Assembly: GCF_014698065.1 (NCBI RefSeq)
Contig: NZ_JACJSI010000011.1
Location: forward strand, 1-64,000
Reading direction: 5' to 3'
Length of the DNA: 64,000 nt
Source of the DNA: Nostoc flagelliforme FACHB-838
GTDB taxonomy: Bacteria > Cyanobacteriota > Cyanobacteriia > Cyanobacteriales > Nostocaceae
Shown in pieces: positions 1 to 64,000 of this stretch. Every line of letters begins with the position of its first letter. The stretch's first letter is position 1. The notes beneath the pieces are model-generated. The model saw nothing but the letters and a program-made list of their open reading frames with translations. It searched no databases and was not told the origin of the DNA. The translations under genes and the position numbers were made by a program.

Positions 1-183
1 CTCCTGAAGATTTTGGGACAACAGTATTAAAGTCTTCTCATTGATCTTGTTCTTAAGTCAAGTGCATTTTTTCCGCCTTTGTTTATGCTTATCTTACTTA
101 ATTTGTCAAGCTCACCCTATACCAAATTATATGAGCTTACCCTGCTAACGAAAGGGCTTTTTACATTGTTATTTTTTGAATTT

Positions 184-2460
184 CTAACATTTGCATTGTA
201 GGCAATCTTCTTTCTTGTCAAATTTTTTTCCTTGACAGCAGTCTGTACGATAGTATTGTTTTGTATCTCTATCATAAAAACATATTATATTGTGCCGAGG
301 ACTTATTATTGGGTCATCATACAAATCAAAAATCACATCTTTTTCTAAATCATTTTTAGTAGCATCATCAAAACTACTAATATCAGAAACGCATTCTGAC
401 AAAGCCTTTATAGCTGCATCTCTTACAACATCGTCATTACTCTGCAAAGCTTCAGTTAAAACTTTGATCGCAGTTACCTGATATTTACCAAATTTAATTA
501 AGCCCTGTGCTACAGATATGTGTTTGGGAGCTATTTTGGACACATCCAATGTTTTATTTACTTCTTTTGCTTGACCTTTTATGGTCTTTTCTTCTGTCGT
601 CCAGCAATCTTCTAAAGATTTCCGCAGAGAAGAAGTTAATTTAGCTGTTACTGAACGAGGCACAAAATCTATTTCCCTGATCCTTAGTTCAACATCTTCA
701 ATCTCATTATTTTTAATCTCTTTTTCTAGAATCTGATCAATTTCCCATAATATTTGATCCAGTTTTGCCTTGAGTTTAGGAAAATCAGAGGACATTTTTT
801 GTCTCCTTGTTGTTTTTGAAATATCTTGCAAATAAATTGGGTTTTGATACTCTGTTATCTTAGGCAGAGAAGGAGAAGCTCTAGTAACTTCCGAGTCAAT
901 AACCTTAGATAATTCATTAATTTGATCGTCTTTGTCTATTTCTGCGTTCTGAGAATTCACCAACGGCAATGCTGAGTCATACAAGCTCGTCCCCAGGACT
1001 CTATTTTTTACTGCTTCTATTGATGCAGAAGCATCAGCTAATCCATAACCTGTAGCTATGTCTGGGCCTGGATGCGCCCGATTCCCCCCCGTTCTTAGAT
1101 TACCAGAACCTTCAATAACATCGCGGGCTGTTTGCTGTAAAATTTCCTTCACTTTTGCTGGAGATAGACCAGGATCAAGCTGTTTCATCAGGGCACAGAT
1201 ACCAGCTAACTGCGGTGCTGCTGCTGAAGTGCCGCTAAACGCAGCCCACCCATCTGTGGGTTTTGTACCATCACCAATTAAAGAATGCTCCTGATCTTTC
1301 TGGCTACCAAAAGGAACAGGCAACATAATATAAGCTCCATAGGGACGCTGGCCAACCAAACCACATACATCTGGAACCCTGCGCCCTGGATAAATTTGAC
1401 TGATAAAACTGCTGGCGGAATTGCTTGCTTCCAACTGTCCTTTCAACAGTCCATCCAGATGTTTATAAACACCCCCCACCGAAATCACATCCGGGTGTTG
1501 AGATGGAAAACTCCATTGACCATTCCCCGCAGCAAAAATGACGATAATTCCTCGGCTGACGGCATCAGCAATGGCTACAGCTAAGGCTTGATTAAAGGGA
1601 GAGAATTGGCGAACGCTCAGATCACTGCCCCAACTGCAAGTAATAATATCTGGTCGTAGTGCAACAGCTTTCTTGAAGGCCGCAACGGCGTTGACGTTCT
1701 TGAATTTGCCTGGAAGTGTTAAAACATCAGCCTTAACCATTGTCAACTCTGCATCAGGAGCCACGGCCAGCAGATTGGCAGATTCCCCAGTTCCATGACC
1801 GTTATCGTCTTTCAAAGGAGCCGATGAACCAGGAGCAAGGACGACATTTACCTTGTAGTTATACTTGTTGAAAAACGGATGACGATACCATCCGGTATCA
1901 ACCATAACAACTTTGACACCTCTACCTTTGATGCCATTTTGATGAGCTAAAGTTGCATTTAATCCTTGAGCAATGTCATCTGGTACACGCAGATATTTAA
2001 CAATTGTTTCTGGTGGAGACTCCGCAGGAATTGGGGGTCGAAAGTAGAAAGCAGGTTCATTGATAGCAATTCCATCTAAAAGCTGATTCCAAATTGTTTG
2101 CGATGTATCAATTTCACCAAAGGGCTTATCATCGATCGCATTGATAAATGTAGCTGTTGTTTCTCCAACTATCTTCTTGATGACGGGAATTTCAACTGTC
2201 TCTAGGTTTGTCTGGAGCGATCGCTCATAAATATCTGAATCGGCAGCTATACTAATTGATGTCTTCCCAACGTCTAAAATCTCAAATCCTTCTGCCTGTA
2301 AGCGTTTAACTGCTAAACTGAGCAGGTTTGGTTCCGCATAAAATTGAGCCACATTTTCACTAGTGACAAGGCTCGAAGAGTGCAACAACGACTCCCCACT
2401 TACTGAACGAACAATCGCTTCAGCGTATATTTTTGAGGGTAATTTTGCCAGTTTGTCCAA
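184..2460 (-). CDS. S8 family (subtilisin-like) serine peptidase with C-terminal extension
   Basis: A 758-residue subtilase. The catalytic triad is visible: Asp188 in VVMVDTGW, His222 in DDNGHGTGES and Ser412 in FSGTSAAAPQ. The oxyanion Asn313 is in AAGNG. Residues 1 to about 160 look like a propeptide or inhibitor-like region. There is no obvious signal peptide, so a cytoplasmic location is likely. After the peptidase (to about residue 490) comes a long charged, helical extension. It contains a HEAT-like stretch around residues 650-700 and a Cys-rich tail with six Cys in the last 30 residues (CC, CLQCKC), possibly metal-binding. The substrate is unknown. The gene stands alone, downstream of the ferredoxin gene on the same strand. 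Family assignment is firm; the role of the extension is open. Confidence 0.9.
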   Translation of the reverse strand: MDKLAKLPSKIYAEAIVRSVSGESLLHSSSLVTSENVAQFYAEPNLLSLAVKRLQAEGFEILDVGKTSISIAADSDIYERSLQTNLETVEIPVIKKIVGETTATFINAIDDKPFGEIDTSQTIWNQLLDGIAINEPAFYFRPPIPAESPPETIVKYLRVPDDIAQGLNATLAHQNGIKGRGVKVVMVDTGWYRHPFFNKYNYKVNVVLAPGSSAPLKDDNGHGTGESANLLAVAPDAELTMVKADVLTLPGKFKNVNAVAAFKKAVALRPDIITCSWGSDLSVRQFSPFNQALAVAIADAVSRGIIVIFAAGNGQWSFPSQHPDVISVGGVYKHLDGLLKGQLEASNSASSFISQIYPGRRVPDVCGLVGQRPYGAYIMLPVPFGSQKDQEHSLIGDGTKPTDGWAAFSGTSAAAPQLAGICALMKQLDPGLSPAKVKEILQQTARDVIEGSGNLRTGGNRAHPGPDIATGYGLADASASIEAVKNRVLGTSLYDSALPLVNSQNAEIDKDDQINELSKVIDSEVTRASPSLPKITEYQNPIYLQDISKTTRRQKMSSDFPKLKAKLDQILWEIDQILEKEIKNNEIEDVELRIREIDFVPRSVTAKLTSSLRKSLEDCWTTEEKTIKGQAKEVNKTLDVSKIAPKHISVAQGLIKFGKYQVTAIKVLTEALQSNDDVVRDAAIKALSECVSDISSFDDATKNDLEKDVIFDLYDDPIISPRHNIICFYDRDTKQYYRTDCCQGKKFDKKEDCLQCKC

Positions 2461-2788
2461 GTTTTTTGTAGACTCTTATTTCGGCGAAGGTATTGCTGGT
2501 AATTATATTATTCTTGGCGGCGAAGCGATGTGCAACTTAATATTCTGATATTACTTCTATTCCTCTCTCCTAAAAGGACAGAGGAATAGAATTTTCCCCC
2601 TTATTTCAAATGGAAGGGGGTTAGGTTTGAGTAAAAGTTGCACACGGCAATATAATTTAGGACTCCTGTTTGATTTTTGAACAAAATTCAGTACAGATTT
2701 ATTCCTTCTTGCCTGTTGTCTGTTACGGAGCAAAAACCAGCGTTACAGGAAGAAGGCAAGTCCAGATCATATTTCTCGTTAGCGATCT
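2461..2788. other. Intergenic region with hairpin
   Basis: A 328-bp gap between the subtilase and ferredoxin genes. Positions 2555-2591 form an imperfect hairpin (arms TTCTATTCCTCT and AGAGGAATAGAA). It could be a terminator, but it lacks a clear T-run on the minus strand. The right part holds a ferredoxin remnant, listed separately. Confidence 0.4.
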
Positions 2789-2789
2789 C
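2688..2789 (-). pseudogene. Ferredoxin fragment
   Basis: Directly after the stop of the intact ferredoxin gene, the minus strand reads a 33-codon segment ending in TGA at 2688-2690. It contains EKYDLDLPSSCNAGFCS, which resembles the first cluster-binding loop of plant-type ferredoxins ([14 protein letters not shown] in the neighbour). The sequence then loses homology, and the third and fourth ligand Cys are missing. It is probably the remnant of a second, tandem ferredoxin gene. The match is short, so the call is moderate. Confidence 0.5.
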
Positions 2790-3082
2790 TAAAGCTCATC
2801 TTCTTGATGGGTTAAGATTGTACAGTCAGAAGTAGCATAGGCAACACAGGTAAGGACAAATCCATCGTTAACTTGATCGTCGTCTAAGAAGTTCTGATCA
2901 TCTTGGTTAATTGAACCTGAAATCAGCTTGCCGGTGCAGCTAGAGCAAGAACCAGCCCTACAGGAGTAGGGTAAGTCTATACCTTCGTCATCGACAGCCG
3001 CATCTAAGATGTATACATCATCTTCAACATTAATTGTTTTGTCGCCATCTGGGGTCTTTAATGTGACTTTATAAGTTGCCAT
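2789..3082 (-). CDS. [2Fe-2S] plant-type ferredoxin
   Basis: A 97-residue soluble electron carrier of the PetF type. The four cluster ligands are Cys41, Cys46, Cys49 (CRAGSCSSC) and Cys79 (VLTCVAY), with the standard spacing. The N-terminus [15 protein letters not shown] and the C-terminus ILTHQEDEL are typical of photosynthetic ferredoxin I, and the length is normal. It probably takes electrons from photosystem I or FNR and passes them to reductases. Cyanobacteria carry several paralogues, so whether this is the major PetF cannot be told from sequence alone. A ferredoxin-like remnant follows at once downstream. Confidence 0.93.
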
Positions 3083-3246
3083 GTAACAATCCCTAGTTCA
3101 AATAAACTCCATATTCGATACTACGAGTTTATGTGCTGCTAGTCTAGAGTTGATTATGGTTGACTGTTTAGATTCTCCAGGGGTTAGTTGGGCTAGTTTA
3201 TATGTACCAAAAGCTCTACACGAAAATCAGAGAGGAAAAAATGCTG

Positions 3247-3270
3247 CCTAGGCGTAGCCCGTCGTAGACA
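3247..3270 (-). repeat. Small dispersed repeat in the hemD 3' end
   Basis: On the minus strand the sequence after GCGAT reads GTCTACGACGGGCTACGCCT, the core of a short repeat also present at 6054-6076 and 13273-13298. It supplies the last codons and stop of the hemD-like gene. Its size and its position next to GCGAT fit the small dispersed repeats known from Nostoc genomes. Confidence 0.75.
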
Positions 3271-4087
3271 TCGCATCAGCAAATCCTTGAAATGAACTAT
3301 AATCCTTAGACACGATAGAGACATTCATACCCAACTTTTGGGTATTAGCGGCGGTATAAGGGCCAAAACATGCAATGACACAATGTTCATAATCGCTTGG
3401 CGAGTTGACCATTTTCAAAAAGCTTTCTACTTCTGCTGTGCTACTAAAGGCAATTACATCGATCATTCCTTGACGCATCAAGTTTAATTCAACACCATAG
3501 ATACTTGCGTCTAAACCTTGTGTGATATATGTGGATACGCGAGTTACTTCTATACCCAATTTCTGCAAATCCGTAATTAAGTTGGGTACAACATCAGGCT
3601 CAGGCAAACCAACAACTTCTGGAGCAGGTAATAGTACTTTTTTTTCGTGAATATGCGGAAGTTTCGCTAATTCAGCCACAATTCCGGCTGGACTAGATTC
3701 TGTGGGAATTAAATCTACTTTGCCACAAAAAGATAATAAGCTTTCTGCGTCTTTTCCCAAAGCACATAATTGGCATTTTTGCACGACAGATACAGGAATA
3801 TTTAAATCATTCATCCGGTGAAAAAATGCAGTGATACCATTTCTACTTGTGAAGACAATCCAATCAAATTCTTCTATGTGGATTAGAGCAGTATCTAATT
3901 TATTGTAGTTTGATAAATAGCAAGTTTCGATAGTGGGCATGAAAACAGGTAAACCACCTTGTTTGATGATTTGTTCAGATAACCTATAAGCATAATTTCT
4001 CGGTGCTGTAACTAAAATTCTCTTGCCATATAGAGGTAATTCTCTGGATGGAGTTAGCAAGTTTATTTCTTTTGATTGGGTGTGCAT
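3248..4087 (-). CDS. hemD: Uroporphyrinogen-III synthase (HemD family)
   Basis: A 279-residue HemD-type protein. It would close hydroxymethylbilane to uroporphyrinogen III in tetrapyrrole synthesis. Family signatures are GKRILVTAPRNYA at the N-terminus (about 21-33), DWIVFTSRNGI (about 83-93), and late motifs IAFSSTAEVESF and CFGPYTAANTQKLG. The last residues, AMSTTGYA, are encoded by a small dispersed repeat. The repeat interrupts a GCGAT half of a HIP1-like site, so the native C-terminus has been replaced. Without it the frame would continue about ten residues (ADAISIFSSLIFV). The protein may still work, because the extreme C-terminus is variable in HemD. A second hemD elsewhere in the genome cannot be excluded. 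Confidence 0.8.
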   Translation of the reverse strand: MHTQSKEINLLTPSRELPLYGKRILVTAPRNYAYRLSEQIIKQGGLPVFMPTIETCYLSNYNKLDTALIHIEEFDWIVFTSRNGITAFFHRMNDLNIPVSVVQKCQLCALGKDAESLLSFCGKVDLIPTESSPAGIVAELAKLPHIHEKKVLLPAPEVVGLPEPDVVPNLITDLQKLGIEVTRVSTYITQGLDASIYGVELNLMRQGMIDVIAFSSTAEVESFLKMVNSPSDYEHCVIACFGPYTAANTQKLGMNVSIVSKDYSSFQGFADAMSTTGYA

Positions 4088-4213
4088 TTATTTATCTCCC
4101 ATTTCATATCTTGATTCCGCAACGCCAAAAAGCTGATGCAAATCCTAGCCATTTTTCTAGGATAAATTCTCCTCATTTTTCTGATGTCGTCTGTGTTGAT
4201 AAAACGGCACGAT

Positions 4214-5157
4214 ATGAACATCCAAGAACGTTTACGGAAAAATCTTATGTCTTCATTACTGGCTTTATCCAATAGTTTAGCTGACACCGTAGAAGAAGCT
4301 GGGAGTGCTGTGGTTGCTGTAAATGGGGGTACACGTCTTTCCCAAGTGGCATTCACTGGCGTAATGGTATCATTGTTACCTCTGATGAATCTCTCCAGCG
4401 CTATGATGATATCACCGTTACCCTATCAAATGGTAATACTGCACCAGTAACACTTATCGGTCATGACTCTAGCACCGATATAGCTGTTTTTAAACTAGAG
4501 AATGTAGAAATACCTGTGGCAAAAATTGGCGATGCTAAAACGCTCAAAGTCGGTCATCTGGTACTAGGACTGGCAAGAGGTAACGAAGGTGACTTAAAGG
4601 CAGCGATGGGTGCAGTGAGTGTAGTTAGCGGTGCTTGGCGGAGTATGAGTGGCGGAAATATTGACCAATTCATCCGCCCAGACATCACCCTTTACTCTGG
4701 TTTTGCAGGCGGGCCGCTCGTGGATGCTGCTGGTTTTGTGGTAGGCATGAATACATCGGGGCGGCGTGGTACTGCTTTGACGATTCCTACTGCTACAGTC
4801 GATCGCGTGGTTGACCAATTACTAGCAAAAGGGCGTATTTCTAAGGGCTACTTGGGTGTGGGAATGCAACCTGTACGCTTACCAAATAACCTAAAAACTG
4901 CTCTCAATTTAAGTTCGGCAACTAGGGTAATTGTTCTCAATGTTGAGGCTTCGGGCCCTGCTGAAAAAGCAGGTGTGTTGCTTGGTGATGTTTTGGTAAC
5001 ATTCGATGGCGTAACGGTAGGCGATACAGGTGATGTGTTAGCGTTACTTAATAGTAGCGATCGCATTGGTAAAGCTGTCAATGTGCAAATTATCCGGGGT
5101 AGAGTGTTAATTGAGTTAGCGATCGCAGTTGGCGAACGGCCTACTAAGAAGGAATAA
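4214..5157 (+). pseudogene. Frameshifted HtrA/DegP-like protein, trypsin-like plus PDZ, catalytic residues missing
   Basis: The reading frame from ATG 4214 (MNIQERLRKNLMSS) runs to about 4345 and then shifts. The sequence cgtctttcccaagtggc would read RLSPSGIHWRNG if one more C were present in the CCC run near 4341-4343. From there the second frame is open to the TAA at 5157. The product has a trypsin-like core and a PDZ domain (GYLGVGMQPVRL to the end). The catalytic Asp region survives (DSSTDIAVFKL). The His position reads VTSDESL instead of TNAHVV, and the nucleophile motif reads GFAGGPL instead of GNSGGPL. It was therefore probably a non-proteolytic HtrA homologue before the frameshift. 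A sequencing error in the homopolymer is an alternative. It lies upstream of a damaged response regulator gene. Confidence 0.75.
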
Positions 5158-5195
5158 TCCCAATTTGGATGGGTTTAACTAGCTCTTTGAAAATT

Positions 5196-5302
5196 TATAG
5201 CGATTCCGATTCAGATGCGGTACAAGATTATATCGCGGGGTGTAAGGGCATGGCACTGCCGTGCCCCTACGGGTGTACCTCACGTAAATGAGAAGCGCTA
5301 TA
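5196..5302. mobile_element. MITE-like element, 107 bp, copy 1
   Basis: A 107-bp unit with terminal inverted repeats TATAGCG...CGCTATA and a palindromic centre (GGCACTGCC within GGCATGGCACTGCCGTGCCC). An inverted copy of exactly the same length, largely identical, occurs at 25164-25270. TA at both ends suggests a TA target duplication, as in IS630/Tc1-type MITEs. No coding sequence. Confidence 0.75.
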
Positions 5303-5360
5303 TCTAACTTTTCTATTCATTCGAGCTTCTGAACTCGAAACTTTAACTTTCAAACACGGA

Positions 5361-5612
5361 ACTTCGACCTTTTTGCTCGAATGTTGAGCTTCTAAACTTG
5401 GAACTTCGACCTTTTTACTCGAATGTTGAGCTTCTGAACTTGGAACTTCGACCTTTTTGCTCGAATGTTGAGCTTCTGAACTTAGAACTTCGACCTTTTT
5501 GCTCGAATGTTGAGCTTCTGAACTTGGAACTTCGACCTTTTTACTCGAATGTTGAGCTTCTGAACTCGGAACTTCGACCTTTTTACTCGAACGTTGAGCC
5601 TCTGAACTCGGA
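5361..5612 (+). repeat. Tandem repeat array, six copies of 42 bp
   Basis: Six head-to-tail 42-bp units starting at 5361, 5403, 5445, 5487, 5529 and 5571, each containing ACTTCGACCTTTTT, CTCGAATGTTGAGC and TTCTGAACT. A degenerate partial unit lies at about 5322-5360. The period is a multiple of three, so the array stays open and would encode a 14-residue repeat (ELRPFYSNVELLNL). It replaces the 5' end of the response regulator gene. Confidence 0.92.
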
Positions 5613-6206
5613 ACTGTCAGAATTTACTTTCCCGGTTGTGGGGAGTGCATCTGATTTGGATGTATTGGCGAGTGAAGTTGGGCAATTACAACCAGATGCG
5701 GTGCTGGTAGATTTAAGCGGTAATCTTCAAAAATCAGTGTGGGAAAAATTGCTGGCTATTCAAGAACAGCAATACCCATTAGGAATGATCGTCATTGTTG
5801 AGGAGCTGGATAATATCGACTTAGAGACAGCGTTACGTTCTGGAATTCGGGGAATATTGCCCAGTACTAGCACAGAGCCAGAAATTGTTGCGGCTGTGGA
5901 AGCGATCGCTTTTGGTTTGCTGGTGCTGCACCCGGATGCTGTAGAATTACTATCTATCCGAGAAAAAGTGGTAGCAAATCCTGTGCAAAGCTTGACACCA
6001 CGGGAGATAGAGGTTTTAGGTATGCTTGGTTCTGGGTTGGGGAATAAAGCGATGTCTACGACGGGCTATTCAGTGTCGCTAAAGGCTTGCATATTTCTGA
6101 GCATACCGTCAAATTTCATCTCTCATCTATTTTTCAAAAGCTCAGTGTCTCCAGTTGCACCGAGGCTGTTGCTGTAGGTGTGCGCCTGGGTTTAATTATG
6201 CTTTGA
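5398..6206 (+). pseudogene. LuxR-type response regulator, 5' end replaced by tandem repeats, 3' end frameshifted
   Basis: From about 5613 the frame reads SEFTFPVVGSASDLDVLASE, then a receiver-like domain with DAVLVDLSG, and a LuxR linker (SLTPREIEVLGMLGSGLGNKA). The first 25 or so residues expected of a receiver domain are absent. The frame instead runs back into the 42-bp repeat array. At 6054-6076 a 23-nt insertion breaks the HTH. Removing it restores GCGATCGC and the continuous reading NKAIAKGLHISEHTVKFHLS through to a stop at 6204-6206. As it stands, the frame ends at 6177 with an aberrant tail and no complete DNA-recognition helix. The ancestral protein was probably a NarL/FixJ-type regulator paired with the HtrA-like gene upstream. 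Confidence 0.85.
6054..6076 (+). repeat. Small dispersed repeat inserted in a HIP1 site
   Basis: The 23-nt block beginning GTCTACGACGGGCTA lies between GCGAT (6049-6053) and CGC (6077-6079). Excising it rebuilds the HIP1 octamer and the LuxR HTH reading frame exactly, which marks it as an insertion. Related copies lie at 3247-3270 and 13273-13298. Confidence 0.82.
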
Positions 6207-6271
6207 TGAATCAAATGATGACATAAAGCCTCTAATGAGGTCATGGTGTATATATCACATTTGATTCATCA
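6204..6271. terminator. Inverted repeat between the response regulator and glycosyltransferase genes
   Basis: Perfect 14-bp inverted repeats (TGATGAATCAAATG at 6204-6217 and its complement at 6258-6271) flank a smaller hairpin (CCTC taat GAGG). It ends 5 nt before the next ATG. It may be a terminator or a control element of the glycosyltransferase gene; there is no T-run, so the function is uncertain. Confidence 0.4.
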
Positions 6272-6276
6272 CTTAT

Positions 6277-7506
6277 ATGAACATTTTAATGCTATCTTCC
6301 ACCTTTCCCTACCCACCAACGCGCGGGGGAACCCAAGTTAGGACATTTAATTTACTTAAATACCTGAGCCAACGTCATACTGTCACCCTAGCAACTCAAC
6401 GCGAGGGTGATGTTACAGATGCAGAAATAGCAGGATTACGCGATTGTGTAGATCATCTAGCTATTTTTGAACGTCCGCCAAATTCTCAAACTACCGGAAT
6501 ATTAAAGAAAATACAGAGATTTGGTAGATTTTTGCAACAGGGGACACCGCCAAGTGTACTCAACCGCTACTCGGTTGAAATGCAAACATGGATTGATAAC
6601 TGGGTGAACGCAGGGAAATGCGATGTAATTACTTGCGAACATAGCGTCAATGAAATTTATATACAATCGCATTTTCAGAAACAACTAAAAACCATAGTTA
6701 ATGTTCATAGTTCTGTTTACGCTACCTGTCGGAACCAACTAGCAACGGGTATTTCTGAAAATTCATTCAGAGATAAAATTAATCTGCCACTTTTGCGGCG
6801 TTATGAGCAAAGCTATTGTGCTAAATTTTCGGCAATTGTGGTGACAACAGAAGAAGATAAAATTCAACTACAGGAATTTAACCCCAATAGTGAAATTACA
6901 GTTATTCCCAATGGCGTAGATTTAGTTTCTTTCCCCAACCGTACCACCGATCCAGGAGGACATCGCCTAATTTTTATTGGTGCAATGGATAATTTAGCAA
7001 ACATTGATGCTGTCTGCTTTTTCAGCAACGAGGTTTTGCCAGAAATCCAAAAATTATATCCTGATACAACTTTCGATATTGTCGGTTCTCATCCGGTATC
7101 AGAAGTTTTAGCGCTTAATCAAAAACCAGGAATTAATGTAATTGGGCGTGTGCCTTCGATGGTAGAATATTTGCATCAAGCCGCCATCTGCGTTGTACCC
7201 ATGCGAACTGGGTTTGGCATTAAAAATAAAACTTTAGAGGCAATGGCAGCTGGTATACCTGTAGTAGCTAGCGATCGCGGCTTAGAAGGATTGAGCGTAG
7301 ATGGTGCTAGTCATACATTAAGGGCATTACGAGCGAATACACCCACAGAGTATGTCACCGCTATTAGTCAACTATTTGATCGTCCACATCTGCGGTCAGA
7401 ATTGTCTTACAACGGTAGACAACTCGTAGAAACAGAATTCACTTGGGATATCGCTGGTAAAAGTTATGAACAAGTTTGTCTTGGAAGGAATCATACTAAT
7501 TCGTAA
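6277..7506 (+). CDS. Glycosyltransferase family 4
   Basis: A 409-residue GT-B fold glycosyltransferase. The N-terminus (MNILMLSSTFPYPPTRGGTQ) has the glycine-rich GT4 acceptor-side motif. The C-terminal Rossmann domain carries VIPNGVDL, LIFIGAMDNLANIDA and the donor-binding E-x7-E region KTLEAMAAGIPVVASDRGLEGL. It should transfer a nucleotide-activated sugar to an envelope or exopolysaccharide precursor; substrate unknown. It has no partner genes on the same strand downstream, and upstream lies a decayed regulator module. Confidence 0.88.
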   Translation: MNILMLSSTFPYPPTRGGTQVRTFNLLKYLSQRHTVTLATQREGDVTDAEIAGLRDCVDHLAIFERPPNSQTTGILKKIQRFGRFLQQGTPPSVLNRYSVEMQTWIDNWVNAGKCDVITCEHSVNEIYIQSHFQKQLKTIVNVHSSVYATCRNQLATGISENSFRDKINLPLLRRYEQSYCAKFSAIVVTTEEDKIQLQEFNPNSEITVIPNGVDLVSFPNRTTDPGGHRLIFIGAMDNLANIDAVCFFSNEVLPEIQKLYPDTTFDIVGSHPVSEVLALNQKPGINVIGRVPSMVEYLHQAAICVVPMRTGFGIKNKTLEAMAAGIPVVASDRGLEGLSVDGASHTLRALRANTPTEYVTAISQLFDRPHLRSELSYNGRQLVETEFTWDIAGKSYEQVCLGRNHTNS

Positions 7507-7654
7507 TTCGTAATACTCGCCAAAAGCGAGAAGCAAGCTACGTAATTCTGAATTATGACACACATAAAAATGCTTGATCTAATAAATAAAGATCCCATTT
7601 TATGCTTTTAGATAAATTCTAATTGTTCTATCTTATAGCTGTGGGACAAATATT

Positions 7655-7685
7655 TGTAGAGACGTTGCAATGCAACGTCTCTACA
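7655..7685. repeat. Palindromic repeat
   Basis: A near-perfect 31-nt palindrome with 15-nt arms (TGTAGAGACGTTGCA, centre A, then its complement). It sits in the 242-bp spacer after the glycosyltransferase gene. It may act as a bidirectional terminator for the converging genes, but its form is that of a dispersed repeat. Confidence 0.6.
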
Positions 7686-7748
7686 TCGGTCGTGCAAATT
7701 ATCTTATCCAAATTGTATTGTTTCAAGGTTAGCTTGGTAAAAAGCACA

Positions 7749-8048
7749 TTAATTATTTTCAAACTTAGTCGAAGCTCCTAACACAAGTAATTTCTTATGC
7801 TTACGCTTATTCTTATTTTTCAGGGTAGTCAAATAGTTATCGACGTAACGAAAAGCCGCTGCACAGTCATAATCAGCAATAGCTATAGCTTGCAAGAAAA
7901 CCTTTGGCGGAATTTCAAACCCTAAAAATTTTTCTGTTAAAACTAACAAATCTTTATCTGTGGCAGGAAAAGTAGTATCTTCTACATCTTCAATATCTTC
8001 TGCATCTTCTGAATTAGAAAATATATCTTCGAGTAATGCTTTATACAC
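7749..8048 (-). CDS. Conserved hypothetical protein, small, acidic N-terminus
   Basis: A 99-residue product if it starts at the GTG at 8046-8048, which overlaps the stop of the upstream gene. This start has a strong ribosome binding site (GGGGAGGT, 5 nt upstream). An in-frame ATG at 8078 would lie well inside the neighbour. The protein has an acidic stretch (EDAEDIEDVED), a helical middle part and a basic C-terminal segment (KNKNKRKHKK). I do not recognise the family. The overlap suggests co-translation with the 77-residue upstream gene. Confidence 0.6.
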   Translation of the reverse strand: MYKALLEDIFSNSEDAEDIEDVEDTTFPATDKDLLVLTEKFLGFEIPPKVFLQAIAIADYDCAAAFRYVDNYLTTLKNKNKRKHKKLLVLGASTKFENN

Positions 8049-8274
8049 TTTGTACCTCCCCAAAAGCATAAGATGCAAAGCCTGTGATAAAGTTTAGTTG
8101 CTGATCGCGAGTTTGTAAGTTCAGTGGAAGTTCAGTACCAGGACACCCTATTTCCCGTAAAATTTCCAAACAATAAGTACTGAGTTGAGTGTATGGAGCT
8201 TGCTCCAATTCTTGAGCTACTTCTAGAGCCATCTTCACATTGACTTGGATAACCGTCTTTACAGGGTTGGTCAT
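8041..8274 (-). CDS. Hypothetical small protein
   Basis: A 77-residue protein starting MTNPVKTVIQVNVKMALEVAQ. The ATG at 8274 is preferred to the in-frame GTG at 8280 because an AGGG lies at a suitable distance. It is mainly helical with one conserved-looking Cys-Pro (EIGCPGTELPL). Its stop overlaps the GTG of the next gene, so the two form a small operon next to the distal end of the CRISPR array. No function recognised. Confidence 0.55.
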   Translation of the reverse strand: MTNPVKTVIQVNVKMALEVAQELEQAPYTQLSTYCLEILREIGCPGTELPLNLQTRDQQLNFITGFASYAFGEVQSV

Positions 8275-8536
8275 AAACACGCCCTAATAAACTTGATGCT
8301 CTAAGTTTTGATCACAAGTCCAAATAGCGTAACGGTGTTTTTGCGGAATTTATGAAGAAAGGAAATTAAAGTATCAGCGCATTTGCGGTAATCTATCCGA
8401 AATTATGCAAACTAGCCTGATATCTCAGCAATCTCGCTCTAGGTGCGGTAAGCTATGCATAGCATCTTCTGAAGAAAGCGATCGCTTATCTTAAATTGTC
8501 TTCACATTGAGGATTTTAGGTAATTGCAATGGCACT

Positions 8537-9290
8537 GTTTCAATCCCTAATAGGGATTTTATTGAATTGCAATTTATAGCTACAAAATTCATTCAAGGCG
8601 ACTTTTATGTTTCAATCCCTAATAGGGATTTTATTGAATTGCAATCATGCCGTCAGGGTCAAGATTAAAGTAATTAGCTGTTTCAATCCCTAATAGGGAT
8701 TTTATTGAATTGCAATGCATCAAATAAAGATTGCGCTGTTTTCTGCCATCTGTTTCAATCCCTAATAGGGATTTTATTGAATTGCAATGTCAATTCACGA
8801 TTTACTAAGATAGACATATTCAGTTTCAATCCCTAATAGGGATTTTATTGAATTGCAATATTATCCTCTATTTTTCCTATATATTCCCAAAGCGTGTTTC
8901 AATCCCTAATAGGGATTTTATTGAATTGCAATTCACACCACTTTTACCCTTTACTTCTCCATCCGAAGTTTCAATCCCTAATAGGGATTTTATTGAATTG
9001 CAATCACAATGACGAGAAGTGCTAAGAGCATAAGCAAAGTTTCAATCCCTAATAGGGATTTTATTGAATTGCAATTTTAGAAATCACTGAATCATATATA
9101 TCGAATAACTGTTTCAATCCCTAATAGGGATTTTATTGAATTGCAATATCGCATCTGAAGTCTCCGCCCGTTTCGATGCTTGGTTTCAATCCCTAATAGG
9201 GATTTTATTGAATTGCAATTCTCGAAGCTCTGAGTAAAGCTGTCCGATCGCATGTTTCAATCCCTAATAGGGATTTTATTGAATTGCAAT
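8537..9290 (-). CRISPR. CRISPR array, 11 repeats of 37 nt, 10 spacers
   Basis: Eleven 37-nt repeats that I read as identical, starting at 8537, 8609, 8680, 8752, 8823, 8896, 8968, 9039, 9111, 9183 and 9254. Spacers are 34-36 nt. On the plus strand repeats begin GTTTCAATCCCTAATAGGGA and end TTGAATTGCAAT. On the minus strand they end GGGATTGAAAC, giving the usual 8-nt crRNA handle ATTGAAAC. The array is therefore most likely transcribed on the minus strand, with the newest spacers at the right. The repeat contains the palindrome CCCTAATAGGG. No cas gene lies in this window, so the array must rely on Cas proteins encoded elsewhere. The repeat form is common among cyanobacterial type I and III systems; subtype cannot be set from it alone. 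Confidence 0.97.
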
Positions 9291-9500
9291 CGCTGGCTTC
9301 TGAAAGCTTTGCCTTATTTGGATTTTCAAGGTTCTGTTGCGCGAACATGAAAATAATAACACGAGGCGTTGTGATTTGGCTAAAGGCAAATGGCTGAAAA
9401 CTAGTCCAGGTAAGGTGCGCGAATGGTTTAGAAATGCTAATTCTCTCAAGTGATTGCATGTAGGGCGATTCAGCCATTTTTGTCGTCACCCCTTCCCCAA
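9291..9500 (-). promoter_or_regulatory. Probable CRISPR leader
   Basis: The AT-rich sequence next to the right-hand repeat, with no gene in it. On the minus strand it reads TTCGCGCACCTTACC... and then CAGAACCTTGAAAATCC shortly before the first repeat; motifs of this kind (CGCGCACC, CCTTGAAAA) are seen at cyanobacterial leader-repeat junctions. Its place upstream of the array, in the direction implied by the repeat handle, supports the call. The left limit is approximate. Confidence 0.6.
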
Positions 9501-9623
9501 CACCTACCCATCCGCGCATTCAGTGAAAAAACTAATCCGATTAGAAAGCTGCTGACTTTATAAATATCCTATTCGATTAGGTTAGCTGACTTCAAAGCAA
9601 TGCCAACACCATGATGACTTAAC

Positions 9624-9947
9624 TTACTTGGCAACGTCTTCAAAGTCTGTTATGGCACAAGCAAATTCTCTAAAAGCTGTTTTAATCAGAACCTCTTTTG
9701 TTCCCCTTTCTAGCGAAGAATTGCGTATGAGGTCTGTTAATTCTATAAACAACAGAGAAAACATAAAACGATCTTGGCGGTCAACTTGTTTCAAACAAGA
9801 CGATATAAACTGATAAAGCTCTGTTTTTCTAGGTTTGGTTTGTTCATCCCATATTTGCAACCCAAGCCGAAAAGTTGTCAAGCGGATTTCATTAGTGTTG
9901 TAGGACGCGTCTTTGTAGCGAACTGATACGCGCTGGGGTATTTCCAT
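9624..9947 (-). CDS. Hypothetical protein
   Basis: A 107-residue, mostly helical protein starting MEIPQRVSVRYKDASYN. It has aromatic and charged residues in regular patterns (FMFSLLFIELTDLIR) and no membrane segment. It is transcribed toward the CRISPR leader, ending about 330 bp from the first repeat. No family recognised. A CRISPR-related role would be a guess from position only. Confidence 0.5.
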   Translation of the reverse strand: MEIPQRVSVRYKDASYNTNEIRLTTFRLGLQIWDEQTKPRKTELYQFISSCLKQVDRQDRFMFSLLFIELTDLIRNSSLERGTKEVLIKTAFREFACAITDFEDVAK

Positions 9948-10118
9948 AAGTTTTAGCTATACATATTCAATGTAAAGTAATTATTCAGTTATATTTTGGC
10001 TCAACCGGAAAAATCTGAGATTTTGCACCAATCTCAACAACTCCCATAGCTTAAAAACAAAGGTCTTACGTAGAATATATACAGGAACGCACGCCTGTGC
10101 GCCCCTGCTATGATCAAT

Positions 10119-10298
10119 TTAGAGGATACCCCAGAAATGGAGTAAACCTTGACCAGTGAAAGCTTCAATCAAAATCGCAGATAGAAAACCAATCATTGCA
10201 AGACGACCGTTCCAATTTTCACTCTGAGGAGTGAAGCCAAAACGCACAGCATTAGGATCTTCTGAAACAATAGGCGCAGGATTCTTAAAACCTGACAT
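10119..10298 (-). CDS. High-light-inducible / CAB-like one-helix protein (HLIP)
   Basis: A 59-residue protein with the chlorophyll-binding helix signature [20 protein letters not shown] (about residues 27-46), in which Glu27, Asn30 and Arg32 are the characteristic ligand and salt-bridge residues. The start at 10298 ([11 protein letters not shown]) is chosen over the upstream ATG at 10319 because a GGAG lies 9 nt before it. HLIPs sit in the thylakoid membrane, bind chlorophyll and carotenoid, and protect photosystem assembly under excess light. It is a single gene. Confidence 0.92.
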
Positions 10299-10472
10299 GA
10301 GTAAAACTCCAAAATTCAAGTGTTATGGCAGTTGTAAGTGTCTGTAAAGTAATGTAACAGATGTTTAAAAAAATGCAACAGTAAAATGGACTAGAGATTG
10401 CGGATTAAGAACTAGAAATTGGGTAAGGGAGTTCCAGTTAAAAAGCATCCTATCCTGAAGGCACAAAGCGTT

Positions 10473-12695
10473 TCAGATTTTTTCCAGACGCACGATCGCA
10501 TTATAATCAGGTACACCTTCAAGCGATCGCTTACTTTTATCTAGTAGCACATTCCCTTCTGGCCAATGCACTTGCAAGTTTCCTGACTGAATTGGCGCAA
10601 TATAGACTTGACAGAACAACTCGCCTAACTCATTCTTGAGGATGACGCGATCGCTATCTTTTAAACCCAACAGTGCAGCATCAGCAGCATTCATTAGCAC
10701 CGCCTCTCGCATTGCCCCAGTAATTGCATCCTTGCGTTCTTGCACCATACTATTAAATTGTTTGCCTCGGCGCGTTGCTAATAAGAAATAGCCTTCTGGT
10801 AATTCTCTTTGGCGTGGCAATAATACCCCAAAATGTGCTTTACCATCTGGTGTAGGGAAATTCCAACCAAAGCACAAATGTGAGCCGCCATATTGAAACT
10901 GATCGCCAGCTTGCTGTAAATGTTGAATACCAGCATATTGGGGGACAACTTGAGCAATTTCTTGACGGATAGCAGCTGTGTCAGCAAAAGCCAGCTTATC
11001 TGCCAAATCTGGTTTTACCCGCCTTGCCAATTCTAAAAACACTTCCCACTCAGGACGCGCTTCTCCAATGCGCGGCCCCGGAATTTCTGGACTGAAAATT
11101 ACCCGGCGTTCGGTGTTAGTTTCAGTCACTCCCCCTGGTATTTCGTAGCGAGTCGTCGCAGGTAAAAGCACCACAGTCTCAGCAGGTTCCACCAACATCT
11201 GGCTGGAGAGAACAATATCTATATGTACCCGCAGCGGTATTTTCTTCAGCGCCGCTTCGACATAATCTGGTTCTGGCAGAACTTCTAAGAAATTTCCACC
11301 CACGGAAACCAACACATCTAATTGTCCCTGATGTGCAGCGTTAATCATTTCTGGAGCAATTAAACCTTTACTCGCTGGCACATCAAAGCCCCAATGCTGA
11401 CTCAATTGGGCAGCATTTTCTGGAGTGATAGATTTACCACCAGGAAATACTGTGGCGTAACATCCCATTTCAGCACCACCCTGCACCCCAGAGTGACCGC
11501 GAATTGGCATTAAACCGCAGCCTTCCCGACCGACAAAACCTTTGGTAAGAGCTAAGTTGATGATACTTCGCACGTTATCTTCACCGCATTCATGCTGGGT
11601 AATGCCCATACTCCAAACAAATACGGCTTTATTCGCTTCTTTGACCATTTTGGCAAAGGCGTACATTGACTCGCGGGATGTACCAGAAAGCCGCTCTAAT
11701 TCTTCCCAAGATTGGCTTTCTAACGATGCTTTGAGTTCAGCAAAGCCATCTGTGTATAAATCTATAAATGACTGGTCTACCCAGTTGTTAGCAATTATAT
11801 GTTTAATTGTGCCATTTAAAAATGCTATATCCCCGCCCATGTTGATTAAGAAGAAGTCTTCAGCAAACTTTGTACCGAAAACAGCACTTTCTACAATTGA
11901 GGGAACCCAGTAGCGCTCCATTCCTGGCTCGCGGTAAGTATTAATAACTACAATCTTTGTGCCAGCTTTTTTAGCATAATGGAGATATTTAACGGTAACA
12001 GGCTGATTATTGGCAACATTGGAGCCAATGAAGACTAATAAATCAGTTCCAATCCAGTCTTTATAAGAACAAGTCGTAGCCCCTGCACCCAAAGCAGCTT
12101 TCAGCCCCGCCGTACTGGGAGAATGGCAAATGCGGGCGGCGTTATCAATATTATTGCTTCCCATTGCCCGCACAGCTTTTTGGGTGGCATAATAAGTTTC
12201 GTTGACAGTGCCGCGACTAGTAACATAGAAACTGAGGCGGTCTGGTGTAGTGGAGTGGATGCGATCGCTAATTACCCCTAAAGCTTCATCCCAACTCACA
12301 CGGCGAAAGCCTTTTTCCCCTCGTTGACGAATCATCGGGTACGGGAGTCTTCCTAAGTCCCGTAATTGAGCACTTTTTTGCTTTTGCAACTGCGAGACAT
12401 CCGCCAATAGCACAGGGTCAAAAGCTGGCATCGTATTCATCTGCAACAACCGCAACCGAACATTGCAGAGATGAATCCCATCTAATGTCCAATCCTTCAT
12501 CCCGGTTGTTCCGAGAGCGCAACCATCGCAGACACCTTTATTTAGGATATTCCACGTATATGGTAGTTTCTTACGAGATAACCAAATTGCGCGAAATACT
12601 TCCCAGTAGTTGTTAGGGTACTGTTCGCCGATGCCAAAGGGTTTCCAACTTGCCCAGTGCTGGGGTGTCCAGTGTTTTTTGGGTTTGGGTAACAT
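10473..12695 (-). CDS. FdhF/YdeP family molybdopterin oxidoreductase (formate dehydrogenase-like)
   Basis: A 740-residue molybdopterin oxidoreductase of the FdhF/YdeP family. The N-terminus has Cys56 and Cys59 in GVCDGCALGTTGMKDW and a later Cys in HLCNVRL, as expected for this branch. The central part has cofactor-binding signatures (SFYVTSRGTVNE, DLLVFIGSNVANNQPV, ICHSPST). The C-terminal domain (about 620-740) is the MopB-type beta barrel, with RGKQFNSMVQ. The natural substrate of the family is unclear: formate is possible but unproven. An fdhD gene, which sulfurates the Mo cofactor of formate dehydrogenases, lies 11.6 kb away at 24291-25130, which supports a formate dehydrogenase-like enzyme. 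Length matches the family. Confidence 0.88.
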   Translation of the reverse strand: MLPKPKKHWTPQHWASWKPFGIGEQYPNNYWEVFRAIWLSRKKLPYTWNILNKGVCDGCALGTTGMKDWTLDGIHLCNVRLRLLQMNTMPAFDPVLLADVSQLQKQKSAQLRDLGRLPYPMIRQRGEKGFRRVSWDEALGVISDRIHSTTPDRLSFYVTSRGTVNETYYATQKAVRAMGSNNIDNAARICHSPSTAGLKAALGAGATTCSYKDWIGTDLLVFIGSNVANNQPVTVKYLHYAKKAGTKIVVINTYREPGMERYWVPSIVESAVFGTKFAEDFFLINMGGDIAFLNGTIKHIIANNWVDQSFIDLYTDGFAELKASLESQSWEELERLSGTSRESMYAFAKMVKEANKAVFVWSMGITQHECGEDNVRSIINLALTKGFVGREGCGLMPIRGHSGVQGGAEMGCYATVFPGGKSITPENAAQLSQHWGFDVPASKGLIAPEMINAAHQGQLDVLVSVGGNFLEVLPEPDYVEAALKKIPLRVHIDIVLSSQMLVEPAETVVLLPATTRYEIPGGVTETNTERRVIFSPEIPGPRIGEARPEWEVFLELARRVKPDLADKLAFADTAAIRQEIAQVVPQYAGIQHLQQAGDQFQYGGSHLCFGWNFPTPDGKAHFGVLLPRQRELPEGYFLLATRRGKQFNSMVQERKDAITGAMREAVLMNAADAALLGLKDSDRVILKNELGELFCQVYIAPIQSGNLQVHWPEGNVLLDKSKRSLEGVPDYNAIVRLEKI

Positions 12696-12784
12696 GAGGC
12701 AATATGTGTAAGTTGCTGGATTCTCTTAGGCTATCGTTTTGATTACGAAATGAGTAGCAGACAGTTAAAAATCGTTTTATTCGC

Positions 12785-13037
12785 TGAATATGCCAAAAGG
12801 AGAAAGTCAAAGCTGTTTTTGAGAAATAAAAAGCTGCTTTTGCTTGTTGAATATACCAAAATGAGAAATAAAAAGCTGCTTTTGCTTGCTGAATATACCG
12901 AAATGAGAAATAAATAGCTGCTTTTGCTTGTTGAATATACCAAAATGAGAAATAAAAAGCTGCTTTTGAAAAATAAAAAGCTGCTTTTGCTTGCTGAATA
13001 TACCAAAATGAGAAATAAATAGCTGCTTTTGAGACAG
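12785..13037. repeat. Tandem repeat array, period 42 (21) bp
   Basis: Units starting TGAATATACCAAAATGAG recur at 12785, 12848, 12890, 12932 and 12995, with spacings of 63, 42, 42 and 63 bp. The 63-bp spacings contain one extra 21-bp sub-unit (GAGAAATAAAAAGCTGCTTTT). Two minus-strand frames stay open through the array and would encode QKQLFISHFGIFNK-type repeats, but this is a consequence of the period and not evidence of a gene. The array lies upstream of the oxidoreductase gene. Confidence 0.88.
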
Positions 13038-13460
13038 TAAAAGCAGCTTTTGAGAAAGCAATTGCAGATTTTGCTTATTGAATTTAGTCAAAAGATGAAG
13101 TTCAGGTAAGTTATTGAAAGCATTCCTTATAATTTCGATGCCTAAGTTAGGTTTTATCCTTGAACACAAGCTAAGAATAAATACTTTTAACTTTTTTTAA
13201 TCCGGGATTAGTAAGCATAAAATTATACTTCAATATGAAAAAAGGAATGCGATCGCTCTTTGTCAAGAACCTGCGTAGGCGCAGCCCGTCATAGACATTA
13301 ATACCTTTCGGTTAAAAAAATTAATAAAAGAAGAGATTAATTGTTTCTTTTTTTACTTTCAACAGATAATATTTTATAAATCTTTAAAGCAGTAGTTGAA
13401 ATAAAAATCCCTGCCACAGACAGTTGACAGGGATAGCGGTTTTTAGCTGAGGCTTGTCTC
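13038..13460. other. AT-rich intergenic region
   Basis: A 423-bp stretch between the tandem array and the next gene. It contains one small dispersed repeat (13273-13298) and otherwise low-complexity AT-rich sequence. No gene or RNA recognised. Confidence 0.4.
13273..13298 (-). repeat. Small dispersed repeat, third copy
   Basis: On the minus strand this reads ATGTCTATGACGGGCTGCGC followed by CTACGC, matching the repeat cores at 3247-3270 and 6054-6076 with a few substitutions. It lies in intergenic DNA. Confidence 0.7.
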
Positions 13461-13766
13461 TCAGCTAACAAAATCTTTGTGGGCAGTGACAAGCATTTGA
13501 GCCTGCCTTAAAACGTTTCCGAATAAATAAAAAGGAATCTGCCAAGCTGCAACAGTAACTTCTTTGACAATATCTTGTACACTAATTGCGATTAATTCAT
13601 GCTCTGGCGGCTCTCCTTCAATTGTACCAGACCAAGTAAAAGCTAATAAGAAATCATCCTCTCCAGGCAAGGATGCAATTAAGCATTCTTCTGGTGTTGG
13701 CTGGCAAATAATTCCATGATCGTTTGCAAGTTCTACTAGTCTTTGAAATTTGTTTACGTTCGTCAT
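13461..13766 (-). CDS. Hypothetical protein, about 100 residues
   Basis: A 101-residue protein starting MTNVNKFQRLVELANDHG. It has an N-terminal helix, a mixed middle part (CLIASLPGEDDFLLAFTWSG) and a C-terminal helical region. No membrane segment or known motif is seen. It is a single gene on the minus strand with repeat-rich DNA on both sides. Codon use looks normal for the window, which supports a real gene, but I cannot assign a function. Confidence 0.55.
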   Translation of the reverse strand: MTNVNKFQRLVELANDHGIICQPTPEECLIASLPGEDDFLLAFTWSGTIEGEPPEHELIAISVQDIVKEVTVAAWQIPFYLFGNVLRQAQMLVTAHKDFVS

Positions 13767-14176
13767 TTGTCCTTTGTGTGTAATTGAATCTCAGTTTTAG
13801 AAGAAATCATATTTTTAACTCCAGAACTCAAGTGAGTTGCTTTATAGCAGAAATTACGAATTATTAATTATTCGTTGAAAATTATGAGTTATGGGAGTTG
13901 GATCAGCCTTAAGTCCAAAATCTTAGCGCGATCGCTTGGCTGTATCAGCAACAATTGTTACTGTTTGAGAAAAAGCTAGACTACCTACTTTTTCGGTTTA
14001 CTCTATTTAGATACACCTCCATTTGTTACCATTTCAAGATTGATGCCTTAATCTCACCCTAGCTGACGCAGTTCATTGAGAATTTCGTCAGCTTTCGGGA
14101 GAACCGCTGTAAACCAAAGCAGAAAAAGATGCTCGTCAACATGAGACTGTTGGATCACCTTGGCATAGATGTGTTC
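13767..14176. other. Intergenic region
   Basis: A 410-bp stretch upstream of the 101-residue gene and downstream of the cyclase pseudogene. The part near 14050-14160 may hold more remnant coding sequence, but no frame is convincing. Confidence 0.35.
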
Positions 14177-14866
14177 TTATTCTATAGACGGTTCTGCTTC
14201 AATTAATAACTTGAGTTTGAGATTACTCAAGAGTTCTAAAGAATGTGGCGATCGCAATTTCGCCCCTTTTTCAGAGAGGCTAATCAATGCTCCTATAAAT
14301 ACTGTTCTCACTGCATATTTTTCCTGCAAAATGGTATATTTTACAGGTATTTCTCGATTGAGAACAATTATTTTTTCATCATCATTAGGCAAGAATAAAT
14401 TATATTTACCGCCAATGCCACGAATTTCACAAATTGTCACAAGGTGTTTTATTCCTTTAGGTTATATTTGTAGTTGCCTAGCAATTTGAAGGTCGATATT
14501 GGCATCTTTACAGGTATTTTCGGAAATTAAAATCTGTCCGCCTACGGTATAAGACTCAATTCGGGCAGCTAAATTAACATGACTGCCAACAACTGTATAT
14601 TAGACCTCTTGCAAAAGTTCCTTTTGCAAGAGGCAGGGGAAGGGGAAAAGGGCAAAGGAAAAGGGAAAATTTCATTCCTTTTCCCCACTTCTGCAAGAAG
14701 TCTATTGAGCGCGTTTTTGAGAACCAACATTTCCCGCTACAGCCTCGCCAGTGTTAATCCAGATTCCCATTTCGAGAATTGGGAAATTAATTTGCTGATT
14801 TTGTTTATTCACTTGCTGCATTGCCAATTGCAAAGCAATAGCACAAGCAATCGCTCGTTTTTATTG
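14177..14866 (-). pseudogene. Class III adenylate/guanylate cyclase, broken remnant
   Basis: The minus strand encodes pieces of a nucleotide cyclase catalytic domain. The upstream piece (about 14866-14705) reads AIACAIALQLAMQQVN, MGIWINTGEAVAGNVGSQ and KRAQ. A MITE-like element then interrupts it, and after the element the same domain resumes as YTVVGSHVNLAARIESYTVG and GQILISENT. Together these form the canonical GNVGS-x-KR-x-YTVVG-x-x-VNLAARIE block. An in-frame TAA follows (QLQI*PKGIKH). The tail then runs from VTICEIRGIGGKYNL to the stop at 14177. The 5' part of the gene, including the metal-binding aspartates, is missing before 14866. It is clearly non-functional as a cyclase; the tail alone (87 codons from 14440) could still be translated. 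Confidence 0.85.
14601..14704. mobile_element. MITE-like element inside the cyclase gene
   Basis: About 104 bp bounded by TAGACCTCTTGCA and its near complement TGCAAGAAGTCTA, with a purine-rich interior. Removing it with one TA copy rejoins codons for KRAQ and YTVVG in frame, which shows it inserted with a TA target duplication. A related, longer element with the same ends lies at 53350-53503. Confidence 0.8.
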
Positions 14867-15276
14867 GTAAGTGTGGGTGGAAATGATGGAGGAGGGAGAG
14901 CAGGGGAGAATAATTAATAACCAATGCCCTTTTTAATTTGGTGTTGATTTCTCGTCGGATGTGCAACAATCGATCAATGGTTCTGAAGCGATCGCACTTA
15001 AACCAACTGACTTGAAAAATAGTCCAGCGTAGCTGTACGAAACTAGTCAGCGCTTTATGCCAAATCCCAGCATCTATGCAAAAGCTGGGCAATTTGTACA
15101 AATTTGTCTTGAGGCACGGGGAGAGAAAGAAACAAGTGTATTCAGGATTATTCAGATAGTAAAAATTACTAAAACTTTCTCTCTTCTCTAGCTGCTTACC
15201 TTGACTCCCCTGCCCCTTTTGCTCAAGATATGGGAATATATAAAGTTGTAGCTAACCGCCTACGTAGAGGTCTAAA
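14867..15276. other. Intergenic region before aroA
   Basis: A 410-bp stretch. It begins with a purine-rich dispersed segment (GGAGGGAGAGCAGGGGAG at about 14889) of a kind seen several times in the window. A 98-codon minus-strand frame here has no recognisable coding character. No gene supported. Confidence 0.35.
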
Positions 15277-16557
15277 GTGGATACCATTGAAATTCCTGCT
15301 CTAAATCGGCCAGTAGATGCCACAGTAGAAATTCCCGGTTCTAAAAGTCTTACCAATCGGGCGCTGCTTGTCGCTGCTTTGGCGCAAGGTGACTCCATTT
15401 TAGAAAATGCTTTATTTAGTGAAGATAGCGAGTATTTTGCCAAATGCGTAGAGCAATTGGGCATTCCCATTACGCTAAATCCTGATCTGGCACAGATCCA
15501 AGTGGCGGGAAGGGGAGGCGACATTCCAGCTAAACAGGCAGATTTATTTGTGGGTTTGGCAGGTACAGCAGCACGGTTTATCTCGGCGCTGGTGGCACTG
15601 GGGAACGGCGAATATCGGCTAGATGGCGTTCCTCGGATGCGAGAACGACCAATGGGTGACATGCTGACGGTGCTGCAAACGGGTGGAGCAACCGTTAACT
15701 TTGAGGGAAACTCCGGGTTTATGCCCTACACCGTCTATAGTCAGGGATTCGCTGGCGGAAATTTTCGGTTGAAAGCTAACCAAACAAGTCAGCAACTTTC
15801 GGCATTGCTGATGATTGCGCCTTATGCTCAACAAGATACGAGCATTGAAGTTGAGGGGACATTAGTTTCTCAATCTTACGTCAAAATGACCTGTCGTCTG
15901 ATGGCGGATTTTGGGGTGGAAGTGATTCAAATCGGCGATAATCAATTTCAGATCAAAGCCGGTCAACGTTACCAAGCTCGACATTACACAGTAGAACCTG
16001 ATGCGTCAAATGCCTCTTACTTTTTTGCCGCCGCCGCCGTGACGGGTGGACGGGTGCGAGTCAAACATTTGACCAAACAATCCTGTCAGGGTGATATTCT
16101 CTGGCTGAATGTTTTAGAACAGATGGGTTGCCAAATTAAGGATTCGGATGATTACACCGAAGTGACGGGGCCGAAGCAATTGCAAGGCATCGACATTGAT
16201 ATGAATGATATATCGGATTTAGTGCAAACATTAGGAGCGATCGCGCCTTTTGCCAGTTCACCGATTACTATTCGTAATGTGGAACATATTCGATATAAGG
16301 AAACTGACCGGATTAAAGCTGTTGTTACAGAGTTACGTCGGCTAGGAGTCAAGGTTGAAGAATTCGCAGATAGACTGAGAATTGAGCCTGGCCCCATTAC
16401 CCCGGCGGCGATTGAGACTTATCACGATCATCGAATGGCGATGGCTTTTGCTGTCACCGGTTTAAAGGTTCCAGGGATTGTAATTAAAGATCCTGGCTGT
16501 ACAGCGAAGACTTTTCCAGATTACTTTACCCGATTCTTTAAAATGATAGAACAATAA
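15277..16557 (+). CDS. aroA: 3-phosphoshikimate 1-carboxyvinyltransferase (EPSP synthase)
   Basis: A 426-residue EPSP synthase starting at the GTG at 15277. It transfers enolpyruvyl from PEP to shikimate-3-phosphate in the chorismate pathway. Visible motifs: IPGSKSLTNRALLVAALAQG (about 20-39), LFVGLAGTAARF (PEP-binding, in place of the more common LGNAGTAMRP), RMRERPMGDML, DASNASYFFAAAAVTGG, and the C-terminal IRYKETDRIKAV and HDHRMAMAFAV. Length fits the family. The GLAGTAARF variant differs from the consensus and could affect glyphosate binding, which is inference only. Nostoc genomes often carry a second aroA, so this may be a paralogue. It is a single gene. Confidence 0.95.
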   Translation: MDTIEIPALNRPVDATVEIPGSKSLTNRALLVAALAQGDSILENALFSEDSEYFAKCVEQLGIPITLNPDLAQIQVAGRGGDIPAKQADLFVGLAGTAARFISALVALGNGEYRLDGVPRMRERPMGDMLTVLQTGGATVNFEGNSGFMPYTVYSQGFAGGNFRLKANQTSQQLSALLMIAPYAQQDTSIEVEGTLVSQSYVKMTCRLMADFGVEVIQIGDNQFQIKAGQRYQARHYTVEPDASNASYFFAAAAVTGGRVRVKHLTKQSCQGDILWLNVLEQMGCQIKDSDDYTEVTGPKQLQGIDIDMNDISDLVQTLGAIAPFASSPITIRNVEHIRYKETDRIKAVVTELRRLGVKVEEFADRLRIEPGPITPAAIETYHDHRMAMAFAVTGLKVPGIVIKDPGCTAKTFPDYFTRFFKMIEQ

Positions 16558-16578
16558 CGAGTTGAACAAGAATTCAGA

Positions 16579-16621
16579 ATTCAGGAGCAGAGCCGGAGAC
16601 GCTCTGCCTCCGCTCCTGAAT
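16579..16621. repeat. Cruciform-type inverted repeat
   Basis: A 10-bp outer stem (ATTCAGGAGC with GCTCCTGAAT) encloses a second stem (AGAGC with GCTCT). It lies 22 nt after the aroA stop and may serve as its terminator, though no T-run follows. Confidence 0.5.
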
Positions 16622-16781
16622 CAAGACGCGACGCTCTCTACGAGACGCTGCGCGAAGGAATACTCGCTACCCTATAGTTGTACAAAATTCATTCTGTTAG
16701 CGGTAGCGGGGCGTTTGGCCCATTCTGACTCACCTCAACTGCGCTCGGCGACCACCTGATATCATGTCCGATTTAATACTT

Positions 16782-16859
16782 ATGTCATTGCGAGCGAAGC
16801 GCGGCAATACCAAAGCCTTGCGATTGCTTCATTCCACTTCGTTGCATTCGCAATGACAT
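16782..16859. repeat. Inverted-repeat element, 78 bp
   Basis: Ends ATGTCATTGCGA and TCGCAATGACAT are exact complements, and the interior has further partial symmetry (GCGAAGCGCGGCAAT). This form of dispersed repeat is known in many bacterial genomes. No coding sequence. Confidence 0.7.
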
Positions 16860-17033
16860 ATCCTAAGTGATTTACCGAACTTGATATGACTCGTGAATTC
16901 TGTTCGATAAACCAGAGAAATGGGAAATTGAGATTTTTTCGACTTGTGTGTACACTGTAACCCTGCAAGCGAGGAAGGGATTAAAGGTTGGGTATTAAGG
17001 AGTTTTGCAAGATATCTATCGATGAGTAGATAT

Positions 17034-17168
17034 AATACGGTTCAGTTAGGTTTATATTAACGGTGAGTTTGAGTGTGTAAATACGCGAAACTGTACTTCT
17101 TAAGTCTGTGCTAACGCGTCTTTACATGGATAGGGAATACATTAAAAATCTCATGCGAACTGTATTGC
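17034..17168. mobile_element. Probable MITE-like element, AATACGGTTC family, diverged copy
   Basis: AATACGGTTCAGTTA at the left and GCGAACTGTATT at the right form imperfect terminal inverted repeats of the same kind as at 24001-24130 and 20170-20279. The interior differs and no target duplication is obvious, so this is a weaker member. Confidence 0.45.
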
Positions 17169-17723
17169 GAGTAAATAGTAATGCTGACTAATTCGCTATC
17201 AACAAGATCCCCGGTTTTTCTAAGCAAGCGGGGATATCAGGCTTGGAATTCTCACAAATAAAATCAGATTGCTATAGTTATTATAAATTATTTTTCCCTT
17301 TCGGATCAGCACTACCAACCCTCAATAATAGGGCTGAAACTTCTGAAATGGTGCATAACATATAGCTTCTAAAGTTTTCATAGAAATGACTTGTTTATCG
17401 GCTAACTTATTTATTAGCAAACTTAAATTATATTTTATTTTTACCTTTAATTAAAGTTAGCTTAAACTCAGGATTCTAAAATAAAGTGTCTCAAAATAGT
17501 TGAAGACTTGTTTCTTTTTCTGGAAACAGGAAAAATCATTGATTTTCATCGCTGTTCTAACCAGCTATGAATACCCATTTGGAAAATAACGTAGTTAAAA
17601 ACAAGTTATTTTTATCCGAATAGCTGTAAAACCCAAAGGGTGGGAAGCAGTCAAAATAAGGGCTGTATCGTTAGCTTAGTGTAGTTGCATGGCTTACAGA
17701 AGTGTATGGTGAGGAAAACTGAG

Positions 17724-18275
17724 ATGAAATTGGTTCCAAAATTATTGGTTGCTGCTGCTACCCTTACTTTAGGTTTTGCTACCGTAGATGCCAAATCTGC
17801 ATCTGCCGCAATTCTTAATTACGCTTTCACAGTTGATAGCCCAGTAACTAAGGGAAATGGCTTTTTTAGCTTTGATGACTCAACCTTTAGTAATGACTAT
17901 AATCCTGAAGCTAATATTAAGTCGCTCTCTTTCAAATTTGATGGCGACTCTACTGTTTACACTGAACAAGATGATGCCAACTACCCAGATTTTCCTCTTG
18001 TCTTTCCAACCACATCCTTAACAGGAGAAACATATTTTGCATTAGATTATCATTTCAATGATAAAGCTAATCCTTCCAGTTCTATCAGTTATGAAATTAT
18101 TGGTGAGGATTTTACAATTTACTCTAGAACTTCTCCAAATTTTGAACCCATATCTGGGACAGTTTCTTATAGACAAGTACCTGAATCTACACCTTTAATT
18201 GGCGTTTTATTTGCTTCTAGCCTTGGCTGGATGATGAAGAGAAAAGTAGTATCAATGAAAAAGGTTAAAATCTAA
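17724..18275 (+). CDS. PEP-CTERM domain-containing secreted protein
   Basis: A 183-residue protein starting MKLVPKLLVAAATLTLGFA, a clear Sec signal peptide. The start at 17724 is preferred because a GAGG lies just upstream; two further in-frame ATGs upstream would put extra charged residues before the signal. The mature part is Ser/Thr/Asp-rich, probably beta-structured. The C-terminus has the tripartite sorting signal: a VPESTPL motif (variant of VPEP), a hydrophobic segment (IGVLFASSLGWMM) and a basic tail (KRK). Such proteins are processed by exosortase and linked to the envelope or extracellular matrix. Function unknown. It precedes the PhoD gene, with 225 bp between, so co-transcription is uncertain. 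Confidence 0.8.
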   Translation: MKLVPKLLVAAATLTLGFATVDAKSASAAILNYAFTVDSPVTKGNGFFSFDDSTFSNDYNPEANIKSLSFKFDGDSTVYTEQDDANYPDFPLVFPTTSLTGETYFALDYHFNDKANPSSSISYEIIGEDFTIYSRTSPNFEPISGTVSYRQVPESTPLIGVLFASSLGWMMKRKVVSMKKVKI

Positions 18276-18500
18276 CCTTGATTAAGTTGATCTTAACGCT
18301 TTCTTTGCCAAGTATTAATCTTTGATTAGTAGGCTTTTATCTGGCAAAACAACATCTAACACATTGATAGCAAGAGAAAAATTAGGAATTAAAACCTAAT
18401 TTTGTAAGGAAGTTAGTTACGAAGTTTTCCTACAATTAACCTACCTTCTTTGTGTTAGCTGTTGCTGTACTTTAACTTACCTGTTAGTCAGGAGTAGAAA

Positions 18501-20090
18501 ATGGTAGATTACCGGAATTTTGAGCAGTTCCTGCACAGTCGAATGAAACGACGCAACTTAATTATCGGCGCAGGAGCATTGTCTGGTTTAGCGATCGCTA
18601 ATCAATTTTCTTCTCAAAGAGCGATCGCTAAAAGCAGATTTTCCAATTATCCTTTTACCTTGGGTGTAGCGTCGGGTGAACCCTACCCTACCAGCGTAGT
18701 GATCTGGACTCGTCTGGCTCCCGAACCCTTAAACGGAGGTGGAATGCCACCTGTAAATGTGCCAATTCGCTGGGAAGTAGGAACTGATCCCGACATGAGG
18801 CGGGTTGTCTCCAGAGGTACGGTACTGGCAGCCCCACAACTAGCTCACTCAGTTCGAGTTGTAGTAGAAGGACTCCAATCTGATACTTGGTACTGGTATC
18901 GTTTTCTTGTTGGACAAGACTCTAGCCCCATTGGTCGTACTCGGACAGCGCCTCTAGCAAATAGCTATTTGAGTAAATTTAACTTTGGTCTAGTCTCCTG
19001 CCAAAACTATCAACAGGGATTCTATACCGCCTACAAATATCTAGCACAAGAAGACCTCGATTTAGTAGTGCATGTTGGCGATTACATCTATGAAGGGGGA
19101 ATCTCAGACAATGGCCCTAGACAACACAATGGTTCAGAAATTTTTACTTTAGAAGATTACCGCAACCGTCACGCCCTCTATAAAACAGATACCAATCTGC
19201 AAGCAGCTCATGCAGCCTTTCCTTGGATTGTTACCTGGGATGACCACGAAGTAGAAAACAACTACGCCAACGACATCTCTCAAGTTGATACTGAACCAGA
19301 TCAGGATCGGGCAATTTTCCTCCAACGGCGAGCTATTGCTTATCAGGCTTACTACGAACACATGCCTTTGCGTCCGTTCTCGCGCCCTGTTGGCCCCGAT
19401 ATGCAACTTTATCGTCGGCTCTCCTTTGGTAACTTAGCTACCTTCCATGTTCTAGATACCCGCCAATATCGCACCGATCAGCCCTGTGGTGATGGCACTA
19501 AAGAACGTTGCCCAGAAAATTTAGATCCGAAGGCAACGATTACCGGTAAGGCGCAGGAGGATTGGTTATTTGATGGTTTAAATACTTCACAATCCAAGTG
19601 GAATGTTTTGGCGCAGCAAGTACCCATTGCTCAACGGGACACGACACCAGGCCCTGGCGGAACTTACAGCATGGATAAATGGGATGGTTATGTGGCTTCG
19701 CGCGATCGCCTGATGGCTTTCCTCGGACAGCGCAAGCCTTCTAACCCAGTATCCTTGGCAGGTGATGTGCATTCCCACTGGGCGATGAATCTGAAGGCTA
19801 ACTTTGATCAGCCAGAATCTGCCACACTCGGCAGTGAATTTGTCTGTTCTTCAATTAGCTCCGGTGGCGATGGATCAGACACTACCCCCGCAGTTGAAGC
19901 TTACTTACCCGATAACCCACACATTAAATTCTTCAATAGTCAACGAGGATATGTTCGCTGTGCCCTGACTCCCACAACCTGGAAGTCAGATTATTTAGTT
20001 ATGTCAAATGTCACAACCCCCAATGGCACCATTAGTAAACGGGCTTCATTTGTGGTTGAAAATGGCCGTCCAGAAATACAACAAGCCTAA
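18501..20090 (+). CDS. phoD: Alkaline phosphatase D / PhoD-like phosphodiesterase
   Basis: A 529-residue secreted metallophosphoesterase. The N-terminus carries a twin-arginine signal (MKRRNLIIGAGALSGLAIAN from residue 15). PhoD features follow: TLGVASGEPYPTSVVIWTRL, the N-terminal PhoD_N beta domain, then FNFGLVSCQNYQQGFYTAY, the metal-binding HVGDYIYEGG and TWDDHEVENNYA, and late DVHSHWAMNLK. Enzymes of this family use Ca2+ and Fe3+ and release phosphate from mono- and diesters outside the cell, and are usually induced under phosphate limitation. No Pho box was recognised upstream. Length is typical. Confidence 0.92.
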   Translation: MVDYRNFEQFLHSRMKRRNLIIGAGALSGLAIANQFSSQRAIAKSRFSNYPFTLGVASGEPYPTSVVIWTRLAPEPLNGGGMPPVNVPIRWEVGTDPDMRRVVSRGTVLAAPQLAHSVRVVVEGLQSDTWYWYRFLVGQDSSPIGRTRTAPLANSYLSKFNFGLVSCQNYQQGFYTAYKYLAQEDLDLVVHVGDYIYEGGISDNGPRQHNGSEIFTLEDYRNRHALYKTDTNLQAAHAAFPWIVTWDDHEVENNYANDISQVDTEPDQDRAIFLQRRAIAYQAYYEHMPLRPFSRPVGPDMQLYRRLSFGNLATFHVLDTRQYRTDQPCGDGTKERCPENLDPKATITGKAQEDWLFDGLNTSQSKWNVLAQQVPIAQRDTTPGPGGTYSMDKWDGYVASRDRLMAFLGQRKPSNPVSLAGDVHSHWAMNLKANFDQPESATLGSEFVCSSISSGGDGSDTTPAVEAYLPDNPHIKFFNSQRGYVRCALTPTTWKSDYLVMSNVTTPNGTISKRASFVVENGRPEIQQA

Positions 20091-20169
20091 TCGTTGAATT
20101 CCCAGGTATTAGTATCAGACAATCACAGGTAGAAACAGGTAAATCATCAGTGTTTATCTGTTTCTATCC

Positions 20170-20279
20170 CAATACGGTTTAGTTAAGGCTAAAACTTTTT
20201 GTCAAAGCCAGTTTTTTCGAACCACAGAGGCGCAGAGAACACAGAGAGAAGAAAGAAATGCTTAACTGAACTGTATTGC
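20170..20279. mobile_element. MITE-like element, AATACGGTT family, copy 2
   Basis: Imperfect terminal inverted repeats (CAATACGGTTTAGTTAAGGC at the left and GCTTAACTGAACTGTATTG at the right) bound about 110 bp. The interior contains ACCACAGAGGCGCAGAGAAC, itself a widespread cyanobacterial dispersed motif. It fills most of the 300-bp gap between the phoD and rlu genes. Confidence 0.6.
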
Positions 20280-20390
20280 TTCCTCCCCTGCAACGCCAGC
20301 GCCCCCTGCTCACTAAAGCGATGGGTATTTTTTTAGTTGGAAGTCCCTGAGAGCGATCGCTAGAATAGCGAAACTGGATATGGCATTGAA

Positions 20391-22127
20391 TTAAAATGGC
20401 GTATTTGCTTGTAAATGCAGCGTTTGTCTCAATTGTAAATGCTCGAAGCGAAGTTCTCTAGCGTGCAGATGTAACCGACTAGTAACTGCACAGCATCCAT
20501 AAAGGCGATCGCCTAAAATAGTTACTCCAAGTCCTCGTGTATCAGCCGCATGCACCCTTAATTGATGAGTTCGCCCTGTGAGCGGGGTAAATTCTACGCG
20601 GGTATAGTCTCCTTCTCTCGCCATTACCTGGAAGTGTGTCAAGCTGGGTTTACCGTGCTGCCAATCAACTTTTTGATAAGGACGATTTTCAGGATCTCCC
20701 CACAATGGCAAATCAATCACACCTTGGTCAACTGTCACAGCGCCAAAAAGTATGGCTTCATAAACTTTGTGAATCTGACGTTGCTGAAACTGCTGGCTAA
20801 GTTGTCGATGGGTTTGGCGATCGCGTGCTAACAACAAAATACCAGATGTTTCTTGATCTAGGCGATGCACAGATGCAAGCGCCATGCCATTTGGTAAAAG
20901 ATGACGTAATCGGCTCAAAACACTATCTTGGCGATCGCGATAACGTCCAGGTACCGAAAGTAACCCAGCAGGTTTGTTTACAGCAATCAGCCATTCATCT
21001 TCATAAAGAATGGGAATTTCTCCCTTAATAGGAGAGAAGGCTGGGAAATTACAACGTTTTTCATTGGAGTCAAACACATTAGAGTTACGAAAATGTGTTG
21101 TTGTATTAAAATCCCTATTAGGGATTGAAATAGGTCTTAACCCTGAGAGCAAAAAGCCCATCAATGGCTGACATCGCTCGGCACACGCTCCGTAAAACTC
21201 TCCCTGAATTTTATCCTGATTTACGGAAGACGCACCCCACCAAAATTCTGCCATTGCCAATGGTTTGAGATTATGTGTTGCCGCATAATGAAGCAATTTT
21301 GGGGCACAACAGTCTCCTGTGCCGGTGGGTGAACCTCCTGGCATCAATTCCTGCAATGATTGCGATCGCCCAGAAAAATTAGTCAGGCTGTAGCTAGCGT
21401 GCATCTGAGCTTGCAATTGACGAGACAGTGCTTTACGCTGTTGTTTCAGTTCACTAATTCGCGCATCCGTCGCTGCAATTACCTGTTGTAGGGGCTGTAA
21501 TACCGCATTTTGCTGGCGTTTAAGTTGTCGCCGCTCAATTCCCTGCTGACGGCTCTCTTCGTCGAGTTCTTCAAGGGCAATCGTGAGTGCTTCTTGAGTG
21601 AGTGTATTGTAAATTTGCTGACGTTTTTCCTGTCGTTGATGTTTGCAATGGCGATGGCGATCGCTCATTGCTTGTAACTGCTGCTCAAAGTCATTAAACA
21701 AGATTTCATACTGCTGGCGTTCGGTCAGTTGCTTCAAAGTAATAATTTCTTGCTTAATCGCTTCCAACTGTGCCAAAGTACGGGCTTCCTCGAAAGCAAC
21801 TTCGTCTCTTCCGGGAATTGGTGGCACCCAGCCTTCAACCACACTGCAACCATTCAAAAGACCGGAGAAGGCTTTTAGTACCCGTTGTTCGCCATTAGGC
21901 AGTTCAACCAATAGTATTCCATACATCTTGCCTTCGTGAGAATAACATTCATTATTAGTAAAGCGTTGCATTAGTCCGTAAGCGATCGCTTCGGACAGTG
22001 AAGTGCGGGGTAATTTTAGGCAATCGCCACTTTGCGGACAACGCCCTTCGTACCAATAATTACAAGATGAATCGCTGATGGCAAAATCGTAGTCGATGAA
22101 ATCTGAAAGTGGGTCCAGAACTACCAT
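20391..22127 (-). CDS. RluA family pseudouridine synthase with N-terminal extension
   Basis: A 578-residue protein. The C-terminal 230 residues are an RluA-type pseudouridine synthase: LIAVNKPAGLLSVPGR, then the catalytic-Asp motif SVHRLDQETSGILLLARD and the late TGRTHQLRVHA. It isomerises uridines in rRNA or tRNA. The N-terminal part has a Cys-rich patch (CNYWYEGRCPQSGDC), a coiled coil of about 100 residues (LKQLTERQQYEILFNDFEQQ), and a second motif region. This two-part layout is known in long family members. Between the two parts, about 30 residues (PISIPNRDFNTTTHFRNSNV and following) are encoded by DNA containing a CRISPR-repeat fragment and look like an insertion. Specificity is unknown. 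Confidence 0.88.
   Translation of the reverse strand: MVVLDPLSDFIDYDFAISDSSCNYWYEGRCPQSGDCLKLPRTSLSEAIAYGLMQRFTNNECYSHEGKMYGILLVELPNGEQRVLKAFSGLLNGCSVVEGWVPPIPGRDEVAFEEARTLAQLEAIKQEIITLKQLTERQQYEILFNDFEQQLQAMSDRHRHCKHQRQEKRQQIYNTLTQEALTIALEELDEESRQQGIERRQLKRQQNAVLQPLQQVIAATDARISELKQQRKALSRQLQAQMHASYSLTNFSGRSQSLQELMPGGSPTGTGDCCAPKLLHYAATHNLKPLAMAEFWWGASSVNQDKIQGEFYGACAERCQPLMGFLLSGLRPISIPNRDFNTTTHFRNSNVFDSNEKRCNFPAFSPIKGEIPILYEDEWLIAVNKPAGLLSVPGRYRDRQDSVLSRLRHLLPNGMALASVHRLDQETSGILLLARDRQTHRQLSQQFQQRQIHKVYEAILFGAVTVDQGVIDLPLWGDPENRPYQKVDWQHGKPSLTHFQVMAREGDYTRVEFTPLTGRTHQLRVHAADTRGLGVTILGDRLYGCCAVTSRLHLHARELRFEHLQLRQTLHLQANTPF
21107..21130 (-). repeat. CRISPR-repeat fragment inside a coding sequence
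   Basis: A 24-nt segment identical to part of the 37-nt repeat of the array at 8537-9290 (in minus-strand reading TTTCAATCCCTAATAGGGAT followed by TTTA). It lies in frame within the pseudouridine synthase gene and encodes SIPNRDF. It is a lone copy with no second repeat beside it. Confidence 0.85.
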
Positions 22128-22260
22128 ACAATGTATGATTACAAATCTAGTCGATCCTAATATTTTAAATTCTTACCTATACTAACAAGTTCGTAGTCAG
22201 GATAGTCCTTATTTTCTAAGCACTAAAGTTTTGACTACAAACCTTCTTTTACTAGCTTGA

Positions 22261-23565
22261 CTAAGTATTAGTTGAAGTGCGATCGTCTTCTGGTATAAAC
22301 ACTTCTTGAGATAAGTTGGCTTCTCCAGATGTAGGTTCTGGATCTTTTGTCATACCATGATGTTCTTGCCCTCTAAGCCCAAGATATGTTGCGGCACTGA
22401 TTCCTTGTAGTGTCAGAAGTGTATCATCAAATTCTGGCATTGCCAGATTTTTAATTACCTCCCAAACAAAAAATAGTCCGATGCCAACTGTCCAAATAAA
22501 TGTTTGGAACCGATGAAAATTTACACCATTAATATCCGATAAGATATCGGTAAAAAAACCTTTAGAAATGCCTTGACTACCTTTTCTTTCTTTCTCATTA
22601 CCATGCCCATCAATTAAGGAACTACCAAATGCAGTTACAGAGTTAATTCCTAATAAAACTAGTGATTGTCCAGTTAAAATATTGGTGTAATCTCCTGTTA
22701 TGCCGTAGATAATTAGGTAAGCAGAAAAAATTAAAAATGTCCAGAAAGCGAGTTGAGATATCGAGAGGCTGAAGGGATTTCTATACTCTTCTTTTGAACC
22801 CAGAAAAAACTTAGCAATTCCCGAATGACCTTTCTTTTTAGGCATAAATTCTTTTGTAATCAACCTTTCCTGACCATTGATTACTTCTTTTTTAGAGTAA
22901 ATTCCTTCTATTCCAGGGCTACGTAGGCTGTCTCGCCCATACCTAATAAATATCAAGACAATAGCTATAACTAGAAGCAGACACAGCCAAAATCGCCATG
23001 AGAACAGAACTATTTTTAATTGAGGAGGTGACAAAGGATCGCTCACCGGAATCTCCACTTTTCCGGGACAGCCTACCCCAACTATGGCATCAATACTAGG
23101 TTTAGTTGTTCCACCAAGCAGCGAATTCCATGCAGTTTCAGATACATCATTACGTTCAAGCCGAAAGGCTAACCAATCATTATTAAGAGTTGGCTTTTGA
23201 TTTTCACCCTCCTCCATGATACTGACTGGTTCTCCGTGGAGTTCCTGTAGCTGATAGCCATTTAGGTACAATACTAATTGGCGAGGATCAAATAAATTGC
23301 CTTTAGGCGTTGTACTTGTGGCTGCTGCTGACAATCCTTTAACTTTTACCCTGATGCGATCGCCCATTTTAACTTGGCTGCGATCGTTATCAGCAATGAC
23401 TCGTTCAGTTCTGAGAGTCGTAGGAACATAACAAGCGCGAGACGATGCAAAATTTACAGAAGGGACACCTGAAGTATCTTGAGCGATCGTAGCAAAATTG
23501 ACAGACACAATCAGAGAAAACACCAATAAAAAAATAGCAGTAAGTCTTTTAGTATTTCTATACAT
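22261..23565 (-). CDS. Membrane protein of unknown function with signal peptide
   Basis: A 434-residue protein. An N-terminal signal peptide (LTAIFLLVFSLIVSVNFATI) is followed by an extracytoplasmic domain of about 160 residues (KMGDRIRVKVKGL, LVLYLNGYQL). Then come a membrane helix (WLCLLLVIAIVLIFI), a basic cytoplasmic loop with KKKGHSG, and further hydrophobic segments (LAFWTFLIFSAYLIIYGI, SLVLLGINSVTAFGSSLID, TFIWTVGIGLFFVW, LQGISAATYLGL). No catalytic motif is seen and I do not recognise the family. It is a single gene. Confidence 0.7.
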   Translation of the reverse strand: MYRNTKRLTAIFLLVFSLIVSVNFATIAQDTSGVPSVNFASSRACYVPTTLRTERVIADNDRSQVKMGDRIRVKVKGLSAAATSTTPKGNLFDPRQLVLYLNGYQLQELHGEPVSIMEEGENQKPTLNNDWLAFRLERNDVSETAWNSLLGGTTKPSIDAIVGVGCPGKVEIPVSDPLSPPQLKIVLFSWRFWLCLLLVIAIVLIFIRYGRDSLRSPGIEGIYSKKEVINGQERLITKEFMPKKKGHSGIAKFFLGSKEEYRNPFSLSISQLAFWTFLIFSAYLIIYGITGDYTNILTGQSLVLLGINSVTAFGSSLIDGHGNEKERKGSQGISKGFFTDILSDINGVNFHRFQTFIWTVGIGLFFVWEVIKNLAMPEFDDTLLTLQGISAATYLGLRGQEHHGMTKDPEPTSGEANLSQEVFIPEDDRTSTNT

Positions 23566-24290
23566 TGCTCAGTATTACCAAGTAAACTATGTCGTAGTTT
23601 ACTCCTACTTGAGCAATGCAGAATATTAAAAAACTTGTCTGAGAAACAATACCTCTGCTAAAGAGACTTACGGTGTACATACAAGTCTTTTGGGCGTTGC
23701 ATATTTGCGGGATGATTTGGCAACTTCTAAAATTCTCCCCCTGCTTCCTCTGCCTCCCCTGCCTCCCCTGCTTGCCTCAATTCATCCCACTGTTCTGCAA
23801 CGCCGTCTTTTGATCTGCACCTTTGTTGCATCGCCCTGTACCTTTGTTGCATCGACCTACAAGAATTAACCCACCCTACGTTACACAGCAACTTTAAAAG
23901 ATTTGTGTGTACACTTTGTAAGCCAAAGAGACATGGGCAATGGCTGTGGTGGTAACAGAGCTTCTTGTACTGAGCGCAGTCGAAGTATGTCGTACCACTT
24001 CCAATACGGTTCGGTTAACAAAGTTATCTGTTGAGGCGAGCAGGGGGAGCAGGGGGAGAAGAGAAGCAGGGGAAGAGAAATTGCTTAATAATAACTCTCT
24101 TGCCTCCCCTGCTTATCCGAACCGTATTGGTACCACTTCCCTACGGGACGCTACGCGAACGTGGAAGCAAGCTACGCGCAGCGTTTCGTAGAGAAGTGCA
24201 GGCTACGCCTAAGCCTTTATCTTTTTGGCTGATAGCGGTAGTCATAGAGCAACAAGAAGTATCTATGAAAATATTTTTAAATTTCGGTTC
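23566..24290. other. Repeat-rich intergenic region
   Basis: A 725-bp stretch upstream of the membrane protein gene and downstream of fdhD. It contains pyrimidine-rich runs (CCTCTGCCTCCCCTGCC at about 23748), one MITE (24001-24130), and dispersed CTACGCG-type repeat motifs at about 24138-24210. Short plus-strand frames here are built of repeat DNA and are not supported as genes. Confidence 0.5.
24001..24130. mobile_element. MITE, 130 bp, with 8-bp target duplication
   Basis: Perfect 14-bp terminal inverted repeats (CCAATACGGTTCGG and CCGAACCGTATTGG) bound a 130-bp non-coding unit rich in GCAGGGGGAG. The 8 bp TACCACTT lie directly on both sides (23993-24000 and 24131-24138), a clear target-site duplication. 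Related ends occur at 17034-17168 and 20170-20279. Confidence 0.85.
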
Positions 24291-25130
24291 CTAAGCAGTG
24301 TTTATTCTTTGCAAACCAGTGTAAACATTAAACCGTTCTCCGCGCAGGAATCCAATTAAGGTAATCCCGAATTCTTTGGCGACAGACACCGCCAAACTAC
24401 TGGGAGCGGAAACAGAACAGACAATGGGAACTCCAGCAGTTGTAGACTTTTGCAAAATCTCAAAACTAGAGCGTCCGCTGACCAAAACAATACAATTATT
24501 TAAAGGTAATTCGTCACTGAGCAAAGCTGTACCAATCAATTTATCCAAAGCATTGTGTCGCCCAACATCCTCACGCAGGTTTAACAATTGTCCTTGAGCA
24601 TCGAAGATAGCCGCAGCGTGCAAACCTCCTGTAGCAGCGAAGATACCTTGAGCAGCGCGGAGTTTGTCTGGCAAACTATAGATGATTTCAGGTGTTACCG
24701 TTGGGCCAGAAGGAATTACTGGACATCCCCGCAAACGCAAAGCCTCAAGGCTAGCTTTACCACACACCCCGCAGGCGCTACTAGTGTAAAAATGACGCTC
24801 CAATGGCTGTAAGTCTGGAATCAACCCATCCCGCAGTTCTACATTGACGATGTTATGGCGCTGCTCACCATCTACTAATTTATCCACACAGTAGCTGATA
24901 CGTCGGATATCTTCTCTGTCGTTAACGACTCCTTCACTATAGAGGAAACCAGCAGCTAGTTCAAAATCTGCTCCTGGTGTCCGCATGGTTACAGCTACCG
25001 TTTTCTGGAAAGGGGCGAGGCGAATTTCTAAAGGTTCTTCGGTGGTGAGTTGGTCTAAACGCGATCGCATCTTACCATTTTCCACTACCCAAACTTGCGC
25101 TTTGATTTTACTGCCAGTTTGTGTATTCAT
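24291..25130 (-). CDS. fdhD: Formate dehydrogenase accessory sulfurtransferase FdhD
   Basis: A 279-residue FdhD. It transfers sulfur from a cysteine desulfurase to the molybdenum cofactor, which formate dehydrogenases need for activity. Key sequence: the CxxC motif in SSACGVCGKASLEAL (about residues 118-122), FAATGGLHAAAIFD, REDVGRHNALDKLIG and LVSGRSSFEI. The length is typical. Its likely client in this window is the FdhF/YdeP-family oxidoreductase at 10473-12695. It is not in an operon with it. Confidence 0.94.
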   Translation of the reverse strand: MNTQTGSKIKAQVWVVENGKMRSRLDQLTTEEPLEIRLAPFQKTVAVTMRTPGADFELAAGFLYSEGVVNDREDIRRISYCVDKLVDGEQRHNIVNVELRDGLIPDLQPLERHFYTSSACGVCGKASLEALRLRGCPVIPSGPTVTPEIIYSLPDKLRAAQGIFAATGGLHAAAIFDAQGQLLNLREDVGRHNALDKLIGTALLSDELPLNNCIVLVSGRSSFEILQKSTTAGVPIVCSVSAPSSLAVSVAKEFGITLIGFLRGERFNVYTGLQRINTA

Positions 25131-25163
25131 TACCTATAAAATTTTAGGCATGATCAATTTTTA

Positions 25164-25270
25164 TATAGCGGTTCTCGTTTACGTGAGGTACACCCGTAGG
25201 GGCACGGCAGTGCCGTGCCCCTACACCTTGCAATATAATTTTGTACCGCATCTGAATGGGAACCGCTATA
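25164..25270. mobile_element. MITE-like element, 107 bp, copy 2
   Basis: The inverse orientation of the element at 5196-5302, with the same length and ends (TATAGCGGTTC and GAACCGCTATA). The interior GCACGGCAGTGCCGTGCCCC is an almost perfect palindrome. It overlaps the last codons of the Uma2 gene by 5 bp and lies between that gene and fdhD. Confidence 0.78.
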
Positions 25271-25955
25271 AGTTTTCTGGATCAATATTTAATTCTCGCA
25301 GTTTTGCTGCTAAATGATCGGCTCTTTGTTTTTCTTGTTCGGCACGTTGCGTCTGTTGTTGAGCAAACTCTTCAGGTGTGGGAATTAGCTGCCCTTCTGG
25401 AGTGAAATAACGCAATTTATTTTCATGAACACCCAAGTACAAACTTAGTTGCTGACTCCACAACCAACCTTGAGGGTTAGATTCGATGGGTTGATAAGTA
25501 CCCCCAACTAAAATAAACCCAGCAAATTCTAAATTATTTGGGTCAAACCAGAAGTATTCGGGAGTGCGAAAAATATCTTGAAAAGTTTGTTTTTTTAAAC
25601 CTTTGTCAATCGCCACCGTGGACTCAGACAGAAGCTCTACAATGATATTGGGATATTTGCCATCTTCTTGCCATACTACCCAACTTTTACGAACTTTGCG
25701 CTCACACCCCAGAGCTACAAAAAAATCGGGCCCCCGGAAGTCTTCTGATTTACGCTGGCGAGGACTGTAGTAAATTGTCAGATTACCCGCAGCATAAAAA
25801 TCATTGCGATTTTGCCACCACAATTCCAAACATTGTAATAGCAGAATTATTTGGCGTAGATGTAATTCACTTTCCAAGGGGGGTTCGTCACTATATAAGT
25901 CTCCTGGAGGAAATATTACATCTTTTGGGAAGTCAAAATCTTTGGTGGCGGACAT
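25266..25955 (-). CDS. Uma2 family protein (DUF820, PD-(D/E)XK nuclease fold)
   Basis: A 229-residue Uma2 protein. The core has GPDFFVALG, an E in PNIIVELLS, and a K-containing GLKKQTFQD, followed by EYFWFDP, matching the D...E-x-K active-site layout of this fold. A charged helical C-terminus (QQQTQRAEQEKQRADHLAAK) follows. Members are abundant in cyanobacteria, and their biological role is unknown. The 3' end runs 5 bp into the 107-bp MITE, so the final residues may come from the element. Confidence 0.85.
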   Translation of the reverse strand: MSATKDFDFPKDVIFPPGDLYSDEPPLESELHLRQIILLLQCLELWWQNRNDFYAAGNLTIYYSPRQRKSEDFRGPDFFVALGCERKVRKSWVVWQEDGKYPNIIVELLSESTVAIDKGLKKQTFQDIFRTPEYFWFDPNNLEFAGFILVGGTYQPIESNPQGWLWSQQLSLYLGVHENKLRYFTPEGQLIPTPEEFAQQQTQRAEQEKQRADHLAAKLRELNIDPENL

Positions 25956-26293
25956 GAGGGCAAGTTTTGGGGTGACATTAAGTTTAGCGTAGCAGTAGAA
26001 GTTTATAGATAGTGTTGGCTGCGATGTCTGATGAGCAGTTGCTCTGCGTCTATGCTTATACCACGCGATCGCTTCTAGTCACAGTCGTTACTTAAAGTTT
26101 TAACACTATCTCTGCTTTCCTATACATTGAAGTAGGCATTTTTGTAACTAGCAACTTGGGTTATCTATATACCTACCCTAAGTAGGGTTATCTATCTGAA
26201 TTTGTTCGTTAAGTTATATGAAGTACTGAAAGCAAATTTTCTCAGAAAGTAACTGAGGAAACCAAAATAACCTTAACTTAGTTGGAGTTTTTT
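25956..26293. other. Intergenic region with divergent promoters
   Basis: A 338-bp gap between the divergent Uma2 and carotenoid protein genes. It contains a short direct repeat (GGTTATCTAT at about 26159 and 26186). Promoters for both genes should lie here, but no box was recognised with confidence. Confidence 0.3.
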
Positions 26294-26743
26294 ATGACTT
26301 ACACAGCTGATGAAGCAACAAAACCAGCTTTACAAACTTTTCAAGGCTTTGATGTAGATACTCAACTAGCCTTGCTTTGGTTCGGTTACTTGGATCTTAA
26401 AGAGCAGCTAAACCCGGCACCTCCTGAAAGCGTTGAAGCTCCTGCTAAAGCAGTCTTTGACCAAATACAGAACTTGTCTAAAGAAGAACAACTGCAAGCA
26501 CAACGCGACATTATTAATGGTGCAGCTAACAATATTACCCAAGGCTATAATTCTCTAAGCCCCAATGCCAAATTAGATGTTTGGTTGCTGCTGGCACAAG
26601 GAATGGACAATGGAAGCGTCATCCAAGTACCATCTGACTATCAACTTCCTGGTGAAACGGATGAATTTGTCGCAATGATCAAAAAACTAGAGTTTGAGCA
26701 GCGCGTTAATTTTATGTTGAGTGTCGTCCAAGCGATGGGTTAA
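26294..26743 (+). CDS. Helical carotenoid protein (OCP N-terminal domain homologue)
   Basis: A 149-residue, all-helical protein matching the N-terminal domain of the orange carotenoid protein alone: [20 protein letters not shown] at the start, [20 protein letters not shown] in the middle and [17 protein letters not shown] at the end. The start at ATG 26294 has a GGAG 7 nt upstream; the in-frame TTG at 26282 is not favoured. Such single-domain proteins bind a ketocarotenoid, quench singlet oxygen, and in some clades quench phycobilisomes. No C-terminal-domain homologue or FRP gene is nearby. A strong hairpin follows it. Confidence 0.92.
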
Positions 26744-26847
26744 TTAAATCCAAGAACTCTCAATACTTTCTAGAATTGGGGAAAACCGAATGTAGCAAAT
26801 TAAGCTAGACTTGGCTCCTTTTGTTCTAGTTTAATAATTGTTAGCTT

Positions 26848-26885
26848 AAAACTACCGCAGAGATGACCATCTCTGCGGTAGTTTT
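26848..26885 (+). terminator. Rho-independent terminator-like hairpin
   Basis: A perfect 17-bp stem (AAAACTACCGCAGAGAT with its complement), loop GACC, ending in TTTT. It lies 104 nt after the carotenoid protein stop and is the strongest terminator-like structure in this region. Confidence 0.75.
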
Positions 26886-27206
26886 GATGCAGTTTAAGTT
26901 AACGCCAATAAAGGCATTGCGCCCCTATCGCCTGGGCGTACATCTGTACGCTCCTACCAGCCTATTCCTTTTTAAATTTGTATGTGATAATTTCTGCTTG
27001 TAGTTAAACACCGCTTCTCCAACTGAATTACCGTATTTAAAAACTAACATCACAGTCTAAAAGACTTCCCAATAAAAAGTATCCAACTACTGATTATGAA
27101 ACTACCTCACAACATTGGATGATTTATTCTTTGGAAATCCCTAATAAACGGTAAAGACGAGAGTGCTGGAGTTGATCTTTAGACTCTCATTCTTATCTTT
27201 TCTTGA
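26886..27206. other. Intergenic region
   Basis: A 321-bp stretch between the terminator and the LLM remnant. It has short repeated pieces (GGGCGTACATCTGTACGC around 26934 is palindromic). No gene seen. Confidence 0.35.
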
Positions 27207-27422
27207 ATAAAAGGAGTAATAAAAGCCGCTACTAGTGCTTATGGTAACACTACTGTCCTTGTTGGTATAGCGGAGCAAGTAGCAGAGTCTCTTGTGGATT
27301 ACTATGACGCGGGGGTAACTACTCAATTGATTCGGGGATTTGATCCGTTAGGAGATGCGCTAATTTCCCTAGTTCAGGCAGAAGTTCAACACCGAGAGCG
27401 ACAAGCAACTGTTGTCGCTTAA
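27207..27422 (+). pseudogene. C-terminal remnant of an LLM-class flavin monooxygenase
   Basis: An open frame without a start, ending in TAA at 27420-27422. It encodes VGIAEQVAESLVDYYDAGVT, LIRGFDPLGDA and LVQAEVQHRERQAT, which match the C-terminus of alkanesulfonate monooxygenase-like LLM flavoproteins. An in-frame TGA at 27204 precedes it, and the catalytic barrel is missing. It lies 213 bp upstream of the cupin dioxygenase gene and may be the remains of an operon partner. Confidence 0.75.
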
Positions 27423-27635
27423 GGACTTCCAAATATTATAAAATATCCAACTTGTAGGCTGGGTTCGCTAGAAGCATAAGGCACCGTGACAGATTAAAAT
27501 AATTCGTAATGACGCTCCTACGTCGCTACCGCTACGCTAACGTAATTCGTAATTCGTAATTGAATTTTTAACTACGAATTATAAATTAATTAGTTAAGTT
27601 AATCTTAGTCGTCTCCTAACCAGAGGAATTAATAG
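27423..27635. repeat. Dispersed AATTCGTAATT repeats
   Basis: The spacer holds GACGCTCCTACGTCGCTACC and several tandem copies of TAATTCG near 27539-27560, with the complementary ACGAATTATAAATTAATTAG just after, forming a hairpin. Similar motifs occur at 7501-7550. Confidence 0.5.
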
Positions 27636-28301
27636 ATGACGCACATCATCTTGGAACCATTACCAGAAGACCAATGGTTTATTGAGAGCCAGGAACTACG
27701 ATCCTTTGTCGCAACAGTGCGGGAAATTAGCGCTAGTACTGTTGGCGATCGCACCCAAACTCTTGCTAGATTAGAACCCTATTTTCAAGAACTGCTTGCC
27801 CAACAGGAATGGCTACCCCAAAAGTTTGCCCAAGTCAATCCCGAAAGCAGGATGGGCGGCGGTATTGGTCAGTGGTTGCTTTATCGCGCTAAAGACCGTT
27901 CTTTGTCAGTATTCAGTTTAGTGATTCCCCCAGGTTCCACGACTCCTGTCCACGATCATCTAGCCTGGGGATTGATTGGTTTATATAAAGGCAATCAAGA
28001 GGAAACAGTCTATCGCCGTGTAGATAGTGGTGAAGCGGAAGGACACGCACAATTACAAGTAACTGAAGTGCGATTGCTCCAACCAGGGGATATCTACCGC
28101 CTTTTACCCCCAGATAGTGATATCCACGCCGTTAAAACCACATCCCAGAGCGCATCTGTATCCATCCATATCCTGGGTAATGATACTGGTTGTGTTTTGC
28201 GTCACCTGTTCATCCCAGAATCTCACAGTGTCAAATCTTTTCGCTCTGGATATTCAAACGCGCCTTGTAAAGAAGAAGAAAAAGAATATGCCCTACAATA
28301 G
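27636..28301 (+). CDS. Cupin protein, cysteine dioxygenase-like
   Basis: A 221-residue cupin related to the cysteine/thiol dioxygenases. Candidate Fe(II) ligands are His106 and His108 (PVHDHLAWGLIG) and His164 (SDIHAV), with a further His178 in the last strand (SIHILGND). The family oxidises a thiol such as cysteine to the sulfinic acid. No Cys-Tyr crosslink partner can be named. The start ATG at 27636 follows AGAGGAA. Its stop overlaps the next gene by 14 nt, so the two are probably translated together. Substrate is uncertain. Confidence 0.8.
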   Translation: MTHIILEPLPEDQWFIESQELRSFVATVREISASTVGDRTQTLARLEPYFQELLAQQEWLPQKFAQVNPESRMGGGIGQWLLYRAKDRSLSVFSLVIPPGSTTPVHDHLAWGLIGLYKGNQEETVYRRVDSGEAEGHAQLQVTEVRLLQPGDIYRLLPPDSDIHAVKTTSQSASVSIHILGNDTGCVLRHLFIPESHSVKSFRSGYSNAPCKEEEKEYALQ

Positions 28302-29046
28302 ACCACAACCCCCTGTATTCGAGCGAATTGAAGACGAACGCCTCCACCGCAAGCAACGTCTCGCCGCCGCCTTTCGCCTCTTTGGAAAGTTTGGGTTTAG
28401 CGAGGGAATCGCAGGCCATATTACGGCTCGTGATCCAGAGTTTACAGACCATTTTTGGGTCAATCCATTCGGTACATACTTCGGTCATATCCGAGTTTCT
28501 GACCTGCTCTTGGTTAACAAAGAAGGTGAGGTGGTTAAAGGCGATGCTGAGGTAAATCGAGCTGCTTTCGCCATCCATTCTCAGATTCATGAAGCTAGAC
28601 CTGACGTAATCGCGGCGGCTCACGCCCATTCACTTTATGGTAAAGCTTGGTCTAGTTTAGGTCGTCTCCTTGACCCCTTGACTCAAGATTCTTGTGCTTT
28701 TTATGAAGAACATTCGCTGTTTGACGATTTCACTGGTGTTGTTTTAGAAACTTCAGAAGGTGAACGACTGGCGCAAGCCTTGGGGCCAAACAAAGCCATA
28801 ATTTTACGTAATCACAGCATTTTAACTGTAGGACATACAGTAGATGAAGCTGCCTTTTGGTATATTAGCTTAGAGCGATCGTGCCAAGCCCAACTCTTGG
28901 CAGAAGCTGCGGGTAGACCCACTATTATCAAACACGAAACAGCCCGTCTAACACAAACTCAAGTGGGGTCACATATAAGCGGGTGGTTCAGCTTCCAGCC
29001 TCTTTACGACAGAATTGTACGCGAAGAACCCGATTTGCTAGATTAG
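28288..29046 (+). CDS. Class II aldolase/adducin family protein
   Basis: A 252-residue class II aldolase/adducin domain protein starting MPYNRPQPPVFERIEDERLH at 28288. This start is chosen because upstream in-frame codons lie within the cupin gene. Zinc-ligand candidates are the two His in AAAHAHSLYG and the His in LRNHSILTVG; FSEGIAGHITARDP is the N-terminal family signature. The enzymes are Zn-dependent aldolases or epimerases acting on sugar phosphates or related hydroxy acids; the substrate here is unknown. The 14-nt overlap with the cupin gene and flanking remnants of an LLM monooxygenase and a nitroreductase suggest a former catabolic gene set. Confidence 0.87.
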   Translation: MPYNRPQPPVFERIEDERLHRKQRLAAAFRLFGKFGFSEGIAGHITARDPEFTDHFWVNPFGTYFGHIRVSDLLLVNKEGEVVKGDAEVNRAAFAIHSQIHEARPDVIAAAHAHSLYGKAWSSLGRLLDPLTQDSCAFYEEHSLFDDFTGVVLETSEGERLAQALGPNKAIILRNHSILTVGHTVDEAAFWYISLERSCQAQLLAEAAGRPTIIKHETARLTQTQVGSHISGWFSFQPLYDRIVREEPDLLD

Positions 29047-29115
29047 TGCTGTATTTTTTGATACTAGGATAATAGATGGGGAAGGAGCAATTTACCCCAC
29101 TTCCCTTTATTTTTT

Positions 29116-29493
29116 ATGTCAAATTTTCCTATATATATCGGTGGAATCCGCAACCGCCCCCAAGAGGTAGCAGAGATATTGAATTTGCCTTCCTCTGTCT
29201 ATGCTGTATTTGGGCTATGTGTCGGCTGTCCAAATCCTGAAGTAGAAGCAGCGATTAAGCCAAGATTGCCCCAGTCAGCCGTGCTACACCGTGAAACCTA
29301 TAAATTGGCAGAGCAAGAGGAAGCGATCGCTCACTACAACGAAATCATCAAAGACTTTTATACTGAACAAAAGATGAATATTGCTGGCGATTGTTCAGAA
29401 CACTCAGCCCAACGCATCGCAACCGTAGAATAACTGAGAGGACGCGATCGCTTGCGTGAAGCCCTCAATAACCTTGGCTTCAAGTTACTTTGA
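29116..29493 (+). pseudogene. NfsA-like NADPH nitro/flavin reductase, C-terminal remnant
   Basis: The sequence from 29116 reads IYIGGIRNRPQEVAEILNLP, SVYAVFGLCVGCP and HRETYKLAEQEEAIAHYNEI, matching the C-terminal half of NfsA-type nitroreductases. The flavin-binding N-terminal half is absent. A TAA at 29431-29433 interrupts the last part, after which LRGRDRLREALNNLGFKLL continues in the same frame to TGA at 29491. So the gene is both truncated and carries a nonsense change. The 105-residue frame could be translated but would not form a complete enzyme. Confidence 0.78.
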
Positions 29494-29588
29494 CATATTC
29501 TCACCGAAGAGAGCAGGGGGAGAAAGAGCTATTTAGTAATAATTTTGTAATAATTTTTCCGCCTCCCTTGCCTTAAGAGCGCCCCAAT

Positions 29589-30161
29589 TTATACAGGAAA
29601 AAACTGGTCTACAGTACAGCGAAAACCAGGCAATAGTGGAGAAATTAGATTATCACTACTAAATAAAGTTGCTACCAAGCTAAGTTGACTTTGTTCGCGC
29701 CGATAGACCTCTAGTTTACGCGATCGCCAATCAGCAATCCAATATTCTTTTACTCCTCTGGAAGAATAAAGTTTAAGTTTAGCTTCCTTATCTCGTCTTA
29801 AGTCTTCGTTGCTAGCAGACAAAACTTCGACTACTAAATCTGGTGCGCCAGTTAAATGTCCCGCTTCATCCAATGTTAGCGCCAAGGTTTCTTTAGTAGC
29901 CCAAACTACATCAGGAATCACATTATCTGATTCTGAAAACAAAACACCAGGGTTGATTACAGCTTCTCCTAAACCAGTAGAATCTGACCAAATGTTAAGC
30001 TGCTGGAAAATTCTGCCACAAGTTTGCTGATGTTTAAAGTGAGGTGCCCTAGTCATGAATAATTCTCCATCAACTATCTCGTAGCGCGTCCCTTCATTTT
30101 CTGCGAAGAGTTCTACATCGTGAGTTGTCCAACGTACTCCTGTATTAAGCATCTCGCTCAT
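29589..30161 (-). CDS. Uma2 family protein (DUF820)
   Basis: A 190-residue Uma2 protein, a second family member in the window. Motifs: RYEIVDGELFMTRAPHF near the N-terminus, NVIPDVVWA (catalytic Asp), DLVVEVLSAS with Glu, RDKEAKLKLYSSRGVKEYWI with Lys. These fit a PD-(D/E)XK nuclease-like site. Length is typical. It has no clear operon partner; recQ ends upstream of it on the same strand with 94 bp between. Function unknown. Confidence 0.88.
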   Translation of the reverse strand: MSEMLNTGVRWTTHDVELFAENEGTRYEIVDGELFMTRAPHFKHQQTCGRIFQQLNIWSDSTGLGEAVINPGVLFSESDNVIPDVVWATKETLALTLDEAGHLTGAPDLVVEVLSASNEDLRRDKEAKLKLYSSRGVKEYWIADWRSRKLEVYRREQSQLSLVATLFSSDNLISPLLPGFRCTVDQFFPV

Positions 30162-30255
30162 CGGCTAACTCCTTTAATCTGGCTTTTGAATTTTAATAAA
30201 ATAGAATTTATGAATCATACTAATTGGTTCTAAATTCTCAATTCTTCTTCAATTA

Positions 30256-32412
30256 TCATTTACGATTTTCACGCCGCCACTTACTCCGCACTAAGCGAAT
30301 TTCATCAAAAGTGTAGCTTTCACCTAGTTGTTCTTTAATGGGAGTGAGGGAAATGTCACCGAGTACTTCTAAAACTTGCCAAATTTTTTGTTGATGTTCT
30401 AAAGGTACTAATCGATTTAAATCAACTGGCTGATTTTTCTCAATTAGTTTTTCTAGATGAGTGCTAACTGTTGCCGGACTAAGGTTGCGTTTTTGGGCAA
30501 TTTGAGCAATATTTAAACCTTGCTGATGTAATTGTAATGTTTGTAATTCGGTGTAAGAAGATGACTTGGCAGAAGATACGGAAGTAACAGATTTATTTTG
30601 CAAACCTTTTTCTTGGCGGTAGGCGCGAATTTCTGTAATAAACTTTTCACCATATTGAGCGAGTTTATGACTACCAACACCAGAAAGTTTGGCAAATTCA
30701 GCTAAGTTTTGGGGTTGCACCTGTACCATCAATTTTAAAGTAGAATCGTGGAAGATGACGTAAGGTGGTACAGATTGCTCATCAGCTAATTGTTTACGTA
30801 GCGATCGCAACTTCTGTAATAATATTTCTGCTTCTTCTGCTTTTTCACTCCCCTGTTCCCAGGTAATCTTTTGGACTGTGGTTACAGCTAGCGAAACTGT
30901 GCGTTGTTTTCGCATGACTTGCCAACTTAAGGCATTCAGTTTTAAAACTGAGTAACCATCGCTAGTTTGTTCTATTAACCCTTGATGTAAAAGCGATCGC
31001 CCCAACATTCGCCATTCATCTACAGTTCTATCTTTACCAATACCATAAGTAGAAAGTTTATCGTGTTCGTACTGGATAATTTTGTCTTTTTTTGCTCCCC
31101 GTAACACATCAATTATGTGTACCATCCCAAACCTTTCTTTGCAACGCGCCACACAAGATAAAAACTTCATGGCTTCAATTGTCCAATCTTGCATGGGTTT
31201 GGGGTGACGACAATTGTCACAGTTACCGCAATTCCCAGGAAACCTTTCGCCAAAATAACCCAGTTGAATCGTTCGCCGACAATCAGTGCCTTCAGCGTAA
31301 TCGATCATCTGCCGCAGTTGTTGTTTAGCAATCAACTGTTCTTGAGGATCAGTTTTTTGATCGATACTCCATTCAATTGTCTTAACATCACCAAAACTGA
31401 AAAATATTGTACATTGAGATGGTTCTCCATCTCTACCGGCTCTACCCGATTCTTGATAATAACTTTCTATATTTCTAGGCATATCAAAGTGAACTACAAA
31501 TCGCACATCGGGTTTATTAATTCCCATGCCAAAAGCGATTGTTGCCACCATAACCCGGATATCATCTCGAATGAATCGCGTTTGATTACTACTACGTTCT
31601 TCATCACTTAAGCCGGCATGATAAGCCAGAACAACAACTTTATCATTTTGTAATTTAAAAGTGAGTTCATCAACTTTTTTACGAGTTAAACAATAAATAA
31701 TTGTCGAACCTTCACTTTCTCGAATTAGTTCTAATAATTCAGCATAAGCATACTTAGTTTTAGGACGAACTTCGTAATAAAGATTTTCCCGGTTAAAACT
31801 GGCAAGATGGATGCTTGGTTGCTTTAGTCCTAATTGTTGAATGATATCAGCACGGACGCGATCGGTTGCTGTGGCGGTGAGGGCGACGGTAGGGACATGA
31901 GGATAGCGTTTCCTGAGAGATTTCAACTGGCGATATTCTGGGCGAAAGTCGTGTCCCCATTCAGAAACGCAGTGCGCTTCATCAATAGCAAAGCTAGAAA
32001 TACCAATTTTTTCTTTAACTAAATCGAGAAACGGGAGAAATCTTTCACTCAGGAGACGTTCAGGAGCGACGTAGAGTAATTTTACTTTACCGTTGAGGAT
32101 GGCTTCTTCTCGCGATCGCACCTTGTAAGCATTTAAACTGCTATTGAGAAATGTGGCGTTAATATTATTATTTCGCAGTGCTTCCACTTGGTCTTGCATC
32201 AAAGCAATTAACGGCGACACCACCACCGTTAGTCCATTTTTTAACAACGCTGGTAGCTGAAAACACAGAGATTTCCCCCCACCAGTTGGCATCACAACCA
32301 TTAAATCTCGATTTTGCAGCGCATCTTCGATAATTTGCCGTTGTCCGGGGCGGAATTGGTCATAACCGAAGTGATATTTTAGCGCTTGTTCGAGATGGGT
32401 ATACTGAAGCAT
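30256..32412 (-). CDS. recQ: ATP-dependent DNA helicase RecQ
   Basis: A 718-residue 3'-5' superfamily 2 helicase that unwinds forks and recombination intermediates. Domains in order: helicase motif 0 and Walker A (MPTGGGKSL, Lys47), DEAH box (FAIDEAHCVSEWGHDFRPEY, Asp144 to His147), motif VI (ESYYQESGRAGRDGEPSQC), the Zn-binding Cys cluster (CRRTIQLGYFGERFPGNCGN) and a winged helix, then an HRDC domain (about 530-610). A C-terminal HTH-like segment follows (IAQKRNLSPATVSTHLEKLI), as in the longer RecQ forms. The gene is complete. Confidence 0.96.
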   Translation of the reverse strand: MLQYTHLEQALKYHFGYDQFRPGQRQIIEDALQNRDLMVVMPTGGGKSLCFQLPALLKNGLTVVVSPLIALMQDQVEALRNNNINATFLNSSLNAYKVRSREEAILNGKVKLLYVAPERLLSERFLPFLDLVKEKIGISSFAIDEAHCVSEWGHDFRPEYRQLKSLRKRYPHVPTVALTATATDRVRADIIQQLGLKQPSIHLASFNRENLYYEVRPKTKYAYAELLELIRESEGSTIIYCLTRKKVDELTFKLQNDKVVVLAYHAGLSDEERSSNQTRFIRDDIRVMVATIAFGMGINKPDVRFVVHFDMPRNIESYYQESGRAGRDGEPSQCTIFFSFGDVKTIEWSIDQKTDPQEQLIAKQQLRQMIDYAEGTDCRRTIQLGYFGERFPGNCGNCDNCRHPKPMQDWTIEAMKFLSCVARCKERFGMVHIIDVLRGAKKDKIIQYEHDKLSTYGIGKDRTVDEWRMLGRSLLHQGLIEQTSDGYSVLKLNALSWQVMRKQRTVSLAVTTVQKITWEQGSEKAEEAEILLQKLRSLRKQLADEQSVPPYVIFHDSTLKLMVQVQPQNLAEFAKLSGVGSHKLAQYGEKFITEIRAYRQEKGLQNKSVTSVSSAKSSSYTELQTLQLHQQGLNIAQIAQKRNLSPATVSTHLEKLIEKNQPVDLNRLVPLEHQQKIWQVLEVLGDISLTPIKEQLGESYTFDEIRLVRSKWRRENRK

Positions 32413-32557
32413 AGCGATCGCTTTTTCGGGGGCGTTCTGCGTAGATAGTTATTGAAGATATCAGGATTTTAACTCACATCATCGGCAGCCTTCGGAATAA
32501 CTGCGTTTTTCCACTAGGCTTTTTAGTAACAAGCAGATTTGTAATCTAAAATTCACT

Positions 32558-34120
32558 TTAGCATCCATCTAACCGAGAATTTGCAGTTATCTCTTTGCCT
32601 TGATGCCCTATCTGGGTACATTTTAACTGTGATTCTAAAGCATCAATCTTTCGTAAAAGTGACACTCCCCACACTATAGAAATCACTAACTTGATTGTCA
32701 TGCCTACGAGTAAAAGTGTCACTATTGTGGCATTTTTCTTTTGTTGAGCCAGCCTTTTTTGTTGTTCCGCAAGTCGTGCTTCGACTTCTTTAGCACGTTC
32801 AGCCTCTAATGCCTGCTGCACTTCTCGCCGATCTAATTCTTCACTAGCAGCTAAAAATCGATAATCTAAGTTACTCAAGCTTTTACCATTTGCCCAACTT
32901 TGGGCATCAATCAAGGCTTGTCCGCGCAATAGGCGAGATTCATCCCTTTCCTTTGAGGCTACCCATGCATTAAAGGTTTCGTAGTAAGGGCGCAAGTAAG
33001 CTAATTTTTTTCTAACCCATTCTAAATTGAAAACTTCTCGATAAATTCGGTTTTTTATTTTGAGAAAACCTTGCTTTTTGATCACCAAACCAGAAAGCAA
33101 CAGTTCTACCTGTTCTCGGCTATCGTCGGCTGATACTTTTACTCCTTGGAGAATTTGTTGATAAATTCCTAGCAATCTAGCGGCAATTTCTTCATTTCTG
33201 AGGAGGCGATCGCGAATTGTCCGCAAATGCTCCGGTTCATCTTGTGATTCCCATTTTTCGATGATGTATGTTCGCACTACATTTTCTATCCAAAATTCTT
33301 CTGTGCCAGGAGGAATTTTGAGATTTCTACCCATATCATCTTGAGATAAACTTACAAGCAGCCGACACAGTTTTTGAGTAAGAAATGGTTGTCCCTCTGT
33401 CCAAGTTAATACTTGTTTTAAAAGTTTTTGGGGATGATTGTCTTTAATATCCAGTCCCAAAGATAGTGGTTGAGCTTCTTCAAATGTAAAACCATTTACT
33501 TGTATGGCTTTACCAAGATTAAACGAGGTAGTATGATTTCGATATAAAATTAAGTCTGAAGGTGTCGCAACGCCGAAAATTGCAAATGTAATTCGATTAT
33601 ATTCTGGATCAATTGCTCGTTGGTTATAACAGAAACGAATCAAGTTAAAAAAGTCATCAACAGAGAAATCAAGGCTGAGAATACTATCAATTTCATCAAT
33701 GAAAATAAAAATTCTTTCGTTAGGAAACTGAACTAACAAAATTTCCGAAATAAACCGACTGAATTTTTGAACCAAAGAAATGTCATTTTGTTCTTGCCAC
33801 CAAGTTTTCAAATTAACTTTTCCTAAGAGTTTAAAACTCAACCATAGGTCGGCTACAACTCCTTTGTACCACTGCTCTGGAGTTATATTTTCACAACCAA
33901 TATTAGTCATATCAACGGTGGCACATCTGAACCCCTCTTGTTGGAAGCGATGTTTAGTTTTTACCATAAGTGAGGATTTGCCCATTTGCCTACTGCTCAG
34001 AATGTAGCAAAATTCCCCCTGCTTCAAAGCTTCGTAAAGTTCCACATCTGCTCTACGCTCAACATAGCTAGGAGCATCACTGGTGAGTGTACCGCCAACT
34101 TGGTATCGATAATTTTTCAT
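32558..34120 (-). CDS. AAA-like (STAND-type) ATPase with C-terminal membrane segment
   Basis: A 520-residue protein of the cyanobacterial AAA-like domain family. The N-terminus ([20 protein letters not shown]) and Walker A ([13 protein letters not shown], Lys48) are typical. Walker B is [10 protein letters not shown] (Asp142, Glu143). The module ends with the winged-helix-like region ([17 protein letters not shown]). A helical coiled coil ([20 protein letters not shown]) leads to one membrane helix ([20 protein letters not shown]) and a short tail. Many relatives carry WD40 repeats after this point; here the C-terminal effector or sensor is missing. The role may be signalling or a conflict (defence-like) system, which is inference. 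Confidence 0.82.
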
Positions 34121-34324
34121 TTAATTTTAAATATCGTTTTACATCTAAATTAACAAATTTGTCCTGGGACAATTGAGAAAATTCTTATAATTATAATATT
34201 GATGGGTAAGCAATTTCGTAGTAAAGACTTTAGCCTTGATTTTATCAACATTAAATTATAAGCACTAAAGTGCTTACTACGAACCCTCAAAACTAGTTTA
34301 AAAAATGCTAGAAGCATTAGCATT

Positions 34325-35695
34325 TTACTTTCCAAACTGTTGACTAAAATAAAGGCGATATAACTTACACATGGCACTCGCTTGATTGCCGTTAAGTTGA
34401 ACTAACCCCATACTTTCTAGTTTGTAAGCAGCGATCGCATCTAACTCCACTTTTTCATCTGTTGCAATTACCTGTTGCATAGCTGACATTAATTCTGGTT
34501 CTTTTTGCAGTAGAGTCAACAATTCTCGTAAATGCTGACCGTAAATTCCTACTGGTATAGATGCAGTTTCTAGTAATACCTCCAGCGTCATTTCCCCCTG
34601 GCATAGATGATAAAATGCAAGGTTAAGCAGATAGGGATGTCCTCCTACCATTGCGTGTAGAGGTGCAAGGCGTTTTACTCCTTCCGAATCTGCTGCACAA
34701 TCGAGTCCGTAGCATAAAGCCAAATTTTGTAACTGCTTGAGAGTAAATGGTGGCAGTGTAATTGTTATCCCTACATTGAAAGGCGATTGGTTAAGCTTAA
34801 GCGGAATATAGATATCTGTTGTGTGAACTACTACCATCCGCAACTTTTGCCAGATTGGATCTTGCTTTGCTTGTTCATGCCAAAATCGCAACATTGGCAG
34901 AAAGTCTTGGGCAATATTAGGATGTTCAAAAATTCGATGGACTTCATTTAAAGCCAAAACTACAGGACTTTGCTCAATGTATTGCAGCAGATATGCTTCA
35001 AAATAGATTTTGCAGCTAACCTTGCTGCCCATTTCCGTATCCCAAAAATCATCTAAACAGGGAAGGAGATTTAACTGCCTGCTGACATTCACAGAAAACC
35101 AACGCAAAAATTTATCCAGGCAAGCAAAAACGTCTTGGTCAGCTTCTTGAAAGTCCAAATAGACAATTTGATAATCTTGCTCTTTAGCATAAGCAATCAT
35201 CCGATTGAGCAGCGAACTTTTTCCCATCTTTCTAGGTGCTTTGATTCGGATTAAAGCACCAGGGTGTAAAAGTTCTTGACAAACAAGTTCTTCTAGGGGA
35301 GGGCGATTGATGTAAAGAGGAGAACCAAGTGCTACGGGGCCGCTAGGAAATTCTATATTGCTTGCTGAAAATAAGTCTGGAGAAACTATTTCTGAGCTAG
35401 ATTCTTCGTCGAACTTTTGTTCAAGAAAATTCTCTTGAACACTGATCTCGGATTGCAGGTGTTTCTTCAAGGCTAAGTGTAGATTTTTTTTCGTTACTCT
35501 TCTTCCAAGCGCAACAGAAAGGTCTTGCCACAACTCAGAGCCGATTTCCTTAATGTAATTATTGCCGTAGCCAGATTCCTCTGCCATTTCACTGTAAGTT
35601 TTGCCTAACCACGATTGATTAAGCACAAACCACTGAATAGAACCGAGAGGCTTGTCTTGGAGGATTTTTTTTACAGATTCCAGAAGCTCATCCAC
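34325..35695 (-). CDS. AAA-like ATPase with N-terminal VMAP-type HTH domain
   Basis: A 456-residue protein. Residues 1-80 (SIQWFVLNQSWLGKTYSEMA, then GYGNNYIKEIGSELWQDLS) match the small helical domain found at the start of vWA-MoxR-associated (VMAP) and related cyanobacterial signalling ATPases. The AAA-like domain follows, with Walker A APRKMGKSSLLNRM (Lys159). The Walker B region reads VVLALNEVHRIFEH, so Asn250 stands where family members usually have Asp, while Glu251 is kept. This could reduce hydrolysis. There is no visible effector domain. It lies upstream of another AAA-like gene on the same strand, with a 204-bp spacer. Confidence 0.8.
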   Translation of the reverse strand: MDELLESVKKILQDKPLGSIQWFVLNQSWLGKTYSEMAEESGYGNNYIKEIGSELWQDLSVALGRRVTKKNLHLALKKHLQSEISVQENFLEQKFDEESSSEIVSPDLFSASNIEFPSGPVALGSPLYINRPPLEELVCQELLHPGALIRIKAPRKMGKSSLLNRMIAYAKEQDYQIVYLDFQEADQDVFACLDKFLRWFSVNVSRQLNLLPCLDDFWDTEMGSKVSCKIYFEAYLLQYIEQSPVVLALNEVHRIFEHPNIAQDFLPMLRFWHEQAKQDPIWQKLRMVVVHTTDIYIPLKLNQSPFNVGITITLPPFTLKQLQNLALCYGLDCAADSEGVKRLAPLHAMVGGHPYLLNLAFYHLCQGEMTLEVLLETASIPVGIYGQHLRELLTLLQKEPELMSAMQQVIATDEKVELDAIAAYKLESMGLVQLNGNQASAMCKLYRLYFSQQFGK

Positions 35696-37046
<1,351 letters not shown>

Positions 37047-37544
37047 TGGAACGCACTTGGCGTTACCATTGATGCCAACTGTCCTACATGATTGATAGTT
37101 CCACTTTTTTTGAATTAACTGGTGTTAGTCTAAGTAACCAATAATTGAGGTGATTATAGATCACCTCTGACTTTATATGAGAATTACTATATGTCCATTA
37201 AATTAAATCAGCTTTAGGGAATTGCAAAAAATCAATTTTCCTAAATTATTTGTAGCTATGTAGGGGCGCAAGACCTTGCACCCCGACGATAGGGTAGCGA
37301 AGGAGAGGTTAGCCAAACTTCCCTTTCTAAAGCCGAGAGTGCTTGAGAGATAGGTTCTTTCAGTATTAGTGAGTTGGTATTTTAGGAAATTAAGCGATCG
37401 CAGATCAAACTACGAGGAATCTATTCTTTTCTGTCTCCTGCCTTCTAAATGTCATTTCCTAACGAAAGTTAATTACAGTTATGCCCCTCCATTCCTTATT
37501 TTCTTGACTTATACATGGAAAATATGTATAATTATGGGCGCATA
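37047..37544. other. Intergenic region
   Basis: A 498-bp stretch between por and the riboswitch. It includes a hairpin-like segment (TAATTGAGGTGATTATAGAT near 37141) and a GGGGCGCAAGACCTTGCACCCC hairpin near 37263. The promoter for the riboswitch transcript probably lies in its right part. No gene. Confidence 0.35.
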
Positions 37545-37660
37545 GAAGGGGAGTAGCTGCTGGCAAAAAAAAGTTGAAAGCCAGTACATCTGAATCAACA
37601 TACTGGCGATGAGCCTGGTTCAGGTGGCAAATAATCAATATTTGAAAGCGAGACCTTCAC
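37545..37660 (+). ncRNA. yybP-ykoY (manganese) riboswitch aptamer
   Basis: The conserved 5' strand GAAGGGGAGTAGC (37545-37557) and the 3' strand GCGAGACCTTCAC (37649-37661) pair in the yybP-ykoY class (AGGGG with CCTT). In between is the CAACATACTGGCGATGAGCC element that carries the second conserved loop. It lies about 90 nt upstream of a TMEM165/GDT1 gene, the usual target of this class in cyanobacteria. Mn2+ binding should stabilise the aptamer. Boundaries are approximate. Confidence 0.87.
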
Positions 37661-37700
37661 TAAGTTCACACCGAAAAGTGTAAACTTGGTGAGGTCTTTT
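37652..37700 (+). terminator. Riboswitch expression-platform terminator
   Basis: GACCTTCACTAAGTTCACAC pairs with GTGTAAACTTGGTGAGGTC around a GAAAA-type loop, followed by TTTT. The left arm shares GACCTTCAC with the aptamer's 3' strand. Ligand-bound aptamer and terminator are therefore mutually exclusive: Mn2+ should switch the gene on. Confidence 0.82.
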
Positions 37701-37751
37701 GGTTCTCATCAAGCTTCACATCGGTAAACGATTTTTCAGGAGCTTGAGAGA

Positions 37752-38372
37752 GTGTTAACAGCTTTTACCGCAGGTTTATTATTAATTACAGTTTCAGAAC
37801 TAGGCGATAAAACATTTTTTATTGCTGTGATTTTGGCAATGCACCACCCTCGACGGCTGGTATTTATAGGTGTGACAGCTGCTTTGGCGGCGATGACAAT
37901 CCTTTCGGTGATATTTGGACAAGCGGTATCTTTTTTACCAAAAGTTTTTATTCATTACGCTGAAATAGCTTTATTTGCTGCCTTTGGTATCAAGCTGTTG
38001 TATGACGCTAGTAAGATGTCTAGCGCTGCTTGTGATACAGAAGTTGTACAAGAAGCGGAAGCTGCGGTAAAACAAGCCGATTTGCAATTGCCAAAACAAA
38101 AGACTGGGTTGGCAATTGTCATAGAAGCCTTTGCGTTGACATTTATGGCAGAGTGGGGCGATCGCACCCAAATTGCCACCATTGCCCTAGCAGCAGGTAA
38201 TGATCCCATTGGAGTGACAATAGGTGCAATTTTAGGACATGCCATTTGTGCTGCGATCGCAGTTATTGGCGGCAAAATGATTGCCGGACGCATTTCTGAA
38301 CGTCAACTCACCTTTGTTGGCGGATGCCTGTTTTTAGTCTTTGGCATCGTTGCTGCCGTTGAGGGAACGTGA
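37752..38372 (+). CDS. TMEM165/GDT1 family manganese exporter
   Basis: A 206-residue, six-helix membrane protein starting at the GTG at 37752. Each half has the family signature E-x-G-D-[KR]-[TS]: ELGDKTFFIA (about 16-25) and EWGDRTQIATIA. A cytoplasmic loop of about 50 residues joins the halves. Cyanobacterial members (Mnx) export Mn2+ to the thylakoid lumen or periplasm and prevent toxicity. The Mn2+ riboswitch directly upstream strongly supports this function here. No partner gene follows on the same strand. Confidence 0.92.
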   Translation: MLTAFTAGLLLITVSELGDKTFFIAVILAMHHPRRLVFIGVTAALAAMTILSVIFGQAVSFLPKVFIHYAEIALFAAFGIKLLYDASKMSSAACDTEVVQEAEAAVKQADLQLPKQKTGLAIVIEAFALTFMAEWGDRTQIATIALAAGNDPIGVTIGAILGHAICAAIAVIGGKMIAGRISERQLTFVGGCLFLVFGIVAAVEGT

Positions 38373-38418
38373 GGAGTAGGCGGAGCAGGGAGAGAAAAAT
38401 AATAACCAATCCCCATTA

Positions 38419-38442
38419 CCCCTTATCCCCAGAGGGGCCCCA
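38419..38442. repeat. Short GC-rich dispersed repeat
   Basis: CCCCTTATCCCCAGAGGGGC in the spacer between the Mn exporter and TPR genes. The same sequence recurs at about 53534-53556, and its complement near 53393-53414. Confidence 0.65.
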
Positions 38443-38458
38443 CCTTCCCCAATCCCCA

Positions 38459-39352
38459 TCATTTAGGCTTACTTTCGACTGAAGGCGAGGGAGATGCAGC
38501 AGGATTAGGAATAGGAGAAACTGTTGCTGCCTTATTAATTTCGTCTCTGTACTGAGCAGGTGCTAAAGCTGCGGCACTATCAAACAAAGGTTTTGCATCT
38601 GCATCTTTGCCCTGTTGTTTTAGGAGCATGGCTTTTGCCACAACCGGGCGAAAATCTTTGGGATCTTTCTTAATTGCCTCGTCATATACAGAGCTAGCTT
38701 GAGCGTAGCGTTTCTGGGAAGCGTGAACAGAACCTAATAGTACCTGCACGGCTACTGTATCGACACTTCCAGGCTGAATTGTATTTGCTTGGGCTGCATT
38801 AGAAAGGGTTTCTTGCAACAAACCAATGGCTGCTTCCGGGCGTTGCTGACTAATCAACAGAGCCACCATTCCTTGCAAAGCCTTCAAATCGCCTGGTTTT
38901 GTAGACAAAATCGAGCGATAAGCTTGAGCGGCTCCTTCGCGATCGCCAATTTGCTGTTTAGCTTGAGCTAGTAGCACTGAATATTCTGATTGTTCAGGAT
39001 TCAGCTTGGCTAGCTTTTCTAGAGGTTCAATCACAACTTGAATATCAGCTGGTTTAACCTCACTTTTTTCTTTTTGGCTCAGTAGTTGCAGCCGCGCCTG
39101 TAATAGTCCCTTAAGGGCAGTCTGATTTTCTGGTTCCCGTTGCAAAACCTGTTCATAACCCCGTGCTTCGTCTTCCAGTTTTGATTTTTGGTCAGCGGAA
39201 GTCAAACTGCCTCTGGTGCTAGCAGGATTCTGATTTGAGGGTGGCGTATTATTAAATGCTCCAATGATGGGAATCACCGAAACACCCACAAAAGCAAGAA
39301 TTGCCAGCGCCAAGATGACTTGAACTATCCAACGATTGCGTGTTTGAGACAC
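38459..39352 (-). CDS. Tetratricopeptide repeat protein, membrane-anchored
   Basis: A 297-residue protein. An N-terminal membrane helix (WIVQVILALAILAFVGVSVI) anchors it, followed by a low-complexity linker and four or five TPR-like helical pairs, for example EQSEYSVLLAQAKQQIGDRE, AYRSILSTKPGDLKALQGMV and ASSVYDEAIKKDPKDFRPVV. The C-terminus is Pro/Ser-rich. It is probably a scaffold on the membrane; partner unknown. It converges with the Mn exporter gene. Confidence 0.85.
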   Translation of the reverse strand: MSQTRNRWIVQVILALAILAFVGVSVIPIIGAFNNTPPSNQNPASTRGSLTSADQKSKLEDEARGYEQVLQREPENQTALKGLLQARLQLLSQKEKSEVKPADIQVVIEPLEKLAKLNPEQSEYSVLLAQAKQQIGDREGAAQAYRSILSTKPGDLKALQGMVALLISQQRPEAAIGLLQETLSNAAQANTIQPGSVDTVAVQVLLGSVHASQKRYAQASSVYDEAIKKDPKDFRPVVAKAMLLKQQGKDADAKPLFDSAAALAPAQYRDEINKAATVSPIPNPAASPSPSVESKPK

Positions 39353-39730
39353 AGTTTTGTCTTTCTCCTAAATTTTAATGACATTATCGTTTACACAAAT
39401 CGTAAAGTTAAAAATTTCCAAAACTTTGCGGAATACCGCCAATTGCCTGTGAATTTTATAACAATTAACTATCCACACTGCTAAAGTAAGTGATGACTTT
39501 AGGAGGAGCCGTCAGAATTGTAGCTATGATATGCTTCCGAAACTAATGTAAAGCCGCTAAATTAGACATTTAGTGTTTATACACTAAATTTAGCGCCTTT
39601 AGGATTGTCTAGAGTACCCTAATGTGACTTTGTGAAAAGCCAATATACTTTCATCAGTCGCACAAATGCTCTTTCCAGCTGCCTTTGTAAAATCCCACAA
39701 TGGGATGTGTCTCCGCCGCAAGGAGTTTTT
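39353..39730. other. Divergent intergenic region with hairpin
   Basis: A 378-bp gap between divergent genes. Positions 39555-39595 form a long imperfect inverted repeat (CGCTAAATTAGACATTTAGTG with its near complement). It could be an operator or a dispersed palindrome. Promoters for both genes should lie here. Confidence 0.4.
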
Positions 39731-40756
39731 ATGAATTCCGACCTGATGCCGTTGCCTGAATCCTCCAATTCTTCTGCCTCTAACCAGGGCCAAACTAACA
39801 TAGAGGCAGCCGCTAATGTTCATATAGCAGCTCACTCCTCTAAACCTGAAAATTCGCCTGTTAACCCCATCGAGACTGACTCAAATGGGAATTTAGTCAA
39901 TCGACAGCAACCAATTCCGCCTCCCAGTGAGCCGATGCAATATCGTGCGATCGGGTTAGTCCGGGGTCGCTATCATGCTAGCAGCGAACAATTTACTCAA
40001 GGTACACTGCTGACTACAGATGGTGTAGAACTCAATGCCGTCCTCCTAGGCCGGATTATGAGCTTAGTCAAGAATCATCTAGACTTAGAAAAAGAACATC
40101 TGTGGGTAGTGTATCCACGTACAAGACAAGAAAATGATACCTTGCACATCCAGATCGTCGGAGTTTGGGAGCCAGAAAATCTGGCTAAAAACTCAACAGA
40201 TGAGGACGAGTCAGATTTTGAGTTGCAAGAGTTACAAACACCCGATGATGGCTTATCCGAAAATTCTGAACTAAGCACAATTGCCGTAATACCCTCATCA
40301 GAAGTTGTAGATGGTGGTTTTTCTGTTCGTGGTGAAGTAGTATACCAGTCTTTTGATGCTAAAAGCTTGGTAGTCAAAATTAGGCAGGCTCCTCGCAAAT
40401 CAACTGATAAACCTAAGTATTTTAAGTTGAAATTGAGGGGTGTGCTGACCACCAAAGCAGTAGGAAAATTCTGGGACTTCCAAGCCAAGCGAGAAGCTGA
40501 TGTTTTGGTGGTAGAAAAAGCTGAGGCGATCGCTGACTTGCCCAAAAAACGCAAACCACCATTCAAAGGTGGCCCTCGTGCTGGCGGTGGCGGTGGTGCT
40601 GGTGGTAGAAAACCATTCCCCCCCAGACGCAGTGGCGAAACTCCTCGTCCCATCAAAAAAACAAGTACAGGCGGCGATCCCTCAGTGGTGTCAAAACCTA
40701 TACCAAAAACACCTACTCCTAAACCCATTAAGCGGCCGAAACCAACTCAAGAGTAG
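39731..40756 (+). CDS. Conserved cyanobacterial hypothetical protein with basic Gly/Pro-rich tail
   Basis: A 341-residue protein. The start at ATG 39731 has AAGGAG 6 nt upstream; an in-frame ATG at 39632 extends the frame by 33 residues without a good ribosome binding site. Residues 1-75 are low-complexity. The central part (YRAIGLVRGRYHASSEQFTQ to KPKYFKLKLRGVLTTKAVG) looks like a compact domain. The last 75 residues are basic with GGGGGAGGRKPF and repeated KP, consistent with nucleic-acid binding, which is inference. Family members occur across cyanobacteria, but no function is known to me. Confidence 0.75.
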   Translation: MNSDLMPLPESSNSSASNQGQTNIEAAANVHIAAHSSKPENSPVNPIETDSNGNLVNRQQPIPPPSEPMQYRAIGLVRGRYHASSEQFTQGTLLTTDGVELNAVLLGRIMSLVKNHLDLEKEHLWVVYPRTRQENDTLHIQIVGVWEPENLAKNSTDEDESDFELQELQTPDDGLSENSELSTIAVIPSSEVVDGGFSVRGEVVYQSFDAKSLVVKIRQAPRKSTDKPKYFKLKLRGVLTTKAVGKFWDFQAKREADVLVVEKAEAIADLPKKRKPPFKGGPRAGGGGGAGGRKPFPPRRSGETPRPIKKTSTGGDPSVVSKPIPKTPTPKPIKRPKPTQE

Positions 40757-40841
40757 GGAATTGGGAATTGGAGATTAGGGATTAGATTAAATATTAGGGT
40801 TCAACTAATTTTTTCTAGTTCCCATTTCCCATTCCCCACGC

Positions 40842-42011
40842 TCAAAAATCCGTCCGACGGTCTTGGGGTAGAAAAGATCGCTCCATCGGAATTGGAGAAA
40901 CTGGTTCTGTAAGGGTAAAGGTACCTGCTTCGATCCACTTTTTCAACTCTAGGGCGACTTGCCTAGAAAAAAACAAACTCGCTAAGGGGGCAGAGCGTAT
41001 TGCTTTGCCCTCAATGGTGATCCTCCCAGATTTAAGTTGAGCGTAACTCACCAAACCAAAGGTGGGACGGACGCGCCGGGGAATGGAAAAATCCACTATC
41101 GGGGCTACCAAGTCTTGATCTTGCACAGCACAGTGTTCAATTACCTGTTCATTTAATACTGGTAGTGGGACACCAACGCCTAACATCAATGAGGGGCCAT
41201 AACTTTTGAAGTAACAACCCCGCACCCAATGAGCATCCATTTGCTTGGCATCACCAATTAAAGCTAAAGTGGCGGAAGGCCCAATCGGTGTCCGATTAGC
41301 TAAACGCTTTTGTAAGGGGAAGTGTTGAGTGCCTTCCCAAGCGACATAGCCAATACCGCCGCCTAAAAAAATTCGAGTACCTATACCAACGAGTTGCAAA
41401 TCTGGGTCGTTGAGTAGGGGAGAAATAGCACCTGGGTTAGAGTAAACGGCATTCCCCAAACGCGGTTGTAAAGGGCCGAGATAGGTGAAGAGGGGGCGAT
41501 CGCCACCATTTACACCAACAATAAAATTTTGATAAAGATTGCGCGGATTGAATAAATAGAACTGATTAATTGTTTCGCTGGTGATAGTAGTTTCAAAAGT
41601 TGCTTTGGGATAACAATCTGTTACTTGTCCTTGGGCTTTTACGTGTATGGGTTTACCAGCGATCAAATCTTCGATTACATGACCACCGCCACGTTCTCTG
41701 ACTTCTTCACCATCTGTTGTCTCCACAGCCGAACTCGCACCCACATATAAATCTACTGCCCCAAAACCAGAGTATGCTGGCACACCGTCTAACCAGCAGC
41801 GACGAATTTTTATTGGGGGGTCAGTGTGTCCCAAATTGATAATTGCACCACTTGATTCCATCGGCTCAAATGTGCCAGTGGTAACTACATCAACTTCTTT
41901 AGCAGCTTTAGTAACACCGATTTCTACAACTCGTGCTTTTAATTCTTCAGTTGTCAACACTACCGCACGTTGGCGGCTGATTTTCTCGTTAATTTCTGCA
42001 ATTGTTCGCAT
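40842..42011 (-). CDS. DUF39 / homocysteine biosynthesis protein (HcyBio)
   Basis: A 389-residue DUF39 protein. Signature segments: INLGHTDPPIKIRRCWLDGV, YSGFGAVDLYVGAS, GGGHVIEDLIAGK, NLYQNFIVGVNGGDRPLFTYLG and HWVRGCYFKSYGPSLMLG with a conserved Cys. In methanogens and some bacteria this family makes homocysteine from aspartate semialdehyde and sulfide with a ferredoxin-like partner. In cyanobacteria that role is likely but not proven. There is no partner gene beside it. Length is typical. Confidence 0.85.
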   Translation of the reverse strand: MRTIAEINEKISRQRAVVLTTEELKARVVEIGVTKAAKEVDVVTTGTFEPMESSGAIINLGHTDPPIKIRRCWLDGVPAYSGFGAVDLYVGASSAVETTDGEEVRERGGGHVIEDLIAGKPIHVKAQGQVTDCYPKATFETTITSETINQFYLFNPRNLYQNFIVGVNGGDRPLFTYLGPLQPRLGNAVYSNPGAISPLLNDPDLQLVGIGTRIFLGGGIGYVAWEGTQHFPLQKRLANRTPIGPSATLALIGDAKQMDAHWVRGCYFKSYGPSLMLGVGVPLPVLNEQVIEHCAVQDQDLVAPIVDFSIPRRVRPTFGLVSYAQLKSGRITIEGKAIRSAPLASLFFSRQVALELKKWIEAGTFTLTEPVSPIPMERSFLPQDRRTDF

Positions 42012-42074
42012 CTTATCAGTACTTTAGTGTTTAGAAAATAAGGACTAAAGTCCTGATTACCAACTGGCTTACTC

Positions 42075-43217
42075 TTATTTCAAGATATCATCACCAATCG
42101 AGGGATTCTCATTTATATCTGGATTTCCTGCCGTCCAATTATCATCTGCTGCGGGAGATTCAGAAACTATAACCAATTCCCTTTCTTTTAGATGATTATT
42201 TCCCCATTCATCTAAAACATCTTTAATTAACACTTCTTGCAACCAAATCTTAGCGACAACAGTTAGAGGTAGCGCCAGAAATAATCCGAGAAATCCAAAA
42301 AAAGTAACGAAAAATAGTTGGGCAATTAAAGTTACAGCTGGCAGCAACGAAACTTGTTGCGCCATCACAATTGGCGTGATGAAATTACTTTCAACCTGTT
42401 GAATAACAAAGTATAGAATCAAGACAGCGACAACTTTCCAGGGATCATCCAACAGTGCGATCGCCATTGCTGGCACTACACTCAGCGTTGGGCCAAGGTT
42501 GGGAATTAAATTTAAAAATCCTGCTAAAATTGCTAAAGCTAGTGCTGCTTTTATACCCAAAATTGATAAGCCAATTAGACTCATCAGCGCCACTACAAAC
42601 ATCGCAATAAAAGCACCTGTAATCCATCCCTCTAGAGAGACTTCGCATTTATTTAAAATTCCTTCCACCCGCCGCCGATAAAATGAGGGGAAAAGCCGTA
42701 CAAAGACTTTGCGGTAAGCCACAGGATCGGCTAATATCATTCCTGTTAAAACCAACACTAGCAGAATCTTGAGGACAACTTCTAAAGAGCCAGATACAAA
42801 GGCGAAGGAGTTTCCCAGTACCCGATTGACGAAGGGCTGTGCTTGTTGGATGAGGCTATTGATATCTGGAATGTAAGGAACTAACTCGTCAGGGATACGA
42901 GTTCTCAGCGCGTCAAGCCAACCATTAAAGCGCCCAAACCCTTTAGGAACCTGATAGGTTAGTTCTTGAAACTGCTGTGCAAATGGCGGCACAATTAGCC
43001 AGAAAAAACCCACGACACCTGCTAAAAAGATAGCTACCGCTAGCAGGACGGCGAATCCACGCCTCATTCCAAAGCGTTGGAAGCGTTTCGCTAGCCGATT
43101 TAAGGTTGTGGCTAACACAACTGCGGCAAACATTAGCAAAAGCACTTCCCGAATTTGCCACAGGATGTATAAAGAAAGAACTATGGCGATTAAGCCGATC
43201 CATTGACCGAGGTTCAC
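42075..43217 (-). CDS. AI-2E family transporter (UPF0118)
   Basis: A 380-residue membrane protein with a GTG start at 43217. It has about eight helices, with the family's typical late motif VEGILNKCEVSLEGWITGAF and, further on, FLNLIPNLGPTLSVVPAMA and LIAQLFFVTFFGFLGLFLALP. Family members were linked to autoinducer-2 export or Na+/H+ antiport; substrate here is unknown. The C-terminal tail is acidic and variable. The small membrane protein gene 90 bp upstream is on the same strand and may share its transcript. Confidence 0.9.
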   Translation of the reverse strand: MNLGQWIGLIAIVLSLYILWQIREVLLLMFAAVVLATTLNRLAKRFQRFGMRRGFAVLLAVAIFLAGVVGFFWLIVPPFAQQFQELTYQVPKGFGRFNGWLDALRTRIPDELVPYIPDINSLIQQAQPFVNRVLGNSFAFVSGSLEVVLKILLVLVLTGMILADPVAYRKVFVRLFPSFYRRRVEGILNKCEVSLEGWITGAFIAMFVVALMSLIGLSILGIKAALALAILAGFLNLIPNLGPTLSVVPAMAIALLDDPWKVVAVLILYFVIQQVESNFITPIVMAQQVSLLPAVTLIAQLFFVTFFGFLGLFLALPLTVVAKIWLQEVLIKDVLDEWGNNHLKERELVIVSESPAADDNWTAGNPDINENPSIGDDILK

Positions 43218-43307
43218 AGGCTGACTCCCAACGGTTGGCGAGATGCAATTTTATTGTAATTAAGCTAGGTTAGCTGATTTTAGGAACTTCTGCGTAGATA
43301 GTTTGAG

Positions 43308-43499
43308 TTAATTTTGTTTCTGTGCTTGGAATCGCCACAGTAGCGCGATCGCTATAATCACAATTGGCAACAATACTATAATTAGCGCGTTGGTTGCTGT
43401 CGCCGGAATTAGTAGGCTTGGCCCTGCATACTTAATCAATACTGATAACAAAGCCGAGAGTAAAAGCAGTTTCAGAACAAATCCTAGTTGATTTTGCAT
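43308..43499 (-). CDS. Small membrane protein, hypothetical
   Basis: A 63-residue protein with two hydrophobic helices (FVLKLLLLSALLSVLIKYAG and ALIIVLLPIVIIAIALLWRF) and a basic C-terminus (QAQKQN). Its amino-acid composition and coding frame support a real gene. It lies just upstream of the AI-2E family gene on the same strand. No function recognised. Confidence 0.65.
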   Translation of the reverse strand: MQNQLGFVLKLLLLSALLSVLIKYAGPSLLIPATATNALIIVLLPIVIIAIALLWRFQAQKQN

Positions 43500-43678
43500 A
43501 AAAGTACGGCATACAAATTTTTGTGGTACACGCGAATTTGCGCTGTACCGCCCAGTTTCTACAATAAACCTACAGATACAATCCTTGTGAGTTTCACAAA
43601 AATATAATTTTTAGTACCCGCCAGGAGCGAAGGACGGGAAATTTCGGTTTGTATCTTCTCAGTTCCATGAAAAGTTTT

Positions 43679-43707
43679 AAGTGCTGCCTGAACCGCAGAC
43701 AGCACTT
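43679..43707 (-). terminator. Terminator-like hairpin
   Basis: AAGTGCTG and CAGCACTT form a stem with a short loop containing an inner CTG/CAG pair. On the minus strand it is followed by AAAACTTTT. It lies 91 nt after the stop of the glycosyltransferase gene at 43798-44790 and probably ends that transcript. Confidence 0.5.
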
Positions 43708-43797
43708 TCTGTGCAAGTAAAGCTATGCAGAAAGTAACCAGGGCACCCTTTGAGTGATTTAGAGTAAGTACAAAGGGATACCGAGTTTTCCCAAATT

Positions 43798-44790
43798 TTA
43801 TTTGCTACGAATTAACTGAGTTTTGTATCTAGTTTTAATCAACTCAGGCAATTGCCTCAAAAGTTTTTTCACTCTAGCTTGAATATACTGAGGATTTTTA
43901 GGTACACGTTTTGCTATATACCTTAATAAGGCAATTTGATAGCCAAACTTATATTTAATTGTGGAAAGTATATCAGACTTGATCTCGTTAACGGAACCTT
44001 TATTTAGGTTTTTTAACCTTGATACTTCCCGATGATATACGGGATGCTCTCCCCAAACGCAGGCAAAGTGTACAAGAGCAGGAGACACCACCTCATTGTA
44101 TTTTTGAAAACTAGATTTACCTGTAATAGCATCTATATCAAAAGAACCACGAAGACCAATAGGTGTTCGCATCATCTGGCCATAATCTTCAAACATACTT
44201 TGATTGTGTAGCATCATTGCTATACCAAAAAGACGTTCATCATTAGGCCCATCACCACGAAATTCACCAATACCTAGCTTTTTCCAGTCGCTCGAAAATT
44301 CTAGTGCTGTTTCAAAAAATGCCTTAGCAGTATCGTTTTTCTCGAAATAATAAAGACCTCCATTAAATTTAGGTAATTTTGTCAGATTAAATCGTTTGAG
44401 GATGTCATCTAATTCAACGAAGTTATCTTTATCACCTGCTCGAAGATATACATTACCTGGCACACTAAAACTTCTACCTTTAAAATCATCAAAAATAAAG
44501 TTAATATCCCTTACTGCTATGCAATCACTATCAATATAAAGTGTAGATTCAAATGGAGAGTAATCATAGACATGAAGCTTTTGTCTGACGTTAGAACCGT
44601 ATTCTTCTTTAACACTTATAACGTAATCAAAAAGTTCGAGTAACTCTTTATCATTTTGATTGTCGGTAACAATAGCGCGTGGAACATTTGGTGAATGAAG
44701 ACGTAGAGAACGCGCTAATGACTTTGCCATTTCGATATAGTAAGATGCCCCGTAAGCGTAGGTAATAATACCACGTTTTGAAATAACCAT
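43798..44790 (-). CDS. Glycosyltransferase-like protein (GT-A fold)
   Basis: A 330-residue protein resembling GT-A glycosyltransferases of the GT8 type. The N-terminus has ITYAYGASYYIEMAKSLARS, a nucleotide-sugar binding strand VPRAIVTDN, and the metal-binding motif YIDSDCIAV (DxD, about residues 86-91). FNGGLYYFEKND and GDGPNDERLFGIAM form the substrate region. The C-terminal 80 residues are basic and helical (QARVKKLLRQLPELIKTRYK), perhaps a membrane-surface contact. Acceptor and sugar unknown. It is a single gene. Confidence 0.78.
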   Translation of the reverse strand: MVISKRGIITYAYGASYYIEMAKSLARSLRLHSPNVPRAIVTDNQNDKELLELFDYVISVKEEYGSNVRQKLHVYDYSPFESTLYIDSDCIAVRDINFIFDDFKGRSFSVPGNVYLRAGDKDNFVELDDILKRFNLTKLPKFNGGLYYFEKNDTAKAFFETALEFSSDWKKLGIGEFRGDGPNDERLFGIAMMLHNQSMFEDYGQMMRTPIGLRGSFDIDAITGKSSFQKYNEVVSPALVHFACVWGEHPVYHREVSRLKNLNKGSVNEIKSDILSTIKYKFGYQIALLRYIAKRVPKNPQYIQARVKKLLRQLPELIKTRYKTQLIRSK

Positions 44791-45164
44791 TGCTTTTTCC
44801 TTAATTATCAGTATCCGAACTTTTGTTTTCTACTTGTATTACATTCTTGACAGTTCAAAGTCATAAACAATTTGTCAATCAAGTAATAGTGTTTAACATA
44901 TTGGCGAAAATAAGGGTGGAAAACACAATTTTTAAGTTAGCGATGCTTACGGTAGACTGTTGGGTGAAGCTTTATCTGAAAAAGCATCACTCATTTTTGT
45001 CTTCAAAACCCTGTGTAAGATTTAGTTTAATACTCACACACTGAGCTAATTTACAGCCTAAGTGCTATTGACAAAATTAATTTTGTTTTAGGCTGACAAG
45101 AATGCTTGCATTATAACTTACGTACTGACGAAAATCTACTGATATGCGTGAAGCTTATCTACTC
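44791..45164. other. Intergenic region
   Basis: A 374-bp stretch between two minus-strand genes. It contains the glycosyltransferase promoter region at the left and an inverted pair AAATTAATTTTGTTTTAGGC near 45075. A short plus-strand frame (73 codons) shows no coding character. Confidence 0.3.
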
Positions 45165-46937
45165 CTAACTTCGTTGCCAAATTTTAATTGTCTTATCTAA
45201 ACTCCCGCTAACCAACATCTCGCCGGAAGCTGTGAAGGCTAATGCTGTAACTATATTCCCATGACCTGTAAAAGTACCAAGCAATTCCCCAGTTTGTAGA
45301 TGCCACAACTTGATGGTTTTATCAGCACTACCGCTAGCAATTATTTGCCCATCGGGACTTAAAGCGATCGCATATACTCTATCTCTATGTCCTTTCAGAG
45401 TATGCAGTAATTCTCCAGTCTCCAAATGCCAAATTTTAATTGTTTGATCCCAGCTACCACTCACCAGCAGTTTACCATCTGCATTGATTGCTAAGGAACG
45501 AACGATGTGAGAATGACCCATGAGGGTATGCAGTGGTTGTGCATCTTTTAAACTTTTGATCCCAGTTTTGGGTAAAGTACGCCAGACTTTGATTTTGCGG
45601 TAGCTACCTGTCACCAAAGTTTCCCCGTCTCGACTTAAAACTAGAGAATGAGCAGCTGTATCATCTAAAGAAAGTGCGATCGCTACCTGGCGTTGCATCA
45701 AATCCCAAAAGAGAATTTTTCTATCATCTCCGCCTGTTGCTAACATTCTGCCATCTGGGGTGAAGGCAGCACACCGCACTACCCCATTATGTTTGTGCAA
45801 AATATCTATCAAGTCTAAAGCGCCTACGTGCCAAAGCTTAATTGTCGAATCTGCACCGCAACTCACTAAAGTCTGTCCATCGGAACTAAAAGCTAGGGAA
45901 TTGACTTCATCCACCAGCCCAGATATCACCCAAGGATACTCTGATAATGTATCTATTAATTCACCCTTGCTTAAATCCCATAGCTTCGTCTCTCCCCGAC
46001 TACCACTTGCCAATATGGGTAAGGCTTTGCCATTCTTACACCCGGAACTGAAAGCTAGACAATTAATGCCTCTGGTGTGTCCTTGCAAAGTCTGCCAGCA
46101 TTCCCAGTCACCGACTATATCCTTGAGGCAATGCTCTGATGGTAGAGTCTGTATTGTATCTACGATCGCATTCTCATTAATTAATGGCGACGTGTCTGTT
46201 TTACCAATAAGTGATTCTAAATACCAACTCAACCCCCCCGCATACAACAAGTTACTCGGATTAATGTAGAGTTTTGGTTCAGTAAGTTCAATTTGATTGG
46301 CAGGTAAAAAGCCTGTAATTATGCTCTGTTTCTCCTCGTATCCTAGCTTGTCTGTAGATGGATAAAATAAACACAGAAAAATTAATACTTGGTGCTTTCT
46401 TAAATCTTCTTGAGTAACCGACCACCTAACTTTGTTTTTCTTAATACCATTAAAACTTTCTCCATCAGCAACATAAACTTGAACACTTAGCTGAGGATTA
46501 TCTTTTAGTACATAAGAAAATTTGCTTTCGCCACACAAATTTCCCTCATCATCTAAAACCATGTTTTCCACGGTATCTTGTGATACCTTTTTTACTAACT
46601 TCCCCAAACGTTCAGTTATCACCCCATCAACAATATGCTCCCGCAAAAGATAATCTTGAGCTTGTTGTTGGAAGTGTTTGGGAAAAGGTATCGTCCAGTC
46701 GGGAGGTTCAGGATATTCAGGCGGTGTAGGCGGCGGATTTTTAGCGAGAACTTCTGCTTGTTGGCGAGAAAGCTCTTGGAGTCTAGCCAATGGCTCACCC
46801 CAAAAAGCCATAACTTCAGTGTGACAACCTTTAACTTGACTTTCCAGCAAAGATAAGTCATAGATTTTAGGTTTTTTCACACGTTGAAGGAAGTCAGCTT
46901 GTTGAGCTTTGAGTAAGCTAATCCAATCCATCTGCAT
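45165..46937 (-). CDS. WD40 repeat protein
   Basis: A 590-residue protein. Residues 1-270 are a non-repeat region starting MQMDWISLLKAQQADFLQR, with a Pro-rich stretch (NPPPTPPEYPEPPDW). The C-terminal 320 residues hold seven WD40 repeats, for example WQTLQGHTRGINCLAFSSG, VNSLAFSSDGQTLVSCGADS, VRSLAINADGKLLVSGSWDQ and DRVYAIALSPDGQIIASGSA, enough for one propeller. It is probably a protein-interaction scaffold; no enzymatic domain is seen. The last three repeats are the most regular and probably duplicated recently. Confidence 0.9.
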   Translation of the reverse strand: MQMDWISLLKAQQADFLQRVKKPKIYDLSLLESQVKGCHTEVMAFWGEPLARLQELSRQQAEVLAKNPPPTPPEYPEPPDWTIPFPKHFQQQAQDYLLREHIVDGVITERLGKLVKKVSQDTVENMVLDDEGNLCGESKFSYVLKDNPQLSVQVYVADGESFNGIKKNKVRWSVTQEDLRKHQVLIFLCLFYPSTDKLGYEEKQSIITGFLPANQIELTEPKLYINPSNLLYAGGLSWYLESLIGKTDTSPLINENAIVDTIQTLPSEHCLKDIVGDWECWQTLQGHTRGINCLAFSSGCKNGKALPILASGSRGETKLWDLSKGELIDTLSEYPWVISGLVDEVNSLAFSSDGQTLVSCGADSTIKLWHVGALDLIDILHKHNGVVRCAAFTPDGRMLATGGDDRKILFWDLMQRQVAIALSLDDTAAHSLVLSRDGETLVTGSYRKIKVWRTLPKTGIKSLKDAQPLHTLMGHSHIVRSLAINADGKLLVSGSWDQTIKIWHLETGELLHTLKGHRDRVYAIALSPDGQIIASGSADKTIKLWHLQTGELLGTFTGHGNIVTALAFTASGEMLVSGSLDKTIKIWQRS

Positions 46938-47542
46938 TCTTACGGCAAACTATTGCATACCTACGGTAAGCTATACCAATGCAATTATTCAAGTTTATAA
47001 CCTTATTAAAAATTTAGTAATGTTAGTAGTCTAATAAAACACAGCCATTAGTAGATGCTTACAGGAAAAATAAAGATTATTGCACTTAGATATTTCATGA
47101 ACTAATGCAGTTGAAGTATATAGAATTAAATGATGTCAGTCAATTCTAACGGAGATAGAGAACCAGGGCGGCCGCATCATGTCAATAAGCATACTTTATT
47201 GAGAATAGATTTAAAATCAATGTCATTAAGTTTTGCTTATTGCGAAAGTTTTAGGCGATCGCTTTGGGGCTTAAAAAATAATCAAGCTCGAAATCCTGAT
47301 TTTTTCGTTGGTTCTTAACCTTCGTTGTGATCAAGAGTAATTTAGATGCGTTTGCCCTGGATAGAGAACGAGATACTGTTTCCCTAGAAACAGTTATAGC
47401 CGCAAAGAAAAGTTTAATCTGAGAGGAATTTCAAAGGTTGCGGTAATGTTAAGTCAAGAAATACCCACACAAAATAATTTAGTGACGATGATTCTTGGGA
47501 ATATCATCTAAAATTGACATAAATAGTGAAAATTGGCTAATT
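46938..47542. other. Intergenic region
   Basis: A 605-bp stretch upstream of the WD40 gene and downstream of the next gene. A 62-codon plus-strand frame at 47130-47318 has no convincing coding features. No repeat of note or RNA recognised. Confidence 0.35.
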
Positions 47543-47938
47543 TTAACCTTTGCGTTTTGGTTGTCTGGGTGTAGTACTTACATCAGAGGAGTCGCCAAAA
47601 GTATCTCTTGCTTCGATCTGTTTAATTTTCATTTGTAAGTTCAAGTCATCACTGCTCACAATTGTTTCTAAATTTGCTAATCTCCGCTCTAGCAGTTCTA
47701 TTTGCTGCTGTTGCAAATAGTTAGTTTTTGCTTTTTGCTCATCAGAACGCCAAACAGCAACCGTACCCATAGCTGCACCACCAATAGCAACTAAAGGAAG
47801 AATAGCACCGCTTTTAGTAACGGCTGACAGTGGGATGCAAACTCCAAGAATGGCTACTGTAACTACCCAAATTCTTGTAGTGGCAGATAATCTGACATCT
47901 TGGTATTGTTCTAAATTAGGTTGAGATTTTTTAGCCAT
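47543..47938 (-). CDS. Conserved membrane protein with coiled coil
   Basis: A 131-residue protein starting MAKKSQPNLEQYQDVRLSAT at 47938. The frame is open further upstream to 48109, but those residues lack conserved character. Two membrane helices (IWVVTVAILGVCIPLSAV and ILPLVAIGGAAMGTVAVW) are followed by a coiled coil (NYLQQQQIELLERRLANLE) and a charged tail. Function unknown; similar small proteins appear common in cyanobacteria. Confidence 0.68.
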   Translation of the reverse strand: MAKKSQPNLEQYQDVRLSATTRIWVVTVAILGVCIPLSAVTKSGAILPLVAIGGAAMGTVAVWRSDEQKAKTNYLQQQQIELLERRLANLETIVSSDDLNLQMKIKQIEARDTFGDSSDVSTTPRQPKRKG

Positions 47939-48238
47939 AAGTTTATCCAAAGAAAAGTTATTTGCTAGATTGGCACAATTGTTTACTAAATTACTTCCTA
48001 CGATGGGGTTAAGTATAATTGCTATCTTAATATAGGAATAATTTTTGATTACTGAATCACTTCTAGGGAACAGGAAAAAAGGAATAAAGATATACTGAGT
48101 TTTGTGCAAAAATTAAGTATTAATCCTATTTTTTTGTAATTATAGTTACTCAGTTGTTGGCGATCGCTAGATTGGGATTGTTAGGAGCAGTTATACCTAG
48201 ACAATAGAAAAATTTTCAATGATATCAGAAATAACCAG
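47939..48238. other. Divergent intergenic region
   Basis: A 300-bp spacer between the divergent membrane protein and hydrolase genes, with a HIP1 site near 48162. Promoters for both genes are expected. Nothing else is recognised. Confidence 0.3.
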
Positions 48239-49219
48239 ATGACAGTTCGTGCTTTTTTCCAAGCTGCTAAAGTCGAAGGTTTCCAGCCTCCTTACGATAC
48301 CATTCACCTGAAAATTTTCTATCCAGCACAGATATCGAGGCGTAAAGTACAAACAAATAGGGAAATACCAGTTGATTTAGAAAAAGCACCTTTTCCAGTA
48401 GTGATTTTCTTCAACGGCATTAACTGTGATGCTCAACAATATCAATGGTTGGCGGTTAAACTCGCTGAACGTGGATTAGTGGTGATTCTCTTTAACTGGA
48501 TTGCAGAAGCTATACCAGGAATAATTAGTCTGACTCCAGGGGTTGATTTTGAAAAGGAAAAACCAACAATTTATCGTACTGTTCCCACTGCATCGGCTTT
48601 GCCAACACTGCTAGCGAAAGTGGAACAGTTACAGTCTGAGGGTATTTTAGCTGGAATGCTTGATCTACAAAGAATAATTTTAGGTGGACACTCCGCAGGT
48701 GGTAGAGTAGCGATCGAAAATGCTGATCCCCACTTTTTCCCTCAAGTCGCAGCATCCTTTAGTTATGGTTCACACACTATGGGAACGTTATTATTGGGGT
48801 ACGAAGCAGGTACTATCTTACCCTTACCAGATTCTGTACCCCTGCTACTGATAGGAGGAACCTGTGATGGAGTGATTGCGAACAATAGCGATCGCTATGG
48901 TATAACTCCTGGAAATGCTACCGCCCCAGTCATCCGTACATTCCAAGAAGCAATTACTGGCGGACGAAATGATAGCTATCTGGTACTTTTGGATGGGGCA
49001 AATCACTTTTCGATAGTTGACCCACTAGACTCCACCCTAGATACACCCTTGTTAGACTTTCCTGCCACCCAACCCCAAGAAAGCTTCCGTTTACTAATGG
49101 GTGAAATCATTAGTTTGTTTATTGACACTCATGTTCGCCACCAACCAGAAGCATCTCAGTCGCTTGAGCAATTATTGAATACTGCCAATCCTCTGATAAA
49201 ATCCTTTGAGCGTAAATAG
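48239..49219 (+). CDS. Alpha/beta hydrolase
   Basis: A 326-residue alpha/beta hydrolase with no signal peptide. FPVVIFFNGINCDAQQYQWL contains the oxyanion-hole strand. The nucleophile elbow is GGHSAGGRVA (Ser at about residue 158), the probable acid is in LLLIGGTCDGVIANNSDRYG, and the catalytic His is in LLDGANHFSIVD. The overall shape resembles the chlorophyllase and cutinase-like hydrolases; substrate unknown. The next gene begins 11 nt after its stop, so the pair is an operon. Confidence 0.85.
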   Translation: MTVRAFFQAAKVEGFQPPYDTIHLKIFYPAQISRRKVQTNREIPVDLEKAPFPVVIFFNGINCDAQQYQWLAVKLAERGLVVILFNWIAEAIPGIISLTPGVDFEKEKPTIYRTVPTASALPTLLAKVEQLQSEGILAGMLDLQRIILGGHSAGGRVAIENADPHFFPQVAASFSYGSHTMGTLLLGYEAGTILPLPDSVPLLLIGGTCDGVIANNSDRYGITPGNATAPVIRTFQEAITGGRNDSYLVLLDGANHFSIVDPLDSTLDTPLLDFPATQPQESFRLLMGEIISLFIDTHVRHQPEASQSLEQLLNTANPLIKSFERK

Positions 49220-49230
49220 TTAAATTTATT

Positions 49231-49908
49231 ATGACAAGTGCATCTTATATTTTTCTGGCTGGAGCAAGTCGCGGTGTTGGTCGAGAAATTGCTCAATATC
49301 TCACAGCCCAACAGCTAAAGGTAAGAGCTTTCCTCAGAACAGCAGCAGTTTCTGCTGAACTAGAAAAAATCGGTATTGAGATAGTCTTGGGAGATGCTTT
49401 GAATATTGCCGATGTAGAACGCGCAATGCTTACAGATGAACCTATTCACACCGTTATCAGTACAATTGGCGGTTTACCATCAGATGTAGAAAGACCGGAT
49501 TACCCTGGTAATAGAAATCTGATCGATGCAGCAGTTAAAGCTGGAGTACAAAAGTTTATTCTTGTATCTTCTATTGGTGCTGGCAATAGTGTTGTTGCTG
49601 CCTCACCCCAAGTTTTAGCGGTACTGGGAAAAGTTTTAGCTGAGAAAGACAAAGCTGAACAACACTTAATTGCCAGTGGACTCACCTACACAATCATCCG
49701 TCCTGGTGGACTAAAGTCAGAACCAGCAACGGGCAATGGTGTTTTAACTGAAGATCCGCACATTATTGGTAGCATAAATCGTGCAGATGTCGCACAGTTA
49801 GTCGGTCGCTGTTTAAATAGCGATAGCGCCAATAATAAAATTTTGTCAGCCATAGACCGAAATATGCAGTTTGGGCAAAGAGAATTTGCAGAATTTACTT
49901 TTGAGTAA
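49231..49908 (+). CDS. NAD(P)-binding SDR-like protein (atypical, NmrA-like)
   Basis: A 225-residue atypical short-chain dehydrogenase. The dinucleotide-binding motif is IFLAGASRGVGREIAQYL (GxxxGxGxx) at residues 7-24. FILVSSIGAG and TIIRPGGLKSEP match the NAD(P)-binding atypical SDR group. The usual catalytic YxxxK is not evident, so it may be a regulatory or non-classical enzyme. It is the second gene of a two-gene operon with the hydrolase and converges with the Rieske protein gene (1-nt gap). Confidence 0.87.
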   Translation: MTSASYIFLAGASRGVGREIAQYLTAQQLKVRAFLRTAAVSAELEKIGIEIVLGDALNIADVERAMLTDEPIHTVISTIGGLPSDVERPDYPGNRNLIDAAVKAGVQKFILVSSIGAGNSVVAASPQVLAVLGKVLAEKDKAEQHLIASGLTYTIIRPGGLKSEPATGNGVLTEDPHIIGSINRADVAQLVGRCLNSDSANNKILSAIDRNMQFGQREFAEFTFE

Positions 49909-49909
49909 T

Positions 49910-50962
49910 TTAAGCACGCCAACGGAGTATTTGACCCTTAACAGGATTCACAAATTCTCGTCCTTCAGCGACAGACTTAGCATACTCTCGCTTTAACTGG
50001 TAATACCATTGCGCCTGCATATCTGAGTCTTTAATCAGTCGCAGCACGGGATTATATTTCAAACCAATCTGCTGTTTTTCTACAACCGTTCGGTCTTGGT
50101 CAATAAAAGTCCGCGCCAGCACATGTAACAATGGTTTGAAAAATCCTACCCAAGGAAGCGTCCAATAAAGAGCAAAAGTTACCTCAGTTTCGGTGTCTGA
50201 AATTGGTGTAACCGCCGTCAAATTAACGACTCGATGTTTACCAATGGTGGTTTCTTCGATTCTGACTCCAGGTAAACGAAAAGAAATCTCCGTTTCCGGG
50301 ACACCACCGCCAATCAGCCAGTATAATCGACCGCCGTTTTCTGGTAATCGGTGTCGTCGCATCGTAAAGCCGTAGGGCGAAGCATCAAATTGCTTCACTT
50401 CTTCATGCAGTTGTTCACTTCGCCACCACCAAGCGCGATGAACATAAGGTGAATGAGCAGGATCCATCAGACCTACCACTGCGTGATCTATAAAACAAGG
50501 GAATTTTACCACTTCTACGAACTGGTGAGAGCGATCGCCAAACCCTGGAATTACTGGAATTTCCATCTCAGAAGCAGGTTGAGGGTTATCGGGATCAGCT
50601 ATATATATCCAGATATTCCCTTGGGCTTCCCGGATTGCATAAGACTTTACGTCGAAGCGACTCAAATCCATCTGCTGTTCCTCCACAAGAGAAGGTATCG
50701 CAGTACAGCGCCCAGCAGAGTTAAAGCGCCAACCGTGGTAACAGCATTCAACTTCCTGCCCATTGAATCTCCCACAACTCAAGGGGACACCACGATGGGG
50801 ACAAATATCCGTCATTACAGACACTTTACCATCCTGGCCGCGAACTAACAGCACCGGTTCTCCTAAGAAAATGCGGCTGATCATCATACCTGGCTTGATC
50901 TGATCGCTAGGCAAAGCATAGTACCAAGTATTACGTAATACAAAATTATCGTTATTTTTCAT
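49910..50962 (-). CDS. Rieske (2Fe-2S) aromatic ring-hydroxylating dioxygenase-like protein
   Basis: A 350-residue protein if started at ATG 50962 (MKNNDNFVLRNTWYYALPSD); an upstream ATG at 50989 is less likely. The Rieske ligands are in DICPHRGVPLS (Cys, His) and CCYHGWRF (Cys, His). The C-terminal catalytic half has the mononuclear iron region DHAVVGLMDPAHSPYVHRAW. Related cyanobacterial proteins include pheophorbide a oxygenase-like and other C-H oxygenases. It needs an external reductase such as ferredoxin. Substrate unknown. Confidence 0.88.
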   Translation of the reverse strand: MKNNDNFVLRNTWYYALPSDQIKPGMMISRIFLGEPVLLVRGQDGKVSVMTDICPHRGVPLSCGRFNGQEVECCYHGWRFNSAGRCTAIPSLVEEQQMDLSRFDVKSYAIREAQGNIWIYIADPDNPQPASEMEIPVIPGFGDRSHQFVEVVKFPCFIDHAVVGLMDPAHSPYVHRAWWWRSEQLHEEVKQFDASPYGFTMRRHRLPENGGRLYWLIGGGVPETEISFRLPGVRIEETTIGKHRVVNLTAVTPISDTETEVTFALYWTLPWVGFFKPLLHVLARTFIDQDRTVVEKQQIGLKYNPVLRLIKDSDMQAQWYYQLKREYAKSVAEGREFVNPVKGQILRWRA

Positions 50963-51145
50963 AACTAATGGCCTCTGCCTTTGACACAACGAAAGTCCTG
51001 GTTTGTGGAAAGGAAGGTGATGCTGGAAAACATTCTTTCAGATTTTTAATTGCTGTAGGTAAATTCAACTGATACACTTTTTGATCGTGTTCGTAATTCT
51101 CTCAGATTTAGGTTGTTCTGGGATAATTACAGGTTTAAAATTGCA

Positions 51146-51583
51146 TTATTCGCCAGAAATTTGTACAAATACTGTTCTTTGACGCGGGCCATCCAACTCA
51201 AAAAACAACACAGATTGCCAGGTTCCCAAAGCTAATTTACCATCCACAATGGGAATTATCTCACTAGTGGTCAGCATCATTGCCATTAAATGAGAGTGAG
51301 CATTAATCGGCTCATCTTCTGGGACATCTCTTAAATGCAAGTCATTATGTAAATAGCTGTCTGATTCCGGTGCTAATTTTTGCAAGAATATTTTTATATC
51401 TTCTAATAATCTAACTTCATTTTCATTGATAGATAACGCTGTTGTAGTGTGTTGAGAAAATACTAAAACTTGTCCATTTTTAATTGATGCTGAGGCAATA
51501 AAATCTTGGATTTGTGAGGTAATATTATAAATATTAATTTTTGGCTCAGTTTCAATTTCAATTAACTTATTAATAATTGACAT
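51146..51583 (-). CDS. YjbQ family protein (UPF0047)
   Basis: A 145-residue YjbQ protein. Signature residues: VFSQHTTTALSINENE, then LHNDLHLRDVPEDEPINAHS and HLMAMMLTTSEIIPIVDGKL, and LGTWQSVLFFELDGPRQRTV. Members have weak thiamine-phosphate synthase activity in vitro, and their cellular role is uncertain. It is complete and a single gene. Confidence 0.93.
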   Translation of the reverse strand: MSIINKLIEIETEPKINIYNITSQIQDFIASASIKNGQVLVFSQHTTTALSINENEVRLLEDIKIFLQKLAPESDSYLHNDLHLRDVPEDEPINAHSHLMAMMLTTSEIIPIVDGKLALGTWQSVLFFELDGPRQRTVFVQISGE

Positions 51584-51690
51584 CTGTTGAATTTTATATT
51601 TGGGATTGTGAACGAGGTACGCTAAAGCAGCTTAACGCCCTTATAAATTTAAGGAAAATCTAAAATCTCAAAATCAAAATTGAATGACTC

Positions 51691-52860
51691 CTAGCTCCTA
51701 ACTATAGTTTCCAAACCCAGCACTAATCTCTCTATACCTTCTTTTGCCGTCTCTTTTTGCAGCGCCCCATAAGCAACACGGAGATAGCATCCGTCATCCA
51801 TGCCAAAGGTTGTACCTGGAATAACCGCTACTTTATGTTCCTGAATCAGTCTTTTGACTAATTCAAAAGCATCCATCTGGGTATGAACTTTGAGGAAAAA
51901 ATAGAAAGCACCATTGGCAGGAATAATACTACATAAGCCTTGTAGACGATTAAGGGAGTCTAATACTAGTTGGCGTACTTGAGCAATGGCTCCTATATTA
52001 GTTTTCAGATACTCCTCTTTTGCTTGCAATGCCCCTAAAGCTGCATATTGAGAAATTACTGGTGGACAAATCAAAATTGTATCCTGGACTTTTTTGACGG
52101 CGACAAGCAAATGTTTGGGAATCACCATGTAGCCAATACGCCAACTAGCAAAACCGTATGCTTTGGAAAGGCTATAAAGAGAAATTGTGTACTTGCTACT
52201 ATTATCAAATGCACCAGGTGAAATGTGTTTTATCCCGTTATAGGTAAAGTATTCATAAGCTTCATCGCTGATGTGATAGATACTGCGAGTAGCACAAATT
52301 TGATTTACTTGACCCAATGCCGCTTCAGAATAGACAACTCCAGTCGGGTTATTCGGTGAAATTGTCACCACAGCCCGTGTTTTGGGAGTTATTGCTTGAG
52401 CGATCGCATCTGGGCGTAATTGGTAATTTTCATCCGTCGCCACTAACACCGCACGACAACCAGCCATTGCGATCGCCATTTCGTGGTTGAAATAGTAAGG
52501 CGTATTCAGAATAATTTCGTCACCTGGGTTAGTGATAGCAAGAATGGCATTCATAAATCCCATATTGCTCCCGGCTGTCACAACGATGCAGTTTTCCCCA
52601 TTGATTTCAATGCCGTTGAAGGCTTGCAATTTTGCTGCAAGTGCTGACAGCAACGGGGGAATTCCCTCAACTGATTTGTATAAATTATTAGCAGGTTCAG
52701 CTAAAAATCTGGCTAAAAATTCTCTGGCTTCATCTGGTGGGTTGTAATAAACAACACCTTGTCCTAAAGAAATTGTTCCAGGAGAATTTTTAATCAGTTC
52801 CCCAACCACAGGAATAATCGGTGACTGTACCGCCTGCATACGAGAGGTTAGGGATTCCAT
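51691..52860 (-). CDS. PLP-dependent aminotransferase (class I/II)
   Basis: A 389-residue fold-type I aminotransferase. The PLP lysine is in SLSKAYGFASWRIGYMV (Lys at about residue 233). SPNNPTGVVYSE contains the conserved Asn, and HISDEAYEYFTYNG the Asp and Tyr that bind the pyridine ring; LRVAYGAL carries the carboxylate-binding Arg. It is closest in style to aspartate or aromatic aminotransferases, but the substrate cannot be set from sequence. Confidence 0.93.
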   Translation of the reverse strand: MESLTSRMQAVQSPIIPVVGELIKNSPGTISLGQGVVYYNPPDEAREFLARFLAEPANNLYKSVEGIPPLLSALAAKLQAFNGIEINGENCIVVTAGSNMGFMNAILAITNPGDEIILNTPYYFNHEMAIAMAGCRAVLVATDENYQLRPDAIAQAITPKTRAVVTISPNNPTGVVYSEAALGQVNQICATRSIYHISDEAYEYFTYNGIKHISPGAFDNSSKYTISLYSLSKAYGFASWRIGYMVIPKHLLVAVKKVQDTILICPPVISQYAALGALQAKEEYLKTNIGAIAQVRQLVLDSLNRLQGLCSIIPANGAFYFFLKVHTQMDAFELVKRLIQEHKVAVIPGTTFGMDDGCYLRVAYGALQKETAKEGIERLVLGLETIVRS

Positions 52861-53041
52861 ATTTTCATGCCTATTTGTCTGATTTTTGTATCTTTTGCTA
52901 AGGGAGCAATTGACTAGTAGTCATATATCCCAACTGCTCTTTATTGAAAGAGACGCAAAGAGCAACAGAGTGGAAGAGATGGAGAATCCCTCTCTTAAAT
53001 CCCCATGTAAGTGCATCCCTGCGTCTCCCGAATTTCAAAAT

Positions 53042-53260
53042 TTAGTCAATCGAAATTTGCTGAGGGCCACTGGCTTTGCCATTATGTGCGTCTGTTGTGT
53101 TACTGGTGTAACTATTTGAGCGAATCTGTTTATCCAGCCAGCTTTTAACGGGATCATCTGCAAGATTGAGCCGAAGCACACCAGAGAAGAACCCACCCAC
53201 AAATGAGACTGGATGCTGAGTAAATTCTTTGAATATAGGTGACAATTCATTAATAAACAT
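53042..53260 (-). CDS. Small conserved hypothetical protein
   Basis: A 72-residue protein starting MFINELSPIFKEFTQHPVSF at 53260, with AGGAG 8 nt upstream. An amphipathic helix and a hydrophobic patch (FVGGFFSGVLRLNLADDPVK, with a WLDKQI continuation) are followed by a polar tail. A competing frame at 53035-53250 has worse composition. Proteins of this shape look common in cyanobacteria; the function is unknown. Confidence 0.65.
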   Translation of the reverse strand: MFINELSPIFKEFTQHPVSFVGGFFSGVLRLNLADDPVKSWLDKQIRSNSYTSNTTDAHNGKASGPQQISID

Positions 53261-53581
53261 TAAGAGACTCCTGGCACTGCCGTAAAAAATTATTACCTCT
53301 TAATTGATCGTAACGTGTTGAGCGATGTAGGGCATGGGACATCGGGCATTAGACTTCTTGCATAAGTCGGGAAAAAGGGAAGGGGGAAGGTGGGGCCCCC
53401 TCTGGGGATAAGGGGCGGGGGAAAAGGTTTTGTATTGTCCACTTCCCCTTTAACCTTTAGCCTTTTCCCCCCTCTTGCAAAAAGCACTTTTGTAAGAGGT
53501 CTATTGATTATTTTCCTCTACTTCCCAGACCCCCTTATCCCCAGAGGGGCCCCACATTCCCCAGCCCCCAGTCATTTCACC
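53261..53581. other. Intergenic region with MITE-like element
   Basis: A 321-bp stretch largely filled by the element at 53350-53503 and by a copy of the CCCCTTATCCCCAGAGGGGC repeat. No gene. Confidence 0.45.
53350..53503. mobile_element. MITE-like element, TAGAC(C/T)TCTTGCA family, long form
   Basis: Ends TAGACTTCTTGCA and TGTAAGAGGTCTA are near complements, as in the shorter element in the cyclase pseudogene (14601-14704). The interior is purine-rich at the left and pyrimidine-rich at the right and includes the GGGGCCCCCTCTGGGGATAA repeat. About 154 bp, non-coding. Confidence 0.65.
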
Positions 53582-54655
53582 TTATGCGCTTGGTTGCTGA
53601 TCGGGAAACATACACTTGTCAGAATCACAACCACTAGGGCCAGCTTCTGCCATTTCGCCTAAATCGTAGCGGCTTAAGACTGCACAGAAATCATCTGTTT
53701 TGCGCCGTGCTTTAACTTCTTGATTCAAGCGAGTATAGGTTGATTTGTCTATTGGTTCAAATGGCAAACGTGGGAATGATTGCAAATCGTCAAAACGAGC
53801 TAAAAGAGCGGCTGAAATATATCCTTCATCATTCTGGATAGTTTCGTAGATTCGCTGTCCTAAAGGTTCGATTTCATCAGAGCGAAGTTCTAAAGTTGCT
53901 GATGTGTTGTGAGTCACATACCAACGTTGAACCTGAAGGACAAAATCAAATTGGGCTAAGACTGAAAACTTAGAAACATCAATTTCATCAGCACCTGGTA
54001 AATCAGCCCAAGATACAGAAACAGGAATTTCTACTAACCATTCACTCACCCGTGAGTCAAAAGGATCGTTGAGCAAATTGCCCTGTTCATCTTTATCTGA
54101 TTGAGAGGGAATGACGTTGTAACCGTAGTCAATACAAGCTAAGGCTACTGGGTCATTTTTGCCGAAGGTGATGCGGCGAATAAATCTTTGCGCTTTCGGG
54201 GGATGCCATCCTGAACTAGCATTAGTTAATAATGCCTTCGTGCCACTAGGTTGAACTGTGGTACAGCGATTTGGACGTTTGAAATTATGGCGATCGCAAT
54301 AATCCCAAACTACCCGATGTACAATATCTTTCCAAGAACTTAGATATTTTTCTTCCTCACGCTTGAAAGCTAATCCTTGTGGAGTTGCAGGTCTTCCGGC
54401 TTCCCACCAGCGCAGCCAATCAACGCCAAAAGCATGGACAAAGAAATCAAATAAACCTGTAAAAGAAACTCCTACAATCGGGTCTAATTCACGGCTGTAT
54501 TGATAGCGTGGTTCCAAAAATTTGTGATTTAAAAGTACTGCTACAGATAGCGCCCCAGCAGTGAAAGCTTCCTCCTGTTCTTTGTAGTTATATGGATCGA
54601 TTTGATTAAGGTGAACCTCTGACAAATTGCAGTGGAAATTACTACCGATGATTTC
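53582..54655 (-). CDS. nrdJ: Class II ribonucleotide reductase, exon 2
   Basis: The 3' exon of nrdJ, 357 residues beginning EIIGSNFHCNLSEVHLNQID. This is the conserved continuation of the NPCG-E motif that ends exon 1; the reading frame is kept exactly across the intron. Conserved parts are GVSFTGLFDFFVHAFGVDWL, RCTTVQPSGTKALLTNASSG with the PSGT phosphate loop, and the C-terminal redox pair in SGCDSDKCMFP. The adenosylcobalamin-dependent enzyme reduces ribonucleotides for DNA synthesis with or without oxygen. No intein is seen, unlike some cyanobacterial relatives. Joined length with exon 1 is 766 residues. Confidence 0.92.
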   Translation of the reverse strand, partial: EIIGSNFHCNLSEVHLNQIDPYNYKEQEEAFTAGALSVAVLLNHKFLEPRYQYSRELDPIVGVSFTGLFDFFVHAFGVDWLRWWEAGRPATPQGLAFKREEEKYLSSWKDIVHRVVWDYCDRHNFKRPNRCTTVQPSGTKALLTNASSGWHPPKAQRFIRRITFGKNDPVALACIDYGYNVIPSQSDKDEQGNLLNDPFDSRVSEWLVEIPVSVSWADLPGADEIDVSKFSVLAQFDFVLQVQRWYVTHNTSATLELRSDEIEPLGQRIYETIQNDEGYISAALLARFDDLQSFPRLPFEPIDKSTYTRLNQEVKARRKTDDFCAVLSRYDLGEMAEAGPSGCDSDKCMFPDQQPSA

Positions 54656-54943
54656 CAGATTTGTTACCCTAGAGGCTTTTTATCCCCTAGTTCTACTGCT
54701 TGATTATTCGCAGTAGCTCCGCGTACCTTTTACAGATGTGACTTCAGATAATAAAAGTATTTTTCACATCCGCCCCCGCACTCTTGGAGAGATTATATTC
54801 TAGACACCAATTTTCGATGTAATCTAGTTTCACTCTCTACGCTGTACGGTATCAAAGGCTTTTTACTTCCTTTGATTACCACGGGATTAGCATCTCAGCT
54901 TTCCCCGTTTTTGCGAGGTTTTTAACGTGAGGCAAAATCAATT
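54656..54943 (-). ncRNA. Group I intron in nrdJ, 288 nt, no ORF
   Basis: The intron separates codons for NPCG and EIIGSNF. It obeys the group I rules: the 5' exon ends in U (CCGTGTGGT) and the intron ends in G (...AAATCTG). The internal guide GCCTCAC, 10 nt into the intron, pairs with exon GTGTGGT with a U-G wobble at the splice site, giving a P1 helix with one mismatch. Translation without splicing would hit TGA after one extra codon. It has no homing endonuclease gene. I did not model the full core (P3-P8). Confidence 0.85.
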
Positions 54944-56170
54944 ACCACACGGATTTAAACCGTAACGAGCTAAACGATGTTCTAACTCATTAACATCAAG
55001 ATTTGAATAACGTTCTTCTAACCACTGTTTTGCTATTCCTTGTTCATAAGCTTGTAAAAATTCAACTTTCAAAGCTTGTGTTGGCAGCAAATCAATGTTT
55101 GATCGCGCGACGGCTTCACCTGCCCATTGAATCGCTCCCTCGCCACTATAATATTGTTTGCGGACGGCATCAAGACATTCTTCTAAGGTCGGCTTGCAGT
55201 GAAAAACTCTCGTATGGTTCGCCATCCTGAGTGCATCACGCTCCGGATCAATTCGCCAGTTGCCATTTTCATCTTGTTGCCATAAATTATCTTTGGCCGT
55301 GGCTGCTAGGTTATCGCCAGAATCAAACTGACGCATCCCCGCGCTTCTTCGGATATTGCCTGCAACAATTGTTACAGCAGCCTGATCGATTAACAGACAA
55401 CATTCAACTGAACTTAATTGTCGTCCTCTAGCTTTATTCAGGATGGAGGCACAACGCTGATAAAGTCCGGGCAATTTCACAGGATTAGCAACTCCTCCAA
55501 AGCCGTTGAGAGTTTCTCCTGCTTTTCGGACATCACTGATATCAACTAATACTTCAACTTCTGCTGAAAACTGTTCATTCGTGGAGAGTTCTAATAGGGC
55601 TTGATATGATTCAACCCAACCTTCACGGCTATCTCCAACGTGAATAATGACGTTATTGCCTTCTATATGAGTTTGAGTATATTCACGTCGCAGTTGCACA
55701 GGAGTGCTGCCAATTTCACCTTGGACAGTGACATTCAGTTGATTACGGATAGGAGGTAATTGGTTAATAAATTGTGGTTCTAGGACGGCTCCAGTACCAC
55801 AGCCCATCATTGCCAAATCCATCATTAATCCGAAGGCACTCCAGTCTTCGAGATTGGTAGAGGTGCAATTATAAGCCCCGGAAAAGTTCTTAGGCTTGGT
55901 TATCCAGTCTGTACCACCAACCCATAGCCAGCGCCCACTGGGCATGGCTTTCAAGTTGCGCTGCATCTTATCCAGTATGGCAGCTTCTTCTTGAGTTAGC
56001 TTTCCCAACTCCACTAAACCGAGTAGAGTGCGATCGCATACCTCATCCCATGTTTCCCTTAGTCCCGCCTTTGTGCGACGGCTATAGGTTCTAAAAAATA
56101 CGGGATTAGCAGCCGGTGCTGTTTCGGGAAACTTTGCACTCTGGCGTTTTCTTTCTAGCTCTCGAACCAT
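54944..56170 (-). CDS. nrdJ: Class II ribonucleotide reductase, exon 1
   Basis: The 5' exon of nrdJ, 409 residues starting MVRELERKRQSAKFPETAPA. It contains the substrate and catalytic part, with GRWLWVGGTDWITKPKNFSG, NCTSTNLEDW with the first active-site Cys, MMDLAMMGCGTGAVLEPQF, and GNIRRSAGMRQFDSGD. It ends in LNPCG, whose Cys is the thiyl-radical residue and whose next Glu is supplied by exon 2. Unspliced, the frame ends with one extra Asn and a TGA. Combined with exon 2 it forms the monomeric, B12-dependent reductase typical of cyanobacteria. Confidence 0.93.
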
Positions 56171-56389
56171 ATATTAAGTGTCTTGCGTTCTTGTTGCGTG
56201 CGGACAGATTATGACTATACGCCAAGTAGTTTGAGTATTAAAGATTGTCAAATTGTCCACTTTACGCTAGCTCTACCCTGCACTAATTACAGCAGAAATT
56301 TATGATGTATAATGTCTCTCACTCTTGGGTGGAAGATATATAGTCGGTTTTAATTAGCACATATTCAATTATGAGTAAATTATTTTTAT

Positions 56390-57385
56390 ATGCTATGGAT
56401 GCCTCTACATGCAAAAATACATCGCACCATCCGATCGCGCCACTTATTTGAGCGCAACCAGCGTCTATTAATCGCTGTCTCCGGCGGACAGGATTCTCTG
56501 TGTTTAATAAAATTACTTTTAGATTTACAATCCAAATGGGGATGGTATTTAGGTATCGCTCACTGCGATCATCGCTGGCGTTCTGACTCCGAAGCTAATG
56601 CCCATCACGTCGAAAATTTAGCTAAAACTTGGGGTATATCCTTTTATTTAGAAACAGCGAACGAACCGATAAATAGTGAAGCTACTGCACGCGATTGGCG
56701 CTATCAAGCTTTATGTGCGATCGCCCAAGCAAATAATTATCAATATATAGTTACAGGACACACCGCAAGCGATCGCGCCGAAACTCTCCTCTACAATTTA
56801 ATTCGCGGTACTGGTGCTGATGGCTTACAAGCACTGACTTGGCAACGTTCCCTGACTACAGGCATTATGTTAGTGCGTCCACTTTTAGAAATCACTCGCT
56901 CACAAACAGAGCAATTTTGTCAAGAATTTAAATTACCAATTTGGGAAGATTCCACCAATCAAGATTTGCAATATTCCCGCAACCGCATTCGCCAAGAGTG
57001 GATACCATATTTGCGAGAGAATTTCAACCCCCAAGTAGAATCAGCCTTAGCCCAAACAGCAGAATTGCTGCAAGCAGAAGTGGAATATTTAGAAAAAGCT
57101 GCCCAGCAGTTGCGGGAAGAGGCGATGAACATGGGGCATAAAGAAGATTCTCTTAGTTCTCTTCCTTCCTTAAGGTTAAATCGTCGGGTATTGCAGAAAG
57201 CACCATTGGCGTTGCAACGTCGGGTGATGCGTCAGGTATTGCAGCAAAGACTGACTGATGCCCCCAGTTTTGAACATATCGAAAAATTAACGGCTTTAAT
57301 TATAGCGCCCAATCGATCGCAAACCGATCCATTTCCTGGTGGTGTGATCGCTCAAGTAGAAGGCGACTGGATCTGCTTTAAATAG
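56390..57385 (+). CDS. tilS: tRNA(Ile)-lysidine synthase
   Basis: A 331-residue TilS. It attaches lysine to C34 of the AUA-reading tRNA-Ile, changing its identity from methionine; it is essential in most bacteria. The ATP-binding PP-loop is AVSGGQDSLCLIKLL (residues 29-43). HCDHRWRSDSEANAHHV and TGHTASDRAETLLYNLIRGT are family signatures, and EDSTNQDLQYSRNRIRQEWI lies in the tRNA-contact region. Start at ATG 56390 or ATG 56399 is possible. The C-terminal domain is shorter than in E. coli, which is usual in cyanobacteria. Confidence 0.94.
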   Translation: MLWMPLHAKIHRTIRSRHLFERNQRLLIAVSGGQDSLCLIKLLLDLQSKWGWYLGIAHCDHRWRSDSEANAHHVENLAKTWGISFYLETANEPINSEATARDWRYQALCAIAQANNYQYIVTGHTASDRAETLLYNLIRGTGADGLQALTWQRSLTTGIMLVRPLLEITRSQTEQFCQEFKLPIWEDSTNQDLQYSRNRIRQEWIPYLRENFNPQVESALAQTAELLQAEVEYLEKAAQQLREEAMNMGHKEDSLSSLPSLRLNRRVLQKAPLALQRRVMRQVLQQRLTDAPSFEHIEKLTALIIAPNRSQTDPFPGGVIAQVEGDWICFK

Positions 57386-57422
57386 TTATTTAAAGTCTTT
57401 TTGTTATCAGGGACAATGCACA

Positions 57423-57596
57423 TTGTTGTTATTTATTTTAGAGCAATCTGAGAGAAATAGAGATGATTTAGTAGCGGTTTTAGGAACAAAAAATTTGGTT
57501 GATAATGTTTTAAATGGACAAGAGAAGATAAATACAGAACAAGCGCGTAAGCTGGGAGAGTTTTTTAATGTAGAATCTACTTTATTTATGGAATAA
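57423..57596 (+). pseudogene. HigA-like antitoxin remnant
   Basis: Without an ATG, the frame from 57423 reads FILEQSERNRDDLVAVLGTK, NVLNGQEKINTEQARKLGEF and FNVESTLFME before TAA at 57594-57596. This matches the C-terminal HTH half of HigA-type antitoxins. The N-terminal part and any higB toxin gene are absent. A TTG start could in principle give a 57-residue peptide, but a remnant is more likely. It sits just after tilS. Confidence 0.65.
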
Positions 57597-57620
57597 TTAA
57601 TAAGCTCGTAGTTCGTAGTT

Positions 57621-57643
57621 GGGCTTTAGCCTAGCTAAAGCCC
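57621..57643. terminator. Hairpin between convergent transcripts
   Basis: GGGCTTTAGC and GCTAAAGCCC form a 10-bp stem with a short loop. It lies between tilS with its remnant and hmpF, which converge, so it can terminate either. No long T-run follows. Confidence 0.45.
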
Positions 57644-57652
57644 CAGAACTTG

Positions 57653-59413
57653 TTAAGACGCCAGTAATTCTGGCTGAGGCATTAAACTTTGGAGAGTATG
57701 ACGCAACTGCGCGATCGCTTGGACTTGATAATCACCAGTTTCTTGGAATTGATCCAAAGATTCTCCAATTCCTTGCAGCTTTTGCCGTAATCCATCTAGA
57801 GAATCCTGAATTGGTTGTAGCGCTTCTTGATAGAGATTCACCCGACCGCAGCATTCAGCAGTTGTTCTTCTTAGAGATAGCAAGTTCTCCTCAATCGCTT
57901 TCAGCTCTTGGCGCTTTTCATCTAGATCGTGAGTTTGATTGTCAATCATTCCCTGATTTAGCTCAATACCAGAACGAATCTGATCAATCTCACGTTCCAG
58001 CTTTTGGATTTCTTGTGAATATTGTTGTCGCTGGCTTTCAATTTGTAACAGAATCGGTTCTAAATTAACTTTATTACCCTCTTGTTCATTAACAACAGTA
58101 TCTCCTTGCCGCCGTAGCAATACAGCTTGGTGTTGCTTAAGAAATTTCTGATGCTGCAACATATTGCGGCGTTGTCCCACCAAACTGGAGTTTAGCATCT
58201 GATAGAGGTCTTTTTCATCTGTTAGTTCCAGTTCCAAATTAATGTGGTCATGGTCAGATGCATTATTTATTTTAGTTTGTAGTTCTTCTATAGCTTCTTG
58301 TTTATATTTCAATTCTTGTTCTTGATCGTGAACAAAGCTAGCATCTATTTCTAACTTATACTGCAAGTCTTGCACTATCTTTTGTAGTTCTTCTAAAGGC
58401 ATTTTATCCAAAGCCTCCACATCAGCTTGCTTGCCGAGAACTACGTCACCAGATGTTGCAGCTAAAGAGTGAATCTGTTGATATAATTCCTCTTGACTTC
58501 GTAACTGGTCTTTGATGATCCGAGCATACTCTTGCTTGCCGGTAAGGTCTGCTGTATTTATTTGCAATTGGGCTGTGTGCTGAACTAGAGAATTTTGTGC
58601 TTCTTGACACGCATTTTGGCGATCGCTAAAAGCCTGTGACAATAGCTCTACTTCTTTTTGCTGTTGTGCGATCGCAATTTTTTGCTCCTCCAGTTTTTGC
58701 CAGTGCGGGGTAAGAGTCGCTTGCTGCTTTTCGATCAATTCAAAGGCTAGATGTAAATGTTCTCTGACTTTTTCTGTAGGAACAACACGACTAGACAAGC
58801 GATCGAGTAACTCACTCATTACCCGGCTTTGCTCCTCATCCAAAACCGTTCCTGATTTAAAATCCGCAAGACGTTCCTCTAGGCGACGCTGCTCACCTCG
58901 TAAATGCTCCCAAGCGCCTTCCAATTCTAGGCGGTTGCGCTCAACTTCTGTTTGCAATCGTTCAATTTCCTGGCGGGAAGTGTCAACTTCCTGTTTTTGC
59001 TCCTCTAGGTGTTGCAACTCTTCCTCCAATTGTTGCAACTGTTCCGAGCGCACTTCCATGTCCATTTCACGGCGATTCAACTCTTGCGCCTGAAACGTCA
59101 ACGATTGCTTCCACTGATCAATTTCATCTTCCTTGAGCTTAAATTTCTCCAATTGGCGGGAAAAATTCTGCAAAATGTTGACTAGCGGACGCCCAGCTTC
59201 TTGAACCCGTTGCACTTGACGATTCGGATTCACTTCAACCAGTACCAAAGCACCGTCATTTAATTTGCTTGCGTCCTCAGCGGCAATCACTTCTTCTGAC
59301 ACAGTACTCCAATTCTGGTCAGTTCGCTGACAAGCTAGCAGTTTCAGTTCGGTTTTGGCACCGCCACTGAGTAAACCACCTTTCTGTTTTTGTACTTCTG
59401 CTAAATACAGCAC
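57653..59413 (-). CDS. hmpF: Pilus motility taxis protein HmpF
   Basis: A 586-residue, almost entirely coiled-coil protein after a small N-terminal domain (MLYLAEVQKQKGGLLSGGAK, then TELKLLACQ). This combination and its divergent position beside hmpA-D identify HmpF, which in Nostoc localises to cell poles and is needed for type IV pilus activity and phototaxis of hormogonia. The coil runs from about residue 80 to 560 in several segments (QQLEEELQHLEEQKQEVD, for example). It is complete. Confidence 0.92.
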   Translation of the reverse strand: MLYLAEVQKQKGGLLSGGAKTELKLLACQRTDQNWSTVSEEVIAAEDASKLNDGALVLVEVNPNRQVQRVQEAGRPLVNILQNFSRQLEKFKLKEDEIDQWKQSLTFQAQELNRREMDMEVRSEQLQQLEEELQHLEEQKQEVDTSRQEIERLQTEVERNRLELEGAWEHLRGEQRRLEERLADFKSGTVLDEEQSRVMSELLDRLSSRVVPTEKVREHLHLAFELIEKQQATLTPHWQKLEEQKIAIAQQQKEVELLSQAFSDRQNACQEAQNSLVQHTAQLQINTADLTGKQEYARIIKDQLRSQEELYQQIHSLAATSGDVVLGKQADVEALDKMPLEELQKIVQDLQYKLEIDASFVHDQEQELKYKQEAIEELQTKINNASDHDHINLELELTDEKDLYQMLNSSLVGQRRNMLQHQKFLKQHQAVLLRRQGDTVVNEQEGNKVNLEPILLQIESQRQQYSQEIQKLEREIDQIRSGIELNQGMIDNQTHDLDEKRQELKAIEENLLSLRRTTAECCGRVNLYQEALQPIQDSLDGLRQKLQGIGESLDQFQETGDYQVQAIAQLRHTLQSLMPQPELLAS

Positions 59414-59783
59414 ACCGTTAGTCCTTTATTGATGCACTTAAAGTTTATGTTTTGGGATATATCTTAAATAATTCTGTTAACTTATCTCACTGAACCGAAG
59501 TTTAGGAGAACAAGACAGACAAAACTATAGACGTCAGATATTACGTCTTGATACTTATAGAAGCGAGCTAGTCGCGCCTTTATATTTTGTACTGATGACA
59601 GTGATGATGACTTCCGTGTTAACACTAGCTTTATCGAAGTGTATTACAAAAGATAAAGGTTTATAGTTTAATGTATTGCCTAATGACAACAAGAATAGAG
59701 TAACAATCTTTTCAATAATCCATAATCAATACTTAAAGAAGAGGTCAGAATTCAGGAGTACTTAAGGAGTACTTTTTAGCTAA
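59414..59783. promoter_or_regulatory. Divergent hmpF/hmpA regulatory region
   Basis: A 370-bp spacer between divergent hmpF and hmpA. In Nostoc both genes are induced during hormogonium development, so the relevant promoters should lie here. A short repeat (AGGAGTACTTAAGGAGTACT near 59755) precedes the hmpA start and might affect its translation. No sigma-factor box is claimed. Confidence 0.45.
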
Positions 59784-60962
59784 ATGCAGGGAAATTTAAA
59801 TGAAATTGATATTTGCAGTATTCTGCAATTGATTGAGTTGGGACAACGAACCGGGCAATTATGGGTGAGAGCTAGTAGCTCTCACCATCACAACAAACTG
59901 GGTGGAGAGGGAGCAAGCATTTATCGCCCCAAACAAGAGTCTTGGTTCGTTTTTTTCTTGAATGGTCAAATTATCTATTGCCAAGAAGGCGAGAGTAGTT
60001 TATTTAGAATTAACGATTATTTACGTCATTACCGAGTTGAGACGCGACTCACCGACAAACAAATTGCTTCCCTACCACCCACCGACGCGCCAGAGTATGC
60101 CTATCTTTGGGCGCTTTTGGAGCGGAATATCATCAACCCAAAGATAGCTGGTAGTATCATTCAGGGCTTGGTGCATGAAACTCTCTTTGACCTGTTGAGT
60201 TTATGCCAAGGTAACTTCATTTTCCATCAGGGTGTCGCACTTGCCCCGCAATTAAACACTTTCGAAATTGCTCCATTTGTGGCAAAAATTACGAAGCAGC
60301 TGCAAGAGTGGAAACAGCTGTATCCACACATTCAGTCTCCAGAACAATTACCAGTACTATCTGACAAAGTTCAGCTACAATCTTCCCTGCCAGAAGCAAC
60401 GGTGAATAGGCTACAACATTGGGCTGATGGTAAAACATCCTTGCGTCAGTTGGCTCGCTATCTCAACCGAGACATTTTGACAGTCGCTAAGGCAATATAC
60501 CCTTATGTGCAACAAAGTTGGCTACAACTAGTATATTCAGAGACGAATCAATTAGATACCCACACTGACACCTGGGAATTGAAGGGAAAACCAAGGGGGC
60601 GGATAGTATGTATTGACGATGCGATCGCTATCGGTGAGACTATAAATTCGATCTTACAACCACAAGGTTATGAAGCGATCGCTCTCAGTGATCCTTTAGA
60701 GGCATTGAGTCTGGTTTTTCAACTCAAACCGGATTTAATTTTATGCGATATTGCTATGTCAGGATTGGAAGGGCACGAGGTTTGCGCGATGCTGCGACAT
60801 TCAACAGCATTTCGGCTCACACCGATTATCATGCTTACTGGGAAAGATGGGTTTATTGATCGAGTCAAAGCTAAGATGGTCGGGGCAACAGATTATTTAA
60901 CAAAACCGTTTACAGACACTGAGTTACTCATGCTCGTGGAGAAATATATCAACAACCAATGA
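59784..60962 (+). CDS. hmpA: Response regulator HmpA (PatA-type N-terminus)
   Basis: A 392-residue response regulator. The N-terminal 250 residues are the DUF4388/PatA-like domain (MQGNLNEIDICSILQLIELG, WFVFFLNGQIIYCQEG), found in phototaxis regulators. The C-terminal receiver begins at about residue 273 (IVCIDDAIAIGETINSIL), with the phosphorylatable Asp in LILCDIAMSGLEG and the conserved Thr and Lys in MLTGKDG and YLTKPFTD. It acts with HmpB as an output of the hmp chemotaxis-like kinase, probably on the type IV pilus. It starts the hmp operon. Confidence 0.93.
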   Translation: MQGNLNEIDICSILQLIELGQRTGQLWVRASSSHHHNKLGGEGASIYRPKQESWFVFFLNGQIIYCQEGESSLFRINDYLRHYRVETRLTDKQIASLPPTDAPEYAYLWALLERNIINPKIAGSIIQGLVHETLFDLLSLCQGNFIFHQGVALAPQLNTFEIAPFVAKITKQLQEWKQLYPHIQSPEQLPVLSDKVQLQSSLPEATVNRLQHWADGKTSLRQLARYLNRDILTVAKAIYPYVQQSWLQLVYSETNQLDTHTDTWELKGKPRGRIVCIDDAIAIGETINSILQPQGYEAIALSDPLEALSLVFQLKPDLILCDIAMSGLEGHEVCAMLRHSTAFRLTPIIMLTGKDGFIDRVKAKMVGATDYLTKPFTDTELLMLVEKYINNQ

Positions 60963-61226
60963 AAATTGGGTATTGGGCAATAAATAATTTAATAGTTTTT
61001 CTTCCCCTGCTCCCTCATCTATGGGACATATTAAAGAGATCAAAGATTTGTTGATCTACTAAAAGATGAGTAAAAAGATGTTATCACAGAGTCAGCTAAC
61101 TCAGTGAAACGTCAATCTCCGGGAAAATAGTGAAGAAATAAAATTAATTTATACAGTTAATACTTGCGGAGGAATCAGGGAATGTTCCAACTAGGAACGT
61201 CTAAATCAGGAGGTAAATAGACATTT
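60963..61226. other. hmpA-hmpB spacer
   Basis: A 264-bp gap within the hmp locus, longer than the spacers after hmpB (13 nt) and hmpC. A second promoter may lie here. AGGAGG at 61209-61214 is the hmpB ribosome binding site. Confidence 0.4.
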
Positions 61227-61592
61227 ATGAGTACAGTTCTGATTGTGGAAGACAGTATCGCGCAAAGGGAGATGATTACAGACCTCCTGAAAGCAACTGG
61301 CCTAACAGTTACCCATGCCAGTGACGGATTAGAAGCATTAGAGGCAATCCAAATAGCACCTCCCGATTTAGTGGTATTGGATATTGTTATGCCCCGGATG
61401 AACGGCTACGAAGTTTGTCGGCGGTTAAAATCCGATCCAAAAACCCAAAATGTCCCTGTGGTTATGTGTTCTTCCAAAGGCGAAGAATTTGATCGCTACT
61501 GGGGCATGAAGCAGGGTGCAGACGCCTACATAGCCAAACCATTTCAACCAACCGAGTTGGTAGGAACAGTCAAACAACTGCTGCGAGGATAA
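61227..61592 (+). CDS. hmpB: CheY-like response regulator HmpB
   Basis: A 121-residue stand-alone receiver. Acidic pocket Asp9 (VLIVEDS), phosphoacceptor Asp52 (VVLDIVMP), and Lys104 (YIAKPFQP) are all present. It should accept phosphate from the HmpE kinase, encoded beyond this window, and control pilus motor function. The start has a strong AGGAGG 12 nt upstream. hmpC follows after 13 nt. Confidence 0.95.
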   Translation: MSTVLIVEDSIAQREMITDLLKATGLTVTHASDGLEALEAIQIAPPDLVVLDIVMPRMNGYEVCRRLKSDPKTQNVPVVMCSSKGEEFDRYWGMKQGADAYIAKPFQPTELVGTVKQLLRG

Positions 61593-61605
61593 GGATAAAA
61601 ACAAC

Positions 61606-62136
61606 ATGGTCAGCAAACCGGACTTTTTAAGTGGTAGCGGTCAAGACCACTTCCGACCAGAATTACAAGTAGAAAGTCCTGAAGGTGAGTTACATTTGAG
61701 GTTTTACATTCCCTCGCATCAGGAGTTTGCACTACAAGCAACTGGCATCCGGGAGGTAATTGAACTAAGTCCTGATAGAATCACCCCGATTCCTAATGCT
61801 TCTCCTTTACTTTTGGGTACTCTAAATTTACGAGGTCGAGTTATTTGGGTGGCCGATTTGGGTCAATTTCTAGGGGAAGCAAGTGCATTAAACACGGATA
61901 GAGCGGAAATTTCGGTGATTGCCATTGAAGAGCAAGACACAATAGTGGGTTTAGCAGTAGAGGAAATCGGTGGTATGGACTGGCTGGATGTCCAGAATCT
62001 CATGCCACCAACTAGTGTTCCTGATACGATGGCTCCTTTTTTACGTGGAGAGTGGTCATTAGGTGCTAAAAACAATCAGTGTCTACGACTGCTCGATCAA
62101 ATGGCAATTGTACGGAGTGCTAGGTGGGCAGCATGA
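61606..62136 (+). CDS. hmpC: CheW-like coupling protein HmpC
   Basis: A 176-residue CheW-domain protein linking the receptor HmpD to the CheA-type kinase. CheW features: EFALQATGIREVIELSPDRI, PLLLGTLNLRGRVIWVADLG (the conserved NLRG-xx-xxxxDL turn) and EEQDTIVGLAVEEIGGMDWL. About 30 N-terminal residues precede the domain. Its stop overlaps an ATG of the next frame (ATGA at 62133), and hmpD probably begins 18 nt later. Confidence 0.94.
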   Translation: MVSKPDFLSGSGQDHFRPELQVESPEGELHLRFYIPSHQEFALQATGIREVIELSPDRITPIPNASPLLLGTLNLRGRVIWVADLGQFLGEASALNTDRAEISVIAIEEQDTIVGLAVEEIGGMDWLDVQNLMPPTSVPDTMAPFLRGEWSLGAKNNQCLRLLDQMAIVRSARWAA

Positions 62137-62150
62137 AATTGGAGGAGGAA

Positions 62151-64000
62151 ATGGCAGCAAGTATCGATAATTACGAGCCAACATATCAACAGGCGATGAC
62201 CGCCTATGTTCAAAGAAATTATGACGTTGCGGCCACTTTAGTTGACCAAGTGGTGCAAGATTTACCAAATGACCCTAACTCCCATTTGTTAAGGGGTCAT
62301 ATCTACTATGTTTTACAACAGTACGATGTAGCAAAAGAAGAATATCAACAGGTATTAGGCTTGACTAACGATCAAGAAATTATTGCTTTTGCCAATAATG
62401 GAATTGAGAATATCAATCAATATCTACAGTCATTTGGTGGGCAGATTGATACATCCGAAAGTCGAGAGCAAATAAACTCCTCAGAGATGTCTGATGCACT
62501 GGCATATAGCGAACCAGAATTAGAAGATTTGGCTGCTAGTGAGGAGTTTGACAGCGAAAACCTTGATTTGAACTTTTTTGGAGAGCATCAAGAAACTGTA
62601 AATGGCGTTGAAGAGACATCTTCAAAAACTCCATTTGACATAGCCACAGAAGATAGTATTGGAACAGTTAAAACATCAGATTATTCTACAGCTTTTGGCG
62701 ATGACCCTTTCGCCATGAATGAAGAATTGCAGGAACAAGACTCAAATAATAACTGGGAGGATGAAAAAGAATTAGAGTTACCTGTTTTTTGGCAAGAAGA
62801 TATGTCAGAAAATAATCAGGCAGAATCATTAGTAAATAGTCCTTTTTCAGATAATGAGATAAATTCTTCTCAGGAAAATTCAACTATCCATAATAATTCT
62901 TCATCTTCTAATTCCCAAACTGGTAATACCAAGGGTAATCTCCCTGATTTATTGAGTCAGTCAAAGTCTCCAGAGCTTAATATTGGGAAGTTAGAATATA
63001 AAAAATCTAGTTTTGGAGACGAAACTTTACTAATTGTTGCAGAAGAGCTTAGAGATGATTCGCCAATAACAAATAAATTGGAATATGGCAGTCAAGATAA
63101 TTTGCCTGAAACCGAAGCCTATAAATGGTTAAAACCAACAAATGTTGAAGCAGATGAAGCTTTTCAGCCGGATTTATCTAATAATTCTTCATCTTTAAGT
63201 AGGAATTTACCTCCGAAAGAAAAGCAGTTCAAATCAGGTGAATCTATCGGTCAAAATAGCTTTGATGAAGATGAAAATTTCGATATGGAAGCATTTGAGT
63301 CTGCCTTTGGCTCAGAGGGTTTAAGCTCTTATGAAGACTCAAGCAATATACTGAATGAAGAAAATTCTAAGAGCAATATTGAGTTTTTAGATGACTTTGA
63401 GGAATTTGACGATTTAGGCAATATTCCAGGGTTTGATATGCTCGAAGGAGATGCTAGCTTCGGCGATTTAGCAATGCATTCTGTTCCGGCAGAAACTAGT
63501 GAGACTGGACGCTCTCAAGCCGCGCAGGCTTTTCCCAGTAATGCAGCTGATCGCGAAGAGGAACTATTCTCAATGACTGGTTCCCATGAAGCCGTTCCAG
63601 TCTTTAGCCAAACAGATGTCTCGAAACTAGAACCCAACGTCAGCATCGAGCAAGGATGGTTAGCACCGTTAGAGAATGCCTCCATTGAAAGAAAACAATG
63701 GTTAATTGCTGGCAGTGTGGGCATTGTCTCGGCACTGGTTGTAGCCACAGTTAGCTTTGTTGCCACCACATTTTCGCCACCCCAACAACGAGAATCAGTA
63801 CGCAACACAGGCTGGGCAATGTCACTAGCCGCTGGGATTGCAGGTTTTGCGACCGCAGGCTTTATGGGGAATCTAGCGCTGAAACAAATTCGGCGCACAA
63901 CAGATGATCTCCAAGCTCAGTTTGAAGCTGTACGTCAAGGAAATCTGAATGCTCAAGCTACAGTGTTTTCTGAAGATGAATTGGGGCATTTATCCAGTGG
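62151..64000 (+). CDS. hmpD: Methyl-accepting chemotaxis protein HmpD (5' part; runs off window)
   Basis: An open frame without a stop to the window end, about 616 residues seen. ATG 62151 (MAASIDNYEPTYQQAMTAYV) is preferred to ATG 62133 because GGAGGAGG lies directly before it. Residues 8-100 form a TPR-like helical region. A long acidic, Ser/Asn-rich linker follows to about residue 510. Two membrane helices (WLIAGSVGIVSALVVATVSF and WAMSLAAGIAGFATAGFMGN) come next, and then the start of a HAMP domain (QIRRTTDDLQAQFEAVRQGN). The methyl-accepting signalling domain is beyond the edge. It is the receptor of the hmp pathway. Confidence 0.92.
   Translation, partial: MAASIDNYEPTYQQAMTAYVQRNYDVAATLVDQVVQDLPNDPNSHLLRGHIYYVLQQYDVAKEEYQQVLGLTNDQEIIAFANNGIENINQYLQSFGGQIDTSESREQINSSEMSDALAYSEPELEDLAASEEFDSENLDLNFFGEHQETVNGVEETSSKTPFDIATEDSIGTVKTSDYSTAFGDDPFAMNEELQEQDSNNNWEDEKELELPVFWQEDMSENNQAESLVNSPFSDNEINSSQENSTIHNNSSSSNSQTGNTKGNLPDLLSQSKSPELNIGKLEYKKSSFGDETLLIVAEELRDDSPITNKLEYGSQDNLPETEAYKWLKPTNVEADEAFQPDLSNNSSSLSRNLPPKEKQFKSGESIGQNSFDEDENFDMEAFESAFGSEGLSSYEDSSNILNEENSKSNIEFLDDFEEFDDLGNIPGFDMLEGDASFGDLAMHSVPAETSETGRSQAAQAFPSNAADREEELFSMTGSHEAVPVFSQTDVSKLEPNVSIEQGWLAPLENASIERKQWLIAGSVGIVSALVVATVSFVATTFSPPQQRESVRNTGWAMSLAAGIAGFATAGFMGNLALKQIRRTTDDLQAQFEAVRQGNLNAQATVFSEDELGHLSS

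Follow-up and report, generated by a model that had tools for sequence, protein, structure and literature searches.

Ribonucleotide reductase genes of phages are crowded with introns and inteins, and the coincidence of the two is an old idea, as the title of a 1998 article cited in the available part of one account attests ('Lightning strikes twice: intron-intein coincidence'; PMC3653736). In cyanobacteria, Meng et al. described in 2007 a group I intron within RIR of Nostoc punctiforme PCC 73102, according to excerpts of later papers (PMC1995217, PMC3984707, PMC12702839), RIR being the ribonucleotide reductase (PMC1995217, PMC12702839). Group I introns of Arthrospira and of nrdE genes in Bacillus are also cited in the available passages of PMC3984707, and split ribonucleotide reductase enzymes are mentioned for lichen Nostoc in those of PMC5987646. 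With regard to mobility, excerpts describe I-Ssp6803I, which belongs to a cyanobacterial tRNA intron, as a homing endonuclease of the PD-(D/E)XK type (PMC3943268, PMC6083498).

The locus examined here lies in a window of 64,000 nucleotides, the whole stretch of DNA that was analysed (Nostoc flagelliforme FACHB-838, contig NZ_JACJSI010000011.1, positions 1 to 64,000), in which a 288-nt insert interrupts the class II ribonucleotide reductase gene nrdJ. The insert shares genus, gene and group I identity with the intron of PCC 73102, although the likeness is one of description in the excerpts and the site may differ; further, the PCC 73102 intron carries an insertion sequence, as the 2007 title states, whereas the window intron does not (PMC1995217, PMC12702839). 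The Arthrospira and Bacillus nrdE introns resemble that of the window in being of group I and in interrupting ribonucleotide reductase genes of bacteria, but nrdE of Bacillus is class Ib and nrdJ is class II (PMC3984707, in part). The crowding of elements in phage reductase genes is likewise shared with nrdJ, but in the available part of that account neither NPCG|E introns of class II genes that span cyanobacteria, phages and Bacillota plasmids nor any exclusion between elements was seen (PMC3653736). The window intron is thus a further copy of a known intron type and not a new kind. What appears to be new is the type of endonuclease in its relatives together with the scar in the window, the pattern of one element out of three, and the presence of NPCG|E introns in class II reductases of Bacillota plasmids and phages. 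An endonuclease of this type at NPCG|E, element exclusion and cross-phylum sharing of the site were not found in searches of open-licence papers, which is weak evidence of absence.

The interrupted nrdJ gene

The minus strand encodes nrdJ. Exon 1 (54944..56170) holds codons 1-409 and ends in NPCG, and exon 2 (53582..54655) holds codons 410-766 and the stop; they match TIGR02505, the adenosylcobalamin-dependent (B12-dependent) ribonucleoside-triphosphate reductase, with E-values of 2.5e-104 and 1.4e-114, respectively. Excision of 54943..54656 (288 nt) fuses NPCG to EIIGSNFHC in a single 766-aa frame. The first-pass annotation had placed an intron between the Cys-Gly and Glu codons at 54656-54943, with a continuous joined protein of 766 residues, and had expected gene callers to report two truncated reductase genes. 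The coordinates and the joined frame proved right, and the unspliced gene would indeed be read as two ORFs, one of 410 aa and one of 347 aa.

An in-frame UGA occurs at intron codon 2 (54938..54940, minus strand), and an early in-frame stop is retained among relatives. Across 75 intron loci the first such stop falls at codon 2 in 62, codon 3 in 12 and codon 7 in one, and is TAA (43 loci), TGA (25) or TAG (seven). This may hint, in rows that are related to one another, that a stop as such is retained rather than one particular stop; placed at codon 2, it would halt ribosomes that enter the intron.

An early stop directly after NPCG could also mean that nrdJ is simply broken and that no splicing takes place. 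However, both exons are open and conserved, and the structure and exon pairing of the insert are maintained across many genera. Further, the window's genome has one single-copy nrdJ locus, and neither an intron-less nrdJ copy nor, with the PF02867 and PF13597 profiles, a class I large subunit or class III enzyme was found in it. PF02867 fails to detect nrdJ itself in this genome, and a second reductase, if very divergent, could therefore escape detection. Given the conservation and the lack of another detectable reductase, splicing of the intron in the cell is the expected state, and an inactivated gene is highly improbable.

Two other features of the window were noted. Downstream of nrdJ, an imperfect inverted repeat (53383-53562) has 41-nt arms that are 71% complementary and 23-nt core arms that are 96% complementary; possibly a small mobile repeat or a terminator, it is the cause of spurious microRNA matches in L001. 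A CRISPR array at 8537-9290 (minus strand) gives 11 matches to the repeat family CRISPR-DR5, at 56.7 bits each.

Group I architecture and exon pairing

Judged from its sequence, the insert of 288 nt belongs to the group I introns, as the first-pass annotation had claimed. A home-made covariance model, R1, built from 17 sequences that include the window intron, scores 291.1 bits over 54933-54656 (minus strand, as are all intron features below). The core (P1, P3-P7, P7.1, P7.2, P8, P9 and P9.2) was drawn by hand on an alignment of 23 homologues, whose intron ends were deduced from the exon 2 frame. Helices P3 to P9 covary in this alignment: 96.4% of cells are paired, and 40 of the 64 core pairs show compensatory changes on both sides. 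The covariation score is 0.455 versus 0.150 in shuffles (0/500) and 0.051-0.101 when the partners are slid. As the structure was drawn from the window sequence, it has an advantage over its slid counterparts, but it is in the other sequences that the compensatory changes are found. The intron also folds with a z of -4.87, and none of 100 shuffles was equally stable.

Absence of a P3-P8 core had been named beforehand as evidence against the intron; the core is present. P3 joins CCUCGC (54913..54918) to GCGGGG (54779-54774), with 100% of cells paired and changes on both sides in five of six pairs. The P4-P5-P6 domain (54848..54908) is supported by covariation and comprises P4 (54908-54904/54885-54881; paired in 100% of cells and showing compensatory changes), P5 (54900-54898/54891-54889) and P6 (54880-54869/54858-54848; 95.7-100% paired). 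P7, formed by GCGUA (54838..54842) and UACGC (54725-54721), is paired in 100% of cells, with both-side changes in two of five pairs; between clades GCGUA/UACGC becomes GACUA/UAGUC. P8 with its loop (54734..54771) is the weakest helix, at 79% of cells paired, and is where longer relatives carry the endonuclease gene. The 54669..54716 region holds P9 (54716-54693), with both-side changes in five of seven pairs, and P9.2 (54690-54669). No P2 was seen in the window intron. Stems P7.1 and P7.2 between P7 and P3 mark subgroup IA; such extra hairpins occur here (54787..54837), with covariation, which suggests that the intron belongs to this subgroup.

A covariance-model search had been proposed as a check, and it gave no direct confirmation. 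Rfam gave no group I match to the window at the gathering score, nor at E<10 in 54500-55100, and its group I model RF00028 matched only two of 14 other intron loci, L019 (33.7 bits, E 7e-5) and L021 (26.5 bits), against a cut-off of 50 bits. The weak best Rfam matches, SAM_alpha (20.5 bits) and RAGATH-19, lie below their own cut-offs and were dismissed. Taken alone, Rfam would have denied a group I intron here.

The internal guide and the terminal bases that the first-pass annotation had described were confirmed in the sequence. In P1 (54926..54951), the exon end CGUGUGGU (54951-54944) pairs with the guide GCCUCACG (54933-54926) at seven of eight positions, with one UxU mismatch and a U-G wobble at the splice site. 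The last base of exon 1 is U, as in 75/75 intron loci, and the last base of the intron is G, as in 23/23 introns. Moving the splice by one base, to 54657/54944, leaves the protein identical but violates this U/G rule, and 54656/54943 is preferred for that reason. The codons CCG TGT GGT precede the splice site in 75/75 intron loci; among 80 named loci, they are found in 45/45 with the intron, 5/17 empty ones and 1/9 with intein B (see below).

On the other side of the junction, the P10 strand GAUUUU (54934..54939) pairs at 6/6 positions with the start of exon 2, GAAAUC (54655-54650). Among the 75 loci, P10 is T-A in 61, C-G in 11 and unpaired in three, and the 45 named cyanobacterial intron loci include one mismatch of C with A and one of G with A. 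Coevolution of P10 within the named cyanobacteria looked striking at first, but the tree needs only one change between GAA and GAG to explain it, and it therefore does not count as independent evidence.

The predicted splicing pathway would begin with the guide paired both to the radical-cysteine codons (P1) and to the start of exon 2 (P10). After guanosine attack at U|A, the exons would be joined at the terminal G, and NPCG|E would be reconstituted.

Related introns in plasmids and phages

By BLAST, the start of the intron is also present in plasmid reductase genes of Rossellomorea and Pontibacillus, whose introns score 91 and 93 bits with R1; the insert likewise lies at NPCG|E, ahead of EQPLAPYSVC. 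A search of viral contigs with an exon-guide pattern returned 54 stretches, 44 of which were dropped as judged not to lie at NPCG in a reductase. The 10 retained lie at NPCG in a reductase frame, and six match R1 at E<=0.1, L255, L264, L273 and L276 being those that do not. A 39-nt junction query in phages met only chance Klebsiella phage matches.

The two plasmid and 10 viral loci form a set of 12 in which exon pairing can be compared. As the search pattern fixes CCGTGTGGT and GCCTCACG, their sameness in the viral loci is by construction. P10 is absent from the pattern, and its covariation in this set is thus independent support for the exon-guide pairing: the third pair is kept in 12/12 (T with GAA, C with both GAG exons), the fourth in 11/12 (G with C, T with A) and the first in 10/12. 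A terminal G is found in 12/12 of these introns.

Several neighbours of this family were noted. L238, which lies on a 199-kb contig with phage-like genes, carries a free-standing HNH endonuclease gene (L238:4245-4793, minus strand) that ends just before a phage nrdJ with an ORF-less intron of the same family, and this gene is a candidate for homing the intron in trans. Clostridioides phage phiCDIF1296T has a related group I intron between its tail and tape-measure genes (L228:2488-2745, plus strand; R1 171.7 bits); its record shows nothing but a terminator there. The Pontibacillus plasmid bears a second R1-like intron (108.5 bits) beside genes annotated as hypothetical (L227:876-1108, minus strand). 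Finally, genes for the RNA ligase rtcB are split by sequences that match R1 at 52-70 bits (L158:349-2570, L159:2258-4480, L155:739-2977, L154:2328-3900). Three of these hold a 269-aa ORF, LAGLIDADG-like in L158, the one checked, and L154 has none; the best NCBIfam model for the rtcB halves is 'RtcB_rel_intein2'.

A homing endonuclease in relatives and its likely scar

Longer forms of the intron were found among the first 110 loci. Six rows, which represent four distinct introns (L011=L058, L015=L067, L016 and L069), measure 1153-1159 nt and contain an ORF of 326-344 aa. The 896-nt intron of L071 carries a GIY-YIG gene at a different place. Among 13 reductase loci from the class search, nine have an intact relative of the endonuclease and two have none; of the other two, one is cut by a contig end and one (L152) is broken.

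On sequence criteria, the ORF of these relatives is a putative homing endonuclease of the PD-(D/E)XK type that resembles T7 endonuclease I. The resemblance lies in the N-terminal part (E 0.03 with a single sequence, 2.3e-4 with a profile), which also matches PHROG endonuclease and resolvase families and is followed by a NUMOD3 motif. The catalytic residues E26, P57, D58 and K70 are invariant in 12 endonuclease sequences, and E68 is nearly so. An AlphaFold model, made from three sequences only, has a mean pLDDT of 37.5. This protein and I-Ssp6803I both bring PD-(D/E)XK catalytic residues to cyanobacterial group I introns, but the likeness to T7 endonuclease I and the NUMOD3 motif may set it apart from I-Ssp6803I (PMC3943268, PMC6083498).

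The window intron has no ORF, in agreement with the first-pass annotation, and holds only what is likely the scar of an endonuclease C-terminus (54667..54768, minus strand). Read in the old frame it gives KYFYYLKSHL*KVRG..DKKPLG, which corresponds to endonuclease residues 291-326 (E 2.4e-5, 59% identity, one internal TAA). The scar overlaps the ribozyme core, so the protein-level match is partly shared RNA. It could be supposed from this that the lineage of the window never had an endonuclease, and that the apparent scar is shared ribozyme sequence in a frame open by chance: the C-terminus of the gene overlaps P7, P9 and P9.2, which are obligatory in every relative, and a clade of the L019 type lacks a scar-like P8 loop. 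However, the similarity extends beyond the core and into the P8 loop (YYLKSHL versus YYLRSYV), with L007 (RKEFLYYLKSHMQNVRG) in between; L005 fuses both ends of the endonuclease gene (SVGVRVIS..FYDYLQSYVQNVRG); and the window intron clusters with the endonuclease-bearing L058 and L067 in a starred group of a quick tree from a short alignment. A primitively ORF-less intron is, on this evidence, unlikely.

The preferred reading, loss of the gene, is consistent with graded intermediates, namely L007, L005, L014/L076 and L152. The 506-nt introns of L014/L076 retain a piece of the endonuclease gene, and L007 and L005 keep longer remnants in the P8 loop than does the window intron. The latter is likely at a late stage of the homing cycle: its ancestor would have been mobile, with the T7-endonuclease-I-like PD-(D/E)XK homing endonuclease encoded in the P8 loop, and the gene would later have been deleted. 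No copy of the endonuclease was found by tblastn in 50,697 phage records, and a close-relative search of viral contigs gave 12 pattern stretches and no relative.

Distribution and inheritance

The first-pass annotation had called such introns uncommon, but matches at E<=0.001 occur in 63/145 genomes of the family and 39/53 of the genus, and one of group I had, by the excerpts cited above, already been published from RIR of N. punctiforme. At the level of the class, R1 with strict filters finds the intron in 31/388 genomes. In N. punctiforme NIES-2108 (L036), an intron of 288 nt occupies exactly the position of the window intron. The set of 110 loci counts some genomes twice, and key counts were redone on 80 named loci or the genus set.

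Among the 33 of 39 Nostoc introns that could be parsed (six were left out), intron and exon distances correlate at 0.51 (0/999), which indicates that inheritance dominates, with some exchange. The flanks within 45 nt of the site do not track the rest of the gene (0.10, 145/999). The annotation had made an ORF-less intron dependent on past or trans-acting mobility. Of these, past mobility is favoured by the endonuclease in the P8 loop of relatives and by the likely scar. Continued homing through an endonuclease supplied in trans could account for the fact that the nearest introns to that of the window, 2.1% apart, come from strains 9.0-9.7% apart in exons, as well as for the frequent changes of intron state on the exon tree, and intact endonucleases do exist in other genera. 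However, the only endonuclease match in the window's genome is the scar itself, and no other copy was found there; with the correlation above, this makes trans-acting mobility quite improbable.

From anatomy, covariation, conservation and distribution, we infer splicing in the cell, past homing and loss of the endonuclease gene, and hold with high confidence that the nrdJ insert is a splicing group I intron, descended from a mobile endonuclease-encoding form. It would now be mainly inherited, with some exchange among strains.

Three elements in one active-site stretch

The intron, after Gly409, has two inteins as neighbours: A, before Cys408, and B, before Cys418, examples of which were verified with Pfam and NCBIfam. 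The 80 named loci comprise 43 with the intron alone, 17 empty, nine with B, six with A, three with A and B, and two with the intron and B. A never occurs with the intron (0/9 A loci versus 45/71 others, p 3e-4), and B does so less often than expected (2/14, p 7e-4), by tests that ignore relatedness. On an exon tree of 81 rows, made by a quick method with the site columns excluded, 19 changes are needed for the intron state, 14 for B and nine for A.

In Nostoc, all 51 typed genomes have exactly one element (intron 39, B nine, A three), none being empty or double; the two untyped among the 53 are G550, whose contig ends inside exon 1, and G519, with no nrdJ match. Of the 14 Nostoc genomes without an intron match, 12 show one long open frame. 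Away from the site the types are intermixed, mean distances being 0.0995 within intron strains, 0.0958 within B strains and 0.0962 between them. At up to 30 nt from the site, the distance between types rises to 0.233 versus 0.095 and 0.144. This near-site excess of 0.113 compares with at most 0.007 in farther windows and is reached by 0/2000 label permutations. An exon haplotype of about 60 bp thus follows the element type, and the rest of the gene does not. Strain pairs only 3.2% and 3.5% apart carry different elements. The nearest relative of each of the nine B strains, by the rest of the gene, is an intron strain, as would be expected anyway with the intron in 39 of 51. The flanks of B vary more than the gene average, and the identity of B inteins (17 of 18 sequences parsed) is 90-98% within Nostoc and 80-88% with other genera, both as expected if B entered several times.

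Turnover of elements in Nostoc would, from these sequence patterns, reflect displacement by homing with short co-conversion. The main rival is that selection for splicing context produces the haplotype, since P1 and P10 require CCGTGTGGT and GAAAT and inteins are sensitive to the residues beside them. However, masking the P1, P10 and intein-junction positions still leaves an excess of 0.101 (0/2000 permutations, which take no account of relatedness), and unpaired codons at about -27 and +15 differ too (GCT/CAG; AGT or TCT/GCT). Selection on context as the explanation is possible, if doubtful. The intein-bearing L214 and L224 partly retain the intron-type flanks TTA GCT CGC .. CCG TGT GGT.

Displacement with co-conversion forms part of a wider reading that we regard as evenly balanced. 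Three unrelated self-splicing elements would compete for the 30-bp radical-cysteine stretch of nrdJ, with displacement by homing in Nostoc and co-conversion confined to some 30-50 bp of either flank. Unable to home any longer, the ORF-less intron would be repeatedly erased by the downstream intein, replacement being commoner than clean loss, and the intron family would have passed between cyanobacteria, phages and Bacillota plasmids at precisely NPCG|E. Elsewhere in nrdJ, extra in-frame insertions lie between residues 275 and 276 (L144, L145, L149, L163, L224 and L225) and at 547/548 (L145 and L163); these are probably more inteins.

Implications

In practical terms, automatic annotation will go on splitting the essential nrdJ gene at the intron. 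The Nostoc series, from endonuclease-bearing to stripped introns, makes the homing cycle traceable within one gene. Alternative elements at one site in strains 3% apart would make intron-intein competition and co-conversion directly measurable. Finally, a single guide that fits the class II active-site codons of plasmids, phages and cyanobacteria hints at how the conservation of a catalytic site permits such elements to cross between phyla.
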